This document shows positions 1 to 64,000 of a stretch of DNA of 64,000 bases, piece after piece (the first letter of the stretch is position 1; each line of letters begins with the position of its first letter). The notes below the pieces were generated by a model. It was not told the DNA's origin and did not search any database. It saw nothing but the letters and a program-made list of their open reading frames with translations. Origin of the DNA: Acinetobacter amyesii (GTDB taxonomy: Bacteria; Pseudomonadota; Gammaproteobacteria; Pseudomonadales; Moraxellaceae); NCBI RefSeq assembly GCF_002018365.1, contig NZ_MVKX01000001.1, positions 299,178 to 363,177 of the forward strand, given 5' to 3'. Made by a program: the position numbers and the translations under genes.

Positions 1-3000
1 CACATAATGATGTGCACTTTGTGCGTAAAGAAGACTTCGAAGCGCATGAAGCACGTGTTTGTATTGCCGATGGTTATGTCCTTGGGGACAATCGTCGTCC
101 TAAAAATTATAGTCCTGAACAGTATTTCAAAACTGCTGCGGAAATGACTGAGCTCTTTTCAGACATTCCAACAGCTATTGAAAACACCTATCACATTGCA
201 CGACGCTGTAATGTGTCATTACGTTTAGGCTTCCATGACCTTCCCGATTATCCAATCCCTGAAGGTCATACCATTGACACCTATTTTGAACATTTATCAA
301 AAGAAGGTTTAGAAGAACGCTTAGCGCATTTATATCCTGTCGAACAGCGTGGTGACGACTGGCCAGAAATTCGTAAGCCTTATGATGAGCGTTTGGCTTA
401 TGAGGTCGGGATCATCCTGACCATGCAATTCCCAGGTTACTTCCTGATTGTCATGGACTTTATTCAATGGTCTAAAGGTAATGGCGTCCCTGTTGGTCCA
501 GGCCGTGGTTCGGGTGCAGGCTCCTTGGTTGCCTATAGTTTAAAAATTACCGACCTTGACCCACTACGTTATGACCTACTTTTCGAACGTTTCTTAAACC
601 CAGAACGTGTATCGATGCCCGACTTTGACGTCGATTTCTGTATCGCAGGTCGTGACCGTGTCATTGACTATGTTGCACGAACATACGGTCGTGATGCAGT
701 ATCTCAGATTGCAACTTTCGGGACTATGGCGGCAAAAGGTGCGATTCGTGACGTAGCCCGTGTCTTGGGTAAATCCTATGGTTTGGCTGACCGTATTTCT
801 AAAATGATTCCGACCAAGCCTTTAGGTTTAAGTTTGGAAGAATCGATTGAGGCCGAACCACAGCTCAAAGATATTGTCACCAACCCATCAAACCCAGATA
901 ACGACGATGCAGCAGAAATTTGGGAAATGGCACTCAAACTTGAAGGCATTACCCGTAATACAGGTAAGCACGCCGGTGGTGTGGTCATTGCACCAACCAA
1001 GTTAACCGACTATTCCGCAGTACTCTGTGATGCAGATGGGACGAACCGTGTAGCCCAATTCGATAAAGACGATGTGGAAGCAGCCGGCCTAGTCAAATTC
1101 GACTTCTTGGGCTTACGTAACTTAACGGTAATTGAAGATGCCATTAAGCACATCAATGCCCGTCCAGATATCACCACACCTGTCGATATTTCCTTGATTC
1201 CGTTGGATGATAAACCTGCCTATGCCGTGTTCGCAGATGCCAATACCACAGCGGTCTTCCAGTTTGAATCCGTCGGCATGAAAAAAATGCTGAAAGAGGC
1301 ACGTCCAAGCAAGTTCGAAGAAATTATTGCCTTCGTGTCTTTATACCGTCCAGGCCCGATGGATCTGATTCCTGACTTTATTTTCCGTATGCATGGTGGC
1401 GAGTTTGAATACTTACATCCATTACTGGAAAGTGTCCTTGAACCGACGTACGGCATTATGGTGTATCAGGAACAGGTAATGCAGGCAGCGCAGTTCTGCG
1501 CCGGCTATAGCTTGGGTGGCGCGGATTTACTTCGTCGTGCCATGGGTAAAAAGAAAGTCGAAGAAATGATCAAGCACCGTCAGATCTTTACTGAAGGTGC
1601 TGCAACCAAAGGTATTGATGCAGATACGGCCAACCATATCTTCGACTATATGGAAAAATTCGCAGGCTATGGTTTTAACAAATCCCATGCCGCAGCCTAT
1701 GCCCTTGTTGCATATCAAACCGCTTGGTTAAAAGCACATTTCCCTGCTGAATTTATGTCAGCGGTGATGACCTCGGAAATGCAAAACACCGACAACGTGG
1801 TGTTTTTGATCGATGACTGTCGAATTAACGGTCTTGAAGTTTTACCTCCATCAGTCAATATGTCTTTGTACAACTTCCATGCCAGTGATCCAGAAACCAT
1901 CGTATACGGTTTAGGTGCAATCAAAGGCGTCGGCGAAGCTGCCATGCAGTCTGTAATTGACTCACGTATCCAAGATGGCCCCTATAAAGACCTGTTTGAC
2001 TTCTGTCATCGTATTGACCTGAAAAAAATCAATAAGCGCACGCTTGAAGCATTGATTCGTGGTGGCGCACTAGATTGTTTAGGTTTAGAACGTGCTGACT
2101 TGATGGCACAGCTCCCTGAAGCCGTTCAAGCGGCGGATCAAGCACGCACTAACCGCGAAACAGGTATGATGGACCTGTTTGGCGAAGTGGAAGAAGTTCA
2201 GCGTAAACCTGCCAAACCAGTCAAACCTTGGTCTGATGAAGTTCGTCTCAAAGGTGAAAAAGACACACTCGGCCTTTATTTAACAGGTCACCCGATTGAT
2301 GTGTATCGCCCAGAGTTAAAAGCCTTTATTTCACAGCGTATTAATGAACTTACGCCTACACGACGTGGTGTCACCACGGTATTTGCAGGTCTAGTAGTCG
2401 ATGTTGCCAACTTCCCGAACCGTATGATGGTAACGCTCGATGATGGTACAGCACGTATTGAAGTGTCTGCGAATCACGAACGTTTTAACCGTTTCAAAGA
2501 TGTAATTCAAAACGAAAAAGTGGTGGTAATTGAAGGTGAAATTTATGAGCGTGAAGGTTTTGATCGCCCAATGGGCCGCTTAACTAAAGCCTTCAGTCTG
2601 AATGAAATCCGTCAAAAACGTGCCAATGCGATTCAAATCAAATTAACCCCTGAACATTTTAGTAAAACGCTCTCAAGCGATATCCAAAATATTCTATTGC
2701 CTTTCTGCAATGTTGATATGTGTACGCATATTCCTGTGCAGTTATATATTGACTACCCATATGCAACGGCTGACATTCATTTGGGCTTAAACTGGAAAGT
2801 TGCCCCACTGGATGAGCTACTGTCTAAGCTGCGTGACTACTTTGGTAAAGAATCTTTGCATGTTGAATATCACGTCAAATCCAAAGCAGCCAAAGCGGTG
2901 AGTTATGAACAAGCCTCTATTCCTGCACAAGTTCCTCCACCGCCAGATGGGATGAGCATGGATGATGCCATGGATTTATACCAAGCAGAAGCCAATCAAT

Positions 3001-3008
3001 TTTCTTAA
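1..3008 (+). CDS. dnaE: DNA polymerase III alpha subunit, 3' part (left-truncated)
   Basis: This is the replicative DNA polymerase catalytic subunit. The reading frame is open from position 3 with no start in the window, so the first part of the gene (roughly the PHP domain) lies to the left. Visible are the C-family polymerase catalytic segment PDFDVDFC with its paired aspartates, the GPGRGSGAGSLVAY segment upstream of it, the YQEQVMQ and GYGFNKSHAAAYA segments of the polymerase core, a helix-hairpin-helix region, and an OB-fold near VFAGLVVDVANFPNRMMV. About 1000 residues are visible; family members are about 1160-1190. Identity is secure from many collinear motifs with E. coli DnaE. Confidence 0.97.
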   Translation, partial: HNDVHFVRKEDFEAHEARVCIADGYVLGDNRRPKNYSPEQYFKTAAEMTELFSDIPTAIENTYHIARRCNVSLRLGFHDLPDYPIPEGHTIDTYFEHLSKEGLEERLAHLYPVEQRGDDWPEIRKPYDERLAYEVGIILTMQFPGYFLIVMDFIQWSKGNGVPVGPGRGSGAGSLVAYSLKITDLDPLRYDLLFERFLNPERVSMPDFDVDFCIAGRDRVIDYVARTYGRDAVSQIATFGTMAAKGAIRDVARVLGKSYGLADRISKMIPTKPLGLSLEESIEAEPQLKDIVTNPSNPDNDDAAEIWEMALKLEGITRNTGKHAGGVVIAPTKLTDYSAVLCDADGTNRVAQFDKDDVEAAGLVKFDFLGLRNLTVIEDAIKHINARPDITTPVDISLIPLDDKPAYAVFADANTTAVFQFESVGMKKMLKEARPSKFEEIIAFVSLYRPGPMDLIPDFIFRMHGGEFEYLHPLLESVLEPTYGIMVYQEQVMQAAQFCAGYSLGGADLLRRAMGKKKVEEMIKHRQIFTEGAATKGIDADTANHIFDYMEKFAGYGFNKSHAAAYALVAYQTAWLKAHFPAEFMSAVMTSEMQNTDNVVFLIDDCRINGLEVLPPSVNMSLYNFHASDPETIVYGLGAIKGVGEAAMQSVIDSRIQDGPYKDLFDFCHRIDLKKINKRTLEALIRGGALDCLGLERADLMAQLPEAVQAADQARTNRETGMMDLFGEVEEVQRKPAKPVKPWSDEVRLKGEKDTLGLYLTGHPIDVYRPELKAFISQRINELTPTRRGVTTVFAGLVVDVANFPNRMMVTLDDGTARIEVSANHERFNRFKDVIQNEKVVVIEGEIYEREGFDRPMGRLTKAFSLNEIRQKRANAIQIKLTPEHFSKTLSSDIQNILLPFCNVDMCTHIPVQLYIDYPYATADIHLGLNWKVAPLDELLSKLRDYFGKESLHVEYHVKSKAAKAVSYEQASIPAQVPPPPDGMSMDDAMDLYQAEANQFS

Positions 3009-3059
3009 AGTTTAAACGCTGTTTGAACTGCTTTTTTAAATAAACATATTGGAAATATC

Positions 3060-3902
3060 ATGAATCAAACTGACAATGCTGCGGTTTCAGCACATCTCTC
3101 CCATGTGCGTATTGTCATGGTGAATACAACATTACCCGCAAATATTGGTAGTGCATTACGTGCCATGAAAACCATGGGACTTTCAAAGTTGGTCTTAGTT
3201 GCACCTAAGACTTACCCGCATCCAGACATTAATGCCTTGGCTGCCGGTGCTGTCGATTTAATTGATCAAATTGAAATCGTTGAATCATTAGAAGATGCCA
3301 TTAAAGATTGTCATATTGTCTTTGGTACCAGTGCGCGTAGTCGTACCATCCCATGGCCATTGCTTGACGCTCGCCCTGCTGCTGAAATGTCTCTCAAAGC
3401 GGTCTGTGAACAACAACAAGAAATTGCCGTGGTGTTTGGCCGTGAAGACCGTGGTTTGACCAATGAAGAATTGGCAATGGCCAACTACCATGTCACTATT
3501 CCAGTGAATACTGAATATGGCGTCTTGAACGTTGCCCAAGCGATTCAGGTAATTTGCTATGAAATGCGTATGGCTGCCCTTGCACTTACTGAGTTAACTG
3601 CAAATCCTGATGCCAACATGCATGTGACAGATGACATCGATATGGAATGGGATGAACCTTTGGTGACCCATGAAATGATGGAACAGTTCTACCCGCATAT
3701 TGAAAAAATGCTGGCAGAGATTGAATTTATGGATCCAAAAAATCCAAGATTATTACCTTTACGCTTGCGTCGCCTATTTGGACGTATACAATTAGATCGT
3801 ATGGAATACCACTTATTACGTGGCATCTTTAGCCGAGTACAGGCTTTAAATAACGGAACATGGAAAAAATCTACAGACAATGAGGATCAATCTAATGCTT
3901 AA
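3060..3902 (+). CDS. trmJ: tRNA (cytidine/uridine-32-2'-O)-methyltransferase TrmJ
   Basis: SPOUT-class methyltransferase that 2'-O-methylates position 32 of tRNAs using S-adenosylmethionine. The SpoU-family motifs are all visible: N-x-x-N-x-G-x-x-R in [15 protein letters not shown] near the N-terminus, [13 protein letters not shown] in the middle, and [13 protein letters not shown] forming the knot. At 280 residues it is longer than E. coli TrmJ (about 246). The extra length is an acidic stretch ([20 protein letters not shown]) and a polar tail. It lies 51 bases after dnaE and overlaps the cysE start by 8 bases, so trmJ and cysE are probably co-transcribed. The broader label TrmH-family RNA methyltransferase would also fit. 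Confidence 0.9.
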
Positions 3903-4704
3903 GCAGCTCAAAGAAGATATACAGGCTGTATTCGCGCGCGATCCTGCTGCACGAAATACGCTCGAAGTCTTAACCACTTATCCAGGAATTCATGCCTTGA
4001 TCATGCATCGTATGGCACATGAACTTTGGAAAAAAGAGTGTAAAGGCTCAGCTCGCTTATTGTCTTCTTTTAGCCGCTTTGCCACAGGCATTGAGATTCA
4101 TCCGGGTGCGAAAATCGGTCGTCGTTTCTTCATTGACCACGGTATGGGTGTGGTGATTGGTGAAACAGCCGAAATTGGTGATGATGTCACCCTTTACCAT
4201 GGTGTGACCTTAGGGGGCACAACTTGGAATAAAGGCAAACGTCACCCCACCCTGGAAGATGGTGTAGTGGTTGGCGCTGGTGCAAAGATCTTAGGTCCAT
4301 TTACGGTAGGTAAAAATGCCAAAGTCGGCTCAAATGCCGTGGTGACCAAAGAAGTTCCTGCGGATACTACCGCTGTAGGTAATCCAGCACGCTTTATCAC
4401 AAAAGATAAACCAAAAGATGAAGCTGAAACACGTCGTCGCGATTATGCAGAAAGTATTGGCTTCCAACCGTATGCTGCAACACAAGACCAAACTGACCCG
4501 ATGTTAGAAGGTATGCGTGTGTTGTTGGATCGTATTCAGCACAATGAAAAACGTATGAATAATTTGTGTCAGCGTTTGTCTCTCCTTGACCCAACGTTCA
4601 AAAAGCAACAACTCAATGAACAACCTTTTAGTCAGGAAGAACTTAAAATCATTGAAGATGTGCGCCGCGAATGCGAAGCTCAAAGTAATCAATCTAAAGC
4701 TTAA
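3895..4704 (+). CDS. cysE: Serine O-acetyltransferase
   Basis: Transfers an acetyl group from acetyl-CoA to L-serine, the first step of cysteine synthesis. The N-terminal helical part ([19 protein letters not shown]) is followed by left-handed beta-helix hexapeptide repeats containing the family signature [41 protein letters not shown] and the lid segment [19 protein letters not shown] chose the start at 3895 because GAGGA lies 8 bases before it; an in-frame ATG at 3880 has no such site. The protein is 269 residues. A polar C-terminal extension of about 80 residues follows the beta-helix, longer than in short-form (EpsC-like) enzymes. A hairpin terminator follows. Confidence 0.95.
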
Positions 4705-4737
4705 CCAAAAGCAATCAGAATAAGTTGCCTTTAACTT

Positions 4738-4781
4738 GCATGTTGTTCAGAGTTTTTTTAGACTGACCAACATGCTTTTTT
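4738..4781 (+). terminator. Rho-independent terminator after cysE
   Basis: GCATGTTG (4738-4745) pairs with CAACATGC (4768-4775) across a loop of about 22 bases and is followed by a run of T. It ends the trmJ-cysE transcript. Confidence 0.7.
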
Positions 4782-4809
4782 GTATAAAATAAATTAATGG
4801 ATGAATCAT

Positions 4810-5724
4810 ATGACGCTTAAGCCCTTGGCAGTTGCTTGTATTGCTTTAACCCTTGCCGCTTGTGGAAGCGCCCCAACTAAAAATAATGCACCTAAAGATG
4901 CCATGATTTTTGTAGAGCCTGAACTTACTCCACCGTTCTACGCACTCAACCCATTTAACTACGATGCGCCACCTCCTTTTGAATTAAATTTACAAAAAGC
5001 TGCAGCACAGCCTGTGACTAAGATGGTGGTAACTAGCCCGACCGACCCATCTAAACAACTGACACTTGAAGAAAACCGTCTGATTATTCCAATCGTAGAC
5101 AGCAAAGAACGCTCAATGAAATTTGCTGCTTTAGCGGGTGATAATGAAATCGACATTACTGAAATTGATGATTTCTTACAGCTCGTCGAAGGTAAAGCTC
5201 GTCACTATCCACCACGTTTTGTTCAACGCCAAGAACGTAAAGGATTTGAACTTAAACTTAAAGAAGTGACGCAAAAATTAGATACCCTTGCATCTAAAGA
5301 CAACGCTTCTTTTGATGTTTTAGTTCGTGCATTTAAAGCCAGTGTAATGGCACGTAACCTTGACTTAGGTTCTGTATACACCACTAAATCATTAACTTAC
5401 GCACAGCGTATTTTAAAAATCAACCAAGATGATGCTGAAGCAAACTTCTGGTTCGGTTTTGGTTTATCTGAAGGTGGCGGTCAACGTGAAGCGATTCCAT
5501 ACCTAGACAAAGCGATGAAAGCGGGTGTTCAAGAAGCGTATCTTTCTGCAGCAAATAACTACATTGCGATGGAACAAAAAAAGAACGCAATTCAGGTCTT
5601 AAAGAACTATAAAGTCAAATACCCACAAGAAGGCGAAGTCGCTGACCGCTTAATTCAAGAAATTGAAAAGCAAGGCCGTTGGAATGTTTGGCAGGTTTTA
5701 AATCCGCCTAAAGCTGCGTCTTAA
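4810..5724 (+). CDS. TPR-like lipoprotein, hypothetical
   Basis: The N-terminus has a lipoprotein signal (hydrophobic PLAVACIALTL, lipobox LAAC), so the mature protein should be lipid-anchored in the envelope. The C-terminal third has a helical-repeat look typical of tetratricopeptide repeats: LAYAQRILKINQDDAEANFWFGFGL, then REAIPYLDKAMKAGVQEAYLSAANNY, then KKNAIQVLKNYKVKYPQ. The middle is not recognised. Two in-frame ATGs exist, at 4801 and 4810; GGA sits at a better distance from 4810. It lies between its own terminators and is probably monocistronic. TPR lipoproteins often scaffold envelope complexes, but no partner is indicated here. Confidence 0.8.
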   Translation: MTLKPLAVACIALTLAACGSAPTKNNAPKDAMIFVEPELTPPFYALNPFNYDAPPPFELNLQKAAAQPVTKMVVTSPTDPSKQLTLEENRLIIPIVDSKERSMKFAALAGDNEIDITEIDDFLQLVEGKARHYPPRFVQRQERKGFELKLKEVTQKLDTLASKDNASFDVLVRAFKASVMARNLDLGSVYTTKSLTYAQRILKINQDDAEANFWFGFGLSEGGGQREAIPYLDKAMKAGVQEAYLSAANNYIAMEQKKNAIQVLKNYKVKYPQEGEVADRLIQEIEKQGRWNVWQVLNPPKAAS

Positions 5725-5750
5725 TTGTAACGATTTAGAAAATTCTTTTG

Positions 5751-5778
5751 AAAAAAGACCGTTTTAACGGTCTTTTTT
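5751..5778 (+). terminator. Rho-independent terminator
   Basis: AAAAAAGACCG / CGGTCTTTTTT inverted repeat with a TTTTAA loop, 27 bases after the TPR-like lipoprotein stop codon. Confidence 0.85.
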
Positions 5779-5852
5779 CATTTAAGGCGAATTGAAAATC
5801 CTGACAATTATCGTATGATTTGAAAATATTCAACCCAATGTGCGACCCCTTT

Positions 5853-7859
5853 ATGCAGCTAAATACTAAAACAATACTGCTCCTTGGAATCATGAGTACC
5901 AGCGTACTGAGTGGATGTCAGGTCGTCAGTGTCAAAAACCAAAAACTCAACGTTTCTATTGCCAATGAACGTGAAAGTATTATTTCTAGAAACAAACTTA
6001 GCGAAGCCAGTTTAAATGTCTTGTCGATGACAGGTCGTGAAGCCAAAGCGTGTATAGAAGACCCGAAAGCCTGTGTTGAGGAACTACAACAGATCCCTCA
6101 AATTCAAGACGAACAATTATTGTCTACGGCAAGTGAATTATATTTAGCCAAAGCCATCGAATATGAGTCTTCTTCTGCCTGTAAATTAGGTTTACTGACT
6201 AGCCACAAATCAGAAGAAAAACAAAAAATTGAGCAAGACACATATAACAAATGTTTAGATCAACAGCTGACGCTACTGGATAAAAGTATCCGCTATAGCT
6301 ATGCCTACATGTTTAAAACCAAACGTGCGCCTGCTGACCGTATTTTTGATAACCGCCAAGTTCAAATCCGAGATTTCTATAATCAAGGGATTGCCAAACT
6401 GGTTAGCAGTTATGCACTACGTTATAAACCTCAAGAAGTCACTCAACAGATCAAAGTCGGACAGACAACCTATCATATTGACTTCAGCCATTACCCAGAA
6501 CTCAAAAATCGTAAAATTGAACAATTGATGTCAACCTATAACCTCAACTTCTCAGGTTTACGTTCTATTACCCGTCGTGATGGTTTTGGTTCCGAATTTC
6601 TTGTGGTTTTACCCGAAGAATATACAGTTGAAACAGGCAAAGCCAAATACATTATCAACCCGATTGATTTTAAATATCCGTCTGGTTCAAACCCCAACAT
6701 CCATCAAGCGCGCTATTTAGCTGCAACCTTAACGGCTGAACCTCTAAGCACCACAACTTCAGTTGATCAAATTTTGAATCAACATGAGTTTCAAATTAAG
6801 GCTTACGACCCGTACAAATATGAACTGGTCAATATTGCCAATAAAAACTATGCCCTTGCAGCCAATTTTTCTGCACCTTATGGTCTTTGGTTAGCACAAA
6901 ACAACTTGGGTAAGGCCGCGTATTTATCCCTAATTGACCGTGATGAAAAACTCACGATGCCGCATCTCTACATGCTTGAACCATATAATCCTGACAAAAA
7001 AGTCATCGTCTTGGTACATGGTCTTGCTAGTAGCCCTGAAGCATGGATTCGTCTCACCAACGATATTATGGGCGATTCTGTGCTACGTGAGCATTATCAA
7101 GTGTGGCAAGTGTTCTATTCAACCAACATGCCGATTATTGAAAGTCGCTTCCAAATTTATTCCATATTGACCCAGACCTTTAATAAAGTCGACGCCAATG
7201 CTGCAGCTAAAAAAGATGCTGTTTTAGTTGGTCATAGTATGGGTGGCATTATTGCTCGACTACTGGTTAGCCAAGCGGATACCACACAATCTGCTTTAAA
7301 AATGATGAACTCACGTCAATTAAATCAGTACCGTAATATTCCAGTCGTGAAGCAGCGTATGGTGATTGACGATATTCCAAATTTCAGCCGTGCGATTTTC
7401 TTGGCTGCACCGCATCGTGGTACTGAATATGCAGATCGTTGGTTTACCAAAGCTGCTCGAAAAATCATTAAACTTCCGGGCGCTTTCTTATCAGCTATGG
7501 GTGATGTGTTAACTCAGGAAGAAGACCTGAAAGATTTATTCCGTGAAATCGACCATGGCTTAATCCAAAATGGACCAAGTGACTTAAGCCATCAATCTAA
7601 ATTTATTGCGCTCACAGAAGATATTCAGCCGCGTAAAGGTTTGAAGTTCCACTCAATTATGGGAAATAACACAAATAGCCAAGATAAAAATGTAATCTCG
7701 GATGATGTGGTGCCATACACCAGTGCACATTTAGAGGGTGCTGTTTCAGAAAAGATCATTAAAGGTGGTCATTCAATTCAAGAAACCCCAGAAGCTGTAC
7801 TCGAACTGCGCCGTATACTACGACTGCATTTGATTGAACTTGGCCTCTATAAACCTTAG
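5853..7859 (+). CDS. Lipoprotein with C-terminal alpha/beta-hydrolase (lipase-like) domain
   Basis: Starting at 5853 the protein has a lipoprotein signal (KTILLLGIMSTSVLSGC). The frame is open further upstream from a TTG at 5820. The first 350 or so residues are not recognised. The C-terminal part is an alpha/beta hydrolase: oxyanion strand VIVLVHGLASSPEAW, nucleophile elbow VGHSMGG, then FLAAPHRGTEYADRW and a late GGHSIQETPE segment that probably carries the catalytic histidine. VSDDVVPYTSAH resembles the late-acid region of lipases. An esterase or lipase facing the periplasm is likely; the substrate is unknown. The combination of a long N-terminal domain with the hydrolase is unusual. Confidence 0.82.
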   Translation: MQLNTKTILLLGIMSTSVLSGCQVVSVKNQKLNVSIANERESIISRNKLSEASLNVLSMTGREAKACIEDPKACVEELQQIPQIQDEQLLSTASELYLAKAIEYESSSACKLGLLTSHKSEEKQKIEQDTYNKCLDQQLTLLDKSIRYSYAYMFKTKRAPADRIFDNRQVQIRDFYNQGIAKLVSSYALRYKPQEVTQQIKVGQTTYHIDFSHYPELKNRKIEQLMSTYNLNFSGLRSITRRDGFGSEFLVVLPEEYTVETGKAKYIINPIDFKYPSGSNPNIHQARYLAATLTAEPLSTTTSVDQILNQHEFQIKAYDPYKYELVNIANKNYALAANFSAPYGLWLAQNNLGKAAYLSLIDRDEKLTMPHLYMLEPYNPDKKVIVLVHGLASSPEAWIRLTNDIMGDSVLREHYQVWQVFYSTNMPIIESRFQIYSILTQTFNKVDANAAAKKDAVLVGHSMGGIIARLLVSQADTTQSALKMMNSRQLNQYRNIPVVKQRMVIDDIPNFSRAIFLAAPHRGTEYADRWFTKAARKIIKLPGAFLSAMGDVLTQEEDLKDLFREIDHGLIQNGPSDLSHQSKFIALTEDIQPRKGLKFHSIMGNNTNSQDKNVISDDVVPYTSAHLEGAVSEKIIKGGHSIQETPEAVLELRRILRLHLIELGLYKP

Positions 7860-7890
7860 AGCAATACATTTAATTCGAACCACATATTTT

Positions 7891-7917
7891 AAAACCGATC
7901 TCAAGATCGGTTTTTTT
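7891..7917 (+). terminator. Rho-independent terminator
   Basis: AAAACCGATC-TCAA-GATCGGTTTTTTT hairpin 31 bases after the hydrolase stop. Confidence 0.9.
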
Positions 7918-8104
7918 ATTTCTGCATTTACTTGAATATGCCAATATTCACATAATTATTATATAAGCCTTTATTTTTTAATCATTTTAAAACTCAAAAT
8001 CACTTGTTAAATTTTATACAAATCTTATATTAGAGATAAATACGGGTTAAATATAGACAAAATGTCGTGCGCATATCCTAAATTTTTTATGAGCATATCG
8101 AATT

Positions 8105-9307
8105 ATGAAATTAAAAGGCTCAAAGTTACTTCATCGGGATGAAATTGAGGGTTTAATCAAAACTAGATTAAATAAAGTTTATTTTACGCCAAATTTAGAA
8201 TCCATTTATCAGCCGCTCTACCGTGATGAAGCGGCGAAAGAATTTCGTTTTCGCGGAATCATTATTTTTCTCCTGTATGCCCTGTTATGTTCGGGTATTT
8301 ATCAAGTGATCCCTGCGGGTCATGACGCAGTTTTATGGATTTCTCTGTACATTTGGGTGGGGATTATCATTCTGAGTGCATGGGTTTTATCTTTTGTTCC
8401 GCGTTTGAACCCTTATTTTGATGCTTATACTTGTTTAGGCTCGATGTGCGCTGTTGCGATCACATTTATCATCATTACCATGATTGGTAATTATCACAAT
8501 GATGCGCTATTACATGCTGCCATGATGTATGCCGTGGTCATCATCTATGCCTTTGTTGGTATGCGTTTTTATACTGCCGTCGTTGCGGGTTGGTGCGGTG
8601 GCTTGATTGGATACATCATTACTAAAGCTTTTGATTTTCAAATTGACTGGACGTTCTTAAATCGTACCTATACCTATAGTAGCTTTCTGGGTATGGCGAT
8701 TGCCTATGTAATTGACCGTCAACACCGTGAAAACTTCTTACAAAATTGTATTATTGAACTGCATCAAAATGAGATGCAAAAACAATCTGAACAATTGAAA
8801 AAAATGACAGAGCATGACCCATTGACTGGGCTTGCAAACCGTCGTCAGTTATCTGAAGCTTTAGAACAGCAATGGCGTTATGCCCTACGTCATCAACAAC
8901 CGTTAAGCATCATGATGATCGATATCGATTTTTTTAAAAATTATAATGATCATTTAGGACATCAGGCGGGTGACATCTGCCTGACCCAAATTGCAGAGGT
9001 CTTATCTCAAATTACCAATAGAAGTGGTGAGTTAGCCGCGCGCTATGGTGGCGAAGAGTTTTTACTCCTCTTTCCGATGTTAACTGAAGCTGAGATTAAA
9101 CCTTTGGCAGCCGATTTATTACACCGTATTCAATCACTTGAACTTCCACATCCAGCTAGCCATATTTCAAAATTTGTAACGATTAGCATCGGCACAGCAA
9201 CAATCATTCCATCTGAATCTGATCAAATTCAAAAATTTATATTGGCTGCCGATCAAGCACTTTACCTTGCAAAAGGCAGTGGTCGCAACCAATACCGATT
9301 AGCGTAG
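8105..9307 (+). CDS. Membrane-bound GGDEF protein (probable diguanylate cyclase)
   Basis: Makes cyclic di-GMP if active. The first 220 residues carry about six hydrophobic segments (for example IIIFLLYALLCSGIYQVI, LYIWVGIIILSAWVLSF, GSMCAVAITFIIITMIG) forming an integral-membrane sensor. After a short coiled linker comes a complete GGDEF domain beginning EHDPLTGLANRRQL, with metal-binding MMIDIDFFKNYND and active-site RYGGEEF. The inhibitory-site position reads RSGE rather than R-x-x-D, so product feedback may be altered (inference). No EAL domain is present. It stands alone. A link to the LapEBC operon 8 kb away, through c-di-GMP-controlled adhesins, is only a thought. Confidence 0.9.
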   Translation: MKLKGSKLLHRDEIEGLIKTRLNKVYFTPNLESIYQPLYRDEAAKEFRFRGIIIFLLYALLCSGIYQVIPAGHDAVLWISLYIWVGIIILSAWVLSFVPRLNPYFDAYTCLGSMCAVAITFIIITMIGNYHNDALLHAAMMYAVVIIYAFVGMRFYTAVVAGWCGGLIGYIITKAFDFQIDWTFLNRTYTYSSFLGMAIAYVIDRQHRENFLQNCIIELHQNEMQKQSEQLKKMTEHDPLTGLANRRQLSEALEQQWRYALRHQQPLSIMMIDIDFFKNYNDHLGHQAGDICLTQIAEVLSQITNRSGELAARYGGEEFLLLFPMLTEAEIKPLAADLLHRIQSLELPHPASHISKFVTISIGTATIIPSESDQIQKFILAADQALYLAKGSGRNQYRLA

Positions 9308-9617
9308 GCTGAAGCACAGCTTGATGTTTGAGTTAGTCTATCGCTTTGTAAATGTATCCATTGCTGAATTTACACACAGACTTTTTAGGGTTTATAAATA
9401 ATATTTTGACTGCTTTTTTTACATGCAGACAAACCTTTTCTGGCATTTTCCTGTCACTTTTTTTGCTAGAATCAGCAACACGATTTGTTAACGTACACCT
9501 GTGGTTTTGAATGAAGAGACAATATAAATATAAGGACTTTTTCTAAATCCAATTTTCATCAAAACAGTGTCATTCGTTTAGCAGCGCACAAATTTTTATT
9601 TTAAGGTATTTCGTTTC
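9308..9617 (+). other. Non-coding stretch upstream of mutS
   Basis: Between the GGDEF gene and mutS. It holds an extended -10-like element TGCTAGAAT at 9464-9472, about 145 bases before the mutS start, without a clear -35. AAGG at about 9603 could serve as the mutS ribosome binding site. No open frame of note. Confidence 0.4.
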
Positions 9618-12248
9618 ATGCAAGCTGATAATTCCAAAGTTGACCTTTCAACCCTGACCCCGATGATGCAACAGTACATGTCAGTCAAAATGCAAAATCC
9701 GCATTCACTGATGTTTTATCGGATGGGTGATTTTTATGAGCTCTTTTTTGAAGATGCGCATAAAGCAGCAAAACTCTTAGGAATTACACTAACACATCGT
9801 GGTAAAGCCAATGGTGAGCCTATTCCTATGGCTGGTGTGCCGTACCACGCTGCTGAAGGCTATTTAGCCCGCCTTGTAAAAAAAGGTGAAACGGTGGTGA
9901 TCTGCGAGCAAATTGGTGAGGTGACAGGCAAAGGGCCTGTTGAGCGTGGAATTGTCCGTATCATTACCCCGGGAACATTAACAGACGATGCACTGATTGC
10001 CTCTCATCAAAGTTCCAATTTAGTCGCGATCTGCTTACAACAAAATCAGATCGGGATTGCTTTACTAGACCTCAGTGCAGGTATTTTTAAAGTTCAGCAA
10101 ATGGACTATCAGCTGGAACAATTGGCAATCGAACTTTCGCGTTTAATGCCGAGTGAAATTTTGATTGATGAAGATCTCATTGACCCGAATATTGTCGAGC
10201 AAATTAAACGTCAATTAGACTGCCCTGTTACCAAGCGTCCAAACGTCGACTTCAATTTAAATAACGCGCAAAAAACCCTGTGTGACCAATTTGCAGTAGC
10301 CACACTTTCAGGTTTTGGTATTGACCATTTACCTTTGGCGAAAGCTGCCGCTGCGGCTTTGATTCACTATGCAAAAATCACTCAAAAAACTGCGTTACCA
10401 CATATCCGCAGCATTCAACTTGAACAAAGTAGTGATTTCGTGGCGCTCGACCCCGTTACTCGTCGTAACTTAGAACTGATTGATCCCCTATTTGAACATG
10501 GCACTTCCCTGTTCCAACTTATCAATGATTGCCAAACTGCGATGGGTGGCCGTCTATTAAGTCGTACCTTAATGCAGCCTTTACGAGATACCGCTTTATT
10601 GGATGCACGTTTAGATGCGTCACAAGCGATGCTGCAAGGCTATCATGAATCTCCGATCCGTTTAGTTCTCAAAGAAATTGGCGATATTGAACGTGTGCTA
10701 TCTCGTGTAGCGCTCGGCAGTGCTCGACCACGAGACCTTGTTCAGTTACGTCAAACTTGTGCACAAATTCCCTATCTTCGACATGCACTTGAACCGATCA
10801 TTGGGGCACATAAATCTAAGCTGATCGCTCAGTTAAATGATGAAATGGGTGATTTTCACGGCTTACATGAGCGTCTCATGTCTGCCATCGTAGAAAACCC
10901 GCCGGTGCTTTTACGAGATGGTAATGTGATTGCCGAGGGTTTCGATACTGAGCTGGATGAACTGCGTAAAATTCGTGACCATGCTGGTCAGTTCCTCATT
11001 GATCTCGAAATCAAAGAACGTGAACAAACCGGTATTGCAACCTTAAAAATTGGCTATAACCGTGTCAGTGGCTACTATATTGAACTGACTCGAGCGCAGG
11101 CTGAGCAAGCACCTGATCATTATATTCGCCGCCAAACCCTAAAAAATGCGGAACGCTACATTACCCCTGAGCTGAAATCTTTTGAAGATAAGGTGCTTTC
11201 GAGTGAGTCACGTGCATTAGCGCGCGAAAAAATGCTCTTTGAGCTATTACTTGATGAGTTACGTGCAGATATTGGCAACTTACAAATGATGAGCGCCGCT
11301 ATAGCGCAAATTGATTTATTGGCCAATTTTGCCCATCAAGCGCGATTACGCAATTGGTCACGTCCGGAATATAGCCCTGAAGTTGGGATCAAAATCAAAG
11401 CCGGACGCCACCCTGTTGTGGAATCTCTGAGCAAATCGGCATTTACCCCAAATGATACCAGTTTGGACTTTAATCACCGTATGGCGATTATCACAGGGCC
11501 AAATATGGGCGGTAAATCGACCTTTATGCGCCAAACTGCCTTAATCAGCTTATTGGCCTACTGTGGTAGCTTTGTCCCTGCCCAATCTGCCATTTTAGGG
11601 CCGATCGACCGGATATTTACCCGTATCGGATCTGCCGACGACTTGTCTACAGGCAAATCCACCTTCATGGTGGAAATGACTGAAACATCTCAGATTCTTC
11701 ATCATGCAACCAATCAATCACTGGTACTGATGGATGAAGTTGGGCGTGGTACGAGTACCTATGACGGCTTATCTTTGGCCTGGGCATGTGTACTCGATCT
11801 CACCCGTCGCATTAAATGTTTATGCCTATTTGCAACGCATTATTTTGAGCTAACCGAGTTAGGCAAAGACGCCAATATTGATAACTATCATGTCACTGCC
11901 CGTGAGCTAAATGGCAACTTGATCCTATTGCATAAAGTTCAACAAGGTCCTGCGAGTCAAAGTCATGGTCTACAAGTGGCAAAGCTTGCAGGTATTCCTG
12001 CGGCAGTGATCAAAGAAGCGCAAAACCGACTTCGTATTTTAGAAACTCAGCAAAAACAGCAACTCAATACGGCAGTACAAACCGATCTATTTTCGGCACT
12101 AGCAGAGCCTGAAGTCATCGAACGCGTGGTTGAAGTTGAAAAAACATCACCCGTACTTGATGCCTTAGCAGATTTAGATGTCGATAACTTAAGTCCACGT
12201 GAAGCATTACAACAGCTTTACGCTTTAAAGGATTTACTTAAGATCTAA
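9618..12248 (+). CDS. mutS: DNA mismatch repair protein MutS
   Basis: Recognises base mismatches and starts methyl-independent or MutL-dependent repair. The mismatch-reading F-x-E motif is present as GDFYELF (Phe39, Glu41, next to the expected E. coli positions 36 and 38). The C-terminal ATPase shows Walker [10 protein letters not shown] around residue 627, Walker [17 protein letters not shown], and the helix-turn-helix dimer region ending in [21 protein letters not shown]. At 876 residues it is close to E. coli MutS (853). Nothing appears broken. Monocistronic by context. Confidence 0.98.
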
Positions 12249-12274
12249 TTGAGCAGAAACAATACATAAGATAT

Positions 12275-12304
12275 GCAAAGAGCACCTATAAAGGTGTTCT
12301 TTGC
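12275..12304 (+). terminator. Hairpin after mutS (terminator-like)
   Basis: GCAAAGAGCACC pairs with GGTGTTCTTTGC around a TATAAA loop, a 12-base-pair stem. The following bases (ATTGACTCC) lack a T tract, so intrinsic termination is uncertain. Confidence 0.5.
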
Positions 12305-12633
12305 ATTGACTCCATTCAAACGTGTAAATTAGTAAATGTTTACTATCTACTTATGCAGCTATTCAGCAATAAATTGATAAAAAATTAATGTTCTAAAATG
12401 TTTCATGCTTAAAATACATATTAAAAATATTGTTCGATAAACAGATGTAATTTAATCAGTTTTTGAGTATGATTCTCATTCATTGTAAAATTTACATAAA
12501 TTGTTCAGTTTTTAGTGATTTTAACAGCACTGCATATAATAATTATCAATAAAAGGAATTGTTAGTTACCCTATTTTTTGCCTAAAATACACCATTAGTT
12601 TATTAGAACCATATTTTTTAGGTAGCTGTCGCC
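12305..12633 (+). other. AT-rich regulatory stretch upstream of fdxA
   Basis: No coding frame. It is very AT-rich and contains a Fur-box-like segment TATGATTCTCATT (12468-12480) and a second ATAATTATCA segment near 12538-12548. Both resemble parts of the Fur consensus, but neither is a full match. Confidence 0.4.
12468..12480 (+). promoter_or_regulatory. Fur-box-like sequence upstream of fdxA
   Basis: TATGATTCTCATT matches 10 of 13 positions of the central Fur consensus AATGATAATCATT. It lies about 154 bases before the ferredoxin start. In an AT-rich region chance matches are likely, so this is weak. Confidence 0.25.
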
Positions 12634-12957
12634 ATGACCTTTGTTGTCACTGAAAACTGTATTAAATGTAAATATCAAGACTGCGTAGAAGTTTGCCCTG
12701 TTGACTGTTTCTATGAAGGTCCAAACTTCCTTGTTATTAATCCAGATGAATGTATCGACTGTGCGCTATGTGAACCTGAGTGTCCAGCTAACGCGATTTT
12801 CTCTGAAGATGAGTTACCTGAAGGTCAAGAAGTATTTATCGAACTTAATACTGAACTTTCTCAAAAATGGCCGAACATCACTCAAATTGGTGATCAACCT
12901 GCCGACCGTGAAGAGTGGAACGGTAAAGCTGATAAATTACAATATCTTGAAAAGTAA
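12634..12957 (+). CDS. fdxA: 7Fe ferredoxin FdxA
   Basis: Small electron carrier with one [3Fe-4S] and one [4Fe-4S] cluster. The first cysteine set is C-x7-C-x3-CP ([17 protein letters not shown]) and the second is [12 protein letters not shown], as in Azotobacter-type FdxA. At 107 residues it has the standard length, with the usual C-terminal segment after the cluster domain ([12 protein letters not shown]). Monocistronic, with a strong terminator 16 bases downstream. Redox partners are not evident nearby. Confidence 0.95.
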
Positions 12958-12972
12958 TTTTACGCTTACATG

Positions 12973-13001
12973 AAAAGATCAGCACATGCTGATCTTTTTT
13001 T
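12973..13001 (+). terminator. Rho-independent terminator after fdxA
   Basis: AGATCAGCA / TGCTGATCT stem followed by seven T residues. Confidence 0.9.
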
Positions 13002-13095
13002 ATACTTAAAGCACACATTTCATTGCAAATTATTCAAATTTTCTCAATCAAATTGGATTAAAATAGAACGAGTTTATAAATAATTGATTTCTATA

Positions 13096-13818
13096 ATGAA
13101 GCATTTACTCAAGGGATTATTGTCCGTTGCAATATTCCCTCTTGTTTTCATTGGTTGTACAACTACACCACAAAAACAAGGTCACACTATTACAACTCCC
13201 GACGGTAAACGTATTTACATACCTCAAGAAAAAGTGACGACCATCAGACAAGCCCCGCCTAAAGTGGTGCCTTATGCATACAACTCATGGGTCGCGTCTG
13301 TCGATAATTTACGTCGTGTCCGAGACTACGAAGTCTTTTTAGAGAAAAATGGTGTAGGCAATATCATTCCATCATTTGAGCTGATGCGTACTGCACGTGA
13401 TTGGCAAAAATGTGGTCGCTCAGAATATATGGTGCCTAACCGTGAATTATGGCAAAACCAAATTGCGACCTTACGTGTCTTTAAATATTTAGTTGCTGCC
13501 AATATCTTAACGGACTTTGAAGTGACTTCGGTTTATCGTGATTTGCCTTTGAACCAGTGTGCCGGTGGTGCAAGCTCATCTCGTCACCTATATAACTCGG
13601 CGATTGATTTCCGCATTGGACCTGCTTACCCGCAGCCCGAAGACTATAGTTATATTGAAAATACCAAGTTCCGTTTATGCCAATTTTGGTCACAACATGG
13701 ACAAAGCCTCAATATGGGCCTAGGTCTATATGCCAGCGGACAAATTCACATTGATACACAAGGCTACCGTACTTGGGGACCTGATCACTCAAGTCGTTCA
13801 TCAATGTGTAATTACTAA
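13096..13818 (+). CDS. M15-family peptidase-like lipoprotein
   Basis: Probable envelope zinc peptidase of the D-Ala-D-Ala carboxypeptidase fold (M15 type), perhaps acting on peptidoglycan. The N-terminus KHLLKGLLSVAIFPLVFIGC looks like a lipoprotein signal with an imperfect lipobox. The M15 zinc pattern is visible: SSSRHLYNSAIDFRI gives H-x6-D, and QIHIDTQGYRTWG supplies the later histidine and aspartate. The start is the ATG at 13096; the frame also opens from a TTG at 13084. At about 240 residues it has one catalytic domain. Substrate specificity cannot be read from sequence. Confidence 0.8.
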   Translation: MKHLLKGLLSVAIFPLVFIGCTTTPQKQGHTITTPDGKRIYIPQEKVTTIRQAPPKVVPYAYNSWVASVDNLRRVRDYEVFLEKNGVGNIIPSFELMRTARDWQKCGRSEYMVPNRELWQNQIATLRVFKYLVAANILTDFEVTSVYRDLPLNQCAGGASSSRHLYNSAIDFRIGPAYPQPEDYSYIENTKFRLCQFWSQHGQSLNMGLGLYASGQIHIDTQGYRTWGPDHSSRSSMCNY

Positions 13819-13837
13819 AACATTACACCGTCATATC

Positions 13838-13861
13838 AAGACCTCTTCGGAGGTCTTTTTT
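13838..13861 (+). terminator. Rho-independent terminator
   Basis: AAGACCTC-TTCG-GAGGTCTTTTTT, a UUCG-capped hairpin with a T tract. Confidence 0.9.
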
Positions 13862-13949
13862 GTGCATAAAATATGCAAATACAGAACAATAAATTGCGAT
13901 GTTAGTGGAAAGGTTTAAAATGCTTGCATCAATCACGAGGTGCGACAAC

Positions 13950-14615
13950 ATGCAACAAATGTGGACAGACATTGATGCTTACATCGATTCACATTTAATT
14001 CCTGAAGATCCAATACTGACTCAAACACTTCAACATACAGATGAACGTGGCTTTCCTGATCATCTTGCTGTAGCGGCCAATCAAGGCATGCTGCTACAAA
14101 TGTTAATCCAAATGAACAAGTGTAAACGCGTTTTAGAACTTGGAACTTTTGCAGCCTATAGCACCATGTGGTTAGCACGTGCATTACCTGATGATGGTTA
14201 CATTCTGACCATTGAAGGGCGTGATACACATGCTGCCCTCGGTCAAGAAAATATTGATAATGCAAAGCTTGCACAAACGATTGAACTAAAATGTGGTCGT
14301 GCGGCAGATATTTTACGTGCCCTTCCTGAAGATACCGAAGCTTTTGACTTTATTTTTGTCGATGCAGACAAACAGAGCTACCCTGAATATTTAGAATTAA
14401 GCCTAAATTTATCTCATTCAGGTACAGTGATTGTTTTAGACAATGTGATTCGTGCAGGTGAGATTCTGAATGCTGAAAACCATAAACCAAGCATTGAAGG
14501 TATCCGTGATATGTTCAAAGCCATGCAAAATCATCCGAAAATTTTATCCTGCACAGCACTTCAAACTGTAGGCTGTAAAGGTCATGATGGTTTTGCGATT
14601 GCAATCGTTAAATAA
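13950..14615 (+). CDS. O-methyltransferase (class I, SAM-dependent)
   Basis: Family of small catechol-O-methyltransferase-like enzymes (YrrM/CCoAOMT group). SAM-binding motif I is VLELGTFAAYSTMWLARAL; the metal or catalytic segment FIFVDADKQSYPEYLE and the later VIVLDNVIRAGEI are all present. Two starts compete: 13950, preceded by GAGG at 13937-13940, and 13920, preceded by GGAAAGG. I prefer 13950 because homologues begin close to the QMWTDIDAYI segment, but 13920 is possible. The substrate is unknown. It converges on the universal stress gene. Confidence 0.88.
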   Translation: MQQMWTDIDAYIDSHLIPEDPILTQTLQHTDERGFPDHLAVAANQGMLLQMLIQMNKCKRVLELGTFAAYSTMWLARALPDDGYILTIEGRDTHAALGQENIDNAKLAQTIELKCGRAADILRALPEDTEAFDFIFVDADKQSYPEYLELSLNLSHSGTVIVLDNVIRAGEILNAENHKPSIEGIRDMFKAMQNHPKILSCTALQTVGCKGHDGFAIAIVK

Positions 14616-14714
14616 TCTTAATCGAGGTGTTTTTTAGACACCCTGAATAAAGGTATAAAAAATAATCAACATAATATTTTATTTTCAAAACAACTGCTTA
14701 CAAACACTGCACAC

Positions 14715-14745
14715 AGAGTTATCCACAATTTATGAGGATAACTCT
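14715..14745. repeat. Hairpin containing a consensus DnaA box
   Basis: AGAGTTATCC (14715-14724) and GGATAACTCT (14736-14745) form a perfect 10-bp inverted repeat with an 11-base loop. The left arm plus loop spells TTATCCACA (14719-14727), the consensus DnaA box. It lies between the convergent methyltransferase and stress-protein genes and may act simply as a terminator hairpin. Confidence 0.6.
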
Positions 14746-14824
14746 GATTATTTTTAAAACAACAACTTATTATTTATTTACTCGCAATTGACCGGCTATT
14801 TAGTCACCTATTCATTGTCTCAAC

Positions 14825-15667
14825 TTATTTTACAACCAATAGTGGAACACTCGAATTTCTAAAAATACTGGTGGTAATACTGCCCAAGAAGAACTGATGG
14901 ATTTTACTGTGACTAAACGCCCCCAGTACGATTAACTGAATGCCATGCTCTTGTTGATAGTCCAGAATATTTTCCGAAACATCGCCATAGCGGTATTCAG
15001 TCACCACATCGAGACCCGCATTGGTTAAATAATTTTTTGGATCATCCAAGATTTGTGGATGATCCCCAACATAGACCAAATGACATTGCAAAAGTTTAAG
15101 TAGGTCACTTTGTGCCACACGCTTCATTAACTCAACGCATTTAGGCGAATATTCATAGGCAAAAATAAAACGAGTCGGTGGTTTAAACGTTGGCCCTACG
15201 GTCATAACTGTACAGCTTGCACCGCGAATAAAGTTTTCAACATTACTACCAAGCGGCTTATTGCGCTCTGCTGAACGTTCACCCACGCGACCAATTAAAA
15301 CAATATCGTCATCTTGCAACACATTAAAACTTTGCTCTAAAAAGTCGCCCTTTTCCTGAATATGGGTGGTTTGAATACCATGCTTATCTTGGATCATTTC
15401 AGAAATGTGTTTGAGCAAGTTATTACTATAATCTAACGCTAAATCACTTTGTTTTTGTTCTAACTCCGCGAGTTCTTTCAAGAGCATGGCATTACTTTCA
15501 AACCCAATCACACCACTGATTTCACCTAAGTGATAACTTGCCGGATAGTAATCAAGTATTTGCAGTAAAACCAACTCACGGTGAGTTTGTTTAGCAACCC
15601 AAGCAGCAGCATCAGCTAGTGCATTAATGCATGGAGAAGAGTCGATACAGGCGATAACTCGTTTCAT
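14825..15667 (-). CDS. Universal stress protein, tandem Usp domains
   Basis: Cytoplasmic UspA-family protein with two Usp domains in 280 residues. The first starts at MKRVIACIDSSPCINALADA and ends with the nucleotide-binding-type loop GRVGERSAERNKPLGSNVEN. The second ends with VLGAFSHSKIHQFFLGSITTS then SVPLLVVK. The G-x2-G-x9-G-S pattern that marks ATP-binding Usp proteins is recognisable in both halves in modified form. Such proteins help survival under oxidative or starvation stress; the exact role is not deducible. Stands alone on the minus strand. Confidence 0.92.
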   Translation of the reverse strand: MKRVIACIDSSPCINALADAAAWVAKQTHRELVLLQILDYYPASYHLGEISGVIGFESNAMLLKELAELEQKQSDLALDYSNNLLKHISEMIQDKHGIQTTHIQEKGDFLEQSFNVLQDDDIVLIGRVGERSAERNKPLGSNVENFIRGASCTVMTVGPTFKPPTRFIFAYEYSPKCVELMKRVAQSDLLKLLQCHLVYVGDHPQILDDPKNYLTNAGLDVVTEYRYGDVSENILDYQQEHGIQLIVLGAFSHSKIHQFFLGSITTSIFRNSSVPLLVVK

Positions 15668-15797
15668 GATTAGCCCTCGTTTTATTATTGCTTGGCTATA
15701 AAATGTTGTTTGTTATTTTTAACTTATCACAACTCTGTTTCACTGTGCATGCATTTGTGTAAGCATAAAAACGATTTATGACCTATTTGGCGATTAT

Positions 15798-16415
15798 TTA
15801 TTCACGATATCGAATGAGTTTTGCAGGATTTCCCGCAATGATGGCACGCGCTTCGACATTTTTCGTCACCATACTGTTCATGCCGACCACAGCCTGCTCA
15901 GCAATGTGAATACCATCCTTGATTCCAACATGCGCACCTAACCAAACATCACGCTCTATCTCAATCCCTTGTGAACGTACAGCCTGCTGATAGATCGGTT
16001 GATTGACATCCATTCCATGATCAAAAGCATATAAATGGCAATACGCCGCCATACGGACTTGATTGTGAATTTTGATGCCCACGCGCCCACCATCTAAAAT
16101 ACAGTGATGATTGATAGCCACTTCATTGCCTATTTCTATTGGGCCATGCAGGGTGCAATCCGCCGCAATAAAGCTGTTATCTCCAATAACAATCTTACGT
16201 CCCGGTTCGGCAAAAATATGAGCCAATGGCGATATAAAACAGTTTTCACCAATTTCAACAGTTTCCATCGATTTGAGATAGTCTTGATATTCCTGTTGCC
16301 AAGCTTCAGCCCAACCACGATTTTTCGGTTTGAGTGACCAATACAACCAAGGCATATAATTCAGACGATGCTTATGTTGCTCTCGATATTTCAATAATGG
16401 ATCTATTTCATTCAT
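15798..16415 (-). CDS. Hexapeptide-repeat acyltransferase
   Basis: Left-handed beta-helix acyltransferase of the maltose/galactoside acetyltransferase type. Imperfect hexapeptide repeats run through the protein (IGENCFISPLAHIF, IVIGDNSFIAADCTLHGPIEIGNEVAINHHCIL), followed by the typical ending VGMNSMVTKNVEARAIIAGNPAKLIRYRE. The catalytic-type histidine could be in LYAFDHGMDVNQPIY. The start ATG at 16415 overlaps the upstream YigZ-type gene by 8 bases (ATGAATGA), so the two are translationally coupled. The acceptor is unknown; sugar or cell-envelope glycans are usual for the family. Confidence 0.88.
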   Translation of the reverse strand: MNEIDPLLKYREQHKHRLNYMPWLYWSLKPKNRGWAEAWQQEYQDYLKSMETVEIGENCFISPLAHIFAEPGRKIVIGDNSFIAADCTLHGPIEIGNEVAINHHCILDGGRVGIKIHNQVRMAAYCHLYAFDHGMDVNQPIYQQAVRSQGIEIERDVWLGAHVGIKDGIHIAEQAVVGMNSMVTKNVEARAIIAGNPAKLIRYRE

Positions 16416-17007
16416 CTTCAGCAACCTCGACGATATGCAGTTGTTCACGTCCGCGAGTTACATCTTGAATCTTTAACTGTAGCGGTTGGATTTGATGAAT
16501 TTGCAATGATGCAAGTACATTTACGCCCTGCGCTGTATAGTCTTCCTGAAATTCAATTTGCTGCTGATTGAGTTCATATTGGAAAATTGCCCATTCACTA
16601 AACTGACAACTAAATTGCACTTTTTTCTTCTCAATGAGTTCAATTTTTTCAGCTTGTAAAAGGCATTGACCTGCACAGCCACCATAGGCACGTACCAAGC
16701 CCCCTGTGCCGAGCTTAATTCCACCATACCAGCGATTAACCAAGACCAACACGTTGGTTAGATCATTCCCTTCTATGGTTGCTAGAATGGGCCGACCTGC
16801 TGTGCCTGAAGGCTCACCATCATCATTAAAACGTACAGTATCTCCAATTTTCCATGCCCAACACTGATGTGTTGTTGAAATATCTTTATGGGCTTCGAGA
16901 AAATCTTTAACGGTTTGTTCATTTTCCACAGGAACTGCGATGGCTTGAAAACGACTTTTTTTAATGTCTTCTTCATATTCAAACTGTGCGGCAAGTGTAA
17001 ATGGCAT
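16408..17007 (-). CDS. IMPACT/YigZ family protein
   Basis: Member of the UPF0029/IMPACT family, which in eukaryotes modulates GCN2 and in bacteria has an unsettled role near the ribosome. The signature GEPSGTAGRPILATI and the VNRWYGGIKLGTGGLVRAYGG block are both present, with the C-terminal alpha/beta domain after them. I chose the ATG at 17007, giving MPFTLAAQFEYEEDIKKSRF, which lines up with E. coli YigZ. The frame extends to a GTG at 17067, but that lies in the preceding operon's terminator. Coupled to the acyltransferase downstream. Confidence 0.9.
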   Translation of the reverse strand: MPFTLAAQFEYEEDIKKSRFQAIAVPVENEQTVKDFLEAHKDISTTHQCWAWKIGDTVRFNDDGEPSGTAGRPILATIEGNDLTNVLVLVNRWYGGIKLGTGGLVRAYGGCAGQCLLQAEKIELIEKKKVQFSCQFSEWAIFQYELNQQQIEFQEDYTAQGVNVLASLQIHQIQPLQLKIQDVTRGREQLHIVEVAEDE

Positions 17008-17066
17008 AACGTCTTTAGGTCCTCTATCAGCGGATATTATAGCGTTTTTTGAAAGACTTACATCCA

Positions 17067-17093
17067 CAAAAAAGCCCCCAATACTGGAGGCTT
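17067..17093 (-). terminator. Terminator of the LapEBC-type operon
   Basis: Read on the minus strand: AAGCCTCC-AGTATT-GGGGGCTTTTTTG, just after the HlyD stop codon. Confidence 0.85.
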
Positions 17094-17109
17094 GATTGGC
17101 ACTGCGTTA

Positions 17110-18300
17110 TTAACGTTCGCGAAGTGCTTCTTTGGCTTTATTGAATGGCTTGATTAAGTACTCAAGTACAGTTTTTGAGCCGGTACGGATATCGACTGTT
17201 GCCACCATACCCGGAGTGATACTAAAACTTTTACCTTCTTTATTGCTTAATTTATCACTATCTGTACGGATATAAACACGATAATAGAACTGATCTTGTT
17301 TCACTTCATCACGTAACGTGTCTGGCGAAATGACAGTCACTTTACCTTTTAAACCGCCATAGATCGAATAATCATAAGCCGTAATTTTAACTAAGGCTTC
17401 TTGACCCGGACGAATAAAAGCAATATCTCGCGGTGAAATACGTGCTTCAACCAAAAGCTGTTCATCCAAAGGTACAATGGTCATCAATTTACCATTTTGC
17501 GGAATTACACCGCCCAATGTCATCACATCAATTTCTTTGACTACACCACGTACTGGAGATTTAAACACGGTACGACTCAATGTATCCGATTTACCTTTAA
17601 CCACTTGTTGCTGCGATTCAATATCAGTATTGGCTTTCGACAATTCTTCCCGTGATTTCACCAAATATTGGTTACGGACATCATTTAACTGATTTTGTAA
17701 GTCATTTGCAGAACGTTTTAAACGAAGTACTTCAACTTCACTTGCTGCACCCTTAGCAACTAAAGGTTCAGTCATGGCCAATTCTTGTTGAACCAATACC
17801 AAAGCTTGTTTTAAGCCTGCAACGGATTCTTCCAAGTTTGCACGTCGTGAACGATATAAAGCAGTCTCTTCATTCACTAAGGCCGGAATCTTTTGAACAT
17901 CTTCAGGGAAGCTTAATGGCGTACCGTTTACTTCTGCACGTAAACGCGCTGCTGTCGCACGTGATGCCACAAGTAAAGACTCGGTTTCACCAACATTTGA
18001 TGCGAAGCGTGTTGGATCGAGTTGCGCAAGGACTTGACCTTGTTCAACAATTTGACCTTCCTTCACATTCAACTTGGTTAAAATCCCCCCTTCAAGCGAC
18101 TGAACAATTTGTTCTTTCGAAGATGGAATTACTTTACCTGTCCCTGTAGAGACTTCCTCTAATTTAAATAACCAAGCCCAAACTAAAAGAATGGCCAGAC
18201 CAATCGTAATAATCCAAATGATTAAACTCGATTTTGGTAATGGTGGCTCTTTAAAGCTGACTTTGGTCGAGCGTTGTAGTTCTTGTTTATTTTCACTCAT
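17110..18300 (-). CDS. HlyD-family type I secretion membrane-fusion protein (LapC-like)
   Basis: Periplasmic adaptor that links an inner-membrane ABC exporter to a TolC-like channel. A single N-terminal membrane segment (SLIIWIITIGLAILLVWAWLF, about residues 25-45) is followed by the split lipoyl domain (LNVKEGQIVEQGQVLAQLDP), a long alpha-helical hairpin, the second lipoyl half, and the beta-barrel region VEARISPRDIAFIRPGQEAL. At 396 residues it has the usual length for HlyD adaptors. It is the last gene of a three-gene operon, 3 bases after the ABC gene. The transported protein is not encoded in the window. Confidence 0.93.
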   Translation of the reverse strand: MSENKQELQRSTKVSFKEPPLPKSSLIIWIITIGLAILLVWAWLFKLEEVSTGTGKVIPSSKEQIVQSLEGGILTKLNVKEGQIVEQGQVLAQLDPTRFASNVGETESLLVASRATAARLRAEVNGTPLSFPEDVQKIPALVNEETALYRSRRANLEESVAGLKQALVLVQQELAMTEPLVAKGAASEVEVLRLKRSANDLQNQLNDVRNQYLVKSREELSKANTDIESQQQVVKGKSDTLSRTVFKSPVRGVVKEIDVMTLGGVIPQNGKLMTIVPLDEQLLVEARISPRDIAFIRPGQEALVKITAYDYSIYGGLKGKVTVISPDTLRDEVKQDQFYYRVYIRTDSDKLSNKEGKSFSITPGMVATVDIRTGSKTVLEYLIKPFNKAKEALRER

Positions 18301-18303
18301 GAT

Positions 18304-20430
18304 TTAAGCCCCAGCTACTTTTTTCTGAGCATTCTGATTCAGAATTTGATCACGAGGCCCATCCATAACAATTTTACCTTCGTTCACCACAATAATGCGG
18401 TCAACCAACTCAAGTACCGCACGACGGTGTGTTGCCACCACCATAGTTCGGTTTTGTAAATAACCTTTTAAATGATCGATCAACTGCTTTTCAGATACGT
18501 CATCAATGGCCGCTGTAGGTTCATCAAGCAATAGAATATTGGGTTGACGAATCAATAAGCGTGCAAGCAGTAAAGCTTGGCGTTGACCTCCAGAGAAGCC
18601 GACACCACCTTCTAAAATGATATGGTCTAGCCCTTCTTTTTTCTCTTGAACAAAGTGAATTGCACCCGTAATTTTCAGTACTTCGATCAATTGTTCATCA
18701 GTCGCCAACGGTGCACCTAAGGTCAAGTTTTCACGAATCGTACCGTAGAATAACTGTGCATTTTGGTTCAATAGCCCCATATCACGACGCACATCTGCGG
18801 GGTCGATTAAAGACAGTTCAATCCCATCTAATTTAACTTTGCCTTGTACAGGCGTTTGCATACCCGATAACAATTGAAGTAGCGTCGACTTACCAGCACC
18901 ATTTCGGCCTAAAATTGCGATTTTTTCTCCAGCCTTAATTTCCAGTTTTGGAATTAAAAGACTTGGACGTGGATCATCTTCACCATACTTAAATGACACA
19001 CCATTGAGTTCATAATGACCATTAATTGATGGTCGATGAATAAGGTGAGAATAATCCGGTTGATCGACAGGTTTCTTCATGAGTTCATCAAGACCTGCTT
19101 TCGCCACTTTAGCCTGTTGTAAACGACCTAATACCCCTGCCAGTGCAGAAATCGGCGCCAACATTCGTGAAGACAAAATCGAACATGCCACCAAAGCACC
19201 TGTGGTCATTTCACCTTTCATCACAGCAAAACAGCCGACAAGTACAACGATTGCAAACGTTAGACCCTGAATTTTTTGTGTCCATGCCGACATTAAGCCT
19301 ACAATTTTACGTTGACGCATGCTGACATCAGCAGACACTTCATTCATGTGGTTCCATTGGTTTTGGAAGCGTGATTCAGCACGAAGTAATTTGATATCTT
19401 CCATGCCTTGTACAGATTCAACCAATAATGCATTACGGATCGAAGACTCGCGCATCCCCATTTGTGCAAGTTTAGCCAATGGTTTTTGCGCCAAAATCCC
19501 TGGAATAATCATCAAAGGAACCACCAACAGCATAACCCAAAATAGATTGCCGCCAATTAACCAGAAGATGAACAGGAACAAGAAGAAAAACGGTAAATCG
19601 GCAATTGCGGTAACAGTCGTCGAAGTAACCATCTCGCGCACACCCTCTAATTCACGAATCTGTGAAATAAAAGTACCCGTTGATTTTGAGCGTTCGCTAT
19701 TTTTAATTCTTAGTGCATGACCAAACACACGATCTGAAATTTTCAAATCGGCACGTTTACCAATAATATCCGACAAATAAATTCGTGAAACACGTAGTGC
19801 AAATTCAAATATCGCCGCAATTAACACCCCACCTGCAAGTACCCATAAGGTTGGCACAGATTGAGATGGAATGACACGATCGTACACGTTCATTGAGAAC
19901 AAAATGGTGGCAAGGGCCAAAATATTCGCCATTAATGATGCAAACATAATGTCGATGTAGCGTTTCCAGTCTTTTAAAACAATCGACCAGAACCAATTTT
20001 TTTCAAACGGCTTGATGTATTCATCGACACGTGCATCAGGTACAGATGACTCTGGACGCAGAATATAAATATTGCGAACACCATGGCTCAATCTTTCAAT
20101 AGAGAAGACTTGAGATAGGCCTTCATCTCCACTCAATTGGACACTGGCATTACCGTCTACGTCGATGCGTTCTACCACACCCACTTCACCACTAATAAAC
20201 TCAACCAATACCGGTAAGCGCCATGGATTAAGCAAATTTATGTCATATTTGTTTTTACGAACACTTAATCCAATTTGGCGTGCCATGACTTCGACCAGTT
20301 CATCGGCATTTTTGTGTTGATTCCAATCCAACTGTAAACGTATACGTTCTTCAGAGGGTTCAATTCGATAATGCTTTGCAATATTCAGAACCGCTTGCAG
20401 CCACGGTTGATAATTTATTGTATTACTCAT
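18304..20430 (-). CDS. Type I secretion ABC transporter, permease-ATPase fusion (LapB-like)
   Basis: Inner-membrane ABC exporter of 708 residues. The first 140 residues form a C39-like domain with no cysteine at all, so it cannot cleave a leader peptide and should only bind substrate, as in LapB and HlyB. Then come a six-segment membrane domain (IDIMFASLMANILALATILF onward) and a nucleotide-binding domain with Walker A GRNGAGKST, signature FSGGQRQ, Walker B NILLLDEP and the switch histidine in VVATHRR. The start overlaps the end of the TolC-like gene by 4 bases (ATGA). Likely exports a large repeat adhesin. Confidence 0.94.
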   Translation of the reverse strand: MSNTINYQPWLQAVLNIAKHYRIEPSEERIRLQLDWNQHKNADELVEVMARQIGLSVRKNKYDINLLNPWRLPVLVEFISGEVGVVERIDVDGNASVQLSGDEGLSQVFSIERLSHGVRNIYILRPESSVPDARVDEYIKPFEKNWFWSIVLKDWKRYIDIMFASLMANILALATILFSMNVYDRVIPSQSVPTLWVLAGGVLIAAIFEFALRVSRIYLSDIIGKRADLKISDRVFGHALRIKNSERSKSTGTFISQIRELEGVREMVTSTTVTAIADLPFFFLFLFIFWLIGGNLFWVMLLVVPLMIIPGILAQKPLAKLAQMGMRESSIRNALLVESVQGMEDIKLLRAESRFQNQWNHMNEVSADVSMRQRKIVGLMSAWTQKIQGLTFAIVVLVGCFAVMKGEMTTGALVACSILSSRMLAPISALAGVLGRLQQAKVAKAGLDELMKKPVDQPDYSHLIHRPSINGHYELNGVSFKYGEDDPRPSLLIPKLEIKAGEKIAILGRNGAGKSTLLQLLSGMQTPVQGKVKLDGIELSLIDPADVRRDMGLLNQNAQLFYGTIRENLTLGAPLATDEQLIEVLKITGAIHFVQEKKEGLDHIILEGGVGFSGGQRQALLLARLLIRQPNILLLDEPTAAIDDVSEKQLIDHLKGYLQNRTMVVATHRRAVLELVDRIIVVNEGKIVMDGPRDQILNQNAQKKVAGA

Positions 20431-21965
20431 GGCTGAACTTCAAACCCCTGAATAGATATATTATTAAGTTCATAAATATTTCGTGAACGCCCTGTCACTT
20501 GAATGTACTGTGCAAGTGCTGAGTAGATATCATATTGCGATGTCACAATTTCTTGTGCGGCACTATGTATAGCTTGCTCAGCATTCAATAGATCGACAAC
20601 CGTTCGAGTTCCTAATTTATATTGTTCTTGATACAGCTCTTTGGTTCTTACCGTCGTTTCACGGCGCTGCACCAATATCGACATTTGACGCTTTTTATTT
20701 TCGATTTGTTCACGAATCATTCGGACTTGATCAATCACATCCAAATACACTGTATTCACTTGTGCTTTTGCTGCTTCTTCAGCATAGCTTGCGGCACGTG
20801 TTTGCGCTGCGATTGCTCCACCTTGGTAAAAATTACTGGTTGCTTCCAACATGATTGAATTATATAAACCATCATCTTCATCATTATTTGGATTACGGCC
20901 ATTCACCGCCTGACTCAGACTACCTTTGACATTAAGAGTTGGATAAGCACTTAATTTTGACTGTTGCTTTTGCAGTTTGGCAACTTCAACTCCAGCTTGA
21001 GCTTGCATCATGCTCGGAATCATCTTGAAGTCCGGATCATCATACAATGCCGCTGCAGTTAAGATCCGATCGGGTATCACCCAATTTATCTGACTCACGT
21101 CAAAACCTAACAAGGTACGCAGACGCTGTTGGTACTGTCGAAGCTGAGTTTCTTGCACGATTAAATTTGATTCAGCAGCTTCTAAATTTGACTTAGCTTG
21201 AATAGGGTCTGCTTGACTACTGATCCCTGCGGTTGCACGTAAGTTAGCAATCTCAGCAATCCGACTCACACCAGCAATTTGCTGCTGTGCAATTTTAGCG
21301 ACTTCTTGATATCGTTTAATGTTGATAATGGCATTTGCAACATCAAAAGAAACTTCATCCAAATTCACAAGCACATTGGCCTGTTCTTGTAACATTTTTG
21401 CTTCTTCGATACCGACAGCACTTTTGGTTTTACCAAAGTCATATAGCATCTGCGTCGCATTTAAAGACACCAACTGACGTCCACGCTCGCCTTTGGTCAG
21501 ATCTGCGGTGCTCAATCCACCTGAAATTTGGGGATAATATGCAGCATTTGCAAGGTCAATATTGGCGTTTTGCGAAGCAACTGTAGCAATACTTTGCGTA
21601 ATTTCTGGACGTCTTTGCACGGCGATATGTATCGCATCAATAAAACTTAAATTCTTCGCTACCGTGTTTGGATTATAGTTGCCTTGTTGCGTTCGACCAT
21701 AAGCAACAGCAGGCATTTCTTGGACACGTGAGGTATCTAAATTATATTTACTGAGTTCGGTGATGTTAATTTTTTCGGCAGAAGGTTTAGGCTTATTAGG
21801 TAAAAAAATCTTATCTAATGTCTTTTGAATGGTACTTTGCGCAGTGCCAGTATCTGCTGCATACACTGAACCAATGGAAAAGGGTAATAATAATATACAA
21901 AAGAAATTGCACTTATTTTTACGCGGACGCCCAACTTCTGGACCATTCATCTTTCGTAATCGCAT
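20427..21965 (-). CDS. TolC-family outer-membrane secretion channel (LapE-like)
   Basis: Outer-membrane efflux/secretion channel of the TolC type, first gene of the operon. A hydrophobic signal (FFCILLLPFSIGSVYA) follows a basic N-terminus (MRLRKMNGPEVGRPRKNK), which is unusually long before the signal core. Two repeats typical of TolC proteins are visible: FIDAIHIAVQRRPEITQSIATVASQNANIDLANAAYYPQI in the first half and the parallel KIRQQ-like EEAAKAQVNTVYLDVIDQVRMI region in the second, ending with KLGTRTVVDLLNAEQAIHSA. At 512 residues it is slightly longer than TolC. An in-frame ATG at 21950 is an alternative start. Confidence 0.92.
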   Translation of the reverse strand: MRLRKMNGPEVGRPRKNKCNFFCILLLPFSIGSVYAADTGTAQSTIQKTLDKIFLPNKPKPSAEKINITELSKYNLDTSRVQEMPAVAYGRTQQGNYNPNTVAKNLSFIDAIHIAVQRRPEITQSIATVASQNANIDLANAAYYPQISGGLSTADLTKGERGRQLVSLNATQMLYDFGKTKSAVGIEEAKMLQEQANVLVNLDEVSFDVANAIINIKRYQEVAKIAQQQIAGVSRIAEIANLRATAGISSQADPIQAKSNLEAAESNLIVQETQLRQYQQRLRTLLGFDVSQINWVIPDRILTAAALYDDPDFKMIPSMMQAQAGVEVAKLQKQQSKLSAYPTLNVKGSLSQAVNGRNPNNDEDDGLYNSIMLEATSNFYQGGAIAAQTRAASYAEEAAKAQVNTVYLDVIDQVRMIREQIENKKRQMSILVQRRETTVRTKELYQEQYKLGTRTVVDLLNAEQAIHSAAQEIVTSQYDIYSALAQYIQVTGRSRNIYELNNISIQGFEVQP

Positions 21966-22064
21966 GATTTTTGCAGGTCGTATTTTTAGTTTAAAGTATA
22001 CTGAATTCTTGTTAATTTTTTAGATTAATCGCTCAGTTTTTGTCATTTCAGACAATAACATAAA

Positions 22065-22096
22065 CCCGCTGAATGAAACTAGCGCCATTCAACGGG
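22065..22096 (-). terminator. Terminator after lptB
   Basis: CCCGCTGAATG / CATTCAACGGG inverted repeat (one mismatch) with a 10-base loop, 21 bases past the lptB stop on the minus strand. The trailing T run is interrupted (TTTATGTTATTG). Confidence 0.6.
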
Positions 22097-22116
22097 AAAT
22101 TTCTTATTTTATTCAA

Positions 22117-22860
22117 TTAAACAGTAAAATCATCACCAAGGTAAACTTTACGTACTGTTTCATCTGCAAGCACTTCTTCTGGAGTACCTTCTGCAATCAC
22201 TGAACCTTCGCTCACGATATAGGCATGCTCACAAATCGCAAGGGTTTCACGTACATTATGGTCGGTAATTAATACACCAATACCACGATCTTTCAATGTT
22301 CGGATAATGTCTTTGATATCACCCACTGAAATAGGATCGACCCCTGCAAAAGGTTCATCTAGCAACATAAATTTAGGGTCTGCCGCTAACGCACGCGCGA
22401 TTTCCGCACGGCGGCGCTCACCACCCGACACACTCATACCAAGAGAATCTTTAATATGAGTGATTTTAAAGTCAGCAAGCAATTCCGTTAAACGTTGCTG
22501 ACGTTGTTGCTTATTTAGATCTTTACGGGTTTCTAAAATCGACATGATATTTTCAGAAATGGTTAATTTTCTAAAAATAGATGCTTCTTGAGGTAGATAA
22601 CCAATACCTTTACGTGCGCGCTCATGCATTGCCAAGTCAGACAAATCAAGATCATCTAAATGAATCTCACCTTTATCCATACGCACTAGGCCAACAACCA
22701 TATAGAAACTTGTAGTTTTACCTGCACCATTTGGACCAAGTAAACCCACAATTTGACCACTTTGCATGCTAAAGGACACATCCTTTACCACCCAACGCTT
22801 ACTATAGTTTTTGGCTAAATGTTTAATACATAAAGTTTGAACTTGCGAGGTCTGCTCCAT
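22117..22860 (-). CDS. lptB: LPS export ABC transporter ATPase LptB
   Basis: Cytoplasmic ATPase that drives lipopolysaccharide extraction by LptFG. Walker [10 protein letters not shown], the Q-loop in [13 protein letters not shown], signature [16 protein letters not shown], Walker [14 protein letters not shown] and switch histidine ITDHN are all intact. The family-typical [15 protein letters not shown] and C-terminal VYLGDDF follow. At 247 residues it is close to E. coli LptB (241). Its first base is the last base of the lptA stop codon, indicating tight coupling in the kdsD-kdsC-lptC-lptA-lptB operon. Confidence 0.97.
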
Positions 22861-23426
22861 TAATCACGTGCTCCTGGGAAGGACTTAGTGCTTGACGGTG
22901 GAATCACGATTTGAACTCGACCTGAAGAAGATCCAGATTTATTTGGCGTACCTTCAGCAACGATATCGCCTTTATTCATACTGTATTTCAGGCTATTACC
23001 ACGAATACTTGCACCATCTTGTTGTAACAAAGCACCACCCGTCATGGTGATAATACCTGTTTCAGCATTGTAGACGATTTTCTGTGCTTGGCCTTTTGCA
23101 TAGCCTTTCGCAGGGTCAGTTTTTTGTTGAAAATGTGCTGGCCCACCCGTTGCTGTAATCATACTGATCTCTTTTTTGCTGTTTAAGTTCGCAACGATTG
23201 AGTTTGCCTGCAGCTTCATCGAACCCTGTTCAATGATGACATTACCTGTATACGTCGTAATCCCGGTTTTTTCATTAAACGTTGCACGATCGGCAACCAG
23301 TGAAATCGGTTGATTACGGTCTGAAGGCAAAGCAAAAGCTGCAACTGAACATAACGCCAGTGAACCGAGTAGCGCTGTACGTTTTAGGAAAGTTTTTGCA
23401 GTTTTTCGATTAAAATTATGGTTCAT
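22860..23426 (-). CDS. lptA: LPS transport periplasmic bridge protein LptA
   Basis: Periplasmic beta-jellyroll protein that forms the LPS bridge between LptC and LptD. A signal peptide ([19 protein letters not shown]) precedes the OstA-type domain [25 protein letters not shown], with the repeated T-G-x-V/A pattern: [51 protein letters not shown]. At 188 residues it matches E. coli LptA (185). It overlaps lptC by 11 bases upstream and touches lptB downstream. Confidence 0.95.
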
Positions 23427-23958
23427 ACTTTCCTCGAATATTAAAAAATTCGTATTGACCGTCGTTTAAATTTGCTTTTAAACCTTGGCTGACAAATTCG
23501 GCTTGTGGTGAAATCACCGTTACAGTCTTGTCCGTTTCTATTTCACGCTGTTTTGGAAAAGCAGTTAGTTCCTCAGTACGAAACTCCATTTGCCCTTCAC
23601 GCATCAATTTCGTTGCAACCACATTGTCACTCAGTACGACTTTTTGGTTATCGTCCATACCATTGGCTTGTTTGGCAAAGAACGTGGCATCGACAGCACC
23701 ATCTTGATAGGTTGATGCTTTTAGATTGACCAAATGAGAAGTTTGCTTTTGCAAATCCTGCTCAAGTCGATCGACTTGCGCACGAATATGCAATTTCCCC
23801 TGCTCATCAGTCTGCGTCAGGTTAATGTTTTCAGCTGAGTAAGTCATACTTTTCGAAGAGTCCGCCTGAAGCTTATTACCCTTTCCACCGAAATAGTAAA
23901 AACCACCGCTTACTGCAGCAATGACCACAGCTGTCACGTATAAAACTTTAGTATCCAT
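23416..23958 (-). CDS. lptC: LPS transport protein LptC
   Basis: Bitopic inner-membrane protein that hands LPS from LptBFG to LptA. One N-terminal membrane helix (LYVTAVVIAAVSGGFYYFGG) is followed by a periplasmic domain of the same jellyroll type as LptA (SAENINLTQTDEQGKLHIRAQVDRLEQD) and the C-terminal [34 protein letters not shown]. The length of 180 residues is normal. The position between kdsC and lptA is the conserved gammaproteobacterial order. Confidence 0.94.
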   Translation of the reverse strand: MDTKVLYVTAVVIAAVSGGFYYFGGKGNKLQADSSKSMTYSAENINLTQTDEQGKLHIRAQVDRLEQDLQKQTSHLVNLKASTYQDGAVDATFFAKQANGMDDNQKVVLSDNVVATKLMREGQMEFRTEELTAFPKQREIETDKTVTVISPQAEFVSQGLKANLNDGQYEFFNIRGKYEP

Positions 23959-23993
23959 AAGCGGAGATTCAATCCAATGACTGCATCAATTTA

Positions 23994-24533
23994 TTAATAA
24001 GGTGCACTTGCATATTTTTCAAGTAGTTCCTGGTATACACCTTTAGAAACTAAAAGCATATCGCAGATTTCACGAACAGCACCACGTCCACCCATCGCCT
24101 GAGTAACAAGATCTGCACGGCGACGTACTTCTAAATGTCCATTCGGTACGGTCACTTTCATCCCAGCAATAGCAAAGGCTGAAAGATCGGGCCAATCATC
24201 GCCCATATATAGGCAATCTGAAGGATCAATACCAAACTGTGCACAGGCTTCAGTCAAGGCAACACCTTTGTCTTCACGTCCTTGAAAGACCAAATCGACA
24301 CCTAAGTCAGACATGCGTTTTTCAACAATATTACTTTTACGGCCAGTAATAATGATGACTTTGATACCCGCTTTTTGCACCAACTTCATGCCTAAGCCAT
24401 CTCGAATATCAAAAGATTTGATTTCATCGCCGCTATTGGTCAACGTTACAAATCCATCACTTAAAATTCCATCTACATCCAGTACTAGTGCTTCTATGTG
24501 ACGCGCTTGTTCTAGCAATACATACGATGCCAT
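23994..24533 (-). CDS. kdsC: 3-deoxy-D-manno-octulosonate 8-phosphate phosphatase KdsC
   Basis: HAD-superfamily phosphatase that removes phosphate from Kdo-8-phosphate to give Kdo for LPS. The motif I aspartates are in LVLDVDGILSDG, motif II is in VIIITGRKS, and the motif III/IV region is YMGDDWPDLSAF. At 179 residues with no cap domain it fits the C0-type tetrameric KdsC family. It is the second gene of the operon, 4 bases after kdsD. Confidence 0.95.
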   Translation of the reverse strand: MASYVLLEQARHIEALVLDVDGILSDGFVTLTNSGDEIKSFDIRDGLGMKLVQKAGIKVIIITGRKSNIVEKRMSDLGVDLVFQGREDKGVALTEACAQFGIDPSDCLYMGDDWPDLSAFAIAGMKVTVPNGHLEVRRRADLVTQAMGGRGAVREICDMLLVSKGVYQELLEKYASAPY

Positions 24534-24537
24534 TTTC

Positions 24538-25515
24538 TTAATTTACCCCAGCCTGAATCAGATCATGCATGCTGATAATCCCAATCACTTTATTGGTATC
24601 ATCAACGACTACAAATTGTGTAATTTTCTTTTCGTTCATACGTTCTAATGCATGTACCGCGCGTTCTTCTTGTGAAATCGTCAAAGGATTTTTAATCATC
24701 ACTTCTGAGACTTTCATATTCACATCAAAGCCTTGCTGTTTATCAATCAAACGACGTAAGTCACCGTCGGTAAAGATACCCAATAAGGTATCGTTTTCAT
24801 CGACAATCGTGGTGAGACCCAAACGTTTATTTGAAATTTCATACAGAACTTTATTCATTGGTGTCTCTGGCGACACTTTTGGTAAGTCTTCACCTGTATG
24901 CATAAGATGTTTTACATGCAATAACAAACGTTTACCCAACGCTCCAGCAGGATGAGAACGTGCGAAATCATCTGAAGTAAAGCCACGTGCATCCAATAAT
25001 GCAACTGCAAGGGCATCACCCAAGGCTAATGTTGCAGTGGTACTTGAGGTCGGCGCTAGACCCAATGGGCAAGCTTCTTGAATATTACCCAAGGTCAATG
25101 CGACATCGGCATTTTGTGGCATTGGGCCTTTATTGTCGCCACTCATAGTAATTAGAGGAATGCCCAAATGTTTGATCAACGGCATGAGCATCATAATTTC
25201 ATCACTCTTACCTGAGTTTGAAATTGCAATGAGCACATCACCTTTAACCAACATGCCCAAATCACCATGCCCAGCTTCACCCGGATGCATGAAGAAAGAT
25301 GGCGTACCTGTCGAGGCAAACGTAGCGGCCATTTTACGACCGATATGACCCGATTTACCCATACCAGTAATCACTAAACGCCCTTTGCACTGTAAAATGA
25401 TTTCGCAGGCTTGGCTAAAACGATCATCTATTTGCGTCGCTAATACTTGTAAAGCATGCTCTTCAATACGCAAAGTTTCTAATGCGACTTTCTGAAAATC
25501 GACTTGATTCGGCAT
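24538..25515 (-). CDS. kdsD: D-arabinose 5-phosphate isomerase KdsD (KpsF/GutQ family)
   Basis: Converts ribulose 5-phosphate to arabinose 5-phosphate, the entry step to Kdo. An N-terminal SIS domain has the sugar-phosphate signature VITGMGKSGHIGRKMAATFASTGTPSFF and the GDVLIAISNSGKSDE loop. A pair of CBS domains follows (VLYEISNKRLGLTTIVDENDTLLGIFTDGDLRR; ALERMNEKKITQFVVVD). I use the ATG at 25515; the frame continues to a TTG at 25530, which has AAGG about 10 bases before it, so that start is possible. First gene of the Kdo/Lpt operon, divergent from cysS. Confidence 0.94.
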   Translation of the reverse strand: MPNQVDFQKVALETLRIEEHALQVLATQIDDRFSQACEIILQCKGRLVITGMGKSGHIGRKMAATFASTGTPSFFMHPGEAGHGDLGMLVKGDVLIAISNSGKSDEIMMLMPLIKHLGIPLITMSGDNKGPMPQNADVALTLGNIQEACPLGLAPTSSTTATLALGDALAVALLDARGFTSDDFARSHPAGALGKRLLLHVKHLMHTGEDLPKVSPETPMNKVLYEISNKRLGLTTIVDENDTLLGIFTDGDLRRLIDKQQGFDVNMKVSEVMIKNPLTISQEERAVHALERMNEKKITQFVVVDDTNKVIGIISMHDLIQAGVN

Positions 25516-25530
25516 ATTTGGTGGATTCAA

Positions 25531-25870
25531 AGTTGTTATACCTTAAGCCGTGAGAGGTGCGCTCTCACTTTCAAAATAAAAAATTTTCACAATTTTATCA
25601 TATCTATGCAAATAGCACGTTTCCAAATGTATAAGAATTCATGAATTATGCAGAAAAGATGCATTTCTTCATTTTTATCTTCCGGACAGATAAATTGAAT
25701 TCCGTATTCGAATGAGATTCAGCCTGAACCCAATGAGCCTTCTACGCTATTTTTAGCAACGCAAAGACATCAAGCATTAAAAAATATCTGCTTTTTTGGG
25801 TTTTAACTTTATGAATAAAAATGCTTAGGTTAAGATGAGCCATCTTTTGGTAGAAACAATTTGAAGAGCT
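25531..25870. other. Divergent promoter region, kdsD operon / cysS
   Basis: No gene seen. A perfect 7-bp inverted repeat GTGAGAG-GTGCG-CTCTCAC lies at 25550-25568, just before the kdsD start on the minus strand, where it would fall in the 5' leader. The rest is AT-rich and should hold both promoters, but none is clear enough to place. Confidence 0.4.
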
Positions 25871-27292
25871 ATGCAACCTTTTGTTCTATATAACTCAGAG
25901 CAACGTAAAAAAGTAGAATTCGTACCTCGTAAAGAAGGACATATCGACATGTATGTCTGTGGAATGACCGTGTATGACTACTGTCATATTGGTCATGCTC
26001 GAGTTATGGTTGCATTCGACTACATTATCCGTTTCCTGCGCAGTCAGGGCTGGAACGTTAAATACGTTCGCAACATTACCGATATTGACGACAAGATCAT
26101 TGCCCGTGCCAATGAAAATGGCGAAAGCATTACTGCTTTAACCGATCGCTTTATCAAGGCCATGAACGAAGATGCTGCCAATTTAGGTTGTGCAGCACCT
26201 GATGAAGCACCACGTGCAACAGACTATATCGATCAAATGCAGAATATGATTGGTAACTTGGTTAACAAAGGTACAGCATATCCATCTGCAAATGGCGATG
26301 TTTATTTTGAAGTTGAAAAGTTTGCCAAATATGGTCGTCTTTCGGGTCGTAAACTTGACGATATGCAGGCTGGTGCTTCTGAACGCGTTGATGTAGAAGT
26401 AGAAAAGAAACATCCTTTTGACTTCGTGCTTTGGAAACATGCCAAAGAAAATGAACCTTCTTGGGCTTCGCCTTGGGGCAATGGCCGTCCGGGCTGGCAT
26501 ATTGAATGTTCAGCGATGTCGACCTGCTGCTTAGGTAACCATTTTGATATTCATGGTGGCGGTTCAGACTTAACTTTCCCGCATCATGAAAATGAAATTG
26601 CGCAATCTGAGGCATCTACTGGCGAACAGTATGTTAATTACTGGATGCATGTCGGCTTTATTAATGTCGATGGCGAAAAAATGTCGAAGTCTTTAGGTAA
26701 CTTCTTCACTATTCGTGATGTGATGGATAAATTCCACCCTGAAGTGATTCGCTTCTTTATTGTGTCATCACATTACCGTAGCCCAGTAAACTTCTCTGAC
26801 ACTGCTTTAAAAGAAGCGAAAAATACCCTTTCCCGTTTCTATCATTCATTTAAAGCGTATCAACAAGTCTATGGTGAAAAAACCGTAGAAACTTTGGATG
26901 ATGCTTTAGTTGAGCGCTTTAATGCCGCTATGCGTGATGATTTCAACACCGCAGAAGCTATTGCAGTATTGTTTGAAGTCAACAAAGAATTGAACCGTGC
27001 CGTAAAAGATGAAAATGTTGAACAAGCGGCTGTGTATTATTCGACATTGCGTCACTTGACCAATATTTTAGGTTTGGTGCAACACAATGTGGATGATTTT
27101 CTGAAATCTGATATCGGTCAGGAAGCATTAGGCTTATCAGAAGAACAGATTGAAGATTTAATTCAACAACGTAAAGATGCAAAAAAGGCCAAAGAATTTG
27201 CCAAAGCAGATGAAATTCGTCAATCTTTGTTAGATCAAGGTGTTGTCCTTGAAGATACTCGTCAAGGTACTATTTGGCGCCGTGCTGATTAA
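25871..27292 (+). CDS. cysS: Cysteine--tRNA ligase
   Basis: Charges tRNA-Cys with cysteine. The class I motifs are present: [18 protein letters not shown] (HIGH motif plus the first zinc cysteine) and KMSKSLGNF. Further zinc ligands are in [10 protein letters not shown] and the [10 protein letters not shown] region. The C-terminal anticodon-binding part ends in [16 protein letters not shown], standard for the family. At 473 residues it is close to E. coli CysS (461). GAAGAG precedes the ATG. The cysS-tRNA-Gly neighbourhood is probably coincidental. Confidence 0.97.
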
Positions 27293-27316
27293 TTAAGCAA
27301 ACAGAAGCATAGAGAG

Positions 27317-27344
27317 TTGACAGTTGTGTGAAATTCTCTATAAT
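27317..27344 (+). promoter_or_regulatory. Sigma-70 promoter of tRNA-Gly
   Basis: TTGACA at 27317-27322 and TATAAT at 27339-27344, 16 bases apart, both perfect consensus. Transcription should start around 27351, a few bases before the tRNA 5' end. Confidence 0.92.
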
Positions 27345-27354
27345 TCACCTCATT

Positions 27355-27430
27355 GCGGGAATAGCTCAGTTGGTAGAGCATAACCTTGCCAAGGTTGGGG
27401 TCGGGAGTTCGAGTCTCCTTTCCCGCTCCA
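27355..27430 (+). tRNA. tRNA-Gly (anticodon GCC)
   Basis: A 76-base cloverleaf: acceptor GCGGGAA/TTCCCGC, D-arm GCTCAGTTGGTAGAGC, anticodon loop TTGCCAA with GCC at 27388-27390, T-arm GGGAG-TTCGAGT-CTCCT, then discriminator T and encoded CCA. It reads GGC and GGT glycine codons. It has its own promoter and terminator, and is single rather than part of a tRNA cluster. Confidence 0.98.
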
Positions 27431-27440
27431 AAATACGAAA

Positions 27441-27469
27441 AACCCTCATCGAAAGATGAGGGTTTTTTT
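27441..27469 (+). terminator. Rho-independent terminator after tRNA-Gly
   Basis: AACCCTCATC-GAAA-GATGAGGGTT with a T tract, 11 bases after the tRNA. Confidence 0.92.
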
Positions 27470-28057
27470 ATGTCTAATTTTTTCTTCAACGGCTTATTTT
27501 TAGATGTATTTACTCATGTTATGCACATGAAAGCCATTTCACATTTTTAAAATAATATTTAAATCTATTCGACGAAGTCTTACATTTAGGGATTGAATAC
27601 AGGGATTAGCCTTCGGCTGGAGGTACTCTTACGAAACGTTGTTTCTCATTCGGCAAAATGAGGTGCGAAGCTTCGCAAGGAAACCATCTTGCGGTGTAAT
27701 GACTTCACTGACAAAACACATTCACTACCGTCAAATTATTCAACGTATCGCAAAAACATTTTTGATTAGAAGTCGTCCTGTCTCAAACACTTGCGGATGA
27801 CATTACCGCGTATCTTTTTTATTTGAAGCAAAGTACGCTTCTGATGTAACTGCGTCACATCAGTGATTTATTATATTGTAGCGACGTTAATAGGCCTGAA
27901 TTATCTTCCAACCATTTAAACTTCCCTATTGCAGTATGACCTTTCGCCTACCTGTTAAAAAATAATCTAACGAAATGCTCATCTCGGCTATTTTCCTCAA
28001 TTTTTCTCCATAATTTTCCGTTATTCTTTGCCAAAATTACATTTGGACAACCAAATA
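27470..28057. other. Long non-coding mosaic between tRNA-Gly and the TonB receptor
   Basis: No convincing coding frame in nearly 600 bases, unusual for this compact window. It holds a perfect 14-bp palindrome TGCGAAGCTTCGCA (27664-27677), a CTGATGT-N9-ACATCAG inverted repeat (27841-27863) and the short hairpin AGCC-TTC-GGCT near 27609-27619. The 27600-27800 part is less AT-rich than ordinary spacers here and gives broken frames without a start, so it could be a decayed gene or dispersed repeat. No copy of the tRNA 3' end was found that would mark an attachment site. Confidence 0.5.
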
Positions 28058-30157
28058 ATGCACGGCGCGCACACCACACTCAAACTGACCAGCTTAAGTT
28101 ACGCATTACTTACAATATCAACATCAATTTGGGCCGCAGATACTGTTCAAAATCCCCAAGAAACTGCAGCAGTTCAGCAAATGGAAGCTTTAACATTTGA
28201 AGTTCCAACAGCAAGCACAAAGCCCAAAGACCCAGATATCAGTGCTGTCGCAAAAACTATTATAAGCCGTGATGAAATGTTGAAATTTGGCGATCAGTCC
28301 ATCAATGATGCGCTGCGCCGTGCTGCAGGGTTTCAACTGCCTGGTGCTGGCGGTGGTCCACGTGGTGGTGCAGGTACTGGCGGCATGCGTTTTCGTGGTG
28401 GTGGCGCACCCGTGTTCTTAATCAATGGTGAACCTGTACAAGGTGGTCCTCGTGGTGGCATGTCAGTTGTTGATAGCATTACACCGGAAATGATCGAACG
28501 CCTTGAAATCACCAAACAACCGAGCGTTGCTCAAGGCTCGGTTGCTTCATCTGCTGTCATTAATATTATTTTAAAAGAACCATTGAATGGCACGCGTTTG
28601 AGTGGATCTGTACGTGCTGGTTATGGTCTGACGAAGTCAAATACACGTGAAGAAGAACGCACCAATTTAAACTTTCAAATGGATGGTCGATCAGACCCTT
28701 GGATCTATAGTTTATCTGGCAGCCAAATGTGGAATGACTCAGATACGGTCACCCGTACACAAGATGCAACAGGAACGAAAACTCAAAAACGCATCACCAA
28801 TCGTACGTCGCAAATGCTGACCCCACGTGTTGAATATCAACTTGATGATCAACAAAAATTGGTCGCTGAAATGTTTTATCGCAACAATGAAAGCGAAGGC
28901 ACAAGTGGCTCCCAAGTCCAAAAAGATAAAAATGACAGCATTCGACTCAACACACGATATGAGCGTAAAGACCAAGGTAATTCTGACAAAATTCGCTTAT
29001 CAATCGAGCAGCAAAATGAAACGGAATTAACAGAGTATAGAAATTCTCAATCATATATTGATGAACAAATTAATGAATATGGCTTAGGCTACGACGGTGT
29101 CCGCAAGTTCGACTCAAAACGCCAAATAAAATTTGGTACTGATCTACGTAGCAATGAACTTGAAAGCAATATTGCAGAGACCTTGGATGAACAATTGTAT
29201 GCTGCCTATGTTGAAGGAAGTTGGAAATATACGCCGCGCCAAACCTTAACTCTAGGTGTACGCCAAGAGTGGATTGATCGTTCAGGTTTAGTGGATTATC
29301 AAGATCAGCATTTGAGTCCTGTATTAGCACACCGTTTTGACTTTAATGACCAATGGTCACTCCAAACCAACTTGAGTCAGGCTTTTAAAAATCCACGTAG
29401 CAATCAATTGATGCCGACGGTTTCAGTTTCTACAGATAGTGACGCAGGGACACTAAACAACCCTGATCGTGGTGGTAATCCTGACCTAAGACCTGAAACT
29501 ATTAATGCTTACGAAACAACCCTAGGCTATAACACCCCTGCTGGCGGTGTAAATATCACTGCCTATTATCGAGAAATTAATGACTATATCGAAAAATCGA
29601 TCCTGTCAGAAAATGCTACAGGCGGTCGTTGCGAAACAGGAAATACCGATTGCCGTTTTGTCGAACGCCCATATAACCAAGACAGTGCAACTACTTATGG
29701 TGTGGAAATTGCTGGACGTTATGCACTGAAGCAAACGGAGAATGGTCATTCATTTATGTTGAATGCTCAGCTTTCAACTGTACGTGCAAAAATTGAAGAA
29801 ACTGACGGCTCTGATCGTTTGGCAAGTGATGTTGCACCTTATACCGCAAGTGCTGGTTTATCTTATAACTATCAACCGTGGCGTATTGCAACAAGTGTGA
29901 ACCTCAATTACACCCCTGAATATACGCGTGCGCTGAGTAACGAACCTTACAATCGCACCAGCAATGAACGTGTCAACATGGATGTGAGTTTTACTAAACG
30001 CTTTGATCAAAATTGGTCTGCATCGGTCAATGCACGTAATATTCTCAGCTCAGATTATAAAGAAGTGTTAAAAGAACAAAGTTCTGGCGTGCTATACCAA
30101 TCTCGTATCAATGAAGCAATTCCAAGCTTTATGTTTACCTTAGAAAAGAAATTCTAA
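28058..30157 (+). CDS. TonB-dependent outer-membrane receptor
   Basis: Outer-membrane gated porin, probably for an iron chelate. A signal peptide (LSYALLTISTSIWA) precedes a plug domain with ISRDEMLKFGDQSINDALRRAAGFQLP, VFLINGEP and ERLEITKQPSVAQGSVASSAVINIILK. A 22-strand-type barrel region ends in FMFTLEKKF with the C-terminal aromatic residue. LRPETINAYETTLGY is a typical barrel block. Unusual is a glycine/proline/arginine-rich stretch in the plug around residues 90-130 (GAGGGPRGGAGTGG and EPVQGGPRGG). I use the ATG at 28058; the TTG at 28028 is in frame. The ligand is unknown. Confidence 0.9.
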   Translation: MHGAHTTLKLTSLSYALLTISTSIWAADTVQNPQETAAVQQMEALTFEVPTASTKPKDPDISAVAKTIISRDEMLKFGDQSINDALRRAAGFQLPGAGGGPRGGAGTGGMRFRGGGAPVFLINGEPVQGGPRGGMSVVDSITPEMIERLEITKQPSVAQGSVASSAVINIILKEPLNGTRLSGSVRAGYGLTKSNTREEERTNLNFQMDGRSDPWIYSLSGSQMWNDSDTVTRTQDATGTKTQKRITNRTSQMLTPRVEYQLDDQQKLVAEMFYRNNESEGTSGSQVQKDKNDSIRLNTRYERKDQGNSDKIRLSIEQQNETELTEYRNSQSYIDEQINEYGLGYDGVRKFDSKRQIKFGTDLRSNELESNIAETLDEQLYAAYVEGSWKYTPRQTLTLGVRQEWIDRSGLVDYQDQHLSPVLAHRFDFNDQWSLQTNLSQAFKNPRSNQLMPTVSVSTDSDAGTLNNPDRGGNPDLRPETINAYETTLGYNTPAGGVNITAYYREINDYIEKSILSENATGGRCETGNTDCRFVERPYNQDSATTYGVEIAGRYALKQTENGHSFMLNAQLSTVRAKIEETDGSDRLASDVAPYTASAGLSYNYQPWRIATSVNLNYTPEYTRALSNEPYNRTSNERVNMDVSFTKRFDQNWSASVNARNILSSDYKEVLKEQSSGVLYQSRINEAIPSFMFTLEKKF

Positions 30158-30192
30158 ACCATTTCTAAGGGACTGCTAAGAAATTCAAAATA

Positions 30193-30225
30193 AAAAACCG
30201 ATATGTTGTCAGTATCGGTTTTTTT
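30193..30225 (+). terminator. Rho-independent terminator after the TonB receptor
   Basis: AAAACCGATA / TATCGGTTTTTTT with a 9-base loop. Confidence 0.88.
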
Positions 30226-30251
30226 ATGCATACACGACACACGACCGCAGA

Positions 30252-30527
30252 CTAGCGCTCAATTGCCTTCAACATTTTCGCAATTTTTAGGGTATGTTGC
30301 TTCTGCCCTTTTTTCTCTAAGACTTTTTGCTCAACCCACCATAAATATTCAAAAATTTCTGATTCACTTGAATCCTCTTGAATTAATTTAAAAATATTGG
30401 GCAAATAATCATCATATTCATCACGTAAAGCAGGAATACGGCGAATCCCTAAAGGGTCCCATTCCTTTAATAATATTTTATGTATCGCATGCAAGAGACT
30501 GGCATCTCGATTATGTTTTGACTGCAT
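30252..30527 (-). CDS. Small hypothetical protein (EWDPLG type)
   Basis: A 91-residue soluble protein, no signal or membrane segment. It reads MQSKHNRDASLLHAIHKILLKEWDPLG, then IPALRDEYDDYLPNIFKLIQED and EIFEYLWWVEQ. The pattern ILxxEWDPIG...DEYDxYxPxIxxLL is one I associate with small DUF1871-like or immunity-like proteins of unknown function; I cannot confirm this without a search. It stands alone on the minus strand with its own spacing, and its helical composition looks like real protein. Confidence 0.7.
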   Translation of the reverse strand: MQSKHNRDASLLHAIHKILLKEWDPLGIRRIPALRDEYDDYLPNIFKLIQEDSSESEIFEYLWWVEQKVLEKKGQKQHTLKIAKMLKAIER

Positions 30528-30945
30528 ACAAGTTCCCTGGCTTATATTTTTTTACCTTTAAAATCAGTTATCTAATTATGTGATGATATTAAAAGAAAAA
30601 TGAACTGTTGTTTGTCGAAGATTTCATCATACGCATCTCTAAACGCTTTTCCATTGGTTTTTCATCTTTTTTTTATAGCAAACTAAAGCTTTATCAAAAT
30701 TTCATGCACTTTTTCTCATAAATTTTGCCAATAAAGCCTTTCGGGAATCCTTTACTTCACAGTACAAAGGTTTTAAATGCTAAGTTCAATCTTCGAACCC
30801 AATCACTCAAAGAAAAAACAATACGCTTCAGCCAATTTCTATATTTATCTCTTTTCGTAATTGTGAAAAATTTACAGTTTTCCTTTTTATTCTCAGACAA
30901 TTCAAGCTACATTCTATTTTGAAATCTTAATCCTGAAAAATCCCT
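30528..30945. other. Intergenic stretch, no gene seen
   Basis: Divergent region between the 91-residue protein and the amidotransferase. AT-rich. A 65-codon frame at 30725-30922 (plus) has no family resemblance and no ribosome binding site, so I do not call it a gene. No clear promoter or repeat. Confidence 0.4.
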
Positions 30946-31653
30946 ATGAGTACTGCATTAAACGAAACCATCTATATCATTCAACACCTTGCATTTGAAG
31001 ATTTGGGTTCATTGGAAGATGTATTTTACCAACTGGGGTATCGGGTGAGATACTTCGAAGCTGGTGTCGATGACCTGAGTAAAGCTATGCAACATACAGG
31101 GCTTACCATCATTTTGGGCGGCCCGATCGGAGTCTATGAAACTAATGACTACCCTTTCCTACAAAAAGAAATAGACTTACTTAAAGTACGCTTAGAGAGT
31201 AATTTACCAACTTTAGGCATTTGCTTAGGTGCTCAGCTTATTGCACACGCATTGGGAGCGAAAGTTTATGCAGGTCATAGCAAAGAAATCGGTTGGAGTA
31301 CCTTAGAACTTGAAGCCATTACTCACAATATTTTAGCGCCATTAGATCAAGTACCGGTACTGCATTGGCATGGTGATACCTTTGATTTACCAACAAATGC
31401 ACAGCTACTCGCCAGCTCGGCAATTTACCCGAATCAAGCGTTTAGCTATGGGCCCAATATTTTGGCCCTACAGTTTCATATTGAAGCAGAAGCACAGGCC
31501 ATGGAAAAATGGCTGATTGGGCATACATGTGAACTGCATAAAGCACAAATTAACATCCCAAATTTACGCATGGAAAGTCAACAACATGCACCTCATTTAG
31601 AAGGTGTTGCTCCCATGATTTTGCAACAATTTTTACAACAGCTTGAGCTTTAA
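30946..31653 (+). CDS. Class I glutamine amidotransferase (GMP synthase-like domain)
   Basis: Stand-alone GATase-1 domain of 235 residues, like the YfeJ/GuaA-homology group. The nucleophile cysteine is in LGICLGAQLIAHALGA; oxyanion residues are in ILGGPIGVYE; histidine and glutamate complete the triad in LALQFHIEAEAQ. No synthetase domain is attached and no partner gene adjoins, so the nitrogen acceptor is unknown. Some family members detoxify or hydrolyse gamma-glutamyl compounds. A spacer of 66 bases precedes the LysE gene, which may be co-transcribed. Confidence 0.88.
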   Translation: MSTALNETIYIIQHLAFEDLGSLEDVFYQLGYRVRYFEAGVDDLSKAMQHTGLTIILGGPIGVYETNDYPFLQKEIDLLKVRLESNLPTLGICLGAQLIAHALGAKVYAGHSKEIGWSTLELEAITHNILAPLDQVPVLHWHGDTFDLPTNAQLLASSAIYPNQAFSYGPNILALQFHIEAEAQAMEKWLIGHTCELHKAQINIPNLRMESQQHAPHLEGVAPMILQQFLQQLEL

Positions 31654-31719
31654 AATAGCTATTAATTTAATGCTAAATGGCTTATAACGGTTGCACTTTA
31701 AAACGTATAAGCCATTAGA

Positions 31720-32349
31720 ATGACTCCCTTACTCAGCATTGCACTCATCCACTTTTTTGCTCTCATCAGCCCAGGCCCTGACTTCTTTTTTGTCACTCAA
31801 AGTGCTATTCGACAATCTAGATCACATGCATTATTTGCCGCATTAGGTATTTCACTTAGTATTTTAGTTTGGTCAATTTGTGCAATAAGTGGCTTACATT
31901 TTCTATTTCAAAAAATGGCTTGGTTACAACAATGCCTCATGATTTTGGGTGGCTTGTATCTTTTATATTTAGGCTCTCAGTTATTAAAGTCTGCATGGAG
32001 TAAAGACCTCGGCACAATAACGAAACCAACCGAGCAAGCTGTACAGAAAAAATCGCCTTTGACGCTGTTATTCCAAGGTTTCTTGACCAATATGGCCAAT
32101 CCTAAAGCATTGGTTTATTTCAGTAGTGTATTTTCCATTGGGATCAGTGCAAAGGTCAGTATTTTTGATCAAAGCTCTTTATTGGCTTTAGTCTTTATTG
32201 AAAGTTTGATTTGGTTTGCATTGGTTGCGGTCTTATTCTCAGCACCTAAAATGACCCATTACTATCAAAAATTTAGTAAAAAAATTGACGCAATTACCGG
32301 TGGAATCTTCATCAGTTTTGGCTTCCTATTGCTGCTCAATCGCGATTGA
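31720..32349 (+). CDS. LysE/RhtB-family amino acid exporter
   Basis: Inner-membrane exporter of amino acids or homoserine-type metabolites. The RhtB signature is at the start: ALIHFFALISPGPDFFFVTQSAIRQSRSHAL, followed by LFAALGISLSILVWSICAISGL and FLTNMANPKALVYFSSVF. Six hydrophobic segments in 209 residues fit the family. The real substrate cannot be read from sequence. Located 66 bases after the amidotransferase, same strand. Confidence 0.9.
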   Translation: MTPLLSIALIHFFALISPGPDFFFVTQSAIRQSRSHALFAALGISLSILVWSICAISGLHFLFQKMAWLQQCLMILGGLYLLYLGSQLLKSAWSKDLGTITKPTEQAVQKKSPLTLLFQGFLTNMANPKALVYFSSVFSIGISAKVSIFDQSSLLALVFIESLIWFALVAVLFSAPKMTHYYQKFSKKIDAITGGIFISFGFLLLLNRD

Positions 32350-32380
32350 TCACACACCAATTAAATATCTTGAAGACATA

Positions 32381-32404
32381 AAAAAGCACCCAAATGGGTG
32401 CTTT
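32381..32404 (-). terminator. Terminator of yceI-family gene (minus strand)
   Basis: GAAAGCACCC-ATTT-GGGTGCTTTTTT when read on the minus strand. Confidence 0.8.
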
Positions 32405-32430
32405 CCTAACTTAGCTGAGGGAGCTAAATC

Positions 32431-33027
32431 TTATTTCGCTGCTGCCTTTGCTGTAGACACAGCAGCTTCAGTCGTAATATTTACCGTAATTTTGTCGCCT
32501 ACATTCGGTACATATGCACCTACGCCAAATGCTGAACGATCAAAAGAAGTCGTTGCATTGAAACCAATCGTTTCCGCCTTAGTCATTGGGTGAACGGCTT
32601 GCTTGTTCAATACAGCGTCCAATACCACTGGTTTAGTCACATTTTTAACTGTTAAATCACCCGTGATTTTGTATTTAGTTTTGCTGATCGCTTGAACTTT
32701 TGTACTTTTAAACGTGATATTTGGATATTTTTCAGCATCAAAGAAATCAGCTGTTTTTAAATGATCATCTAATGCTTTGACATTGGTATTTAAGCTTGAT
32801 AATGGAATCGTCACATTCACAGACGAATTTGCAGGTTTTGCATTATCGACATTGATTGTTCCTTGAATGTCACTAAAGTTTGCAGAAGGCGTTGAGAAAC
32901 CAAAATGATTCCAAGTAAATACTGTTGCTGTATGAGTAGGATCAATTTGATAGGCAACAGGTTTTGCCATAGAAATTGTTGTAACTGATGCTACTGCCAA
33001 ACCGATTGTTAATGCTTTAAAGTTCAT
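32431..33027 (-). CDS. YceI-family periplasmic protein
   Basis: Secreted lipocalin-like protein that binds isoprenoid-type lipids in characterised homologues. Signal peptide LTIGLAVASVTTISMA, then the family start KPVAYQIDPTHTATVFTWNHFGFSTPS. Further matches are PLSSLNTNVKALDDHLKTADFFDAEKYPNITFKS and TGDLTVKNVTKPVVLDAVLN. At 198 residues it is standard. It stands alone, divergent from an NTF2-like gene. Physiological role in Acinetobacter is unknown. Confidence 0.93.
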   Translation of the reverse strand: MNFKALTIGLAVASVTTISMAKPVAYQIDPTHTATVFTWNHFGFSTPSANFSDIQGTINVDNAKPANSSVNVTIPLSSLNTNVKALDDHLKTADFFDAEKYPNITFKSTKVQAISKTKYKITGDLTVKNVTKPVVLDAVLNKQAVHPMTKAETIGFNATTSFDRSAFGVGAYVPNVGDKITVNITTEAAVSTAKAAAK

Positions 33028-33320
33028 GTTTTTATCTCACTTTCGAATACCATTAAGTCTATAGATTTTTAGCCGTATTACAGCTTTAAAGATAAAACGT
33101 TTTGTTGCATGTTTAGAACGATAGTTTTGTAAAATCTGTAGCAGCATCTAAAACCATTCTCAATTATTAAATTTCCCATATATTTCAAATGATTAATAAT
33201 TTAATCAGACTATGAGCTATTTATCCCAAATTTAGGAAACATCAACCTATCTAAGTCGTAGGTTTTCAAAACAAATCCACTTAAGATTTTTAGACACCAT
33301 AAAAATCTGAGTACCCTAAA

Positions 33321-33836
33321 ATGACAGAACAATCGCTGGCTATTGAAAAAGCCTTAAACACTAAAATGCCCAAAGATGTCGTTTTGGCATTTCTTATGAA
33401 TACGTCAAAAGAACTCGTTGAAAATGCAACTCAGCTACTGGTAGCTGAAGACGCAGCATATGTTTCCCTAAACTTTAGCAACCCAGAACTCAAACAAATC
33501 GAGCCATGGGCAGGGTCTGGAACAGGCAGAGACATCTATATTTATACCTTTGCCAATGTCGGAACCTACTGGAATATCGACGACTTTCAAATCACGGATA
33601 TGATCGCTGAAGATGAAACCGTAGCCGTATTTGGTCAATTCACCTACACCTCAGTCTATGCAAAAAATACTTTCACCTCGCCTTTTTCAATTAAAGCCAA
33701 AGTTCAAAACGGTTTAATCAGCTTTTTCCAATTTATGGAAGATACCTATGCCTCAGCATCATCGTTCCGCGTAGGTGGAGAATGGATCATTCAGCAAGAT
33801 GCAGACCCGACTAAAAACTTTAAAGTTTCAGCTTAA
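33321..33836 (+). CDS. NTF2-like (SnoaL-type) protein
   Basis: A 171-residue cytoplasmic protein with the layout of the nuclear transport factor 2 superfamily: helical N-terminus (KDVVLAFLMNTSKELVENATQLLVAEDAAYVSLNF), then strands IYTFANVGTYWNIDDFQITDMIAEDETVAVFGQFTYTS and SPFSIKAKVQNGLISFFQFMEDTYASASSF. Such small cone-shaped folds serve as isomerases, hydrolases or ligand binders. I infer the family from this pattern; the function is unknown. Divergent from the YceI gene. Confidence 0.75.
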   Translation: MTEQSLAIEKALNTKMPKDVVLAFLMNTSKELVENATQLLVAEDAAYVSLNFSNPELKQIEPWAGSGTGRDIYIYTFANVGTYWNIDDFQITDMIAEDETVAVFGQFTYTSVYAKNTFTSPFSIKAKVQNGLISFFQFMEDTYASASSFRVGGEWIIQQDADPTKNFKVSA

Positions 33837-33901
33837 TACTTAGATGCAGCAGCTCTTCACGCAAGAACTGCTGTTGATTTGGAATGGCCTTTTACACTGA
33901 G

Positions 33902-34402
33902 TTAATGACAGCGGTATTGGATAAATCCTGTTTTCCTTGCGATTTGATCATACAGTTTTTGCGCAGTTTCATTGTCCTGATGCGTAAGCCAATACACACG
34001 GTCACACTGCCTCTGATCACAATATTCTTTCACTTTCGCGATCAGCGCCTTGCCAATGCCTTGGCCTCGATAATTGTCATGGGTATATAAGTCCTGCAAA
34101 TAGGCATAAGGCTGTAATGTCCAGCAGCTCTCATGTTCAATGACATGCACGATCCCAACCACTTGATGATCAATCACAGCTGCAAAGCCATAGATATGTT
34201 CGCAGTCAGCAGCATTTAACCTGTGCCACGTTTGCTCGGTCACAGCATCCGCCACCTGACTTTTATAAAATTCTAAATACAGCTCCCAAAGCGGCAGCCA
34301 TTGGTTTTTTGATATTTCTGTTAAATTTTTAATCTGTATTTGCACGTTTGATGTCTTTTTTAAATGATCACTGTATTTTTTATAACTGAAATAAAGCTTC
34401 AT
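33902..34402 (-). CDS. GNAT-family N-acetyltransferase
   Basis: Acetyl-CoA-dependent N-acetyltransferase. The fold core is visible: AAVIDHQVVGIVHVIEH, then LQDLYTHDNYRGQGIGKALIAKVKEY containing the R-G-x-G-I-G-K CoA loop, then VYWLTHQDNETAQKLYDQIARKTGFIQYR. At 166 residues, slightly long at the N-terminus; the first 20 residues (MKLYFSYKKYSDHLKKTSNV) may be untranslated if a GTG at about 34345 is used. The acceptor is not known. Confidence 0.87.
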   Translation of the reverse strand: MKLYFSYKKYSDHLKKTSNVQIQIKNLTEISKNQWLPLWELYLEFYKSQVADAVTEQTWHRLNAADCEHIYGFAAVIDHQVVGIVHVIEHESCWTLQPYAYLQDLYTHDNYRGQGIGKALIAKVKEYCDQRQCDRVYWLTHQDNETAQKLYDQIARKTGFIQYRCH

Positions 34403-34487
34403 GTGTTGAAAACACTGTATTTAATGCGCTCTTTTTTAGTCTTGGATGGACTTTTTCTTATCCGTTTTATAAATACGATAGGCAAAT

Positions 34488-34513
34488 AAAAAGCCCGAAG
34501 ATTCGGACTTTTT
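34488..34513 (-). terminator. Terminator of the 71-residue protein gene
   Basis: AAAAAGTCCGAA-TC-TTCGGGCTTTTT on the minus strand, 12 bases past the stop codon at 34525. Confidence 0.85.
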
Positions 34514-34524
34514 AGCCATTCAGC

Positions 34525-34740
34525 TTATAGCTTTTCAACCAAGATCCGATCTACCTGTTTTAGACCTGTATGCTTTTCATGGTTCTTACGGCGAATCTTA
34601 ATCACTTTGTCTTCTTGCAAATCTTGCAGCATCAATTCTACTGCAACCATGGCTTCAAGCTCTAAGTCCGTGCCTATCCATTTCTGTTCACCAGCATCCA
34701 TCAGTACAATTTCATCATTTATCTGATCGTAAAGGCTCAT
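34525..34740 (-). CDS. Small hypothetical protein, 71 residues
   Basis: Soluble, charged protein (MSLYDQINDEIVLMDAGEQKWIG ... RRKNHEKHTGLKQVDRILVEKL). An excellent ribosome binding site (GAGGAAACG before the ATG) and a dedicated terminator make it a real gene. The N-terminal half is acidic and the C-terminal half basic. No family recognised and no functional link from its neighbours (GNAT gene downstream, transketolase upstream, each separately terminated). Confidence 0.78.
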   Translation of the reverse strand: MSLYDQINDEIVLMDAGEQKWIGTDLELEAMVAVELMLQDLQEDKVIKIRRKNHEKHTGLKQVDRILVEKL

Positions 34741-34871
34741 CGTTTCCTCACTTGGGGCAACATTGCACCCGTGGCTGAATACTGCATGAATGAATTAATT
34801 TTAAACCAATGCTTTAATTCATTCGTTACAAATCGTTATTTCACAATTAAAAATAAGTTTAATTACTGCAA

Positions 34872-34905
34872 TAAAAAACGCCCCTTCTCTGGGGCGTCTT
34901 TTTTA
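34872..34905 (-). terminator. Terminator of tktA
   Basis: AAAAAAGACGCCCC-AGAGAA-GGGGCGTTTTTT on the minus strand, 18 bases past the transketolase stop. Confidence 0.92.
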
Positions 34906-34922
34906 CTGTTAATCTTTATAGA

Positions 34923-36911
34923 TTAAGCGGTAATTTCTTTCACTGCAGCAACAACAGCATCAGCTGTGATACCGAAGTGCTTGTACAAGTCTATTGCTGG
35001 AGCAGATTCACCGTAAGTCGTCATACCGATTACACGGCCGTCAAGACCTACAAATTTCCACCAGTAGTCCACATGCGCAGCTTCAACAGCAACGCGCGCG
35101 CGAATAGCTGCTGGAAGAACCGCTTCACGGTAAGCAGCGTCTTGTTTTACGAATTCTTCAGCACATGGCATAGAAACAACACGTACGCCTTCAAGCTGTG
35201 CGTAAGCATCCATTGCCAATGAAACTTCTGAACCAGTCGCAATGATGATTGCTTTCAATTCGCCTTTTTCTTTTGCAAGTACATAACCGCCTTTCGCTAC
35301 GTCAGCAATTTGATCAGCTGTACGTGTTTGGAACGGCAAGTTTTGACGAGAGAAGATTAACGCTGTAGGGCCTTCTGAACGAAGTAGCGCAGATTTCCAA
35401 GAAATAGACGCTTCTACAGTGTCACATGGACGCCAAGTATTTAGGTTTGGTGTACCACGTAAAGATGCAATTTGCTCTACAGGTTGGTGTGTAGGACCAT
35501 CTTCACCTAGACCAATTGAGTCATGTGTATACACATGAATAACACGCTGTTTCATCAATGCAGACATACGCACTGCATTACGCGCATATTCCATGAACAT
35601 CAGGAATGTTGCTACATAAGGAACGAAACCACCATGCAGCGCTACACCGTTTGCAATAGCAGTCATACCAAATTCGCGTACGCCGTAGTGTACGTAGTTA
35701 CCCGCTGGGTTAGATTCAACGCCTTCTGCGCCTTTCCATAAAGTCAGGTTAGAGCCTGCAAGGTCAGCAGAACCACCTAGAATTTCTGGAAGCTGTGGTG
35801 CAAATGCTTGAATGGCATTTTGGCTCGCTTTACGAGTAGCGATTGTTTCAGCTTTTACATTTACTTCGGCAATATATGCATCTGCTTTTGCAGCAAAGTC
35901 AGCAGGAAGGTCACCAGAAAGACGACGTTTGAGTTCAGCAGCTTCTGTTGGATATTTAGCAGCATAAGCAGCAAATGTGTCGTTCCAAGCAGATTCAGAT
36001 GTAGTACCTTTGGCTTTTGCATCCCAAGCTGCATAAACATCAGCAGGAATTTCAAATGGACCTTCAGTCCAGCCTAATGCTTCACGAGTTAAAGCGATTT
36101 CATCATTACCAAGCGGCGCACCGTGGCAATCTTCTTTACCTTGTTTGTTTGGCGAACCTAAACCAATAATGGTTTTACAGATAATTAAAGTTGGTTTAGC
36201 TGTTTCAGCTTTCGCTTCAACAGTTGCTGCGCGGATTGCGTCTGCATCATGACCATCAACTTTAAGCACTTGCCAACCGTATGCCAAGAAACGCTGTTCT
36301 GTGTCGTCAGAGAACCAACCTTCCACTTCACCGTCAATTGAGATGCCATTGTCATCGTAGTAAACAACTAATTTACCTAGACCCAAAGTACCAGCCAATG
36401 AACATGCTTCGTGAGAAACACCTTCCATTAAACAGCCATCACCTAAGAAACAGTAAGTGTTGTGATCTACAACTGTAATGTCATCTTTGTTGAATTGAGC
36501 CGCTAAAGTTTTTTCAGCAAGTGCAAAACCTACAGCGTTTGCAATACCTTGACCCAATGGACCCGTAGTTGTTTCGATACCCGGTGCATAACCCAATTCT
36601 GGGTGACCTGGAGTTTTAGAATGCAATTGACGGAAAGATTTCAAATCTTCAATAGACAGGTCATAACCTGTTAAGTGCAATAACGCATATTGCAACATAG
36701 AGCCATGGCCGTTTGACAATACGAAACGGTCACGGTTTGCCCATTGTGGGTTTGCAGGGTTGTGGTTGAGGAATTCACGCCACACCACATCAGCAATATC
36801 TGCCATCCCCATTGGAGCACCTGGATGTCCTGAATTTGCTTTTTGCACAGCATCCATTGCCAATACACGAATTGCGTTTGCAATACGACGTTCGTTAAGC
36901 GGGGTTGTCAT
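34923..36911 (-). CDS. tktA: Transketolase
   Basis: Thiamine-diphosphate enzyme of the pentose phosphate pathway that moves two-carbon units between sugar phosphates. Visible are the substrate-binding [12 protein letters not shown] near the N-terminus, the TPP motif [32 protein letters not shown], the pyrimidine-domain segment [30 protein letters not shown], and the C-terminal domain. At 662 residues it matches E. coli TktA (663). Strong terminator downstream; no operon partners. The symbol tkt would serve equally. Confidence 0.97.
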
Positions 36912-37370
36912 AGGTCAGAGTCCAAACAAATGGTTTAAAAGAGTAAGATGAATAAGAATTCAAAGATGTGCATATTGTCTTAAAAAAAGCGGAATGGGTA
37001 AAGCCTCAGGGGCAAATTTTCGCTAATTATTCCTGCACCACCTGTATTTTGGGCGCTTATTGCTCAATTTCAAGCCTATGCATGTCGTTTATTTTGTATA
37101 CAGTGATGCTTTTATATGGCGAATCAATGACAACGCAATGCATATTTAGAGTTTGGTGGTGAAAGCAAACGCTTCATAACTGATAAAAGTCCGCTACATC
37201 GAATGGAAATCGTGAATATAAATAGCAGTCAAAGTTTGTCCAGATAAATGACCATTTGAAATTTGATTTCATATAAAATACACCCACTACGGTTTGGGTA
37301 ACTCAAACAGCAAACTCATCCCTTTGAAATCAGCACTTATCCAATATACTCACGGTTTCACATTCAATAT
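36912..37370. other. Intergenic stretch between pilin and transketolase
   Basis: No gene recognised. The part next to 36911 must hold the transketolase promoter (minus strand); the rest is AT-rich spacer after the lone pilin. No terminator hairpin for the pilin gene was found. Confidence 0.35.
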
Positions 37371-37796
37371 TTATATGCCACGACATGTAGCAGGTAAATT
37401 TCGCTGCGAAATATCATCCGATTGACAATTCCAAGCACCATCCAAACCATCTGGAATACTAAAATAGATCTGCTTTGAGCGAAGACCAAAATTGACATCT
37501 GTTGATTTAAAGGTAAAAACCACTGAACACGTTCCTGCTACATCAGTAATTTCACTACTCGCAATATACTTGGTACTGATACTTTCATTCAGCGCTGTAT
37601 TCAAATCTACACAGCTTTGTTCTGCTGAATAATTTTCAATCAATTTTAATTTATAGGGTGAAATCATTGTTAATACTTCAGCCACTTGCGCCCGAGCAAC
37701 ATAGCCATTGTAAGATACAGTAGCAATTGCAGCCAAAATACCGATGATTGCCACCACGATCATAATTTCAATGAGTGTAAAACCAGACTGTTTCAT
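37371..37796 (-). CDS. Type IV pilin-like protein (isolated)
   Basis: Type IV pilus major- or minor-pilin-like subunit. From the ATG at 37796 it begins MKQSG-FTLIEIMIVVAIIGILAAIA, a class III leader cut after glycine by prepilin peptidase, with Glu5 of the mature protein in place and the long hydrophobic helix. The mature part is about 137 residues. Four cysteines (SCVDL, GTCSVV, WNCQSD, ATCRGI) could form two disulfides, the last one closing a C-terminal D-loop. No other pilus gene is nearby, so assembly would need machinery encoded elsewhere. An upstream in-frame start at 37844 would spoil the leader and is rejected. Confidence 0.9.
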   Translation of the reverse strand: MKQSGFTLIEIMIVVAIIGILAAIATVSYNGYVARAQVAEVLTMISPYKLKLIENYSAEQSCVDLNTALNESISTKYIASSEITDVAGTCSVVFTFKSTDVNFGLRSKQIYFSIPDGLDGAWNCQSDDISQRNLPATCRGI

Positions 37797-38240
37797 TACG
37801 TTTCCCCATTCAACGTAATGACAAATAGGCAATTTGCATACCAAGTCTCAAAAGCCCGCACTTATTGTGTTTTATTTTTTAAATTAAACGAATAATTGTC
37901 ATTTACAGTCATATTCTGACAGTTCATGACATTCATCATTGGTAAATCTTAGGATACTGATTTGATTTTTTCTTATAATTGATTCACTTAAAATGCCACT
38001 TTAGGCAATTTAACGCTTAATCACATTGTTGCTTGTACCAAAGCCCAATATCTCTGTTTTATCTCATCATAAAAAATTAAATTGAGAAATCCATAGCTCA
38101 TATCAATTTTTTAGATGCCTATATCAATTAAAAAGTCATTGAAATGAATTAATTTCATCCAATTTGGTCATGTTGAGCTAGTCCTAAACGCTTTCTCGAT
38201 GTAACATATTGCGTCTTTAAATTTAACTGTGATAGGACTT
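37797..38240. other. Divergent region, pilin / metK
   Basis: No gene seen. Very AT-rich. It must contain the pilin promoter and the metK promoter, but no -35/-10 pair with proper spacing could be placed. I looked for a SAM-responsive leader before metK and saw no recognisable one. Confidence 0.35.
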
Positions 38241-39407
38241 ATGCGCGAGTACGCTGTATTTACCTCGGAATCTGTAAGCGAAGGCCATCCGGATAAAATG
38301 GCTGACCAAATCAGTGATGCTATTTTGGATGCAATCTTAAAAGAAGACCCATATGCACGGGTTGCTTGTGAAACGCTTGTAAAAACGGGTGCGGTTGTAC
38401 TTGCCGGTGAAATCACAACAACTGCAAATGTTGACTTTGAAGCGATTGTTCGTAATACCGTAAATGGTATCGGATACCATCATTCAGATCTTGGCTTTGA
38501 TGGTTCAACTTGTGCCGTGATCAACATGATCGGTAAACAATCACCTGAAATTGCTCAGGGCGTTGACCGTCAAAAACCTGAAGATCAAGGTGCAGGCGAC
38601 CAAGGTTTAATGTTTGGTTATGCAAGCCGTGAAACTGATGTGCTTATGCCAGCACCTATTTCATATGCGCATCGCTTAATGGAAAAACAAGCAGAACTAC
38701 GTAAACAAGGCAAACTTGCTTGGTTACGTCCTGATGCAAAAAGCCAAGTAACATTTGCTTATGAAAATGGCATGCCAGTTCGCTTAGACGCAGTTGTACT
38801 TTCAACTCAGCACGATCCAAAAATTACCCAAGCTCAATTGAAAGAAGCGGTAATTGAAGAAATCGTGAAAAAAGTGATTCCTGCTGAAATGTTCCATGCA
38901 GACACTAAATTCCACATCAACCCAACAGGTATGTTCGTCATTGGCGGCCCTGTAGGCGACTGTGGTTTAACAGGCCGTAAAATCATTGTAGATACTTACG
39001 GTGGTATGGCTCGTCACGGTGGTGGTGCGTTCTCTGGTAAAGATCCATCAAAAGTGGACCGTTCTGCTGCTTATGCAGGCCGTTATGTTGCTAAAAACAT
39101 TGTGGCTGCCGGCCTAGCTGACAAATGTGAAATTCAAGTGTCATATGCGATTGGTGTTGCAGAACCAACATCTATCTCGATCAACACATTCAATACTGCA
39201 AAAGTATCTGAAGATTTGATTATTGCACTTGTACGTGAACACTTTGACTTACGTCCATACGGTATTACTCGTATGTTGAACTTGATTCAACCGATGTACC
39301 AACAAACTGCTGCGTATGGTCACTTTGGTCGTGAAGGTTCTGATACCGCATTCACATGGGAAAAAACTGACAAAGTGGAAGCGCTTAAAGCATCTGCTGG
39401 TCTTTAA
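38241..39407 (+). CDS. metK: S-adenosylmethionine synthetase
   Basis: Makes S-adenosylmethionine from methionine and ATP. The family blocks are present: [20 protein letters not shown] at the start, [12 protein letters not shown], the phosphate-binding [23 protein letters not shown], and [14 protein letters not shown]. At 388 residues it is close to E. coli MetK (384). The ATG at 38241 is preceded by AGGA; a GTG 12 bases upstream is also in frame but less like homologues. Monocistronic with a strong terminator. Confidence 0.98.
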
Positions 39408-39427
39408 TCTTAATAGATTAATTTCTC

Positions 39428-39458
39428 AAAAAAGCCTGCATTGATTGCAGGCTTTTTT
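39428..39458 (+). terminator. Rho-independent terminator after metK
   Basis: AAAAAAGCCTGCA-TTGAT-TGCAGGCTTTTTT. Confidence 0.93.
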
Positions 39459-39576
39459 ATGCCCCATATGTCCATAACTAAAACATCTAGGATAAAAATA
39501 ACTAGTGTAAAAAATATTGACTAAAATTTACGCCTAGCTTATTCATAAAACACCAAAATAATTTAAGAACAACATC

Positions 39577-40017
39577 ATGCCCTTTCCATTAGACTTAAAA
39601 TTTATTACTGCAACTGAAGAACAATTAGGATTTAAGTTTCCAGAAAAATATAAGGCCAAAATGCAAATTGAAAATGGTGGCGAATTCGGCATTAGCTTTT
39701 CTAATGCGGATGAATTTGAAGATGATGATGACATCGAAGCTTGGTGGCTTATTCCCTTCCAAGACACCAGCGATGTGAAAAGAATAAAACGTACAACGAA
39801 TCATCTAGCCGCAGAACATCAATCCATCAGTGAAATCGAAGACTTCCCTGAAAACAGTATTGCAATTGCACATAACGGCGATGGCGATTATTTATTGATG
39901 CGTACGGTAGACGATGCGCAATTAGGGGAAGAAATATATTTATGGCGCCATGAAGACAGTGAATTTATCTATCTACTTGTGACTTCAATTGAAGAATTAT
40001 TTAGTCAAAACCCTTAA
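39577..40017 (+). CDS. SMI1/KNR4 (SUKH) family protein
   Basis: A 146-residue acidic cytoplasmic protein of the SUKH superfamily. The pattern is clear: ITATEEQLGFKFPEKYKAKMQIENGGEF, then DDIEAWWLIPFQD, NSIAIAHNGDGDYLLMR, and IYLWRHEDSEFIYLLVTSIEELF. SUKH proteins are often immunity proteins against polymorphic toxins, but single chromosomal copies like this one, with no toxin next door, may have other roles. Monocistronic. The acidic run EFEDDDDIE near residue 50 is notable. Confidence 0.88.
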   Translation: MPFPLDLKFITATEEQLGFKFPEKYKAKMQIENGGEFGISFSNADEFEDDDDIEAWWLIPFQDTSDVKRIKRTTNHLAAEHQSISEIEDFPENSIAIAHNGDGDYLLMRTVDDAQLGEEIYLWRHEDSEFIYLLVTSIEELFSQNP

Positions 40018-40168
40018 CGTTATAAGCAGATCTGAAGCCTTTCAAACTACAAAATAAGCTGGATAAAATTACACTAAATCAACAATTTTTGATCGATTTT
40101 TGAATATTTTTTCAGCTAATATAAATTCAGCCCATGCTACGGGCATAACAAAAAAAGGAAAGATCAAA

Positions 40169-40513
40169 ATGAATAAATTACTTGTTGCTTTAGGTTTGGC
40201 TGCAACTGTTGCACTTGTTGGCTGTAATAAAGACAAAGCGCCAGAAACAGGTGCAACAACTGGTGAACACCTAGAAAACGCTGCTGACCAAGCAGGCCAT
40301 GACATTGCTGATGCAACTTCAGAAGCGGCAACTGCGACAGCGACTGCTGTAGATAATGCTGCAACTGCAACTGCGACAGCAGCTGACAATGCTGCAGAAA
40401 ATGCTGAAGCTGCTGCACACAATGCAAAAGAAGCAGCTAAAGACGCGACTGCTGCAACAGCAGGTGCTGTTGAGCAAGGTGCAGCAAACGTGAAAGAAAA
40501 AGCTCAACAATAA
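40169..40513 (+). CDS. Alanine-rich repeat lipoprotein
   Basis: Lipoprotein signal LVALGLAATVALVGC followed by a mature part made almost wholly of alanine, threonine, aspartate, asparagine and glutamate. Near-repeats such as ATATATAVDNA and ATATATAADNAA are followed by AENAEAAAHNAKEAAKDATAATAGAVEQ. This predicts a long amphipathic helix or coiled coil like LEA or Lpp-type proteins. The start at 40169 has AAGGAAAGA in front; the frame opens at 40100. At 114 residues it is small and probably abundant in the envelope. Function unknown. Confidence 0.82.
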   Translation: MNKLLVALGLAATVALVGCNKDKAPETGATTGEHLENAADQAGHDIADATSEAATATATAVDNAATATATAADNAAENAEAAAHNAKEAAKDATAATAGAVEQGAANVKEKAQQ

Positions 40514-40522
40514 GCATTCTTT

Positions 40523-40551
40523 AAAAAAAGCACCTTCGGGTGCTTTTTTTA
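40523..40551 (+). terminator. Rho-independent terminator
   Basis: AAAAGCACC-TTCG-GGTGCTTTTTTT, UUCG-capped. Confidence 0.92.
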
Positions 40552-40605
40552 TATTTGTCTTTTGTTCAACGTGTTGGTTCAATCCATTTTTAACTTGAAA
40601 TTTAA

Positions 40606-40634
40606 CTGACGTCAGGTCAATCTTATGACGTCAT
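40606..40634 (+). promoter_or_regulatory. Tandem TGACGTCA palindromes upstream of the VIT gene (operator candidate)
   Basis: Two perfect 10-bp palindromes, CTGACGTCAG (40606-40615) and ATGACGTCAT (40625-40634), share the 8-bp core TGACGTCA, with centres 19 bases apart (about two helical turns). The second ends 25 bases before the ATG of the VIT gene. Geometry and position suggest a cooperative repressor site; the regulator is unknown. Confidence 0.55.
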
Positions 40635-40659
40635 ATAAATAACAAATTTAGAGAAAAGA

Positions 40660-41361
40660 ATGTCTTATTCACATCATTCCGAAAAACATTTTATGGAGCG
40701 TACAGGTTGGCTACGTGCATCTGTACTCGGTGCAAATGATGGCATTATTTCCGTCACCAGTTTAATTATGGGCATGGCAGCAAGTGGTGCTTCTAGCCAT
40801 ACCTTACTCATTACCTGTATTGCAGGACTCATCTCTGGTGCAACCTCTATGGCTGCGGGCGAATATATCTCTGTGAAATCTCAAGAAGACGTCGAAAAAG
40901 CAGATCTTCACATGGAACATAAAGAATTACAACGTAACCCAGATATGGAGCTCAAAGAGCTGACTCAAATTTATGTAAATCGTGGGTTAGAGCCAACCCT
41001 AGCCCATGAAGTTGCAGTCCAATTGACGGCCCATGATGCACTAGAAGCCCATGCACGAGATGAAATTGGAATCCATGACAATACAGCAGCAAAACCCGTT
41101 CAAGCAGCACTCTCATCGGCTTTAGCATTTTCTATTGGCGCACTATTTCCGATGGTTGCGATCTTGATCAGTGCTGACATACATATTGAAAAAACTGTTA
41201 TGGCCGTAGGCGTGATTTCCCTAGCACTCCTCGGTGCCTTAGCCAGTTATGCAGCAGGCACTTCTATGTTGAAAGGCAGTCTACGTGTTGCGCTTTGGGG
41301 CATTGCAGCCATGCTTTTTTCTAGTTGGATTGGTTCTTTATTTAATGTAAATCCCGTTTAA
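40660..41361 (+). CDS. VIT-family (VIT1/CCC1) metal transporter
   Basis: Inner-membrane protein related to plant vacuolar iron transporter VIT1 and yeast CCC1, which move Fe or Mn out of the cytosol. It starts with the family signature RTGWLRASVLGANDGIISVTSLIMGMAASG. A cytoplasmic helical metal-binding region follows (EDVEKADLHMEHKELQRNPDMELKELTQIYVNRGL, rich in Glu, His and Met), then LSSALAFSIGALFPMVAILIS and two further membrane segments. At 233 residues it is standard. Preceded by the tandem TGACGTCA palindromes, hinting at metal- or stress-dependent control (inference). Confidence 0.92.
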   Translation: MSYSHHSEKHFMERTGWLRASVLGANDGIISVTSLIMGMAASGASSHTLLITCIAGLISGATSMAAGEYISVKSQEDVEKADLHMEHKELQRNPDMELKELTQIYVNRGLEPTLAHEVAVQLTAHDALEAHARDEIGIHDNTAAKPVQAALSSALAFSIGALFPMVAILISADIHIEKTVMAVGVISLALLGALASYAAGTSMLKGSLRVALWGIAAMLFSSWIGSLFNVNPV

Positions 41362-41496
41362 CGCTCGCTTTATCAGTTTTTCATATATGTTAAATCAATT
41401 ATACGCAGCAATGATTGAGTGATTTTTCAACAATATTTATTTTTACAATATATAAAAACCGTAAAATAGAGATACATTTTTTAAGCTTTTTTCTCC

Positions 41497-42708
41497 ATGT
41501 CTGTTATTGCTGCGCCAGCCAATCGATCCAATGTATCGATTTGGGTGGCTTTTGTTTTATTAATTTTAGGCACCATTGGTGCTTATCTGGTTGTAGGCGT
41601 TAACCAAGCATTGCTATTTTTAATTGGCGGAGCTTTGGGTATGACCCTTTATCACGCATCTTTTGGTTTTACCTCAAGTTGGCGTGTCTTTATTAAAGAG
41701 CGTCGTGGTCGTGGCTTACGTGCACAAATGATCATGTTGGCTTTGGCTGTACTGCTCTTCTTCCCTGCTTTAGGTGCGGGTGAATTATTTGGCAACCCAG
41801 TCAAAGGTAACGTTAATCCTGTTTCAATGTCCGTGATGATCGGTGCCTTTATTTTTGGTATTGGTATGCAACTTGGCGGCGGTTGTGCATCAGGCACCCT
41901 GTACACTGTGGGCGCAGGTAGTGCACGCATGATTGTAACGCTGATCTTCTTCTGTACAGGTTCTCTGATTGCAACTTCACATATTCAATGGTGGTTTGAC
42001 CTTCCCCACTTTGAGCCGATTTCTTTAGTCAAAAGCTTTGGTGTAGTCCCTGCACTGGTTTTAAACTTTGTGCTCTTTGCAATCATTGCCGCAGCAACAG
42101 TTTACTTTGAAAAGAAACGCCATGGTCAGCTTGAAGTTGAACCGCAAGCCAAGCAACACGGCTGGAAACGTTTTCTACGTGGTCCATGGCCATTGGTTTG
42201 GGGCGGAATTATCCTGACTTTACTGAACTTTGCCACACTCGCACTTGCAGGCCGTCCTTGGGGCGTGACCTCTGCCTTAGCCGTTTGGGCCGCAAAATCA
42301 GCAAGTGTCATGGGGATCGATGTCGCATCTTGGGCATATTGGCAGCAACCTGCAAATGCCAAAGCACTGACAGAATCATTATGGTTTGATATCACGTCGA
42401 TGATGAATTTCGGCATCATGCTCGGTGCATTACTCGCAGCGAGCCTAGCAGGCAAATTTGCACCGAACTTTAATATCCCAAAACGTTCACTGTTAGCGGC
42501 TGTGATCGGTGGTTTGATGTTAGGTTATGGCGCACGTTTAGCATACGGCTGTAACATTGGTGCATATTTCAGTGGTATTGCTTCAGGTAGTTTGCATGGC
42601 TGGTTATGGTTAGTATTTGCCTTCATTGGGAACGGTATTGGGGTCAAACTACGTCCAATTTTCTTCCCCGGTGAACGTCCGCAACCTGAAAAACTAACAG
42701 GTTGCTAA
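41497..42708 (+). CDS. YeeE/YedE-family sulfur transporter (TsuA-like)
   Basis: Polytopic inner-membrane protein of 403 residues with about ten hydrophobic segments. The two paralogous halves each have a conserved cysteine block: FGIGMQLGGGCASGTLYTVG around residue 125 and YGARLAYGCNIGAYFSGIASG around residue 350. In TsuA/YeeE, cysteines in these blocks relay thiosulfate, so uptake of thiosulfate or related sulfur compounds is the likely job. Both halves are fused here, unlike the split paired YeeE/YedE genes of some species. No sulfur-relay protein (TusA/YeeD) adjoins. Confidence 0.88.
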   Translation: MSVIAAPANRSNVSIWVAFVLLILGTIGAYLVVGVNQALLFLIGGALGMTLYHASFGFTSSWRVFIKERRGRGLRAQMIMLALAVLLFFPALGAGELFGNPVKGNVNPVSMSVMIGAFIFGIGMQLGGGCASGTLYTVGAGSARMIVTLIFFCTGSLIATSHIQWWFDLPHFEPISLVKSFGVVPALVLNFVLFAIIAAATVYFEKKRHGQLEVEPQAKQHGWKRFLRGPWPLVWGGIILTLLNFATLALAGRPWGVTSALAVWAAKSASVMGIDVASWAYWQQPANAKALTESLWFDITSMMNFGIMLGALLAASLAGKFAPNFNIPKRSLLAAVIGGLMLGYGARLAYGCNIGAYFSGIASGSLHGWLWLVFAFIGNGIGVKLRPIFFPGERPQPEKLTGC

Positions 42709-42719
42709 TTTAAGTAAAT

Positions 42720-42747
42720 AAAAGCCCCTCATTGAGGGGTTTTTTTT
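42720..42747. terminator. Bidirectional terminator between the YeeE/YedE gene and the following lipoprotein
   Basis: AAAGCCCCTC-ATT-GAGGGGTTTTTTTT; its T tract runs into the stop codon of the convergent gene. Confidence 0.85.
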
Positions 42748-43267
42748 AATCTGTCAGTGCGCCTTTTAGATTACAACCATATTGCATGGTTTCTTGTGCC
42801 TGTTTGTATGTGGTATAGCGGTTGATAATAAAATCATAAAATTGGTCTGCATTCGCAAATACCTGACTCAAATCTTCGTTTGCAGCATTTGGCAGTTTAA
42901 CGTCTTTCACCAAGGCTAAGTTCACATGTCCAAGATGATACATTTCGGCAAAATAATGATTCATTACTTCGCAATAGGCAATTTTGGAGCTTTTTAAAGC
43001 GGTATTGGCAACAAAATGCTGATTTAAAGTTTTTAAGTTCTGAACATCTAAAGCGGATTGATCTGAAAAAGCCATACTTTCTACTTTTTTTAGTTGGCTA
43101 AAATCTTTTGCTAAGGTTTGATTTAATTGTTCAAAGCGTAGTTGTAATCCAGCAGTATCAGCAACTTGATAACTTTGCGGATTGAATGTTTTCTTTTCTT
43201 GTTCATTTACAGAACACGCCGTGAGTGTCATTGCCGTCAGAACGGTCGTAACAAGAAATAATTTCAT
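42746..43267 (-). CDS. Hypothetical lipoprotein
   Basis: A 173-residue protein with lipobox LTAC after a hydrophobic leader (KLFLVTTVLTAMTLTAC), so anchored in the envelope. The mature part is mostly helical and polar (YQVADTAGLQLRFEQLNQTLAKDFSQLKKVESM; NADQFYDFIINRYTTYKQAQETM), with two cysteines near the middle and end. No family recognised. It converges on the YeeE/YedE gene and is separated from the DUF4130 gene by about 65 bases. Confidence 0.75.
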   Translation of the reverse strand: MKLFLVTTVLTAMTLTACSVNEQEKKTFNPQSYQVADTAGLQLRFEQLNQTLAKDFSQLKKVESMAFSDQSALDVQNLKTLNQHFVANTALKSSKIAYCEVMNHYFAEMYHLGHVNLALVKDVKLPNAANEDLSQVFANADQFYDFIINRYTTYKQAQETMQYGCNLKGALTD

Positions 43268-43332
43268 CAAGGTTTCACCTAAACAATCAAAAGCGCAATC
43301 ATTATGCCCGAAAATAGCCGAATGATTCGCAC

Positions 43333-44112
43333 TTAAATCGCTTTCTCATTCATATAACGCCAATAACGACGTGGCACATACTGCACATGTAATTTCATAT
43401 TACGTCGGGCTTCAATATTGACACTTCTAAAATAATCTTTCCAAAGCTGATCATATAAAACTTCATCATCATCCAGTTCGATATTGAAAGATTGACTATG
43501 ACCTGACTGTATTTGCCCATCTATGGTTGTGGCATCCATATCCACTTGATGCACCTGTTTTAAGTCATAGTAAATGCCGTAGTTGCGTTTTTCATCGTAA
43601 ATCAACCAACGCTGATCTTGATAGCGTGCCTTAAAATGCCGCTCGATCAAGGGCAATACATTAAAATCAGGTGAGACTAAACTAATAAACAAACCATCCT
43701 GACATTTTTTAAAACGCACAAAAGCTTCCATACGATGCTTTTCACGTCCTACTTGCTTTGCCCATTGACTCAGACCCAAGACGTCTACATGACCATAATT
43801 CTTTGACACATCTCGCTGCTGCTGAAACACATACACCGCAAAATTAAAGCAATGCTGAAAAGCCTGCTGCTGCTCGGATAAAAATGCATAATAAAACTGT
43901 TTCAACGCACGATCAGATGCTTTGAGTTTTAAACCCTGCCATACCCGCTGTGCATGTTCATCATGACTTGCTACATCAATGACATCGGCGAAAAGACCCG
44001 CCTGTACTTGCCCATCCGTACAAATCTGTACATCAAATTGCTTAAATTGAAAGGCCCGAAAAATACAGCTTAGCAATCCTGTCATCGTGCCATCAAAGAC
44101 ATAAATACTCAC
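43333..44112 (-). CDS. TIGR03915/DUF4130 putative DNA-modification or repair protein
   Basis: Partner of the radical-SAM protein encoded just upstream. It begins MSIYVFDGTMTGLLSCIFRAFQ, a start I recognise from the DUF4130 family, and continues with VDVLGLSQWAKQVGREKHRMEAFVRFKK and LISLVSPDFNVLPLIERHFKARYQDQRWLIYDEKRNYGIYYD, then SFNIELDDDEVLYDQLWKDYFRSVNIEARRN and VPRRYWRYMNEK. The family is annotated as a probable DNA repair factor related to uracil-DNA glycosylases, mainly because it always pairs with the TIGR03916 radical-SAM protein. The real reaction is not known to me. Nine bases separate the two genes. Confidence 0.85.
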   Translation of the reverse strand: MSIYVFDGTMTGLLSCIFRAFQFKQFDVQICTDGQVQAGLFADVIDVASHDEHAQRVWQGLKLKASDRALKQFYYAFLSEQQQAFQHCFNFAVYVFQQQRDVSKNYGHVDVLGLSQWAKQVGREKHRMEAFVRFKKCQDGLFISLVSPDFNVLPLIERHFKARYQDQRWLIYDEKRNYGIYYDLKQVHQVDMDATTIDGQIQSGHSQSFNIELDDDEVLYDQLWKDYFRSVNIEARRNMKLHVQYVPRRYWRYMNEKAI

Positions 44113-44121
44113 GACTGTATC

Positions 44122-45381
44122 CTAAAATCCTAAGTTCAATTGGGGCGAAATCTGCTGTGTATATTTCGACTGACCACTTTGCAAGATCTGCTGACGTATT
44201 TGATGTGGCTGTTGATCTCGAATAAATTTGGGAGAATCTTCGCAGCGTATAAAATGTTGTGCTCTGTTGTAGGAAATACCCATACGTTTTAATTGGTCGA
44301 TATGGATTTTCCCAAAACGTCGTGCTTGAACAATTTTTTTAGCAGAACGCACACCAATACCTGGCACTCGCAAGATCATCTGATATTCTGCACGGTTGAT
44401 ATCCACGGGAAATTGCTCCGGATGACGCAGTGCCCAAGCTAATTTGGGGTCAATATCCAATTCTAAATTTGGATGCTCTTCATCGACCAATTCTGTCGCT
44501 TCAAACCCATAAAAACGCATCAACCAATCACTTTGATACAGCCGATTTTCTCTTAATAAAGGAGGTGCTGATCCCACTGCTGGCAGCGCACGCTCCTCTT
44601 CGTTAATTGGAATATAACCCGAATAATACACACGCTTGAGCTTAAACTCTTTGTAATGACGGTCTGCCATCAGTATCACATCACGGTCAGACTCTTGATG
44701 TGCGCCCACCACCATTTGCGTCGTTTGTCCGGCGGGTACAAATTTAGGTACTGTGCGTATTATTTTTCGTTCATCTTTGAATTGAATCAAACGATCTCGA
44801 ACGATACCTAAGTCCTTTTGAACTTCAACATGGCTTTTTTCAGGTGCAAATTTTTTTAAACCATCTTCTGTTGGCATTTCCAAATTAATGCTCATACGGT
44901 CTACATATAAACCTGCTTCGGTAATGATTTCCTGAGATGCCCCCGGAATAGTCTTCAGATGAATATAACCATTAAAATTTTCTTCTAAACGCAGCTTTTT
45001 CACCACTTGCAACATGCGCTCCATGGTGTAATCCGCCGATTTAAAAATCCCCGAACTTAAAAACAGCCCCTCAATATAGTTTCGACGATAAAAATTCATG
45101 GTCAAATCGACCACTTCCTGTACCGTAAATGCTGCGCGCTTTACGTCGTTACTCCGACGGGACACACAATATGCACAGTCAAAAATACAGACATTGGAAA
45201 ATAGAATTTTTAACAATGATACGCAGCGGCCATCTTCGGTATAGCTATGACAAATGCCGTTTCCAGTATTACCTAGACCTTTGTCTTTATTTTGGCGCTT
45301 GCTACCACTCGAAGAACATGAGACATCATATTTGGCAGCATCGGCTAAAATTTGCAGTTTTTCACGGATACGTTCAGACAT
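44122..45381 (-). CDS. TIGR03916 radical-SAM putative DNA modification/repair protein (SplB-like)
   Basis: A 419-residue radical-SAM enzyme. The iron-sulfur motif C-x3-C-x2-C is CIFDCAYC in ILFSNVCIFDCAYCVSRRS. A GGE-like region and the partial TIM barrel follow (EGLFLSSGIFKSADYTMERM; GYIHLKTIPGASQEII; DRMSINLEMPT). The C-terminal part has a helix-hairpin-helix DNA-binding motif (ILRVPGIGVRSAKKIVQARRFGKI). This combination marks TIGR03916, named for a possible DNA-lesion or base-modification role by likeness to spore photoproduct lyase. It is followed by its constant partner DUF4130. Substrate unverified. Confidence 0.88.
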   Translation of the reverse strand: MSERIREKLQILADAAKYDVSCSSSGSKRQNKDKGLGNTGNGICHSYTEDGRCVSLLKILFSNVCIFDCAYCVSRRSNDVKRAAFTVQEVVDLTMNFYRRNYIEGLFLSSGIFKSADYTMERMLQVVKKLRLEENFNGYIHLKTIPGASQEIITEAGLYVDRMSINLEMPTEDGLKKFAPEKSHVEVQKDLGIVRDRLIQFKDERKIIRTVPKFVPAGQTTQMVVGAHQESDRDVILMADRHYKEFKLKRVYYSGYIPINEEERALPAVGSAPPLLRENRLYQSDWLMRFYGFEATELVDEEHPNLELDIDPKLAWALRHPEQFPVDINRAEYQMILRVPGIGVRSAKKIVQARRFGKIHIDQLKRMGISYNRAQHFIRCEDSPKFIRDQQPHQIRQQILQSGQSKYTQQISPQLNLGF

Positions 45382-45595
45382 GGGAGAGTTTTAAAATTTA
45401 AAATGATCAGCGCATTATTTTAAAATGATCAAGTTCAAAAGTTAGGTCATACATCATCAATACGACATGAGGTGTCGCTTAATTTTAAGTACAGTATTGG
45501 TGCAGGCTCCAGACCATTTTGATATGAAATAACGAATATTATTTGCTTAATTTCACTCGCTTGGGCAAAGTAATTAGAGTGATTGGAGTATGCAC

Positions 45596-46639
45596 ATGAC
45601 TTTATTAGAAAAACTTGGCATCAAACACCCTATATTTCTTGCCCCGATGGCAGGTGTTTCTACACCTGAGCTTGCTGCAGAAGTGTCAAATCAAGGTGGA
45701 CTTGGTTCACTGGGTTTAGGTGCAAGCAGTGTTGAGAATGCACGTCAGCAAATATTACAAACTCAAGAACTTACCGACCAACCCTTTCAGGTCAATTTCT
45801 TTTGTCATGACACTGTAGAACTCGATGAACAAGTTGCTGCCCAATGGATCATGCAATTTAAATCACGCTTTACTCAATATAATGCAGAAGCTCCAGAAGC
45901 ACTCAACTGTATTTATCCAAGCTTTAAAGACAATGACCAGTTTCTAAACCTCGTACTGGAAACGCGCCCTAAAGCGGTAAGCTTTCATTTTGGTATTCCG
46001 CACCCACATCAAATCCAAGCCTTAAAACAAGCGGGTATTTTGACCCTTGTTTCTGCAACCAATCTAGCAGAAGCCAAATTGATCGAAGCTGCAGGTATTG
46101 ATATCGTGATTGCTCAAGGTATTGAAGCTGGTGGTCACCGCGGTATTTTCAATGAAAACTTTGATAGCAGCGTTAAAACTCGTGATCTGGTTCAGCTCTT
46201 GAAACGCCATATTCAATGCCCCGTTGTTGCTGCTGGCGGCATTATGAATGGACATCAAGCCTATCAAATTATGGAGTTGGGTGCAGATGCTGTTCAATTG
46301 GGCACTGCTTTTGTGCAATGCAAAAGCTCAAATGCCAATGAGGCTTATCGCAAAGCATTATTTGATGCGCCCATCACGCAGATTACATCAAGTATTTCAG
46401 GTCGTCCTGCACGTGGCATTATCAATAACTGGCACACCGATATTGACACACCAACGCGCCCGACCGTTCCGGCTTACCCATATAGCTATGATTTAGGCAA
46501 ACAATTACATGCAGCTGCCAGCAAGCATGGTGTACATGAATATGGTGCTTTTTGGGCGGGAACCAATGTCTCTCAAATACGTGAATTGGAAGCACCCGAC
46601 TTGATCAATCAATTGGTTTTAGAAATGCGCTTTAACTAA
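45596..46639 (+). CDS. Nitronate monooxygenase-family flavoprotein
   Basis: FMN-dependent TIM-barrel enzyme, class I-type nitronate monooxygenase (detoxifies propionate-3-nitronate in characterised members). Starts LGIKHPIFLAPMAGVSTPELAAEVSNQGGLG, then IAQGIEAGGHRGIF with the catalytic-type histidine, and VVAAGGIMNGHQAYQIMELGADAVQLGTAF for the FMN phosphate. At 348 residues it is standard. The start at 45596 has GGAG seven bases before it; the ATG at 45590 is too close to it. Monocistronic. Confidence 0.9.
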   Translation: MTLLEKLGIKHPIFLAPMAGVSTPELAAEVSNQGGLGSLGLGASSVENARQQILQTQELTDQPFQVNFFCHDTVELDEQVAAQWIMQFKSRFTQYNAEAPEALNCIYPSFKDNDQFLNLVLETRPKAVSFHFGIPHPHQIQALKQAGILTLVSATNLAEAKLIEAAGIDIVIAQGIEAGGHRGIFNENFDSSVKTRDLVQLLKRHIQCPVVAAGGIMNGHQAYQIMELGADAVQLGTAFVQCKSSNANEAYRKALFDAPITQITSSISGRPARGIINNWHTDIDTPTRPTVPAYPYSYDLGKQLHAAASKHGVHEYGAFWAGTNVSQIRELEAPDLINQLVLEMRFN

Positions 46640-46676
46640 GACATCGCTCAACGCATCATTTAAACATGAATGCCTA

Positions 46677-46710
46677 ATAAAAAGCCCTTCAACATTGAGG
46701 GCTTTTTATT
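46677..46710. terminator. Bidirectional terminator
   Basis: AATAAAAAGCCCTTCAA / TTGAGGGCTTTTTATT near-perfect symmetric hairpin between the convergent nitronate monooxygenase and dusB genes. Confidence 0.88.
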
Positions 46711-46795
46711 ATGTACATATTTCAAATCAATCTAACTAACTTAAAGCGGCCTACTTTGTATCGAATTGCACAGATCCATTTCGTTTGGCTTTAAA

Positions 46796-47842
46796 TTATT
46801 TGGTTTCAAGCAAGTTGACCTGATCAACTTGAACATCACTCATGATCTGGCCATGATCAAGTAAGTGATTAAAATAGTTCTCGACGACTTTATATTGATC
46901 TGCTGTAGATTCAACTTTATACATATTTTGGCGGAACTCATTACTAGAGCGTAAACCCTTGGTGTACCAAGCAATATGTTTGCGTGAAATTCGACAACCT
47001 GAATATTCACCATAAAAACCATATAATTCAGATAAATGTCCGAGCAATACGTCACGGACTTCCATAATACTTGGTGCAGCCATATGCTCACCCATCGTCA
47101 GGTAATGTCCTATTTCACGGAATATCCATGGGCGACCTTGAGCTGCACGGCCAATCATGACTGCATCGGCACCAGTATAATCCAGTACATATTTGGCTTT
47201 TTCAGGTGTATCAATATCACCATTGGCAATCACAGGAATATTGATCAACGATTTCACATCTTTAATTAAGCTATAACGCGCCGTATTCCAATACATATCT
47301 TCACGTGTACGACCATGAAGTGCCAATGCAGCAATGCCAGCTTCTTCAGCACGTTTCGCAACGCGCATAATGTTTTCATGACCATTTAGATAGCCCAAGC
47401 GGGTTTTTAAAGTCACGGGTACATCAACTGCATCAACCACAGCATCTAAAATGCGAGCCACTAAGTCTTCATCTTTGAGTAGTGCAGAACCTGCCAACTT
47501 ATTACAGACTTTCTTCGCCGGACATCCCATATTAATGTCGACAATTTGCGCACCATTTGCCACTTGATAGCGAGCGGCTTCAGCCAGTTCAGCTGGATCT
47601 GACCCTGCAATTTGAGCAGAAATAGGCGCTATTTCACCATCAAAATTGGCACGATAAAGACTCTTTTTACTCATGCGTAGCGTCTTATCTGCCGTCATCA
47701 TTTCACTGACAGCATGACCTGCGCCAAAATATTTGCAAAGTGTACGAAACGGGCGATCTGTAACCCCTGCCATAGGTGCCACCCACAGTTTTCTCTCGAT
47801 GGGACGATCGAATAATTCTTGAATGACAGGATGTTGACTCAA
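46796..47842 (-). CDS. dusB: tRNA-dihydrouridine synthase B
   Basis: FMN enzyme that reduces uridine to dihydrouridine in tRNA D-loops. The family signature is present: LWVAPMAGVTDRPFRTLCKYFGAGHAVSEM, the catalytic cysteine in IVDINMGCPAKKVCNKLAGSAL, the FMN-binding HGRTREDMYWNTA and VIANGDIDTPEKAKYVLDYTGADAVMIGRAAQGRPW. At 348 residues it is a little longer than E. coli DusB (321). GAGG precedes the ATG. In enterics fis follows dusB; here nothing follows and the next gene is convergent. Confidence 0.95.
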   Translation of the reverse strand: MSQHPVIQELFDRPIERKLWVAPMAGVTDRPFRTLCKYFGAGHAVSEMMTADKTLRMSKKSLYRANFDGEIAPISAQIAGSDPAELAEAARYQVANGAQIVDINMGCPAKKVCNKLAGSALLKDEDLVARILDAVVDAVDVPVTLKTRLGYLNGHENIMRVAKRAEEAGIAALALHGRTREDMYWNTARYSLIKDVKSLINIPVIANGDIDTPEKAKYVLDYTGADAVMIGRAAQGRPWIFREIGHYLTMGEHMAAPSIMEVRDVLLGHLSELYGFYGEYSGCRISRKHIAWYTKGLRSSNEFRQNMYKVESTADQYKVVENYFNHLLDHGQIMSDVQVDQVNLLETK

Positions 47843-48275
47843 TGTTTTAACCTCTAGCTATATTTAGCAAATGATGCCCGAACCGCATTCAAAATCGTCG
47901 AAGCCACTTTTAACAATACTAAATTCAAGTGTATGTTCGCAAAATCTGTTGAGCGTAAAAACGTTACATGGCAATGATTATGCAATTGAATGATGACAAT
48001 GAACATCAACATTGCTCAACGATTGAATTGAGGAATTTGAAGCTTCGGAATTGGACGGCAAATTTGCAATGCGATAGTTTAGTAATTCCAAACAAAAATT
48101 TCTACGCTTTTGCTTAAGAGTCGTTAAAACTTACTCATCAGCCATCTAGTTAACACACTATCGATTCAACATCAGACTTTCAGCAGATCTGCCTGTACAG
48201 GTGTTACTATACAGGGATACTGCTAAAATCATTGAAAACTTAAATCTATAAATTCACACGAGTGAGTTGAACTTT
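47843..48275. other. Divergent intergenic stretch, dusB / small lipoprotein
   Basis: No gene seen. A perfect 10-bp palindrome CCTGTACAGG lies at 48192-48201 and is followed by ACTATACAGGG, giving a loose CTGTACAG...TATACAG arrangement upstream of the lipoprotein. It resembles parts of LexA-type sites but spacing does not match a known consensus. Confidence 0.35.
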
Positions 48276-48650
48276 ATGAAAAAATTGAAAATTCTCTTTT
48301 TTATATTTTTCGCTACTTTTCTGACTGCCTGCCAACAACCGAATGACGAGGTGGCTGCAGCTGAAAGCCAAAACGCTGATTTAACAACGGAACAAGCGAC
48401 TCAACAATTTGAGCAGTCAGATGCGCAAATCAGTCAATACCTTGATGTTTTAGATGCTCCAAGCACATCGATCAAGGAAAAAACCCAAGTCTTATGTCAT
48501 GACTATCCTCATGAATATAAAACTAACTACATGCCTGCGATGCTCAAACTCGCAGCCCAAGACTATACTCAAGATAAAATGTTGAATGATTTGAAGATTG
48601 CACAGGACTATTACAAAGAAAAACTCAAAATTGAATGCTCTGCTGAATAA
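48276..48650 (+). CDS. Small hypothetical lipoprotein
   Basis: Lipoprotein signal MKKLKILFFIFFATFLTAC, then a glutamine- and glutamate-rich linker (EVAAAESQNADLTTEQATQQFEQSD) and a helical domain with two cysteines (KEKTQVLCHDYPHEYKTNYMPAML; KEKLKIECSAE) that may form a disulfide. 124 residues. The ATG at 48276 restores a normal lipoprotein leader; the frame opens from a TTG at 48267. No family recognised. Confidence 0.75.
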   Translation: MKKLKILFFIFFATFLTACQQPNDEVAAAESQNADLTTEQATQQFEQSDAQISQYLDVLDAPSTSIKEKTQVLCHDYPHEYKTNYMPAMLKLAAQDYTQDKMLNDLKIAQDYYKEKLKIECSAE

Positions 48651-48687
48651 TCTCCCTTTCATCATCGTGTCATAATTGTGCGATAAA

Positions 48688-48770
48688 TTGTTATTAAGCG
48701 AAAAGTGTGTAAGTTTCGCTGTAATAACAACGTAAAATACACTTCCCGATTTATTCGGGTTTTTCTTTTT
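48688..48770 (+). ncRNA. Candidate structured RNA or 3'UTR with terminator
   Basis: After the small lipoprotein stop, TTGTTATTAAGCGAAA (48688-48703) pairs with TTTCGCTGTAATAACAA (48714-48730), a 16-bp stem with one bulged base and a 10-base loop. A separate terminator follows at 48745-48770. The terminator sits 95 bases after the stop codon, unlike the 10-40 bases usual in this window. This leaves room for a functional 3'UTR-derived RNA. Purely from structure; no family match. Confidence 0.4.
48745..48770 (+). terminator. Rho-independent terminator
   Basis: CCCGA-TTTAT-TCGGG followed by TTTTTCTTTTT. Confidence 0.88.
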
Positions 48771-48966
48771 AAAGCCTTTCAAATATTAAACGACATTTGA
48801 ATGACACATATTATTTTTGTGATAGATTTCAAACTATTGATTTATTTTGATAAGTTTTTCGTAAATGTTCACAATATAGACACATAACAACCCATTTTAA
48901 TTACACTTTTATCATGATTAATACATTAAGTTGTTTTTTCCAAAAAAATAGACTGAAGATTGAATC

Positions 48967-49137
48967 ATGAAAACTTTAAACAAAGTACTTTTCGCTACAC
49001 TTATCTCTGCTGCTGCTGCAACTACATTTGCTGCTGAAGAACAAAAAGTTGAAGCTGCTGCATCTGAAGCTCAAACAACTGAAGTTGCTCAAGACGCAAC
49101 TGAAGCGGCACCTGCTTCTGAAGCTGTTGCAAAATAA
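48967..49137 (+). CDS. Small secreted Ala/Glu-rich protein, 56 residues
   Basis: Too short for usual ORF cut-offs but well supported. MKTLNKVLFATLISAAAATTFA is a complete signal peptide with an A-F-A cut site. The mature 34 residues (AEEQKVEAAASEAQTTEV... ending EAAPASEAVAK) are rich in Ala, Glu, Gln and Thr, with no cysteine or aromatic residue. A good terminator follows 15 bases after the stop. The codon choice (GCT/GCA, GAA) matches highly expressed genes. Composition resembles the 40169-40513 lipoprotein. Function unknown; probably periplasmic and unstructured or helical. Confidence 0.72.
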   Translation: MKTLNKVLFATLISAAAATTFAAEEQKVEAAASEAQTTEVAQDATEAAPASEAVAK

Positions 49138-49151
49138 TTGAGCAAAAATTT

Positions 49152-49177
49152 AAAAGCCCACAGATTGTGGGTTTTTA
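49152..49177 (+). terminator. Rho-independent terminator
   Basis: AAAAGCCCACA-GA-TTGTGGGTTTTT after the 56-residue secreted protein. Confidence 0.88.
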
Positions 49178-49228
49178 AATTCACAGACATTTTAAGTCTT
49201 TAGCAGCTTTCAATGAATTTGACTTCAA

Positions 49229-49465
49229 TTATTTAAAATATAAACGTTGAATTTGACGTGCCCGCCGGTTTAAACCCAATACTTCTTTTCTTTGTAAAAT
49301 GTCTTCTTCACTAAATCCTAAGCGCTGGATTAATTCAGACATAGCTAAATCTGCATGTTCGATCAACACGGCATCTTGTTCCGTTGACCAAATCACGTTT
49401 GATACCGTTAATTTTTGCTGGCGTTTTAAATTTCTCATTTGCACAGTATAAAAGACTTTATACAC
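49229..49465 (-). CDS. Small hypothetical protein with SANT/GcrA-like helix pattern
   Basis: A 78-residue basic protein; the start is uncertain (GTG at 49465 or ATG at 49438). The core VIWSTEQDAVLIEHADLAMSELIQRLGFSEEDILQRKEVLGL follows the W-(S/T)-x-E-x-D-x-x-L ... L-G-x-(S/T)-x-x-x-I-x-x-R-x-x-x-L-G-L pattern of Myb/SANT and GcrA-like three-helix DNA-binding domains. A basic tail NRRARQIQRLYFK follows. A DNA-binding role is my inference from this pattern only. It ends about 90 bases from the 56-residue protein gene, converging on it. Confidence 0.65.
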   Translation of the reverse strand: MYKVFYTVQMRNLKRQQKLTVSNVIWSTEQDAVLIEHADLAMSELIQRLGFSEEDILQRKEVLGLNRRARQIQRLYFK

Positions 49466-49472
49466 ATCAACA

Positions 49473-49500
49473 AAAAGCCCACCCGATGTGAGCTTTTTGC
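49473..49500 (-). terminator. Terminator of the 60-residue membrane protein gene
   Basis: AAAAAGCTCAC-ATCG-GGTGGGCTTTTTG read on the minus strand; the one non-Watson-Crick pair is G-U only in that direction. Confidence 0.75.
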
Positions 49501-49557
49501 ACAGACTGAGTATTCATCATCTATTGGATTGAAAAATAGATTTACTGAGCGATGATT

Positions 49558-49740
49558 TTAAAGATTTTCATCCTTCGTGATCATCACTGAAGTTAAAATT
49601 GGAACAGCAAAACAAGGTAGTAAGAGTAAGATCCAATATTCCACCAACGGTTTAGCCACAACAAAGTTTATAACGATTGCCCCCAATACCATAACTAACG
49701 CAATCAAACCCAAGAAACGACTGAAAAATTTAGCTGGCAT
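49558..49740 (-). CDS. Small membrane protein, 60 residues
   Basis: Two hydrophobic segments (LGLIALVMVLGAIVINFVVA and YWILLLLPCFAVPILTSVMI) with a basic N-terminus (MPAKFFSRF) and acidic tail (KDENL) predict a two-pass inner-membrane hairpin. AAGGGGA precedes the ATG by 7 bases, and a minus-strand terminator follows, so it looks like a real gene. No family recognised. Confidence 0.7.
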   Translation of the reverse strand: MPAKFFSRFLGLIALVMVLGAIVINFVVAKPLVEYWILLLLPCFAVPILTSVMITKDENL

Positions 49741-50016
49741 AATAATCCCCTTAAAAAATTATGGATTTCAACTAGTATATACCTTCATTTTTTATAATCT
49801 GTTGAAAATGATATTGGAATATTCATCTATTTAGCTCAAAAAGCATTCTTTTTCCAATCATCCTAACCAAACTGCTTGTTTTTACACGCGTAGAGCTCCA
49901 TAAATAGATTGACAGTCCCCTATGAGGCATATACATATTTATTCATTACTTATGTATTTTGCATAGTATACTGCTCCTGCTTTGTCGCCCCCATATGGCT
50001 GAGTTTATTGGAAAAT

Positions 50017-51222
50017 ATGAACAAAACTTTTTCGACCACATTATGCTTTAAATCCCTTTCTGTACTGGCTTTATCCATTGGCTTGGCTGCCTGTGGTAAT
50101 GGTTCATGGTGGAGCAAAGATGAACCCACTATGGAAGCAGAACAGATTAAAAAAGCCATTCCACCTCGCGTGAATGAACGTCTTTCATGGGCCAATGATA
50201 TCTATGACATTAGTGATCAGCTCGGTATTCCGACCACGAAAGAAAATGTCTGTACGATTGTTGCTGTGGTCGATCAAGAGTCCAATTTTGTTGCTGACCC
50301 ACATGTGCCGGGACTCGGTGAAAAAGCCGTTAAAGAAGTTCAAGATCGTCTTGAAGAAAAGTTTAAAGATAAATTGGGTGATGGCATCGGTGGTACAGTC
50401 GCTGGCTATTTCCAAGATGTGTTAAAAAATCAACCGAGTCCAGAAGATAACTATCTCAGCCAAATGCGCCGTGTTCAAACTGAACGTGAACTAGACGAGC
50501 TGTATCGTGAAATTTTTGACTATATGTCTAAACATTATCACGTGAGTGCTTTGACGGGCGCAGCGAAACTGGTTGGACAAGATATTGGTGAAAAGCTCAA
50601 CCCAATTACCACTTTGGGTTCGATGCAAGTCCATATAGGCTATGCCAAAGACCACAAACGCCAAGGTGGAAATATTGCGGCACTACGCACAGACATGTAT
50701 AGCCAATATGGCGGTTTGTATTATGGCATCCACCGTTTAATGATGTATCCGGCTGAATATGACAAACCGATTTATCGTTTTGCAGATTATAACTCGGGTC
50801 GTTATTCGAGTCGTAATGCGGCATTCCAAAGTATGTTGAATGTCTTAACCCCTGCTGAGCTCGGCTTAGATGGTGACCTCTTACTTTATAATAAAGATGG
50901 TTCTCCACGTTCTGCAAAAAGCCAGTCTGAAACCGCGTTAATTGCCGTTTTTGCAGAAAACAATGTGATTGCCACTCCACGTCAAATTCGTTCAGATCTT
51001 AAAAAAGAAAAAGATCAGGACTTCGAAGATACTTTGACGTATACAGCGGTCAAAAAGTTGTACCAAGAAAAGACTAGTAAAGAACCGTTTTATGCCATGA
51101 TGCCTGAAGTCGTAATTTCTGGGCCGAAATTAAGCCGTGATTACAATACCAATTGGTTTGCCACACGAGTCGATGGACGTTATCAAACATGCATGCGCCG
51201 CATCAAAAACCTAAAACTCTAG
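50017..51222 (+). CDS. DUF1615 lipoprotein
   Basis: From the ATG at 50017 it has a lipoprotein leader (FKSLSVLALSIGLAAC) and a mature part of about 380 residues. I recognise it as DUF1615: WANDIYDISDQLGIPTTKENVCTIVAVVDQESNFVADPHVPGL, then LTGAAKLVGQDIGEKLNPITTLGSMQVHI and YSQYGGLYYGIHRLMMYP, then FADYNSGRYSSRNAAFQSML. The VVDQESNF, TLGSMQV and ADYNSGRY blocks look like a lytic-transglycosylase (lysozyme-like) fold with its catalytic Glu, so peptidoglycan cleavage is plausible (inference). The frame opens upstream at 49909 but that part has no leader. Confidence 0.85.
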   Translation: MNKTFSTTLCFKSLSVLALSIGLAACGNGSWWSKDEPTMEAEQIKKAIPPRVNERLSWANDIYDISDQLGIPTTKENVCTIVAVVDQESNFVADPHVPGLGEKAVKEVQDRLEEKFKDKLGDGIGGTVAGYFQDVLKNQPSPEDNYLSQMRRVQTERELDELYREIFDYMSKHYHVSALTGAAKLVGQDIGEKLNPITTLGSMQVHIGYAKDHKRQGGNIAALRTDMYSQYGGLYYGIHRLMMYPAEYDKPIYRFADYNSGRYSSRNAAFQSMLNVLTPAELGLDGDLLLYNKDGSPRSAKSQSETALIAVFAENNVIATPRQIRSDLKKEKDQDFEDTLTYTAVKKLYQEKTSKEPFYAMMPEVVISGPKLSRDYNTNWFATRVDGRYQTCMRRIKNLKL

Positions 51223-51818
51223 CCTTATTCGATTTTGACGGAACCCTGTGTAATAAAGACAGTTTTACAGGGTTCATCTTCTATTCCCTGCCTAAAAGGC
51301 ATATCGTGCGCCAAGGGATTAAAATTCTCCCTTGGATTCAAGGCTATTATCTCAAGCTATATCCTGCACATGCAATGCGTCCTCGCCTATATGCCGCAAT
51401 GTTTAGCCAAGCCAACCATGAGCAGGTTTTAAATCAAGCAGCGAAATATGCTGAACATTTGATGGCCGAACTCAATCCTGCACTGTATGAACAATTACAG
51501 CAACACCAAAAACGCGGTCATGAAGTCGTATTGGTTTCTGCCTCAGTCGATTTATATCTTAAACCTGTGGCCGAAAAGCTCGGGGTCAAACTGATTTGTA
51601 CCGAAACAGCAGCCAATGACCAAATACTGACTGGTTTGTATCAAACCTTAGACTGTAGTGGTGAGCAAAAGAAAATTCGAGTTTTGGAGCAATTTAACCT
51701 TCAAGACTATGAGCATGTTTATGCCTATGGAAATAGTGATGAAGACCTCGCTATGTTTGAATTGGCTACCCACCATTTCATGAATGGACAGGATAAACGC
51801 CTACCTGAACTCGACTAA
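51189..51818 (+). CDS. HAD-IB family phosphatase
   Basis: HAD-superfamily hydrolase of the phosphoserine-phosphatase-like IB group, 209 residues. Motif I is LALFDFDGTLCNKDSF, motif II VLVSASVDLYLKP, motif III lysine lies in the SGEQKKIRVLEQF segment and motif IV is YGNSDEDLAMF. A membrane-leaning helical cap (FTGFIFYSLPKRHIVRQGIKILPWIQGYYLKLYP) is typical of the family acting on lipid- or amino-acid-linked phosphates. It overlaps the end of the DUF1615 gene by 34 bases, so the two are coupled. Confidence 0.88.
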   Translation: MHAPHQKPKTLALFDFDGTLCNKDSFTGFIFYSLPKRHIVRQGIKILPWIQGYYLKLYPAHAMRPRLYAAMFSQANHEQVLNQAAKYAEHLMAELNPALYEQLQQHQKRGHEVVLVSASVDLYLKPVAEKLGVKLICTETAANDQILTGLYQTLDCSGEQKKIRVLEQFNLQDYEHVYAYGNSDEDLAMFELATHHFMNGQDKRLPELD

Positions 51819-51994
51819 AGTCGAGTGATTTAGTTTGGTTTATTAATCAAAGTTAACAATCACAAACTTAAATTTAAGTCGCTCTAATATATGATTAAAT
51901 TTTGAAAATTCTGCTTTTATTTTGACTTTATAGTGTGCTATTTTTCTCATTAATTAGAAATAATGCGGTCAAATATTAAAAGCGGGAAAAGAAT

Positions 51995-52198
51995 ATGAAT
52001 CAATTCAATCCACCGAAATATGTCAAAGGCCTCCATATTAAATTTGGCGAAAATCCATTTGTTCTCCTTGCTCAATTTGCCTTCTCAGCCACTCGCCAGA
52101 TGTGGACGAAAGAAGAAATTGAATTGGTCATTCGTATGGCTAAAAAAGGAAATTATATGAATTTGATTAAGATCCTCAAATTACATATTAAAAAGTGA
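51995..52198 (+). CDS. Small hypothetical protein, 67 residues
   Basis: Basic 67-residue protein (MNQFNPPKYVKGLHIKFGENPFVLLAQFAFSATRQMWTKEEIELVIRMAKKGNY...). GCGGGAAAAGA precedes the ATG, and a terminator follows, which support expression. MWTKEEIELVIRMAKKGNY has a helix-turn-helix flavour but is too short to classify. No family recognised. Confidence 0.6.
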   Translation: MNQFNPPKYVKGLHIKFGENPFVLLAQFAFSATRQMWTKEEIELVIRMAKKGNYMNLIKILKLHIKK

Positions 52199-52225
52199 AG
52201 TAAATATTTCCCCCAAAGTTAATAT

Positions 52226-52254
52226 AAAAAGCCATGCAAATGCATGGCTTTTTT
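52226..52254. terminator. Bidirectional terminator
   Basis: AAAAAGCCATGCA-AA-TGCATGGCTTTTTT between the 67-residue protein and the convergent desaturase gene. Confidence 0.9.
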
Positions 52255-52281
52255 GATCCAGTAACTCAAGCGTAGCTTTTA

Positions 52282-53376
52282 TTACTTTTTAAATGGAAAC
52301 GCATATTTCACAATACGTTTTAGTACACTGCCGTACTGTTTCACTAAGCTTGCATTGTTATAGTTCAAACCATATTTTTCACATACCACCTGTACTTTTG
52401 GTGCCATTTTACGATAACGACGTGCAGGAACATCTGGGTATAAATGGTGTTCGATCTGATGGCTTAAATGCCCTGTCAAAATATGAAATGCTTCTGAACC
52501 GGTAAGGTTTGAAGACCCACGAATTTGACGCATGTACCAATGTCCACGGCTTTCATTTTCAAGTACTTTTTTCGGGAAAACTTCAACATCTTTGGTAAAG
52601 TGACCACAGAAAATAATACTAAACGTCCAAATATTACGAAGTCCATTCGCCACTAGGTTCCCTGTAAGCACCGGCAATGCTGCAGGCCCTGCAATAAGCG
52701 GGAAGAACACATAGTCTTTAAATAATTGCTTGCCGATTTTGGCTTGCATCGGTTTCCATTCTTCTTTGGTCTGCTGTTTGGTTTTGCGACCTTTGAAGTA
52801 TTTACCCAATTCAAGGTTTTGAATGGCAACACCCCATTGGAACAATAAGCAAAATGGAATGCTATAAATCGGTTGTAATAAATAGCCCGGCTTCCAACGC
52901 TGTTCTGGGAACAAACGAACGAGACCATACCCAATATCATCATCCATGCCTTTAATGTTGGTATAGGTATGATGTTTAAAATTATGTGTTTGGCGCCAGT
53001 TATCTGCTGTCCCTACGATATCCCATTCATAGGTCTGACCATTGAATTTAGGGTCATTCATCCAGTCATATTGACCGTGCATGACATTATGACCCAATTC
53101 CATGTTTTCCATGATTTTGGCAAAACCTAAAAGACCTGTGCCCAAAATCCACGCTGGTGGGAACCAACCTGCAAACAATAAAGCACGACCTGCCATAGAT
53201 GAATAACGAACTGTCGAATACACTCGGCGAATGTATTTCGCGTCTTTTTCACCTAAGTCGTCTAAAACTTCTTGCTTAATCGCATCAAGCTCACGCGCAA
53301 GTTCGTCTAATTGCGATTGGGTTAACTCACGGTTTTTAGGATTTTTAAAATATTCAATTTTTACAGGCATGTTCAT
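52282..53376 (-). CDS. Acyl-CoA/fatty-acid delta-9 desaturase (DesB-like)
   Basis: Membrane di-iron desaturase that inserts a double bond into acyl chains aerobically. The three histidine boxes are intact: GHNVMHGQYDW, QTHNFKHHTYTN and HQIEHHLYPDVPARRYRK. Hydrophobic stretches flank them (LLFAGWFPPAWILGTGLL, FFPLIAGPAALPVLTGNLVA). At 364 residues it matches the Pseudomonas DesB type. AAGGT precedes the ATG. It lies 12 bases after the ferredoxin-type reductase gene, its likely electron donor, and both face the FabR/DesT-type repressor. Confidence 0.92.
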   Translation of the reverse strand: MNMPVKIEYFKNPKNRELTQSQLDELARELDAIKQEVLDDLGEKDAKYIRRVYSTVRYSSMAGRALLFAGWFPPAWILGTGLLGFAKIMENMELGHNVMHGQYDWMNDPKFNGQTYEWDIVGTADNWRQTHNFKHHTYTNIKGMDDDIGYGLVRLFPEQRWKPGYLLQPIYSIPFCLLFQWGVAIQNLELGKYFKGRKTKQQTKEEWKPMQAKIGKQLFKDYVFFPLIAGPAALPVLTGNLVANGLRNIWTFSIIFCGHFTKDVEVFPKKVLENESRGHWYMRQIRGSSNLTGSEAFHILTGHLSHQIEHHLYPDVPARRYRKMAPKVQVVCEKYGLNYNNASLVKQYGSVLKRIVKYAFPFKK

Positions 53377-53388
53377 ATTTTTTCTACC

Positions 53389-54456
53389 TTATAAATCAAT
53401 AACAAGATCTGACTGTGCTGAGTTCACACAAATTTTGAGTAAATTACCCGGCTCTGTATTTTGGCTACCATTGACCATATTTTTAGTCGAACCTTCCACT
53501 TTATTGCAGGCACATTTATTACAAATGCCCATACGGCAACCGTGATTAGGTTTGATATTTTGCTGCTCAAGACTGGCTAAAATCGATTGGCCTTTTGGAA
53601 TACTGATGGTTTTATTGGATTGCGTAAGCGTGACATTCACAAAGCCAATCTCATCCGTTGCGATTGGACTCATGCTAAATGCTTCACTCATAAAGCACTG
53701 TGCATGATCAAATAACGCTTCGGCCTGAGTAACGAAACCTGATGGACCACATGCAAACACAGTACTGTGCTCAATATTGTTAATTTGAGCAGCGTGAGCG
53801 GCATTTAATCGTGGCTCGGCAACATCTTCTTGGGTAAAGAAAATTTGAAACTTAAAGTTTGGATATTGATTTGCCAAAGCTTCGAAGCGTAATTTGAATG
53901 CGGCATCATCGTGATACTTAACCCAATACATTAACTGAATTGGTTGCTCCGCAATTTGCTTGGTTTTGCTCATCGCTTTCAACAAACTCAACATTGGCGT
54001 AATACCACTACCCGCAGCCAGTAGTAGCAACGGTGTAGAATTTGACACCAAAGTCATATCACCAAATGGCTGACCAAATTCTAAGATATCGCCCACTTGC
54101 GCTTGTTCTACAAGCCAAGTACTCACAATACCCGTATTCACTTTTTTTACGCTAAGTAATACGTGTTGATCATCTAACTGAGTCAAACTATAAGTACGTT
54201 CGTAACGGATACCATTTACGCGAGCAAAAACAGGATGATGCTGACCAGCTTCGCCAATTTTAAATAAACGATTCACCTGTATGGTTAGGCTAACCATCTC
54301 ATTTGCTGCATTTTCTTTTTGTACAATTTTGCCGAGTGCCTGATTACCAGACCATAACGGATTAAATTTCTGCAACCAGAAATTTACCGCATTGACGTCT
54401 ACAACACTGTCTTTAAGTGCGTTTAAAGGCTTTTTCGCTTTTTCGAGTACATGCAT
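53389..54456 (-). CDS. Flavodoxin/ferredoxin reductase with C-terminal 2Fe-2S domain (DesC-like)
   Basis: Supplies electrons from NADPH to the desaturase. FAD-binding is at RYERTYSLTQLDDQHVLLSVKK, NAD(P) binding at LLLLAAGSGITPMLSLLKAM and FACGPSGFVTQAEALF. A plant-type [2Fe-2S] domain closes the protein with CRMGICNKCACNKVEG plus a last cysteine in LLKICVNSAQ (C-x4-C-x2-C-xn-C). At 356 residues it is the usual length. The ATG at 54456 is preferred over an upstream TTG. First gene of the pair. Confidence 0.92.
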   Translation of the reverse strand: MHVLEKAKKPLNALKDSVVDVNAVNFWLQKFNPLWSGNQALGKIVQKENAANEMVSLTIQVNRLFKIGEAGQHHPVFARVNGIRYERTYSLTQLDDQHVLLSVKKVNTGIVSTWLVEQAQVGDILEFGQPFGDMTLVSNSTPLLLLAAGSGITPMLSLLKAMSKTKQIAEQPIQLMYWVKYHDDAAFKLRFEALANQYPNFKFQIFFTQEDVAEPRLNAAHAAQINNIEHSTVFACGPSGFVTQAEALFDHAQCFMSEAFSMSPIATDEIGFVNVTLTQSNKTISIPKGQSILASLEQQNIKPNHGCRMGICNKCACNKVEGSTKNMVNGSQNTEPGNLLKICVNSAQSDLVIDL

Positions 54457-54600
54457 AATCAAATACAACTCATGGGAGGTTTTTAATTATTATACACATG
54501 TATATATATTTGTATATACGCTTGTGCATTTAATCGACATTTTCACAAAAGCTATTAGCAGACGCTATAATATGTTAATGTTTTTAATCTATTAAAAAAT
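54457..54600. promoter_or_regulatory. Divergent control region of the desaturase system
   Basis: Very AT-rich. Holds overlapping inverted repeats: TATACACATGTATATA (54491-54506, 14 of 16 positions symmetric) and arms GTATATA (54500-54506) and TATATAC (54513-54519). These are likely operators for the FabR/DesT-type repressor encoded at 54601, which would sense the ratio of saturated to unsaturated acyl-CoA (known for the family). Confidence 0.5.
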
Positions 54601-55299
54601 ATGACTCAGTCTGCACAGACGAATATGGTTAACATGTACCAGGAAGATTTACATTCTGAAGCTGAAACCCCACTTACAGTTCGCACTGTAGGTCGTAAAG
54701 CAACGATTACCAAGGAAGAACTGTTTCAGGCAGCGCTTAATTTAATTGGTCCACAAAAAAGTATTTCATCACTGAGTTTACGTGAAGTTGCACGTGAAGC
54801 TGGCATTGCTCCAAATAGCTTTTATCGTCATTTCAAAGATATTGATGAATTAGCCATTGAGTTGATTGATCGAGCTGGTGGTGTATTACGCCAAATTCTG
54901 CATGAAGCACGCCTTCAGGCATCACGCCAAAGCAGTATTATTCGTAGTTCAGTTGAAGTATTTATTCAGCAGCTAGATGCCGATGAAGGCAACTTAAGCC
55001 TGTTGCTTCGTGAAGGCTACACTGGTTCGCATTCCTATAAAAATGCAGTTGAGCGTCAACTTAACTATTTCCAACAAGAATTAAGAGAAGATTTAATCGT
55101 GCTTGAACGTTTAAATCAGAGCAAGTTGGCTCATCCTGACATCGTGGCACGTGGTATTACCCAATTGGTGTTTAACATGGGTGCAAAAGTCATTGATCTA
55201 CCGACAGAACAACGCAAAGAAGTTGCCGAACAAACCATGATTATGATTCGCATGATTTTGGAAGGTGCTCGCCATTTAGACGAAGCCCAGATTCGATAA
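54601..55299 (+). CDS. TetR-family repressor, FabR/DesT type
   Basis: DNA-binding regulator of unsaturated fatty acid genes. The N-terminal HTH is highly like FabR: SSLSLREVAREAGIAPNSFYRHFKDIDELAIELIDRAGGVLRQ. A long ligand-binding domain follows (VEVFIQQLDADEGNLSLLLREGYTGSHSYKNAVERQLNYF), together 232 residues. Its gene diverges from the desaturase-reductase pair across AT-rich palindromes, which is the DesT arrangement in Pseudomonas. The start at 54601 gives an extra 25-residue polar N-terminus; a later start is possible. Confidence 0.92.
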   Translation: MTQSAQTNMVNMYQEDLHSEAETPLTVRTVGRKATITKEELFQAALNLIGPQKSISSLSLREVAREAGIAPNSFYRHFKDIDELAIELIDRAGGVLRQILHEARLQASRQSSIIRSSVEVFIQQLDADEGNLSLLLREGYTGSHSYKNAVERQLNYFQQELREDLIVLERLNQSKLAHPDIVARGITQLVFNMGAKVIDLPTEQRKEVAEQTMIMIRMILEGARHLDEAQIR

Positions 55300-55319
55300 T
55301 CTCTTATATTCCCGCAGCT

Positions 55320-55997
55320 TTAGTGAATGAGTCCAATTTTCTTGGCTGCGTGAATTGCTTTAGTTCTCGAATTTACGGATAATTTTTGATAAATATTTTT
55401 TACATGCACACCTACAGTAAATTTTGAAATATTAAGTTCCGTGCCAATTTCACTGTTACTCAAACCATTTGCAACACAAGTTAATATCTCTTTTTCCCTT
55501 ACGGATAATTTAATATCAATATTCTCATTTAAATCAAAAGATACATCCGTAGCATAATTTAAATTTTTTAAAATTATTTTCGCTATTGCTGGATCAATAA
55601 TTGCTCCGCCTTTTAACATAGTCCTTATAGCAAACATTAATTCAAAATCATCTTTTTCTTTCAAAACGTAGCCTGTTGCACCTACATGTAAAGCTTGGTA
55701 AATAACATCCAATGTATTCCACGCAGATAAAACCATAATAGGTATAGTTTTTGCTATTTTGTCGCGAATGCTTTGAATAAATTCTATACCGCTGCCATCA
55801 GGCAGGTTTAAATCTACTAAAATAAATTTAACTGGCTTAGTACGGCAAATTTCTTTTGCAAAATCGACAGTCTGTGAAAAAAAAATTTCATTGTTTTTGT
55901 ATCCAAAGCATTCAAGAATTTTGCAAATTCTACTCTGGTGTATTGGGTCATCTTCTAATACTAGTACTGGCTTGAGTAAAGGAAAATCGACGTTCAT
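55320..55997 (-). CDS. LuxR/NarL-type response regulator, orphan, pilus-linked
   Basis: Two-domain response regulator of 225 residues. The receiver domain has the acidic pair in VLVLEDDPIH, the phospho-acceptor aspartate in ILVDLNLPDGSG, the switch Ser in VLSAW and the lysine in YVLKEKDD. The C-terminal LuxR-type HTH is LSVREKEILTCVANGLSNSEIGTELNISKFTVGVHVKNIYQKL. No histidine kinase is in the window, so its sensor is elsewhere. It is divergent from the chaperone-usher cluster, and an 18-bp palindrome recurs before both it and the pilus genes. I infer it regulates them and itself. Confidence 0.9.
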   Translation of the reverse strand: MNVDFPLLKPVLVLEDDPIHQSRICKILECFGYKNNEIFFSQTVDFAKEICRTKPVKFILVDLNLPDGSGIEFIQSIRDKIAKTIPIMVLSAWNTLDVIYQALHVGATGYVLKEKDDFELMFAIRTMLKGGAIIDPAIAKIILKNLNYATDVSFDLNENIDIKLSVREKEILTCVANGLSNSEIGTELNISKFTVGVHVKNIYQKLSVNSRTKAIHAAKKIGLIH

Positions 55998-56053
55998 TTT
56001 GTTATACCTTTCATTTAAGCTCCGAAGTATTTATCTCCAAATTTTTCAGTGCT

Positions 56054-56071
56054 ATCCCTAGAATTGGGTAT
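56054..56071 (-). promoter_or_regulatory. Copy A of the 18-bp palindromic box (before the response regulator)
   Basis: ATCCCTAGAATTGGGTAT matches the full palindrome at 56331-56348 at 14 of 18 positions. It lies 57-74 bases before the response regulator start, suggesting autoregulation. Confidence 0.5.
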
Positions 56072-56330
56072 ATTAAATATATTAAATTGAAGTATTTAAC
56101 CTATTATTATTTTTATGTGATATAGGTTGTATTATAGATAATAAAATATCCATAATATTTTCATAAACGCTTCCTTAATAAACACACAGATTAAATTTCA
56201 AATGACCCATTTCTGATTAAATACCATAAATATAGTTATATCATTGATTCAAAATAACTCATCCAAAGCTATTTATTCAAAATTCTAAAAAACATTATTG
56301 TACGTGATAAGTATAGTAATTTTTTTCAAA

Positions 56331-56348
56331 ATACCTAAATTTAGGTAT
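56331..56348 (+). promoter_or_regulatory. Copy B of the box: perfect 18-bp palindrome before the first pilus subunit
   Basis: ATACCTAAATTTAGGTAT is its own exact complement. Inside it, TACCTAA-AT-TTAGGTA has the 7-2-7 arrangement of NarL/NarP sites, and TACCTAA agrees with the NarL heptamer TACYYMT at 6 of 7 positions. It lies 64 bases before the ATG at 56413. Probable binding site of the divergent LuxR/NarL-type regulator (inference). Confidence 0.65.
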
Positions 56349-56412
56349 AGCTAACACAGCTTTTCAGCCACATAGTTCTACTTGATATGAACTAAGTAAA
56401 AGCTGACTTCAC

Positions 56413-56886
56413 ATGTCCAAATTTAAAAAATTAGCTTTTTTAAGCGCAATTATTAGTTTCACATTTACGCTGAATATTGCATACGCTGCAAACTGTGACA
56501 TTTCAGCAAACACTCAATACGTAAATTTAAACCAATATTCAGGACGTACTGAAGTAAAATTTTTAAACTGTAAAAATGGAATTTATCTACAACATGAATT
56601 TTCAAATTTAAGCCTTAGGGGGCAAAATAGTGATCCCACCTTGGTTTTAGATGGCAACCCTAATATTTATATAGAATTGCCATTTGACGCTAGAGTAGGA
56701 GCAAGTTGGCTAAATCGTGGGGAAAGTTCTTCTGTCGTAAGGGAAACTTATACTTACAGTACTGCTTCAAATACAACTGCAGCAACAATGTATGTAGATA
56801 TGTCTTTAGCACAATTTGGAGACTTATCAAAATATCCAGTTGGGATTTATCGAACGTCTATTACATTTTCAGCAATTGAGCATTAA
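56413..56886 (+). CDS. Pilus subunit-like secreted protein 1 (no donor strand visible)
   Basis: Secreted 157-residue protein: signal LAFLSAIISFTFTLNIAYA cut before ANCDIS. Cysteines at 28 and 53 and the C-terminal GIYRTSITFSAIEH match the layout of spore-coat-U/archaic-pilin subunits. The first cysteine is only two residues into the mature protein, so there is no N-terminal extension to fill the groove of a neighbouring subunit. Such a subunit could only cap the tip (inference). It carries no separate adhesin domain. First gene of the cluster, 268 bases before subunit 2, so probably its own transcript. Confidence 0.72.
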   Translation: MSKFKKLAFLSAIISFTFTLNIAYAANCDISANTQYVNLNQYSGRTEVKFLNCKNGIYLQHEFSNLSLRGQNSDPTLVLDGNPNIYIELPFDARVGASWLNRGESSSVVRETYTYSTASNTTAATMYVDMSLAQFGDLSKYPVGIYRTSITFSAIEH

Positions 56887-57027
56887 AAGTTAAGATCAGT
56901 AATAAAAATTACTCACTAATCACAACATGCTCTTTATATATCCTTAAACAAATAAACTTTTGCACTTCAATGCGGTGAAAGAGTTGTCATTTAAATGAAT
57001 AGGTCAAACTTTTCAGTTGCACTTGAA

Positions 57028-57045
57028 ATACCTAATTTTAGTGAT
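57028..57045 (+). promoter_or_regulatory. Copy C of the box (before the second pilus subunit)
   Basis: ATACCTAATTTTAGTGAT matches the perfect palindrome at 15 of 18 positions, keeping the left half intact. It ends 109 bases before the ATG at 57155. Confidence 0.5.
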
Positions 57046-57154
57046 TCTCAAGCACCCATTCAAATTTAAACTTAATCATATATTTGACATTCAATATACA
57101 TATTTTTTTACTCGCTATAAAAAGTGATTACATTTCATTTGGAGATTTTAAATT

Positions 57155-57643
57155 ATGAATTCATTATTCAAATTGACCAGCGTTTTATTGCTAAGCTCAG
57201 GAGCTATCACTGTTCACGCTGCTAGTCAAAGTGTGACTATAAATTACACGCTTACAATACCTACTGCATGCTCACTTTCCAACCAGGGTACACTTATCAC
57301 CAAAACTTTACCGCATAATGGAACTGCGGTAGATCAAAGCATTGATGTAAAATGTAATGTTCCTTACACCATTCAAGCTTCATCTGTAAACAGAGCGGGT
57401 AATAACAAGTCCAATGTGGTTAATAATTCTAATACCACCCTAAAAATCCCTTACGATATTACGCTAACTGGCGGGCCAATTGCAGTCAATGTAAATGGAG
57501 GGGCTTCTGCCAGCATTACACCATCATCTTCCACTAAAACAGATACATACAACTTATCTGCCAAAACTGCATCACCAATTACGCTTGAAGACTATACTGC
57601 TGGCATTTATACAGATGCTGTCACTGTAGAAATTAGCTACTGA
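57155..57643 (+). CDS. Pilus major-subunit-like protein (spore coat U / archaic pilin fold)
   Basis: Secreted 162-residue subunit. The signal ends VHA before ASQSVTINYTLTIPTAC, a mature N-terminal extension of 16 residues with alternating hydrophobic residues, as in donor strands of chaperone-usher pilins. Cysteines 39 and 67 should pair, and the C-terminal YTAGIYTDAVTVEISY is the pattern that chaperones cap. The sequence is rich in Asn, Thr and Ser with low Lys, as in major pilins. GGAG precedes the start. It is followed by a strong hairpin and then chaperone and usher genes on the same strand. Confidence 0.85.
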   Translation: MNSLFKLTSVLLLSSGAITVHAASQSVTINYTLTIPTACSLSNQGTLITKTLPHNGTAVDQSIDVKCNVPYTIQASSVNRAGNNKSNVVNNSNTTLKIPYDITLTGGPIAVNVNGGASASITPSSSTKTDTYNLSAKTASPITLEDYTAGIYTDAVTVEISY

Positions 57644-57652
57644 TTTCTCATA

Positions 57653-57686
57653 GGCATGTATGTATCCATAGCTCCACATACATGCC
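57653..57686 (+). repeat. Hairpin between pilus subunit and chaperone genes
   Basis: GGCATGTATGT (57653-57663) and ACATACATGCC (57676-57686) form a perfect 11-bp stem with a 12-base loop, without a following T tract. It probably stabilises the upstream subunit mRNA or weakens read-through so that subunit outnumbers chaperone and usher (inference). Confidence 0.65.
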
Positions 57687-57814
57687 ACAGCGTCATTTTG
57701 TAAAACTTCCTATTTAAACCCTCAATTTTACGCTTCAAGATTCACTCTATTTTTAAATGAGCTTTACTGCAGTCTATCTGCAATTGAAATACCACATGGT
57801 TTTGGGGAAAACAT

Positions 57815-58543
57815 ATGTCTCACTTATCATTGATCCGTCAGTGCTTTATAAGCAGCATTGCTGGCCTGATGACGGCAACCGCTTATGCCAATGTCGCAAT
57901 TTATCCAGTCAAAATGCAAATCAATGGGGACAATCGTCAGCGCACAACGACCATCAACCTACAGTCCTCTGTGGATGAAACTCCCCAAAATTACGAAGTA
58001 CATGTATATAAATGGACTCAGGACGAAAACGGCAATGATGTACTAACACCAGATAATCAGCTGATTATTAGCCCTGCTTCATTTGTACTTGAGCCAAATA
58101 GCAAACAAACAATTCGCATGGGCTTTCAACAGTCCATATCAGAAATGAAATTAGAAAAAGAAGAAGCTTGGCGCATTAAAGTTTTACCATTGCCGGATAC
58201 ACAGAAATCCAAGGGTATTAAATATGCATATGGTTTTAATATTCCGCTGTTTGCAGGTAAAAATTTTAAATCTGATTTGTCATTTCAATTCAAAAAAGAT
58301 TCAAAAAACCAACCAATTATTCAAGCCAAAAATTTAGGAACTGGGCATTTCCAGATCACTGGTTTTACCTTGCAAGATGCAAAAGGGAATCACATTTTCA
58401 CATCCAATGAAATGAAATATATTCTTGCGCAACAACAAGTAGAATTAAGTATTCCTACCACCCAACCGCAAAAAGGGCTTCAACTTATTCTACAAACCTC
58501 AAATGATCAGCCGTTGAAATTTGATATTGCAGAGCAAGAATAA
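57815..58543 (+). CDS. Pilus periplasmic chaperone
   Basis: FimC/CsuC-family chaperone that caps unfolded pilus subunits. A signal peptide ends in TAYA. The family layout is clear: NVAIYPVKMQINGDNRQRTTTINLQSS, then YEVHVYKWTQDENGNDVLTPDNQLIISPASFVLEPNSKQTIRMGF (the P-x-x-F-x-L-x-P-x-x-x-Q-x-I-R block). AWRIKVLPLPD and YGFNIPLFAGK follow, near the archaic-type chaperones. GGGG precedes the ATG at 57815. Its stop overlaps the usher start by one base (TAATG). Confidence 0.92.
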   Translation: MSHLSLIRQCFISSIAGLMTATAYANVAIYPVKMQINGDNRQRTTTINLQSSVDETPQNYEVHVYKWTQDENGNDVLTPDNQLIISPASFVLEPNSKQTIRMGFQQSISEMKLEKEEAWRIKVLPLPDTQKSKGIKYAYGFNIPLFAGKNFKSDLSFQFKKDSKNQPIIQAKNLGTGHFQITGFTLQDAKGNHIFTSNEMKYILAQQQVELSIPTTQPQKGLQLILQTSNDQPLKFDIAEQE

Positions 58544-60954
58544 TGAAAAAAGTACGTAATATTGTCAAATTCCCGTCCACCCTCGTTTTAATCTGCTGTA
58601 CGTTTTATTCTCAACATGGTTTAGCTCAGACTGTTGTTGAAAAACTACTTGTGGTAGACACTGCAACTGATTTAAGAAAAGAACTTTCCGCTGTAAATGC
58701 ACCTGCAGCAGAAAACGCCATTTTAGGGCTTTGGATCAATGGTGTTGACCTGCAGCAAGAAGCTTTTATTCTAAACATTAACCAAAAGCGTTATATAGAA
58801 TGTAGCATTCTGCAGCAAGGCTTTGTTGATACAACACAATTAAGCTCGTTAAACCAAGATAATATTCAATATTGTTTAGTTGAAAGCAACGGCTTCAGCA
58901 ATGAAATTGATACACAGAAACAGTTATTTAAACTAAATATTCCCGCGCAATATATGCTTAAGCAGAATCTCTCTACAAAGCAGCGCTTTATACCTGACAT
59001 GCCTAATTTAGGCGGGTTTATTAACTACAATGTGTATTACCAAGATGGTGATTACACCAAGCAATTCAATGCTTCGACAGATCTCAACCTTTTTTGGAAA
59101 AACATGCTGTTCAACAGCAGTCATTTATTTCGCAAAACCTATCATGACCAGCAAGCCGACGATCTGGACAGCAGCCGATTAAATACGTCCTTAAGTTTTG
59201 AATTCCCTGAAAAAATGACAACTTTAAAGCTCGGTGATAATGTCAGCAATTACACTGGGCTGAACCAATCTTTCTATTTTGGTGGTTTGAGCTTTGGCAC
59301 CAATTTTAGCAGGCGGCCTAATTTTACCTATTGGAATACCCCATCCGTTCAAGGCAGCGCCTTAACACAATCGACTGTCGATTTAATGATTAATGGCGCG
59401 CAAGCCTATAATGCCAAAGTCAATCCAGGCCAGTTCAATATAGACAGCAATATTGGCTTTTCAGGTTTGGGAGATGCACAAGTGATTGTCAAAGATATTT
59501 TAGGCAATACCACAGTGCAAAATATCTCAGTTTTTGTCGACCAGCGGCTGCTGCGTCCCCGACTGACAGATTATAATTTTTCCGCTGGTAAACTGCGCTA
59601 TAACTATGCTTATGACGACAATGATTATCGTGAATGGTTTGGCAGTGGCTATATCCGTAGAGGTATAACACCCTCAACTACTTTAGGCGCAACAGCAGAC
59701 TATAGTAAAAAGCTGGAAAGTGCTGGACTGATGTGGAGCCAATACCTGCATAAATTAGGTTTATTAGAAGTCAATTCAGCCTATAGCCATGCAGATGATT
59801 TGGGTTTAGAAGGCTATACAGTGAATACCGAATTTAAGCGTAATACCCAAAACTATAGTGTCGGCTTACGCTCACAATATTACAGTTCTGACTTTCGTAT
59901 GTTAGGTTTAGATGATTACAAAATCAATTATCTGCCTCAGCAAGAAAATCAAATTTATGTATCTAAAAATCAAATTCCTTTCATTAATAATCTATCGTTA
60001 AGCTATGTTGAAAGAAAATATAGAGAAGACACGGCACAACAAGATCAGCGGATTTTTAATTTAAGAACCAGCCAATCTTTTGCAAAAAGGTTATTTGGCA
60101 GCTTTGGTGTGTCTTATGATGCAGAGAACAATGACCGCGCTAGTGTTGATGTGATGCTCAGCTATAACTTTGATGACAGTAAACATTCTGCCACGCTCTC
60201 ACAGCATGATGATGACGAAACCAGCCTCCAATTTAATAAATACAGTTTCGAAAATACTGGTTTTGACTATACGATTGGTGCAAGCCGCTCACATGATGTT
60301 TATTCAGGCAATCTATCCACAACATTAAAGACTAACTCTGGGGACTTAAATCTGCAGTATTTGCAAACAGATGATCAAAAATATTACAGCGCTAATTATA
60401 TGGGATCACTTGTTTGGCTGGGCAATCGCTTAGATTTGAGTAAATACATCTCGAATAGCTTTGCACTTATTCGAGTTGATGGTACGCCAAATGTTGATAT
60501 TTACAGTAATGGTTCCTATATTGGCAAAACCAACAAAAACGGCGAAATTTTCAGCTATAACTTATATGGCTATAGCGAAAACAATGTGCTTTTTGATGAG
60601 AGCCAAATCAGCATTGAAGATAGTTTTGCCCACTCTTCTCGCTCTATTATGCCCATTAATCAACGTGGATATATCATTGATTTTCCAATGAGTAATGCCG
60701 AAAGTTTCAACCTTACTTTCAAATTTATTGATCAAAATCAGCAGCCACTTGAAAGCGGAAGTATTGTTAATTTTAAAGATATTGAACAGGGTAAATATCC
60801 AATTAACAGCAATCACCTTGTCACAATATACGGTTTAACGCCAAGACCTTATAACATTGAGGTTCAAACCAACAAAGGTATGTGTAGCAGCAACTTTAAT
60901 TTAAATGCTGATACTCAAGTCGATGAGCCGCCCATCACCCTTATTTGCCAATAA
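58543..60954 (+). CDS. Outer-membrane pilus usher
   Basis: PapC/CsuD-type usher that secretes and polymerises pilus subunits. After the signal (LVLICCTFYSQHGLAQT) come the N-terminal domain (LGLWINGVDLQQEAFILNINQKRYIECSILQQ), the barrel beginning around NLGGFINYNVYYQDGD, the plug region (LMINGAQAYNAKVNPGQFNIDSNIGFSGLGDAQVIVKDILGNT), VDQRLLRPRLTDYNFSAG and the C-terminal domains with IEDSFAHSSRSIMPINQRGYIIDFP. 803 residues is the short end of the family and fits the archaic/sigma-clade ushers. No adhesin gene follows; the next gene is convergent. Confidence 0.93.
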   Translation: MKKVRNIVKFPSTLVLICCTFYSQHGLAQTVVEKLLVVDTATDLRKELSAVNAPAAENAILGLWINGVDLQQEAFILNINQKRYIECSILQQGFVDTTQLSSLNQDNIQYCLVESNGFSNEIDTQKQLFKLNIPAQYMLKQNLSTKQRFIPDMPNLGGFINYNVYYQDGDYTKQFNASTDLNLFWKNMLFNSSHLFRKTYHDQQADDLDSSRLNTSLSFEFPEKMTTLKLGDNVSNYTGLNQSFYFGGLSFGTNFSRRPNFTYWNTPSVQGSALTQSTVDLMINGAQAYNAKVNPGQFNIDSNIGFSGLGDAQVIVKDILGNTTVQNISVFVDQRLLRPRLTDYNFSAGKLRYNYAYDDNDYREWFGSGYIRRGITPSTTLGATADYSKKLESAGLMWSQYLHKLGLLEVNSAYSHADDLGLEGYTVNTEFKRNTQNYSVGLRSQYYSSDFRMLGLDDYKINYLPQQENQIYVSKNQIPFINNLSLSYVERKYREDTAQQDQRIFNLRTSQSFAKRLFGSFGVSYDAENNDRASVDVMLSYNFDDSKHSATLSQHDDDETSLQFNKYSFENTGFDYTIGASRSHDVYSGNLSTTLKTNSGDLNLQYLQTDDQKYYSANYMGSLVWLGNRLDLSKYISNSFALIRVDGTPNVDIYSNGSYIGKTNKNGEIFSYNLYGYSENNVLFDESQISIEDSFAHSSRSIMPINQRGYIIDFPMSNAESFNLTFKFIDQNQQPLESGSIVNFKDIEQGKYPINSNHLVTIYGLTPRPYNIEVQTNKGMCSSNFNLNADTQVDEPPITLICQ

Positions 60955-60993
60955 ATAAGCAAGGTATAAAAGGAGATTTGCACCCTCTCCTTT

Positions 60994-61797
60994 TTATGCC
61001 TGTAAATTTATTATTTTTTGCACACATTGGGCGGTTACTTCCGGCTGCTCAAGTGGAAACATGTGCCCACCTTCAACCACACTATAATCTATACCATAGG
61101 TTTTCTTCATTCCGTCAGGCAAACCTTGTTTATAAAAATGGCTGCCATCAGCCGTGATCAGGTGTACAGGCATTTGAGGGGCTTTACGTGGAGTACGCCA
61201 CCACCATGCAGGTACTGTACGGAAAATTTGCGCTTCCACGGCTTTTGGAATGCTGAGGGTCACGCCACCGCGTTTTTCATCAGTTTGAATGCCTTGTGCA
61301 AAGTAATCTTCAAAACACTGCGCATCAAAACTTTTAAATAAACGATTATTCCGTAGTGCCGTATAGGCTTCATCCAAATTTGGCCAATGGTCATTACGCT
61401 TCAATGTAATTGCCGCTGGGGTAATTTTATCGACAGCTTTGAGCTTTAATTTTTGCATACCCTCAAAAATGGCGGACTTAGGACCAATTACAAAAGGTGG
61501 ATCCATAATAATCAGTTGTGAAAATAAATCTGGACATTTATAAGCCGCCATAAGGGTTACTAAAGAGCCAAAAGAATGCCCAAGCCCAATCACTTTTTGT
61601 TTTGGAAATTGGTGCTCGATATCTGCTATGACTTGATCGACCAAATATCGCCAATCTTTGGTGATCGGATAACGCTCATCCATACCAATCAGCGGAATCG
61701 CCTTCACATCAAATTGCGGTGCAAAGTAAGATAAAAACTTTCGATAACTCGCGGCAGGAATACCATTGGCATGGGTAAAATGGATCGCGCTTTTCAT
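60994..61797 (-). CDS. Alpha/beta-hydrolase
   Basis: Cytoplasmic serine hydrolase of 267 residues, no signal peptide. Oxyanion-type start AIHFTHANGIPAASYRKFLSYFA, nucleophile GLGHSFGSLVTLMAAY, catalytic histidine in VVEGGHMFPLEQPEV. The cap region is rich in Lys and Trp (VPAWWWRTPRK). Many paralogues exist in Acinetobacter; the substrate (ester, epoxide or lactone) cannot be told. Convergent with the usher gene and unlikely to be part of the pilus system. Confidence 0.88.
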   Translation of the reverse strand: MKSAIHFTHANGIPAASYRKFLSYFAPQFDVKAIPLIGMDERYPITKDWRYLVDQVIADIEHQFPKQKVIGLGHSFGSLVTLMAAYKCPDLFSQLIIMDPPFVIGPKSAIFEGMQKLKLKAVDKITPAAITLKRNDHWPNLDEAYTALRNNRLFKSFDAQCFEDYFAQGIQTDEKRGGVTLSIPKAVEAQIFRTVPAWWWRTPRKAPQMPVHLITADGSHFYKQGLPDGMKKTYGIDYSVVEGGHMFPLEQPEVTAQCVQKIINLQA

Positions 61798-61903
61798 GTA
61801 AAACTCATCCTACCAACTGATGGTGACCCATCATAAAGAGATCAATACGATTTAAACAGGACTTAATAAGCTTATCTAGATGACCCCAAAGTCAGTATGC
61901 AGA

Positions 61904-62167
61904 TTATTTTTGTGATCCGACCATCGTTTGATTAGGTAAGAAGGTTGCGCCACAAGTGGTTTTATCTCCAGCAACCACAACACCACGCCCCTTGACCGTT
62001 GTACTTTGATCTGCCGCGATCGCAGCCACAGTCGAATTGCATTTTGGGCAATAATGTTTCATGCCATTTAAATGCACCGCAATACCATTAATCACAAATG
62101 AAGGTTCACATTCTGAAACCACACCACCGTGTGACGTTTTACTACCTAAGGTAATTAAGGATTTCAT
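61904..62167 (-). CDS. PAAR-domain protein (orphan T6SS spike tip)
   Basis: 87-residue PAAR protein, likely the sharpened cap of a VgrG spike in type VI secretion. The repeated beta-turn pattern is visible: LGSKTSHGGVVSECEPSFVINGIAVHLNGMKHYCPKCNSTVAAIAADQSTTVKGRGVVVAGDKTTCGATFLPNQTMV. Cysteines and histidines (H13, the CPKC pair and C72) are in keeping with a zinc-binding tip. No VgrG, effector or other T6SS gene is near, and no C-terminal toxin extension is attached. Monocistronic. Confidence 0.88.
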   Translation of the reverse strand: MKSLITLGSKTSHGGVVSECEPSFVINGIAVHLNGMKHYCPKCNSTVAAIAADQSTTVKGRGVVVAGDKTTCGATFLPNQTMVGSQK

Positions 62168-62616
62168 ATTTTTATTTTCTTCTAACGAACTGCTGAAATT
62201 TGAAGCATTTTAACGGAACTGTCTTTAACTCGCTAGCATCGACATATAAATTTAACCAAGCCAAAACTTTGCTTAACTAAAGCATCAAAACACGACATTA
62301 AGACAGTTCATGATTCAATCGACATCAATCACGACAGCTTATGTCGCGATGCCGATTCTTTTACTAATCAAAGCATGTATATTGGGTCTAGCAATGAGCA
62401 TGAAGCGTAGCGCCCTATATTAACAATTTCAGTATTTAACTGAGCTTCGAATCAAAAAACGTTGCATTTCTACGACATGATTAACTTTTGAAAGTTCTTA
62501 GACTAAACACATTATCCAAAACCATTTTTAGTAACTTTTTAGATTTGATACTTAGCACCATTTAATTTTATAGCGCAGATAAATAAAGCATAACCATTCT
62601 ATTTTCAGGAGGTTTT
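62168..62616. other. Intergenic stretch, possible very small ORF
   Basis: Divergent region. A 37-codon frame at 62310-62423 (plus) would give a short hydrophobic peptide (MIQSTSITTAYVAMPILLLI... ending SALY), but it has no ribosome binding site, so I list it only as a possibility. Otherwise AT-rich with no clear motifs. Confidence 0.3.
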
Positions 62617-63054
62617 ATGATTTTAATAAATGACTTTGATTTAACCCAACCGCAAAAAGTCATCGTGTTAGACCATACACTTGATGACTCAACCCTATTA
62701 ACAGAAATACTGGCCTTGTGTAAGACTGCAGACCCAGAGCTCATCGTGGCGGAAAGCAAAGAGGCAGATTTAGTCTTACGCTTATTACCTGAAATACATG
62801 CTTATTGTGGTGCCATTGCCTTAAAAAAGCCGCTATGCAATGACATCAACTTTGATTTACTTACTGCTCATTATGCAACACGCAGCCAAGCAGACCGATG
62901 TACGATCCAAATTCAGTTAGCAAAAAATCATCCGGACTATACAAAGCTCGAAGCCATATTTTATATGTTGGATGAACATGAAGACTTTGATCAAGCTGTA
63001 GAATTGCTGAAGAATAGTTACTTTTTTTATGCCGATGTCGACAATTTAGATTAA
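62617..63054 (+). CDS. Hypothetical protein, 145 residues
   Basis: Acidic soluble protein, no signal peptide: MILINDFDLTQPQKVIVLDHTLDDSTLLTEILALCKTADPELIVAESKEADLVLRLLPEIHAYCGAIALKKPLC and ending NHPDYTKLEAIFYMLDEHEDFDQAVELLKNSYFFYADVDNLD. GGAGG lies 7 bases before the ATG (strong ribosome binding site). Mixed alpha/beta composition; no family recognised. It converges on rapA, from which it is separated by a terminator. Confidence 0.75.
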   Translation: MILINDFDLTQPQKVIVLDHTLDDSTLLTEILALCKTADPELIVAESKEADLVLRLLPEIHAYCGAIALKKPLCNDINFDLLTAHYATRSQADRCTIQIQLAKNHPDYTKLEAIFYMLDEHEDFDQAVELLKNSYFFYADVDNLD

Positions 63055-63126
63055 AAATAAACAATACAAAACTTAGATTTAGCGTAAATCTGTCGTGATT
63101 AATTTTACAGTTATAATTTTAGCCAT

Positions 63127-63156
63127 AAAAAAAAGCACCCTAAGGTGCTTTTTTAA
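63127..63156. terminator. Terminator between the 145-residue protein and rapA
   Basis: AAAAAAAAGCACC-CTAA-GGTGCTTTTTT, works for both strands. Confidence 0.9.
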
Positions 63157-63166
63157 GATTCTTAAC

Positions 63167-64000
63167 TTATGGCTTAACCACTACCATAATTTGAATCGCT
63201 TCTGGTGTAACCGCCAGACCATCAAGCAGTGTTAAACCTTCTTTTTGCAGTTTTTGTAAACGTGCAATTTCGTCTTCACGAATACTTGGGTTGAACTGCT
63301 TCAAATAAGTCAAACGGTCAATTTCATACTGCCATTTGCTACCATAGATTTCTTTGGCTTGTTGTTTAAAGCCCGGTAATGCACCACGAGCAATTTCAAG
63401 CGCTTGTGTATAACGCTGTTCAATGACATCACGACGCGCCTTAACCACTTGGCGGCAACTGTTGCCATCAAGATGATGTAAATAAGGACGTAAAATTTCA
63501 GGTGCAATTTTTTGCGATAAATCCTGACCTTTTTCACTCAGTAATACACGAACCAACTGTTGTGGCAAACTTGACGGCAAATTCAATGCTTTCGGTGCAA
63601 CGACATCGACTTTAAACCACACTTCCATTAACACAGAACCTTGTGGTAAAGCTGCTGATTTCAACACAGCAACGTTGGTACTACCAAAGCTTTGTGTGTT
63701 AATCATTTCCATCACACTTTCAGTGAATGGATGCTCAAGTGTTAGATACTGAGCATCTTCACGGATCTGTGCTTGGTCACGATAGAACGTCGCCGTCATG
63801 CCTTCTTCGTCCAAAGTCAGCCCTTGAACTTGCATTTGATCCGTTGGCTTGATGATCACGGTACCATTACTTTGTTCATCAAAATCAATGTTTGTAGACG
63901 CCATGAAGCGCTTCATAAACATTGGCAAGGTAGTATTGTCGTCGTAGTCTTCAAGTGCAGTCACAATTTCTTGCGCCACAATTGGACGGCAAGAATTGTA
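63167..64000 (-). CDS. rapA: RNA polymerase-associated protein RapA, C-terminal part (right-truncated)
   Basis: SWI2/SNF2-type ATPase that recycles RNA polymerase. Only the last 277 residues or so are visible; the frame stays open to the window edge, and the apparent GTG start at 63979 is internal. The C-terminal RapA domain matches E. coli RapA in order: DAQYLTLEHPFTESVMEMINTQSFGSTNVAVLKSAALPQGSVLMEVWF, then VVAPKALNLPSSLPQQLVRVLLSEKGQDLSQKI and NPSIREDEIARLQKLQKEGLTLLDGL. The SNF2 helicase motor lies outside the window to the right. Confidence 0.9.
   Translation of the reverse strand, partial: YNSCRPIVAQEIVTALEDYDDNTTLPMFMKRFMASTNIDFDEQSNGTVIIKPTDQMQVQGLTLDEEGMTATFYRDQAQIREDAQYLTLEHPFTESVMEMINTQSFGSTNVAVLKSAALPQGSVLMEVWFKVDVVAPKALNLPSSLPQQLVRVLLSEKGQDLSQKIAPEILRPYLHHLDGNSCRQVVKARRDVIEQRYTQALEIARGALPGFKQQAKEIYGSKWQYEIDRLTYLKQFNPSIREDEIARLQKLQKEGLTLLDGLAVTPEAIQIMVVVKP

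What the first reader, a model, noticed from the sequence alone, without database searches (positions are those of the whole stretch)
55320..60954. An 18-bp palindrome, present three times, links an orphan response regulator to a chaperone-usher pilus cluster
Seen in sequence: a perfect 18-bp palindrome ATACCTAAATTTAGGTAT (56331-56348) before pilus subunit 1, a 15/18 copy (57028-57045) before subunit 2, and a 14/18 copy (56054-56071) before the divergent response regulator. The inner TACCTAA-AT-TTAGGTA has the 7-2-7 inverted-heptamer geometry known for NarL/NarP, and the regulator is a LuxR/NarL-class protein. Inference: it binds all three sites, switching on the subunit genes and controlling itself. 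No kinase is encoded here. I do not recall a described Acinetobacter pilus with this arrangement.
Basis: partly seen in the sequence, partly recalled or inferred. Interest (0 to 1): 0.75.

Follow-up and report, generated by a model that had tools for sequence, protein, structure and literature searches.

The report
Shared operator of Acinetobacter pilus regulators
A short mirror-like DNA sequence in front of two pilus genes and their regulator is conserved in related bacteria and is probably the docking site of a family of regulators that control surface pili in the genus Acinetobacter.

Summary
In detail: the 64-kb window holds exactly three sites within 4 mismatches of ATACCTAAATTTAGGTAT, one in each promoter named. 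In the 7 loci where regulator RR1 adjoins this pilus, the subunit-1 box is exact in 5, although subunit 1 is only 19-41% identical. A box precedes RR1-type genes in 12 of 14 loci, 11 of 17 examined genes of a second regulator type, all 19 found genes of a degenerate third type, and other chaperone-usher pilins. In 175 genus genomes all 5 exact copies are at this pilus. RR1 is an orphan only locally: the genome encodes three related sensor kinases. The orthologue of one of them, about 64 kb away here, lies in the same pilus cluster in genome G135. Most likely phosphorylated RR1 binds the boxes, activates the pilin genes and controls itself, within a branched pilus network resembling the P. aeruginosa Roc system. 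Binding, direction of control and kinase pairing are inferred. My paper searches showed no description of it.

The parts
55320..55997 (-). RR1, NarL/LuxR-type response regulator, 225 aa
   Evidence: Receiver PF00072 and GerE PF00196 above cut-off; best solved match NarL 1a04
56054..56071 (.). Box A, 57 bp before the RR1 start (14/18)
   Evidence: A box precedes 12 of 14 RR1-type genes, score 13.6 or more
56331..56348 (.). Box B, perfect palindrome, starts 82 bp before the subunit-1 ATG
   Evidence: Exact in 5 of 7 RR1-pilus loci, 2 and 3 mismatches in the other two
56413..56886 (+). Pilus subunit 1, 157 aa
   Evidence: No Pfam hit; weak pilin-fold matches of a low-confidence model
57028..57045 (.). 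Box C (15/18), starts 127 bp before the subunit-2 ATG
   Evidence: 3 or fewer mismatches in 4 of 7 loci, degenerate in 3
57155..57643 (+). Pilus subunit 2, SCPU-domain pilin, 162 aa
   Evidence: PF05229, 25.7 bits, cut-off 22.4
57815..58543 (+). Periplasmic chaperone, 242 aa
   Evidence: PapD_N PF00345 above cut-off
58543..60954 (+). Outer-membrane usher, 803 aa
   Evidence: PF00577 above cut-off

Best explanation
The 18-bp palindrome is the operator of a genus-level family of NarL-type response regulators that control chaperone-usher pili. At this locus RR1, once phosphorylated, most likely binds boxes B and C as a dimer and activates the two pilin promoters, and binds box A to control its own gene. 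Its kinase is most likely HK3, encoded about 64 kb away (G000:C1:418839-420779), with the related kinases HK1 and HK2 as possible further inputs. Shown: the boxes, their conservation, their placement before pilin and regulator genes, and the co-occurrence of the RR1 and HK3 clades. Inferred: binding, activation, autoregulation, phosphotransfer.
For: Exact box before subunit 1 in 5 of 7 loci while subunit 1 is 19-41% identical to five orthologues. All 5 exact copies in 175 genomes are at this pilus; of five 1-mismatch copies two are at it and one at a related pilus. Boxes before RR1-type genes in 12 of 14 loci, six of these not used for training; before 11 of 17 RR2-type genes, with column-shuffled matrices averaging 0.12, maximum 8, in 300; before 19 of 19 RR3-type genes. 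Boxes at set distances before Csu-like pilins. Usher loci with a box: 25 of 51 in genomes with the kinase family, 0 of 11 without. HK3-clade kinases lie in or beside the pilus cluster in G135 and G001 and occur in 9 of 9 genomes with the close RR1 clade against 4 of 140 others.
Against: No binding data. G001 has boxes, pilus and kinase but no close RR1- or RR2-type gene (best match 1.4e-20). Own RR2 has only a weak site (10.2). Two of 14 RR1-type genes lack a box nearby. 26 of 51 usher loci in kinase-bearing genomes have no box, and seven of the 25 with one are doubtful; at a threshold of 16 the contrast is not significant (10 of 51 against 0 of 11, p 0.12). HK3 lies elsewhere in the own genome, and its place in G135, between IS genes and after a hydrolase remnant, could be an accident of rearrangement. 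Co-occurrence figures ignore shared ancestry.
Confidence: 0.72

Rival explanations
1. The boxes are the operator of this regulator family, but RR2 with its adjacent kinase HK1 (own C1:249-252 kb) is the main controller of this pilus, and RR1 is a minor or modulating partner.
For: RR2-type genes in related genomes carry the same box; RR2 and HK1 are an intact pair in the own genome; RR2-type genes adjoin FimA-type pilus genes in two loci read.
Against: The exact box tracks the RR1-pilus loci: 5 of 5 exact copies. RR1, not RR2, is adjacent to and divergent from this pilus in 7 loci. Own RR2 has only a weak box (10.2).
Confidence: 0.15
2. The boxes bind an unrelated regulator, and RR1 only sits near them.
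For: G001 carries boxes at a pilus without a close RR1- or RR2-type gene.
Against: The boxes precede genes of three regulator types of this one family: 12 of 14, 11 of 17 and 19 of 19, and were absent from the 11 usher loci of genomes without the kinase family.
Confidence: 0.08
3. The palindromes are chance or structural features of AT-rich promoters with no regulatory role.
For: Near-palindromes of 18 bp are not rare (22 in the window); strict-pattern counts in the own genome equal the control, 7 against 7; genus-wide at 1 mismatch the listed control rows sum to 7 places against 10.
Against: Eight of those 10 places are at chaperone-usher pili; exact conservation amid diverged flanks; column-shuffled matrices do not reproduce the hits.
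Confidence: 0.05

Closest known systems
Roc network of Pseudomonas aeruginosa (RocS kinases with RocA1, RocA2, RocA3, RocR; cupB and cupC fimbriae); passages of PMC12051241
   Same: Several paralogous kinases and NarL-like regulators, encoded at separate loci, control chaperone-usher fimbriae; autoregulation is reported for PA4080 (RocA3).
   Different: RocS kinases are unorthodox (phosphorelay) kinases; the three own kinases here show HATPase_c, two with a 7TMR-DISM_7TM domain, and no receiver domain. Here one operator is shared; cross-talk is untested.
BfmSR-csuFABCDE of Burkholderia thailandensis; passages of PMC12124856
   Same: NarL/FixJ-type regulator next to an archaic chaperone-usher pilus, activating the pilus promoter and its own expression.
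   Different: BfmS is an unorthodox kinase in one locus with regulator and pilus; no operator was found in the passages seen; here the kinase is split off.
BfmRS-csu of Acinetobacter baumannii; passages of PMC6363711
   Same: A two-component system of the same genus governs a Csu-type chaperone-usher pilus.
   Different: BfmR is an OmpR-type regulator (recalled); RR1 is LuxR/NarL-type.
NarL/NarP of Escherichia coli
   Same: NarL is the best solved-structure match; half-site TACCTAA fits TACYYMT at 6 of 7.
   Different: Far below the curated NarL cut-off, 96 against 250 bits; the genes next to the sites are pilus genes.

Membership tests
NarL/FixJ (LuxR-HTH) response regulators | Receiver domain plus GerE/LuxR-type HTH | tested here: met
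   PF00072 63 bits and PF00196 70.8 bits, both above cut-off
NarL/FixJ (LuxR-HTH) response regulators | Conserved phospho-acceptor Asp and acidic pocket in RR1 | tested here: met
   EDD, VDL, LSAW and LKEKD motifs read by eye in the alignment
NarL/NarP nitrate regulators | Score above the curated NarL or NarP equivalog cut-off | tested here: not met
   96 against 250 bits and 79 against 343 bits
Chaperone-usher pilus | Chaperone, usher and at least one pilin | tested here: met
   PF00345, PF00577 and PF05229 above cut-off
Roc-type pilus network | Paralogous kinases and regulators at separate loci, in a genome with several chaperone-usher pili | tested here: met
   Three kinases, RR1, RR2 and degenerate RR3, three ushers
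Roc-type pilus network | Unorthodox (phosphorelay) RocS-type kinases | tested here: not met
   Own kinases show HATPase_c, two also 7TMR-DISM_7TM; no receiver or Hpt domain was reported
Roc-type pilus network | Kinase-regulator cross-talk | not testable with these tools
   Needs phosphotransfer or two-hybrid assays

The most novel reading that the evidence does not exclude
Acinetobacter carries an undescribed, branched pilus-selection network: up to three related sensor kinases and three NarL-type regulators, one of them degenerate and without its phospho-acceptor, share one palindromic operator and together decide which of several chaperone-usher pili is built, with regulator, kinase and pilus genes shuffled between loci but held together by the operator.
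Probability: 0.38. Interest if true: 0.7.

Novelty: new variant of a known kind. Interest (0 to 1): 0.57.

Why it matters
In the passages I saw, control of chaperone-usher pili in Acinetobacter is described through BfmRS and csu in A. baumannii. An operator shared by many pili and regulators across the genus would show which pili are co-regulated. It names a testable kinase for a seemingly orphan regulator, and is a natural case of two-component genes splitting apart while keeping one DNA code.

Tried and rejected
The strict-palindrome count in the own genome equals its control (7 against 7) and was dropped as a measure; a matrix and a symmetric pattern took its place. NarL membership was rejected on the curated cut-off. 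A perfect 18-bp palindrome at 35521 lies inside a transketolase-like frame (named by eye) and is unrelated. Two of ten sites at 1 or fewer mismatches in the genus are not at pili: G131 inside a coding frame, G123 before a 145-aa frame. The own FimA-type pilus (PF16970; C1:164-180 kb) has no site at 12 or more. Seven own-genome places of the degenerate pattern were read and not taken as targets; C1:373307 (18.2, before a thiE-like gene, named by eye) is undecided. The sigma-70 scan found no promoter on the + strand of the span, three on the - strand (shuffles: mean 6.8).

Rows left out. Of 74 usher matches with E up to 1.8e-129, six RR1-pilus loci (training) and six not fetched (G173, G140, G025, G112, G092, G119) are not among the 62; one training locus, L162, is. 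In one search, seven of the 25 loci with a site are doubtful: four close to the chaperone start, three inside a frame. The 17 RR2-type genes are the 16 loci returned (L019-L034) plus the own one, not every such gene. A truncated G097 kinase and a duplicate G135 row were left out of the kinase tree; one search counts G097 as having the kinase, by identity. RR1 was sought in 149 genomes; kinase, usher and RR3 in 175.

Outside the genus: 1 other genome of 341 drawn from the order had a kinase match at 1e-40, directly after a regulator frame; I saw no pilus genes in 19 kb by eye.

Papers. Searches for an earlier description; NarL consensus. I read passages only and listings otherwise.
Full report
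Observation. They are the only sites with four or fewer mismatches in 64 kb, each in the promoter named; none of 5,000 Markov sequences of the promoter span had three. A matrix built only from sites of other genomes scores them 20.7-26.6, against 11.5 for the next best site in the window.

The locus. 55320-55997 (-) encodes RR1, with receiver and LuxR-type HTH domains; its best solved match is NarL. Divergent from it lie two subunit genes, a PapD-like chaperone and an usher. Subunit 1 has no Pfam match; its model (pLDDT 67) finds FimA, CfaB and Csu pilins with TM-scores of about 0.3-0.5, so 'pilin' is likely, not proven. The flanks are a TetR-type gene and an alpha/beta hydrolase gene.

Conservation. 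Of 149 genus genomes, 14 (own included) have an RR1-type gene at 57% identity or more, a clade (100/99) apart from the widespread RR2 type. The pilus adjoins RR1 in 7 of the 14. Before subunit 1 the palindrome is exact in 5 of these 7, with 2 and 3 mismatches in the others. Before subunit 2 a box with 3 or fewer mismatches is kept in 4 of 7; the other 3 have 5 mismatches. Subunit 1 is only 19-41% identical to the five orthologues aligned. A box scoring 13.6 or more precedes RR1 in 12 of 14 loci; L041 and L043 lack it, and six of the 12 were not used for training. In 175 genomes all 5 exact copies are at this pilus. Of five 1-mismatch copies two are at the same pilus, one is beside a kinase gene at a related pilus (G001) and two are elsewhere; the listed control rows sum to 7 places.

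A family operator. The matrix finds sites of score 12 or more before 11 of 17 RR2-type genes examined, ten of them 74-85 bp upstream of the aligned start. The own RR2 has only a weak one (10.2). Of 300 column-shuffled palindromic matrices the mean was 0.12 and the maximum 8. One own-genome site led to a third regulator-like gene, RR3 (C9:107158-107766), about 30% identical to RR1 and RR2. It lacks the phospho-Asp by alignment, and only a receiver match below cut-off was found in it. RR3-type genes were found in 19 of 175 genomes. All 19 have a site of 14.5 or more within 350 bp upstream; by my reading of the alignment the phospho-Asp is missing in 11 and kept in 8.

Other pili. A scan of 77 loci (929,731 bases) gave 52 sites of 12 or more, where about 8 are expected from a simulated background of 9 per Mb. 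Three of the 52 are in L162, which holds training sites, and six lie inside reading frames. Csu-like pili carry sites about 243-284 and 482-495 bp before the major pilin, among them the own second pilus on C8; two loci with FimA-like pilins (named by eye) carry them too. In 62 usher loci a site of 12 or more lies upstream in 25 of 51 from genomes with the kinase family and in 0 of 11 without (p 0.0017); at 14 the counts are 18 and 0 (p 0.015), at 16 they are 10 and 0 (p 0.12). Seven of the 25 are doubtful and ancestry is not corrected for. Many pili, not all, would belong to the regulon.

The kinase. The own genome encodes three kinases of one family. HK1 and HK2 pass the Pfam cut-offs for 7TMR-DISM_7TM and HATPase_c. 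HK3 shows HATPase_c only but aligns with both over about 600 residues at 37-39%. HK1 follows RR2, HK2 follows the C8 pilus, and HK3 stands about 64 kb from RR1. In G135 the HK3 orthologue (59%) lies in the RR1-pilus locus, behind the usher and a hydrolase remnant, with transposase genes around it. In G001 an HK3-clade kinase lies beside a related pilus with a 1-mismatch box before it. Both fall in a 14-row HK3 clade (100/100), though G001 has a long branch. All 9 genomes with the close RR1 clade have such a kinase, against 4 of the other 140; for the wider 14-row clade it is 9 of 14 against 4 of 135 (ancestry not corrected). HK3 is the best candidate partner; the pairing is inferred. Against it: G001 has no close RR1- or RR2-type gene, and G135's arrangement may be a chance rearrangement.

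How it most likely works. A membrane kinase senses an unknown signal and phosphorylates RR1. The RR1 dimer binds box B, starting 82 bp before the subunit-1 ATG, and box C, and recruits polymerase; no sigma-70-like promoter was found on that strand. Box A lets RR1 control its own gene. Activation rather than repression is inferred from box position and comparable systems. RR3 may be a phosphorylation-independent modulator or a decaying gene; nothing here decides.

Comparison. It works like the Roc network (passages of PMC12051241) and BfmSR-csu of B. thailandensis (passages of PMC12124856), but kinase type and layout differ, so I file it with neither. It is not NarL. A. baumannii BfmRS-csu (passages of PMC6363711) uses a regulator of another type (recalled). 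Searches of the held papers showed no description; most subscription papers are not held. The window's own species was not identified.

Verdict. Observation confirmed; interpretation supported in outline, extended, unproven at the bench. New variant of a known kind, interest 0.57.

Noticed in passing
G000:C9:107158-107766 (L227:1590-2201): A 203-aa degenerate relative of RR1 and RR2 (RR3) without the phospho-Asp, with a box 89 bp upstream; related genes in 19 of 175 genomes.
   Followed up: partly
G000:C8:62000-80000 (L094): A second Csu-like pilus with two boxes 257 and 284 bp before its first pilin and a kinase gene (HK2) behind it.
   Followed up: partly
L038:8691-8708 (G113, A. cumulans): Next to RR1, where the pilus is missing, a box (18.5) lies 71 bp before a gene for a 307-aa protein with a signal-peptide-like start: a possible other target.
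   Followed up: no
G000:C1:373307-373324 (L003): A high-scoring site (18.2) upstream of a thiE-like gene; target or chance not decided.
   Followed up: no
L162:15656-17845 (G135): Repeated peptide units in several frames beside the RR1-pilus-kinase cluster suggest a repeat array, perhaps CRISPR-like; not checked.
   Followed up: no
G063, G005, G073, G093 (second-type regulator loci): Two kinases of this family lie in tandem next to a regulator gene in G063, G005 and G073, and two in tandem in G093.
   Followed up: no
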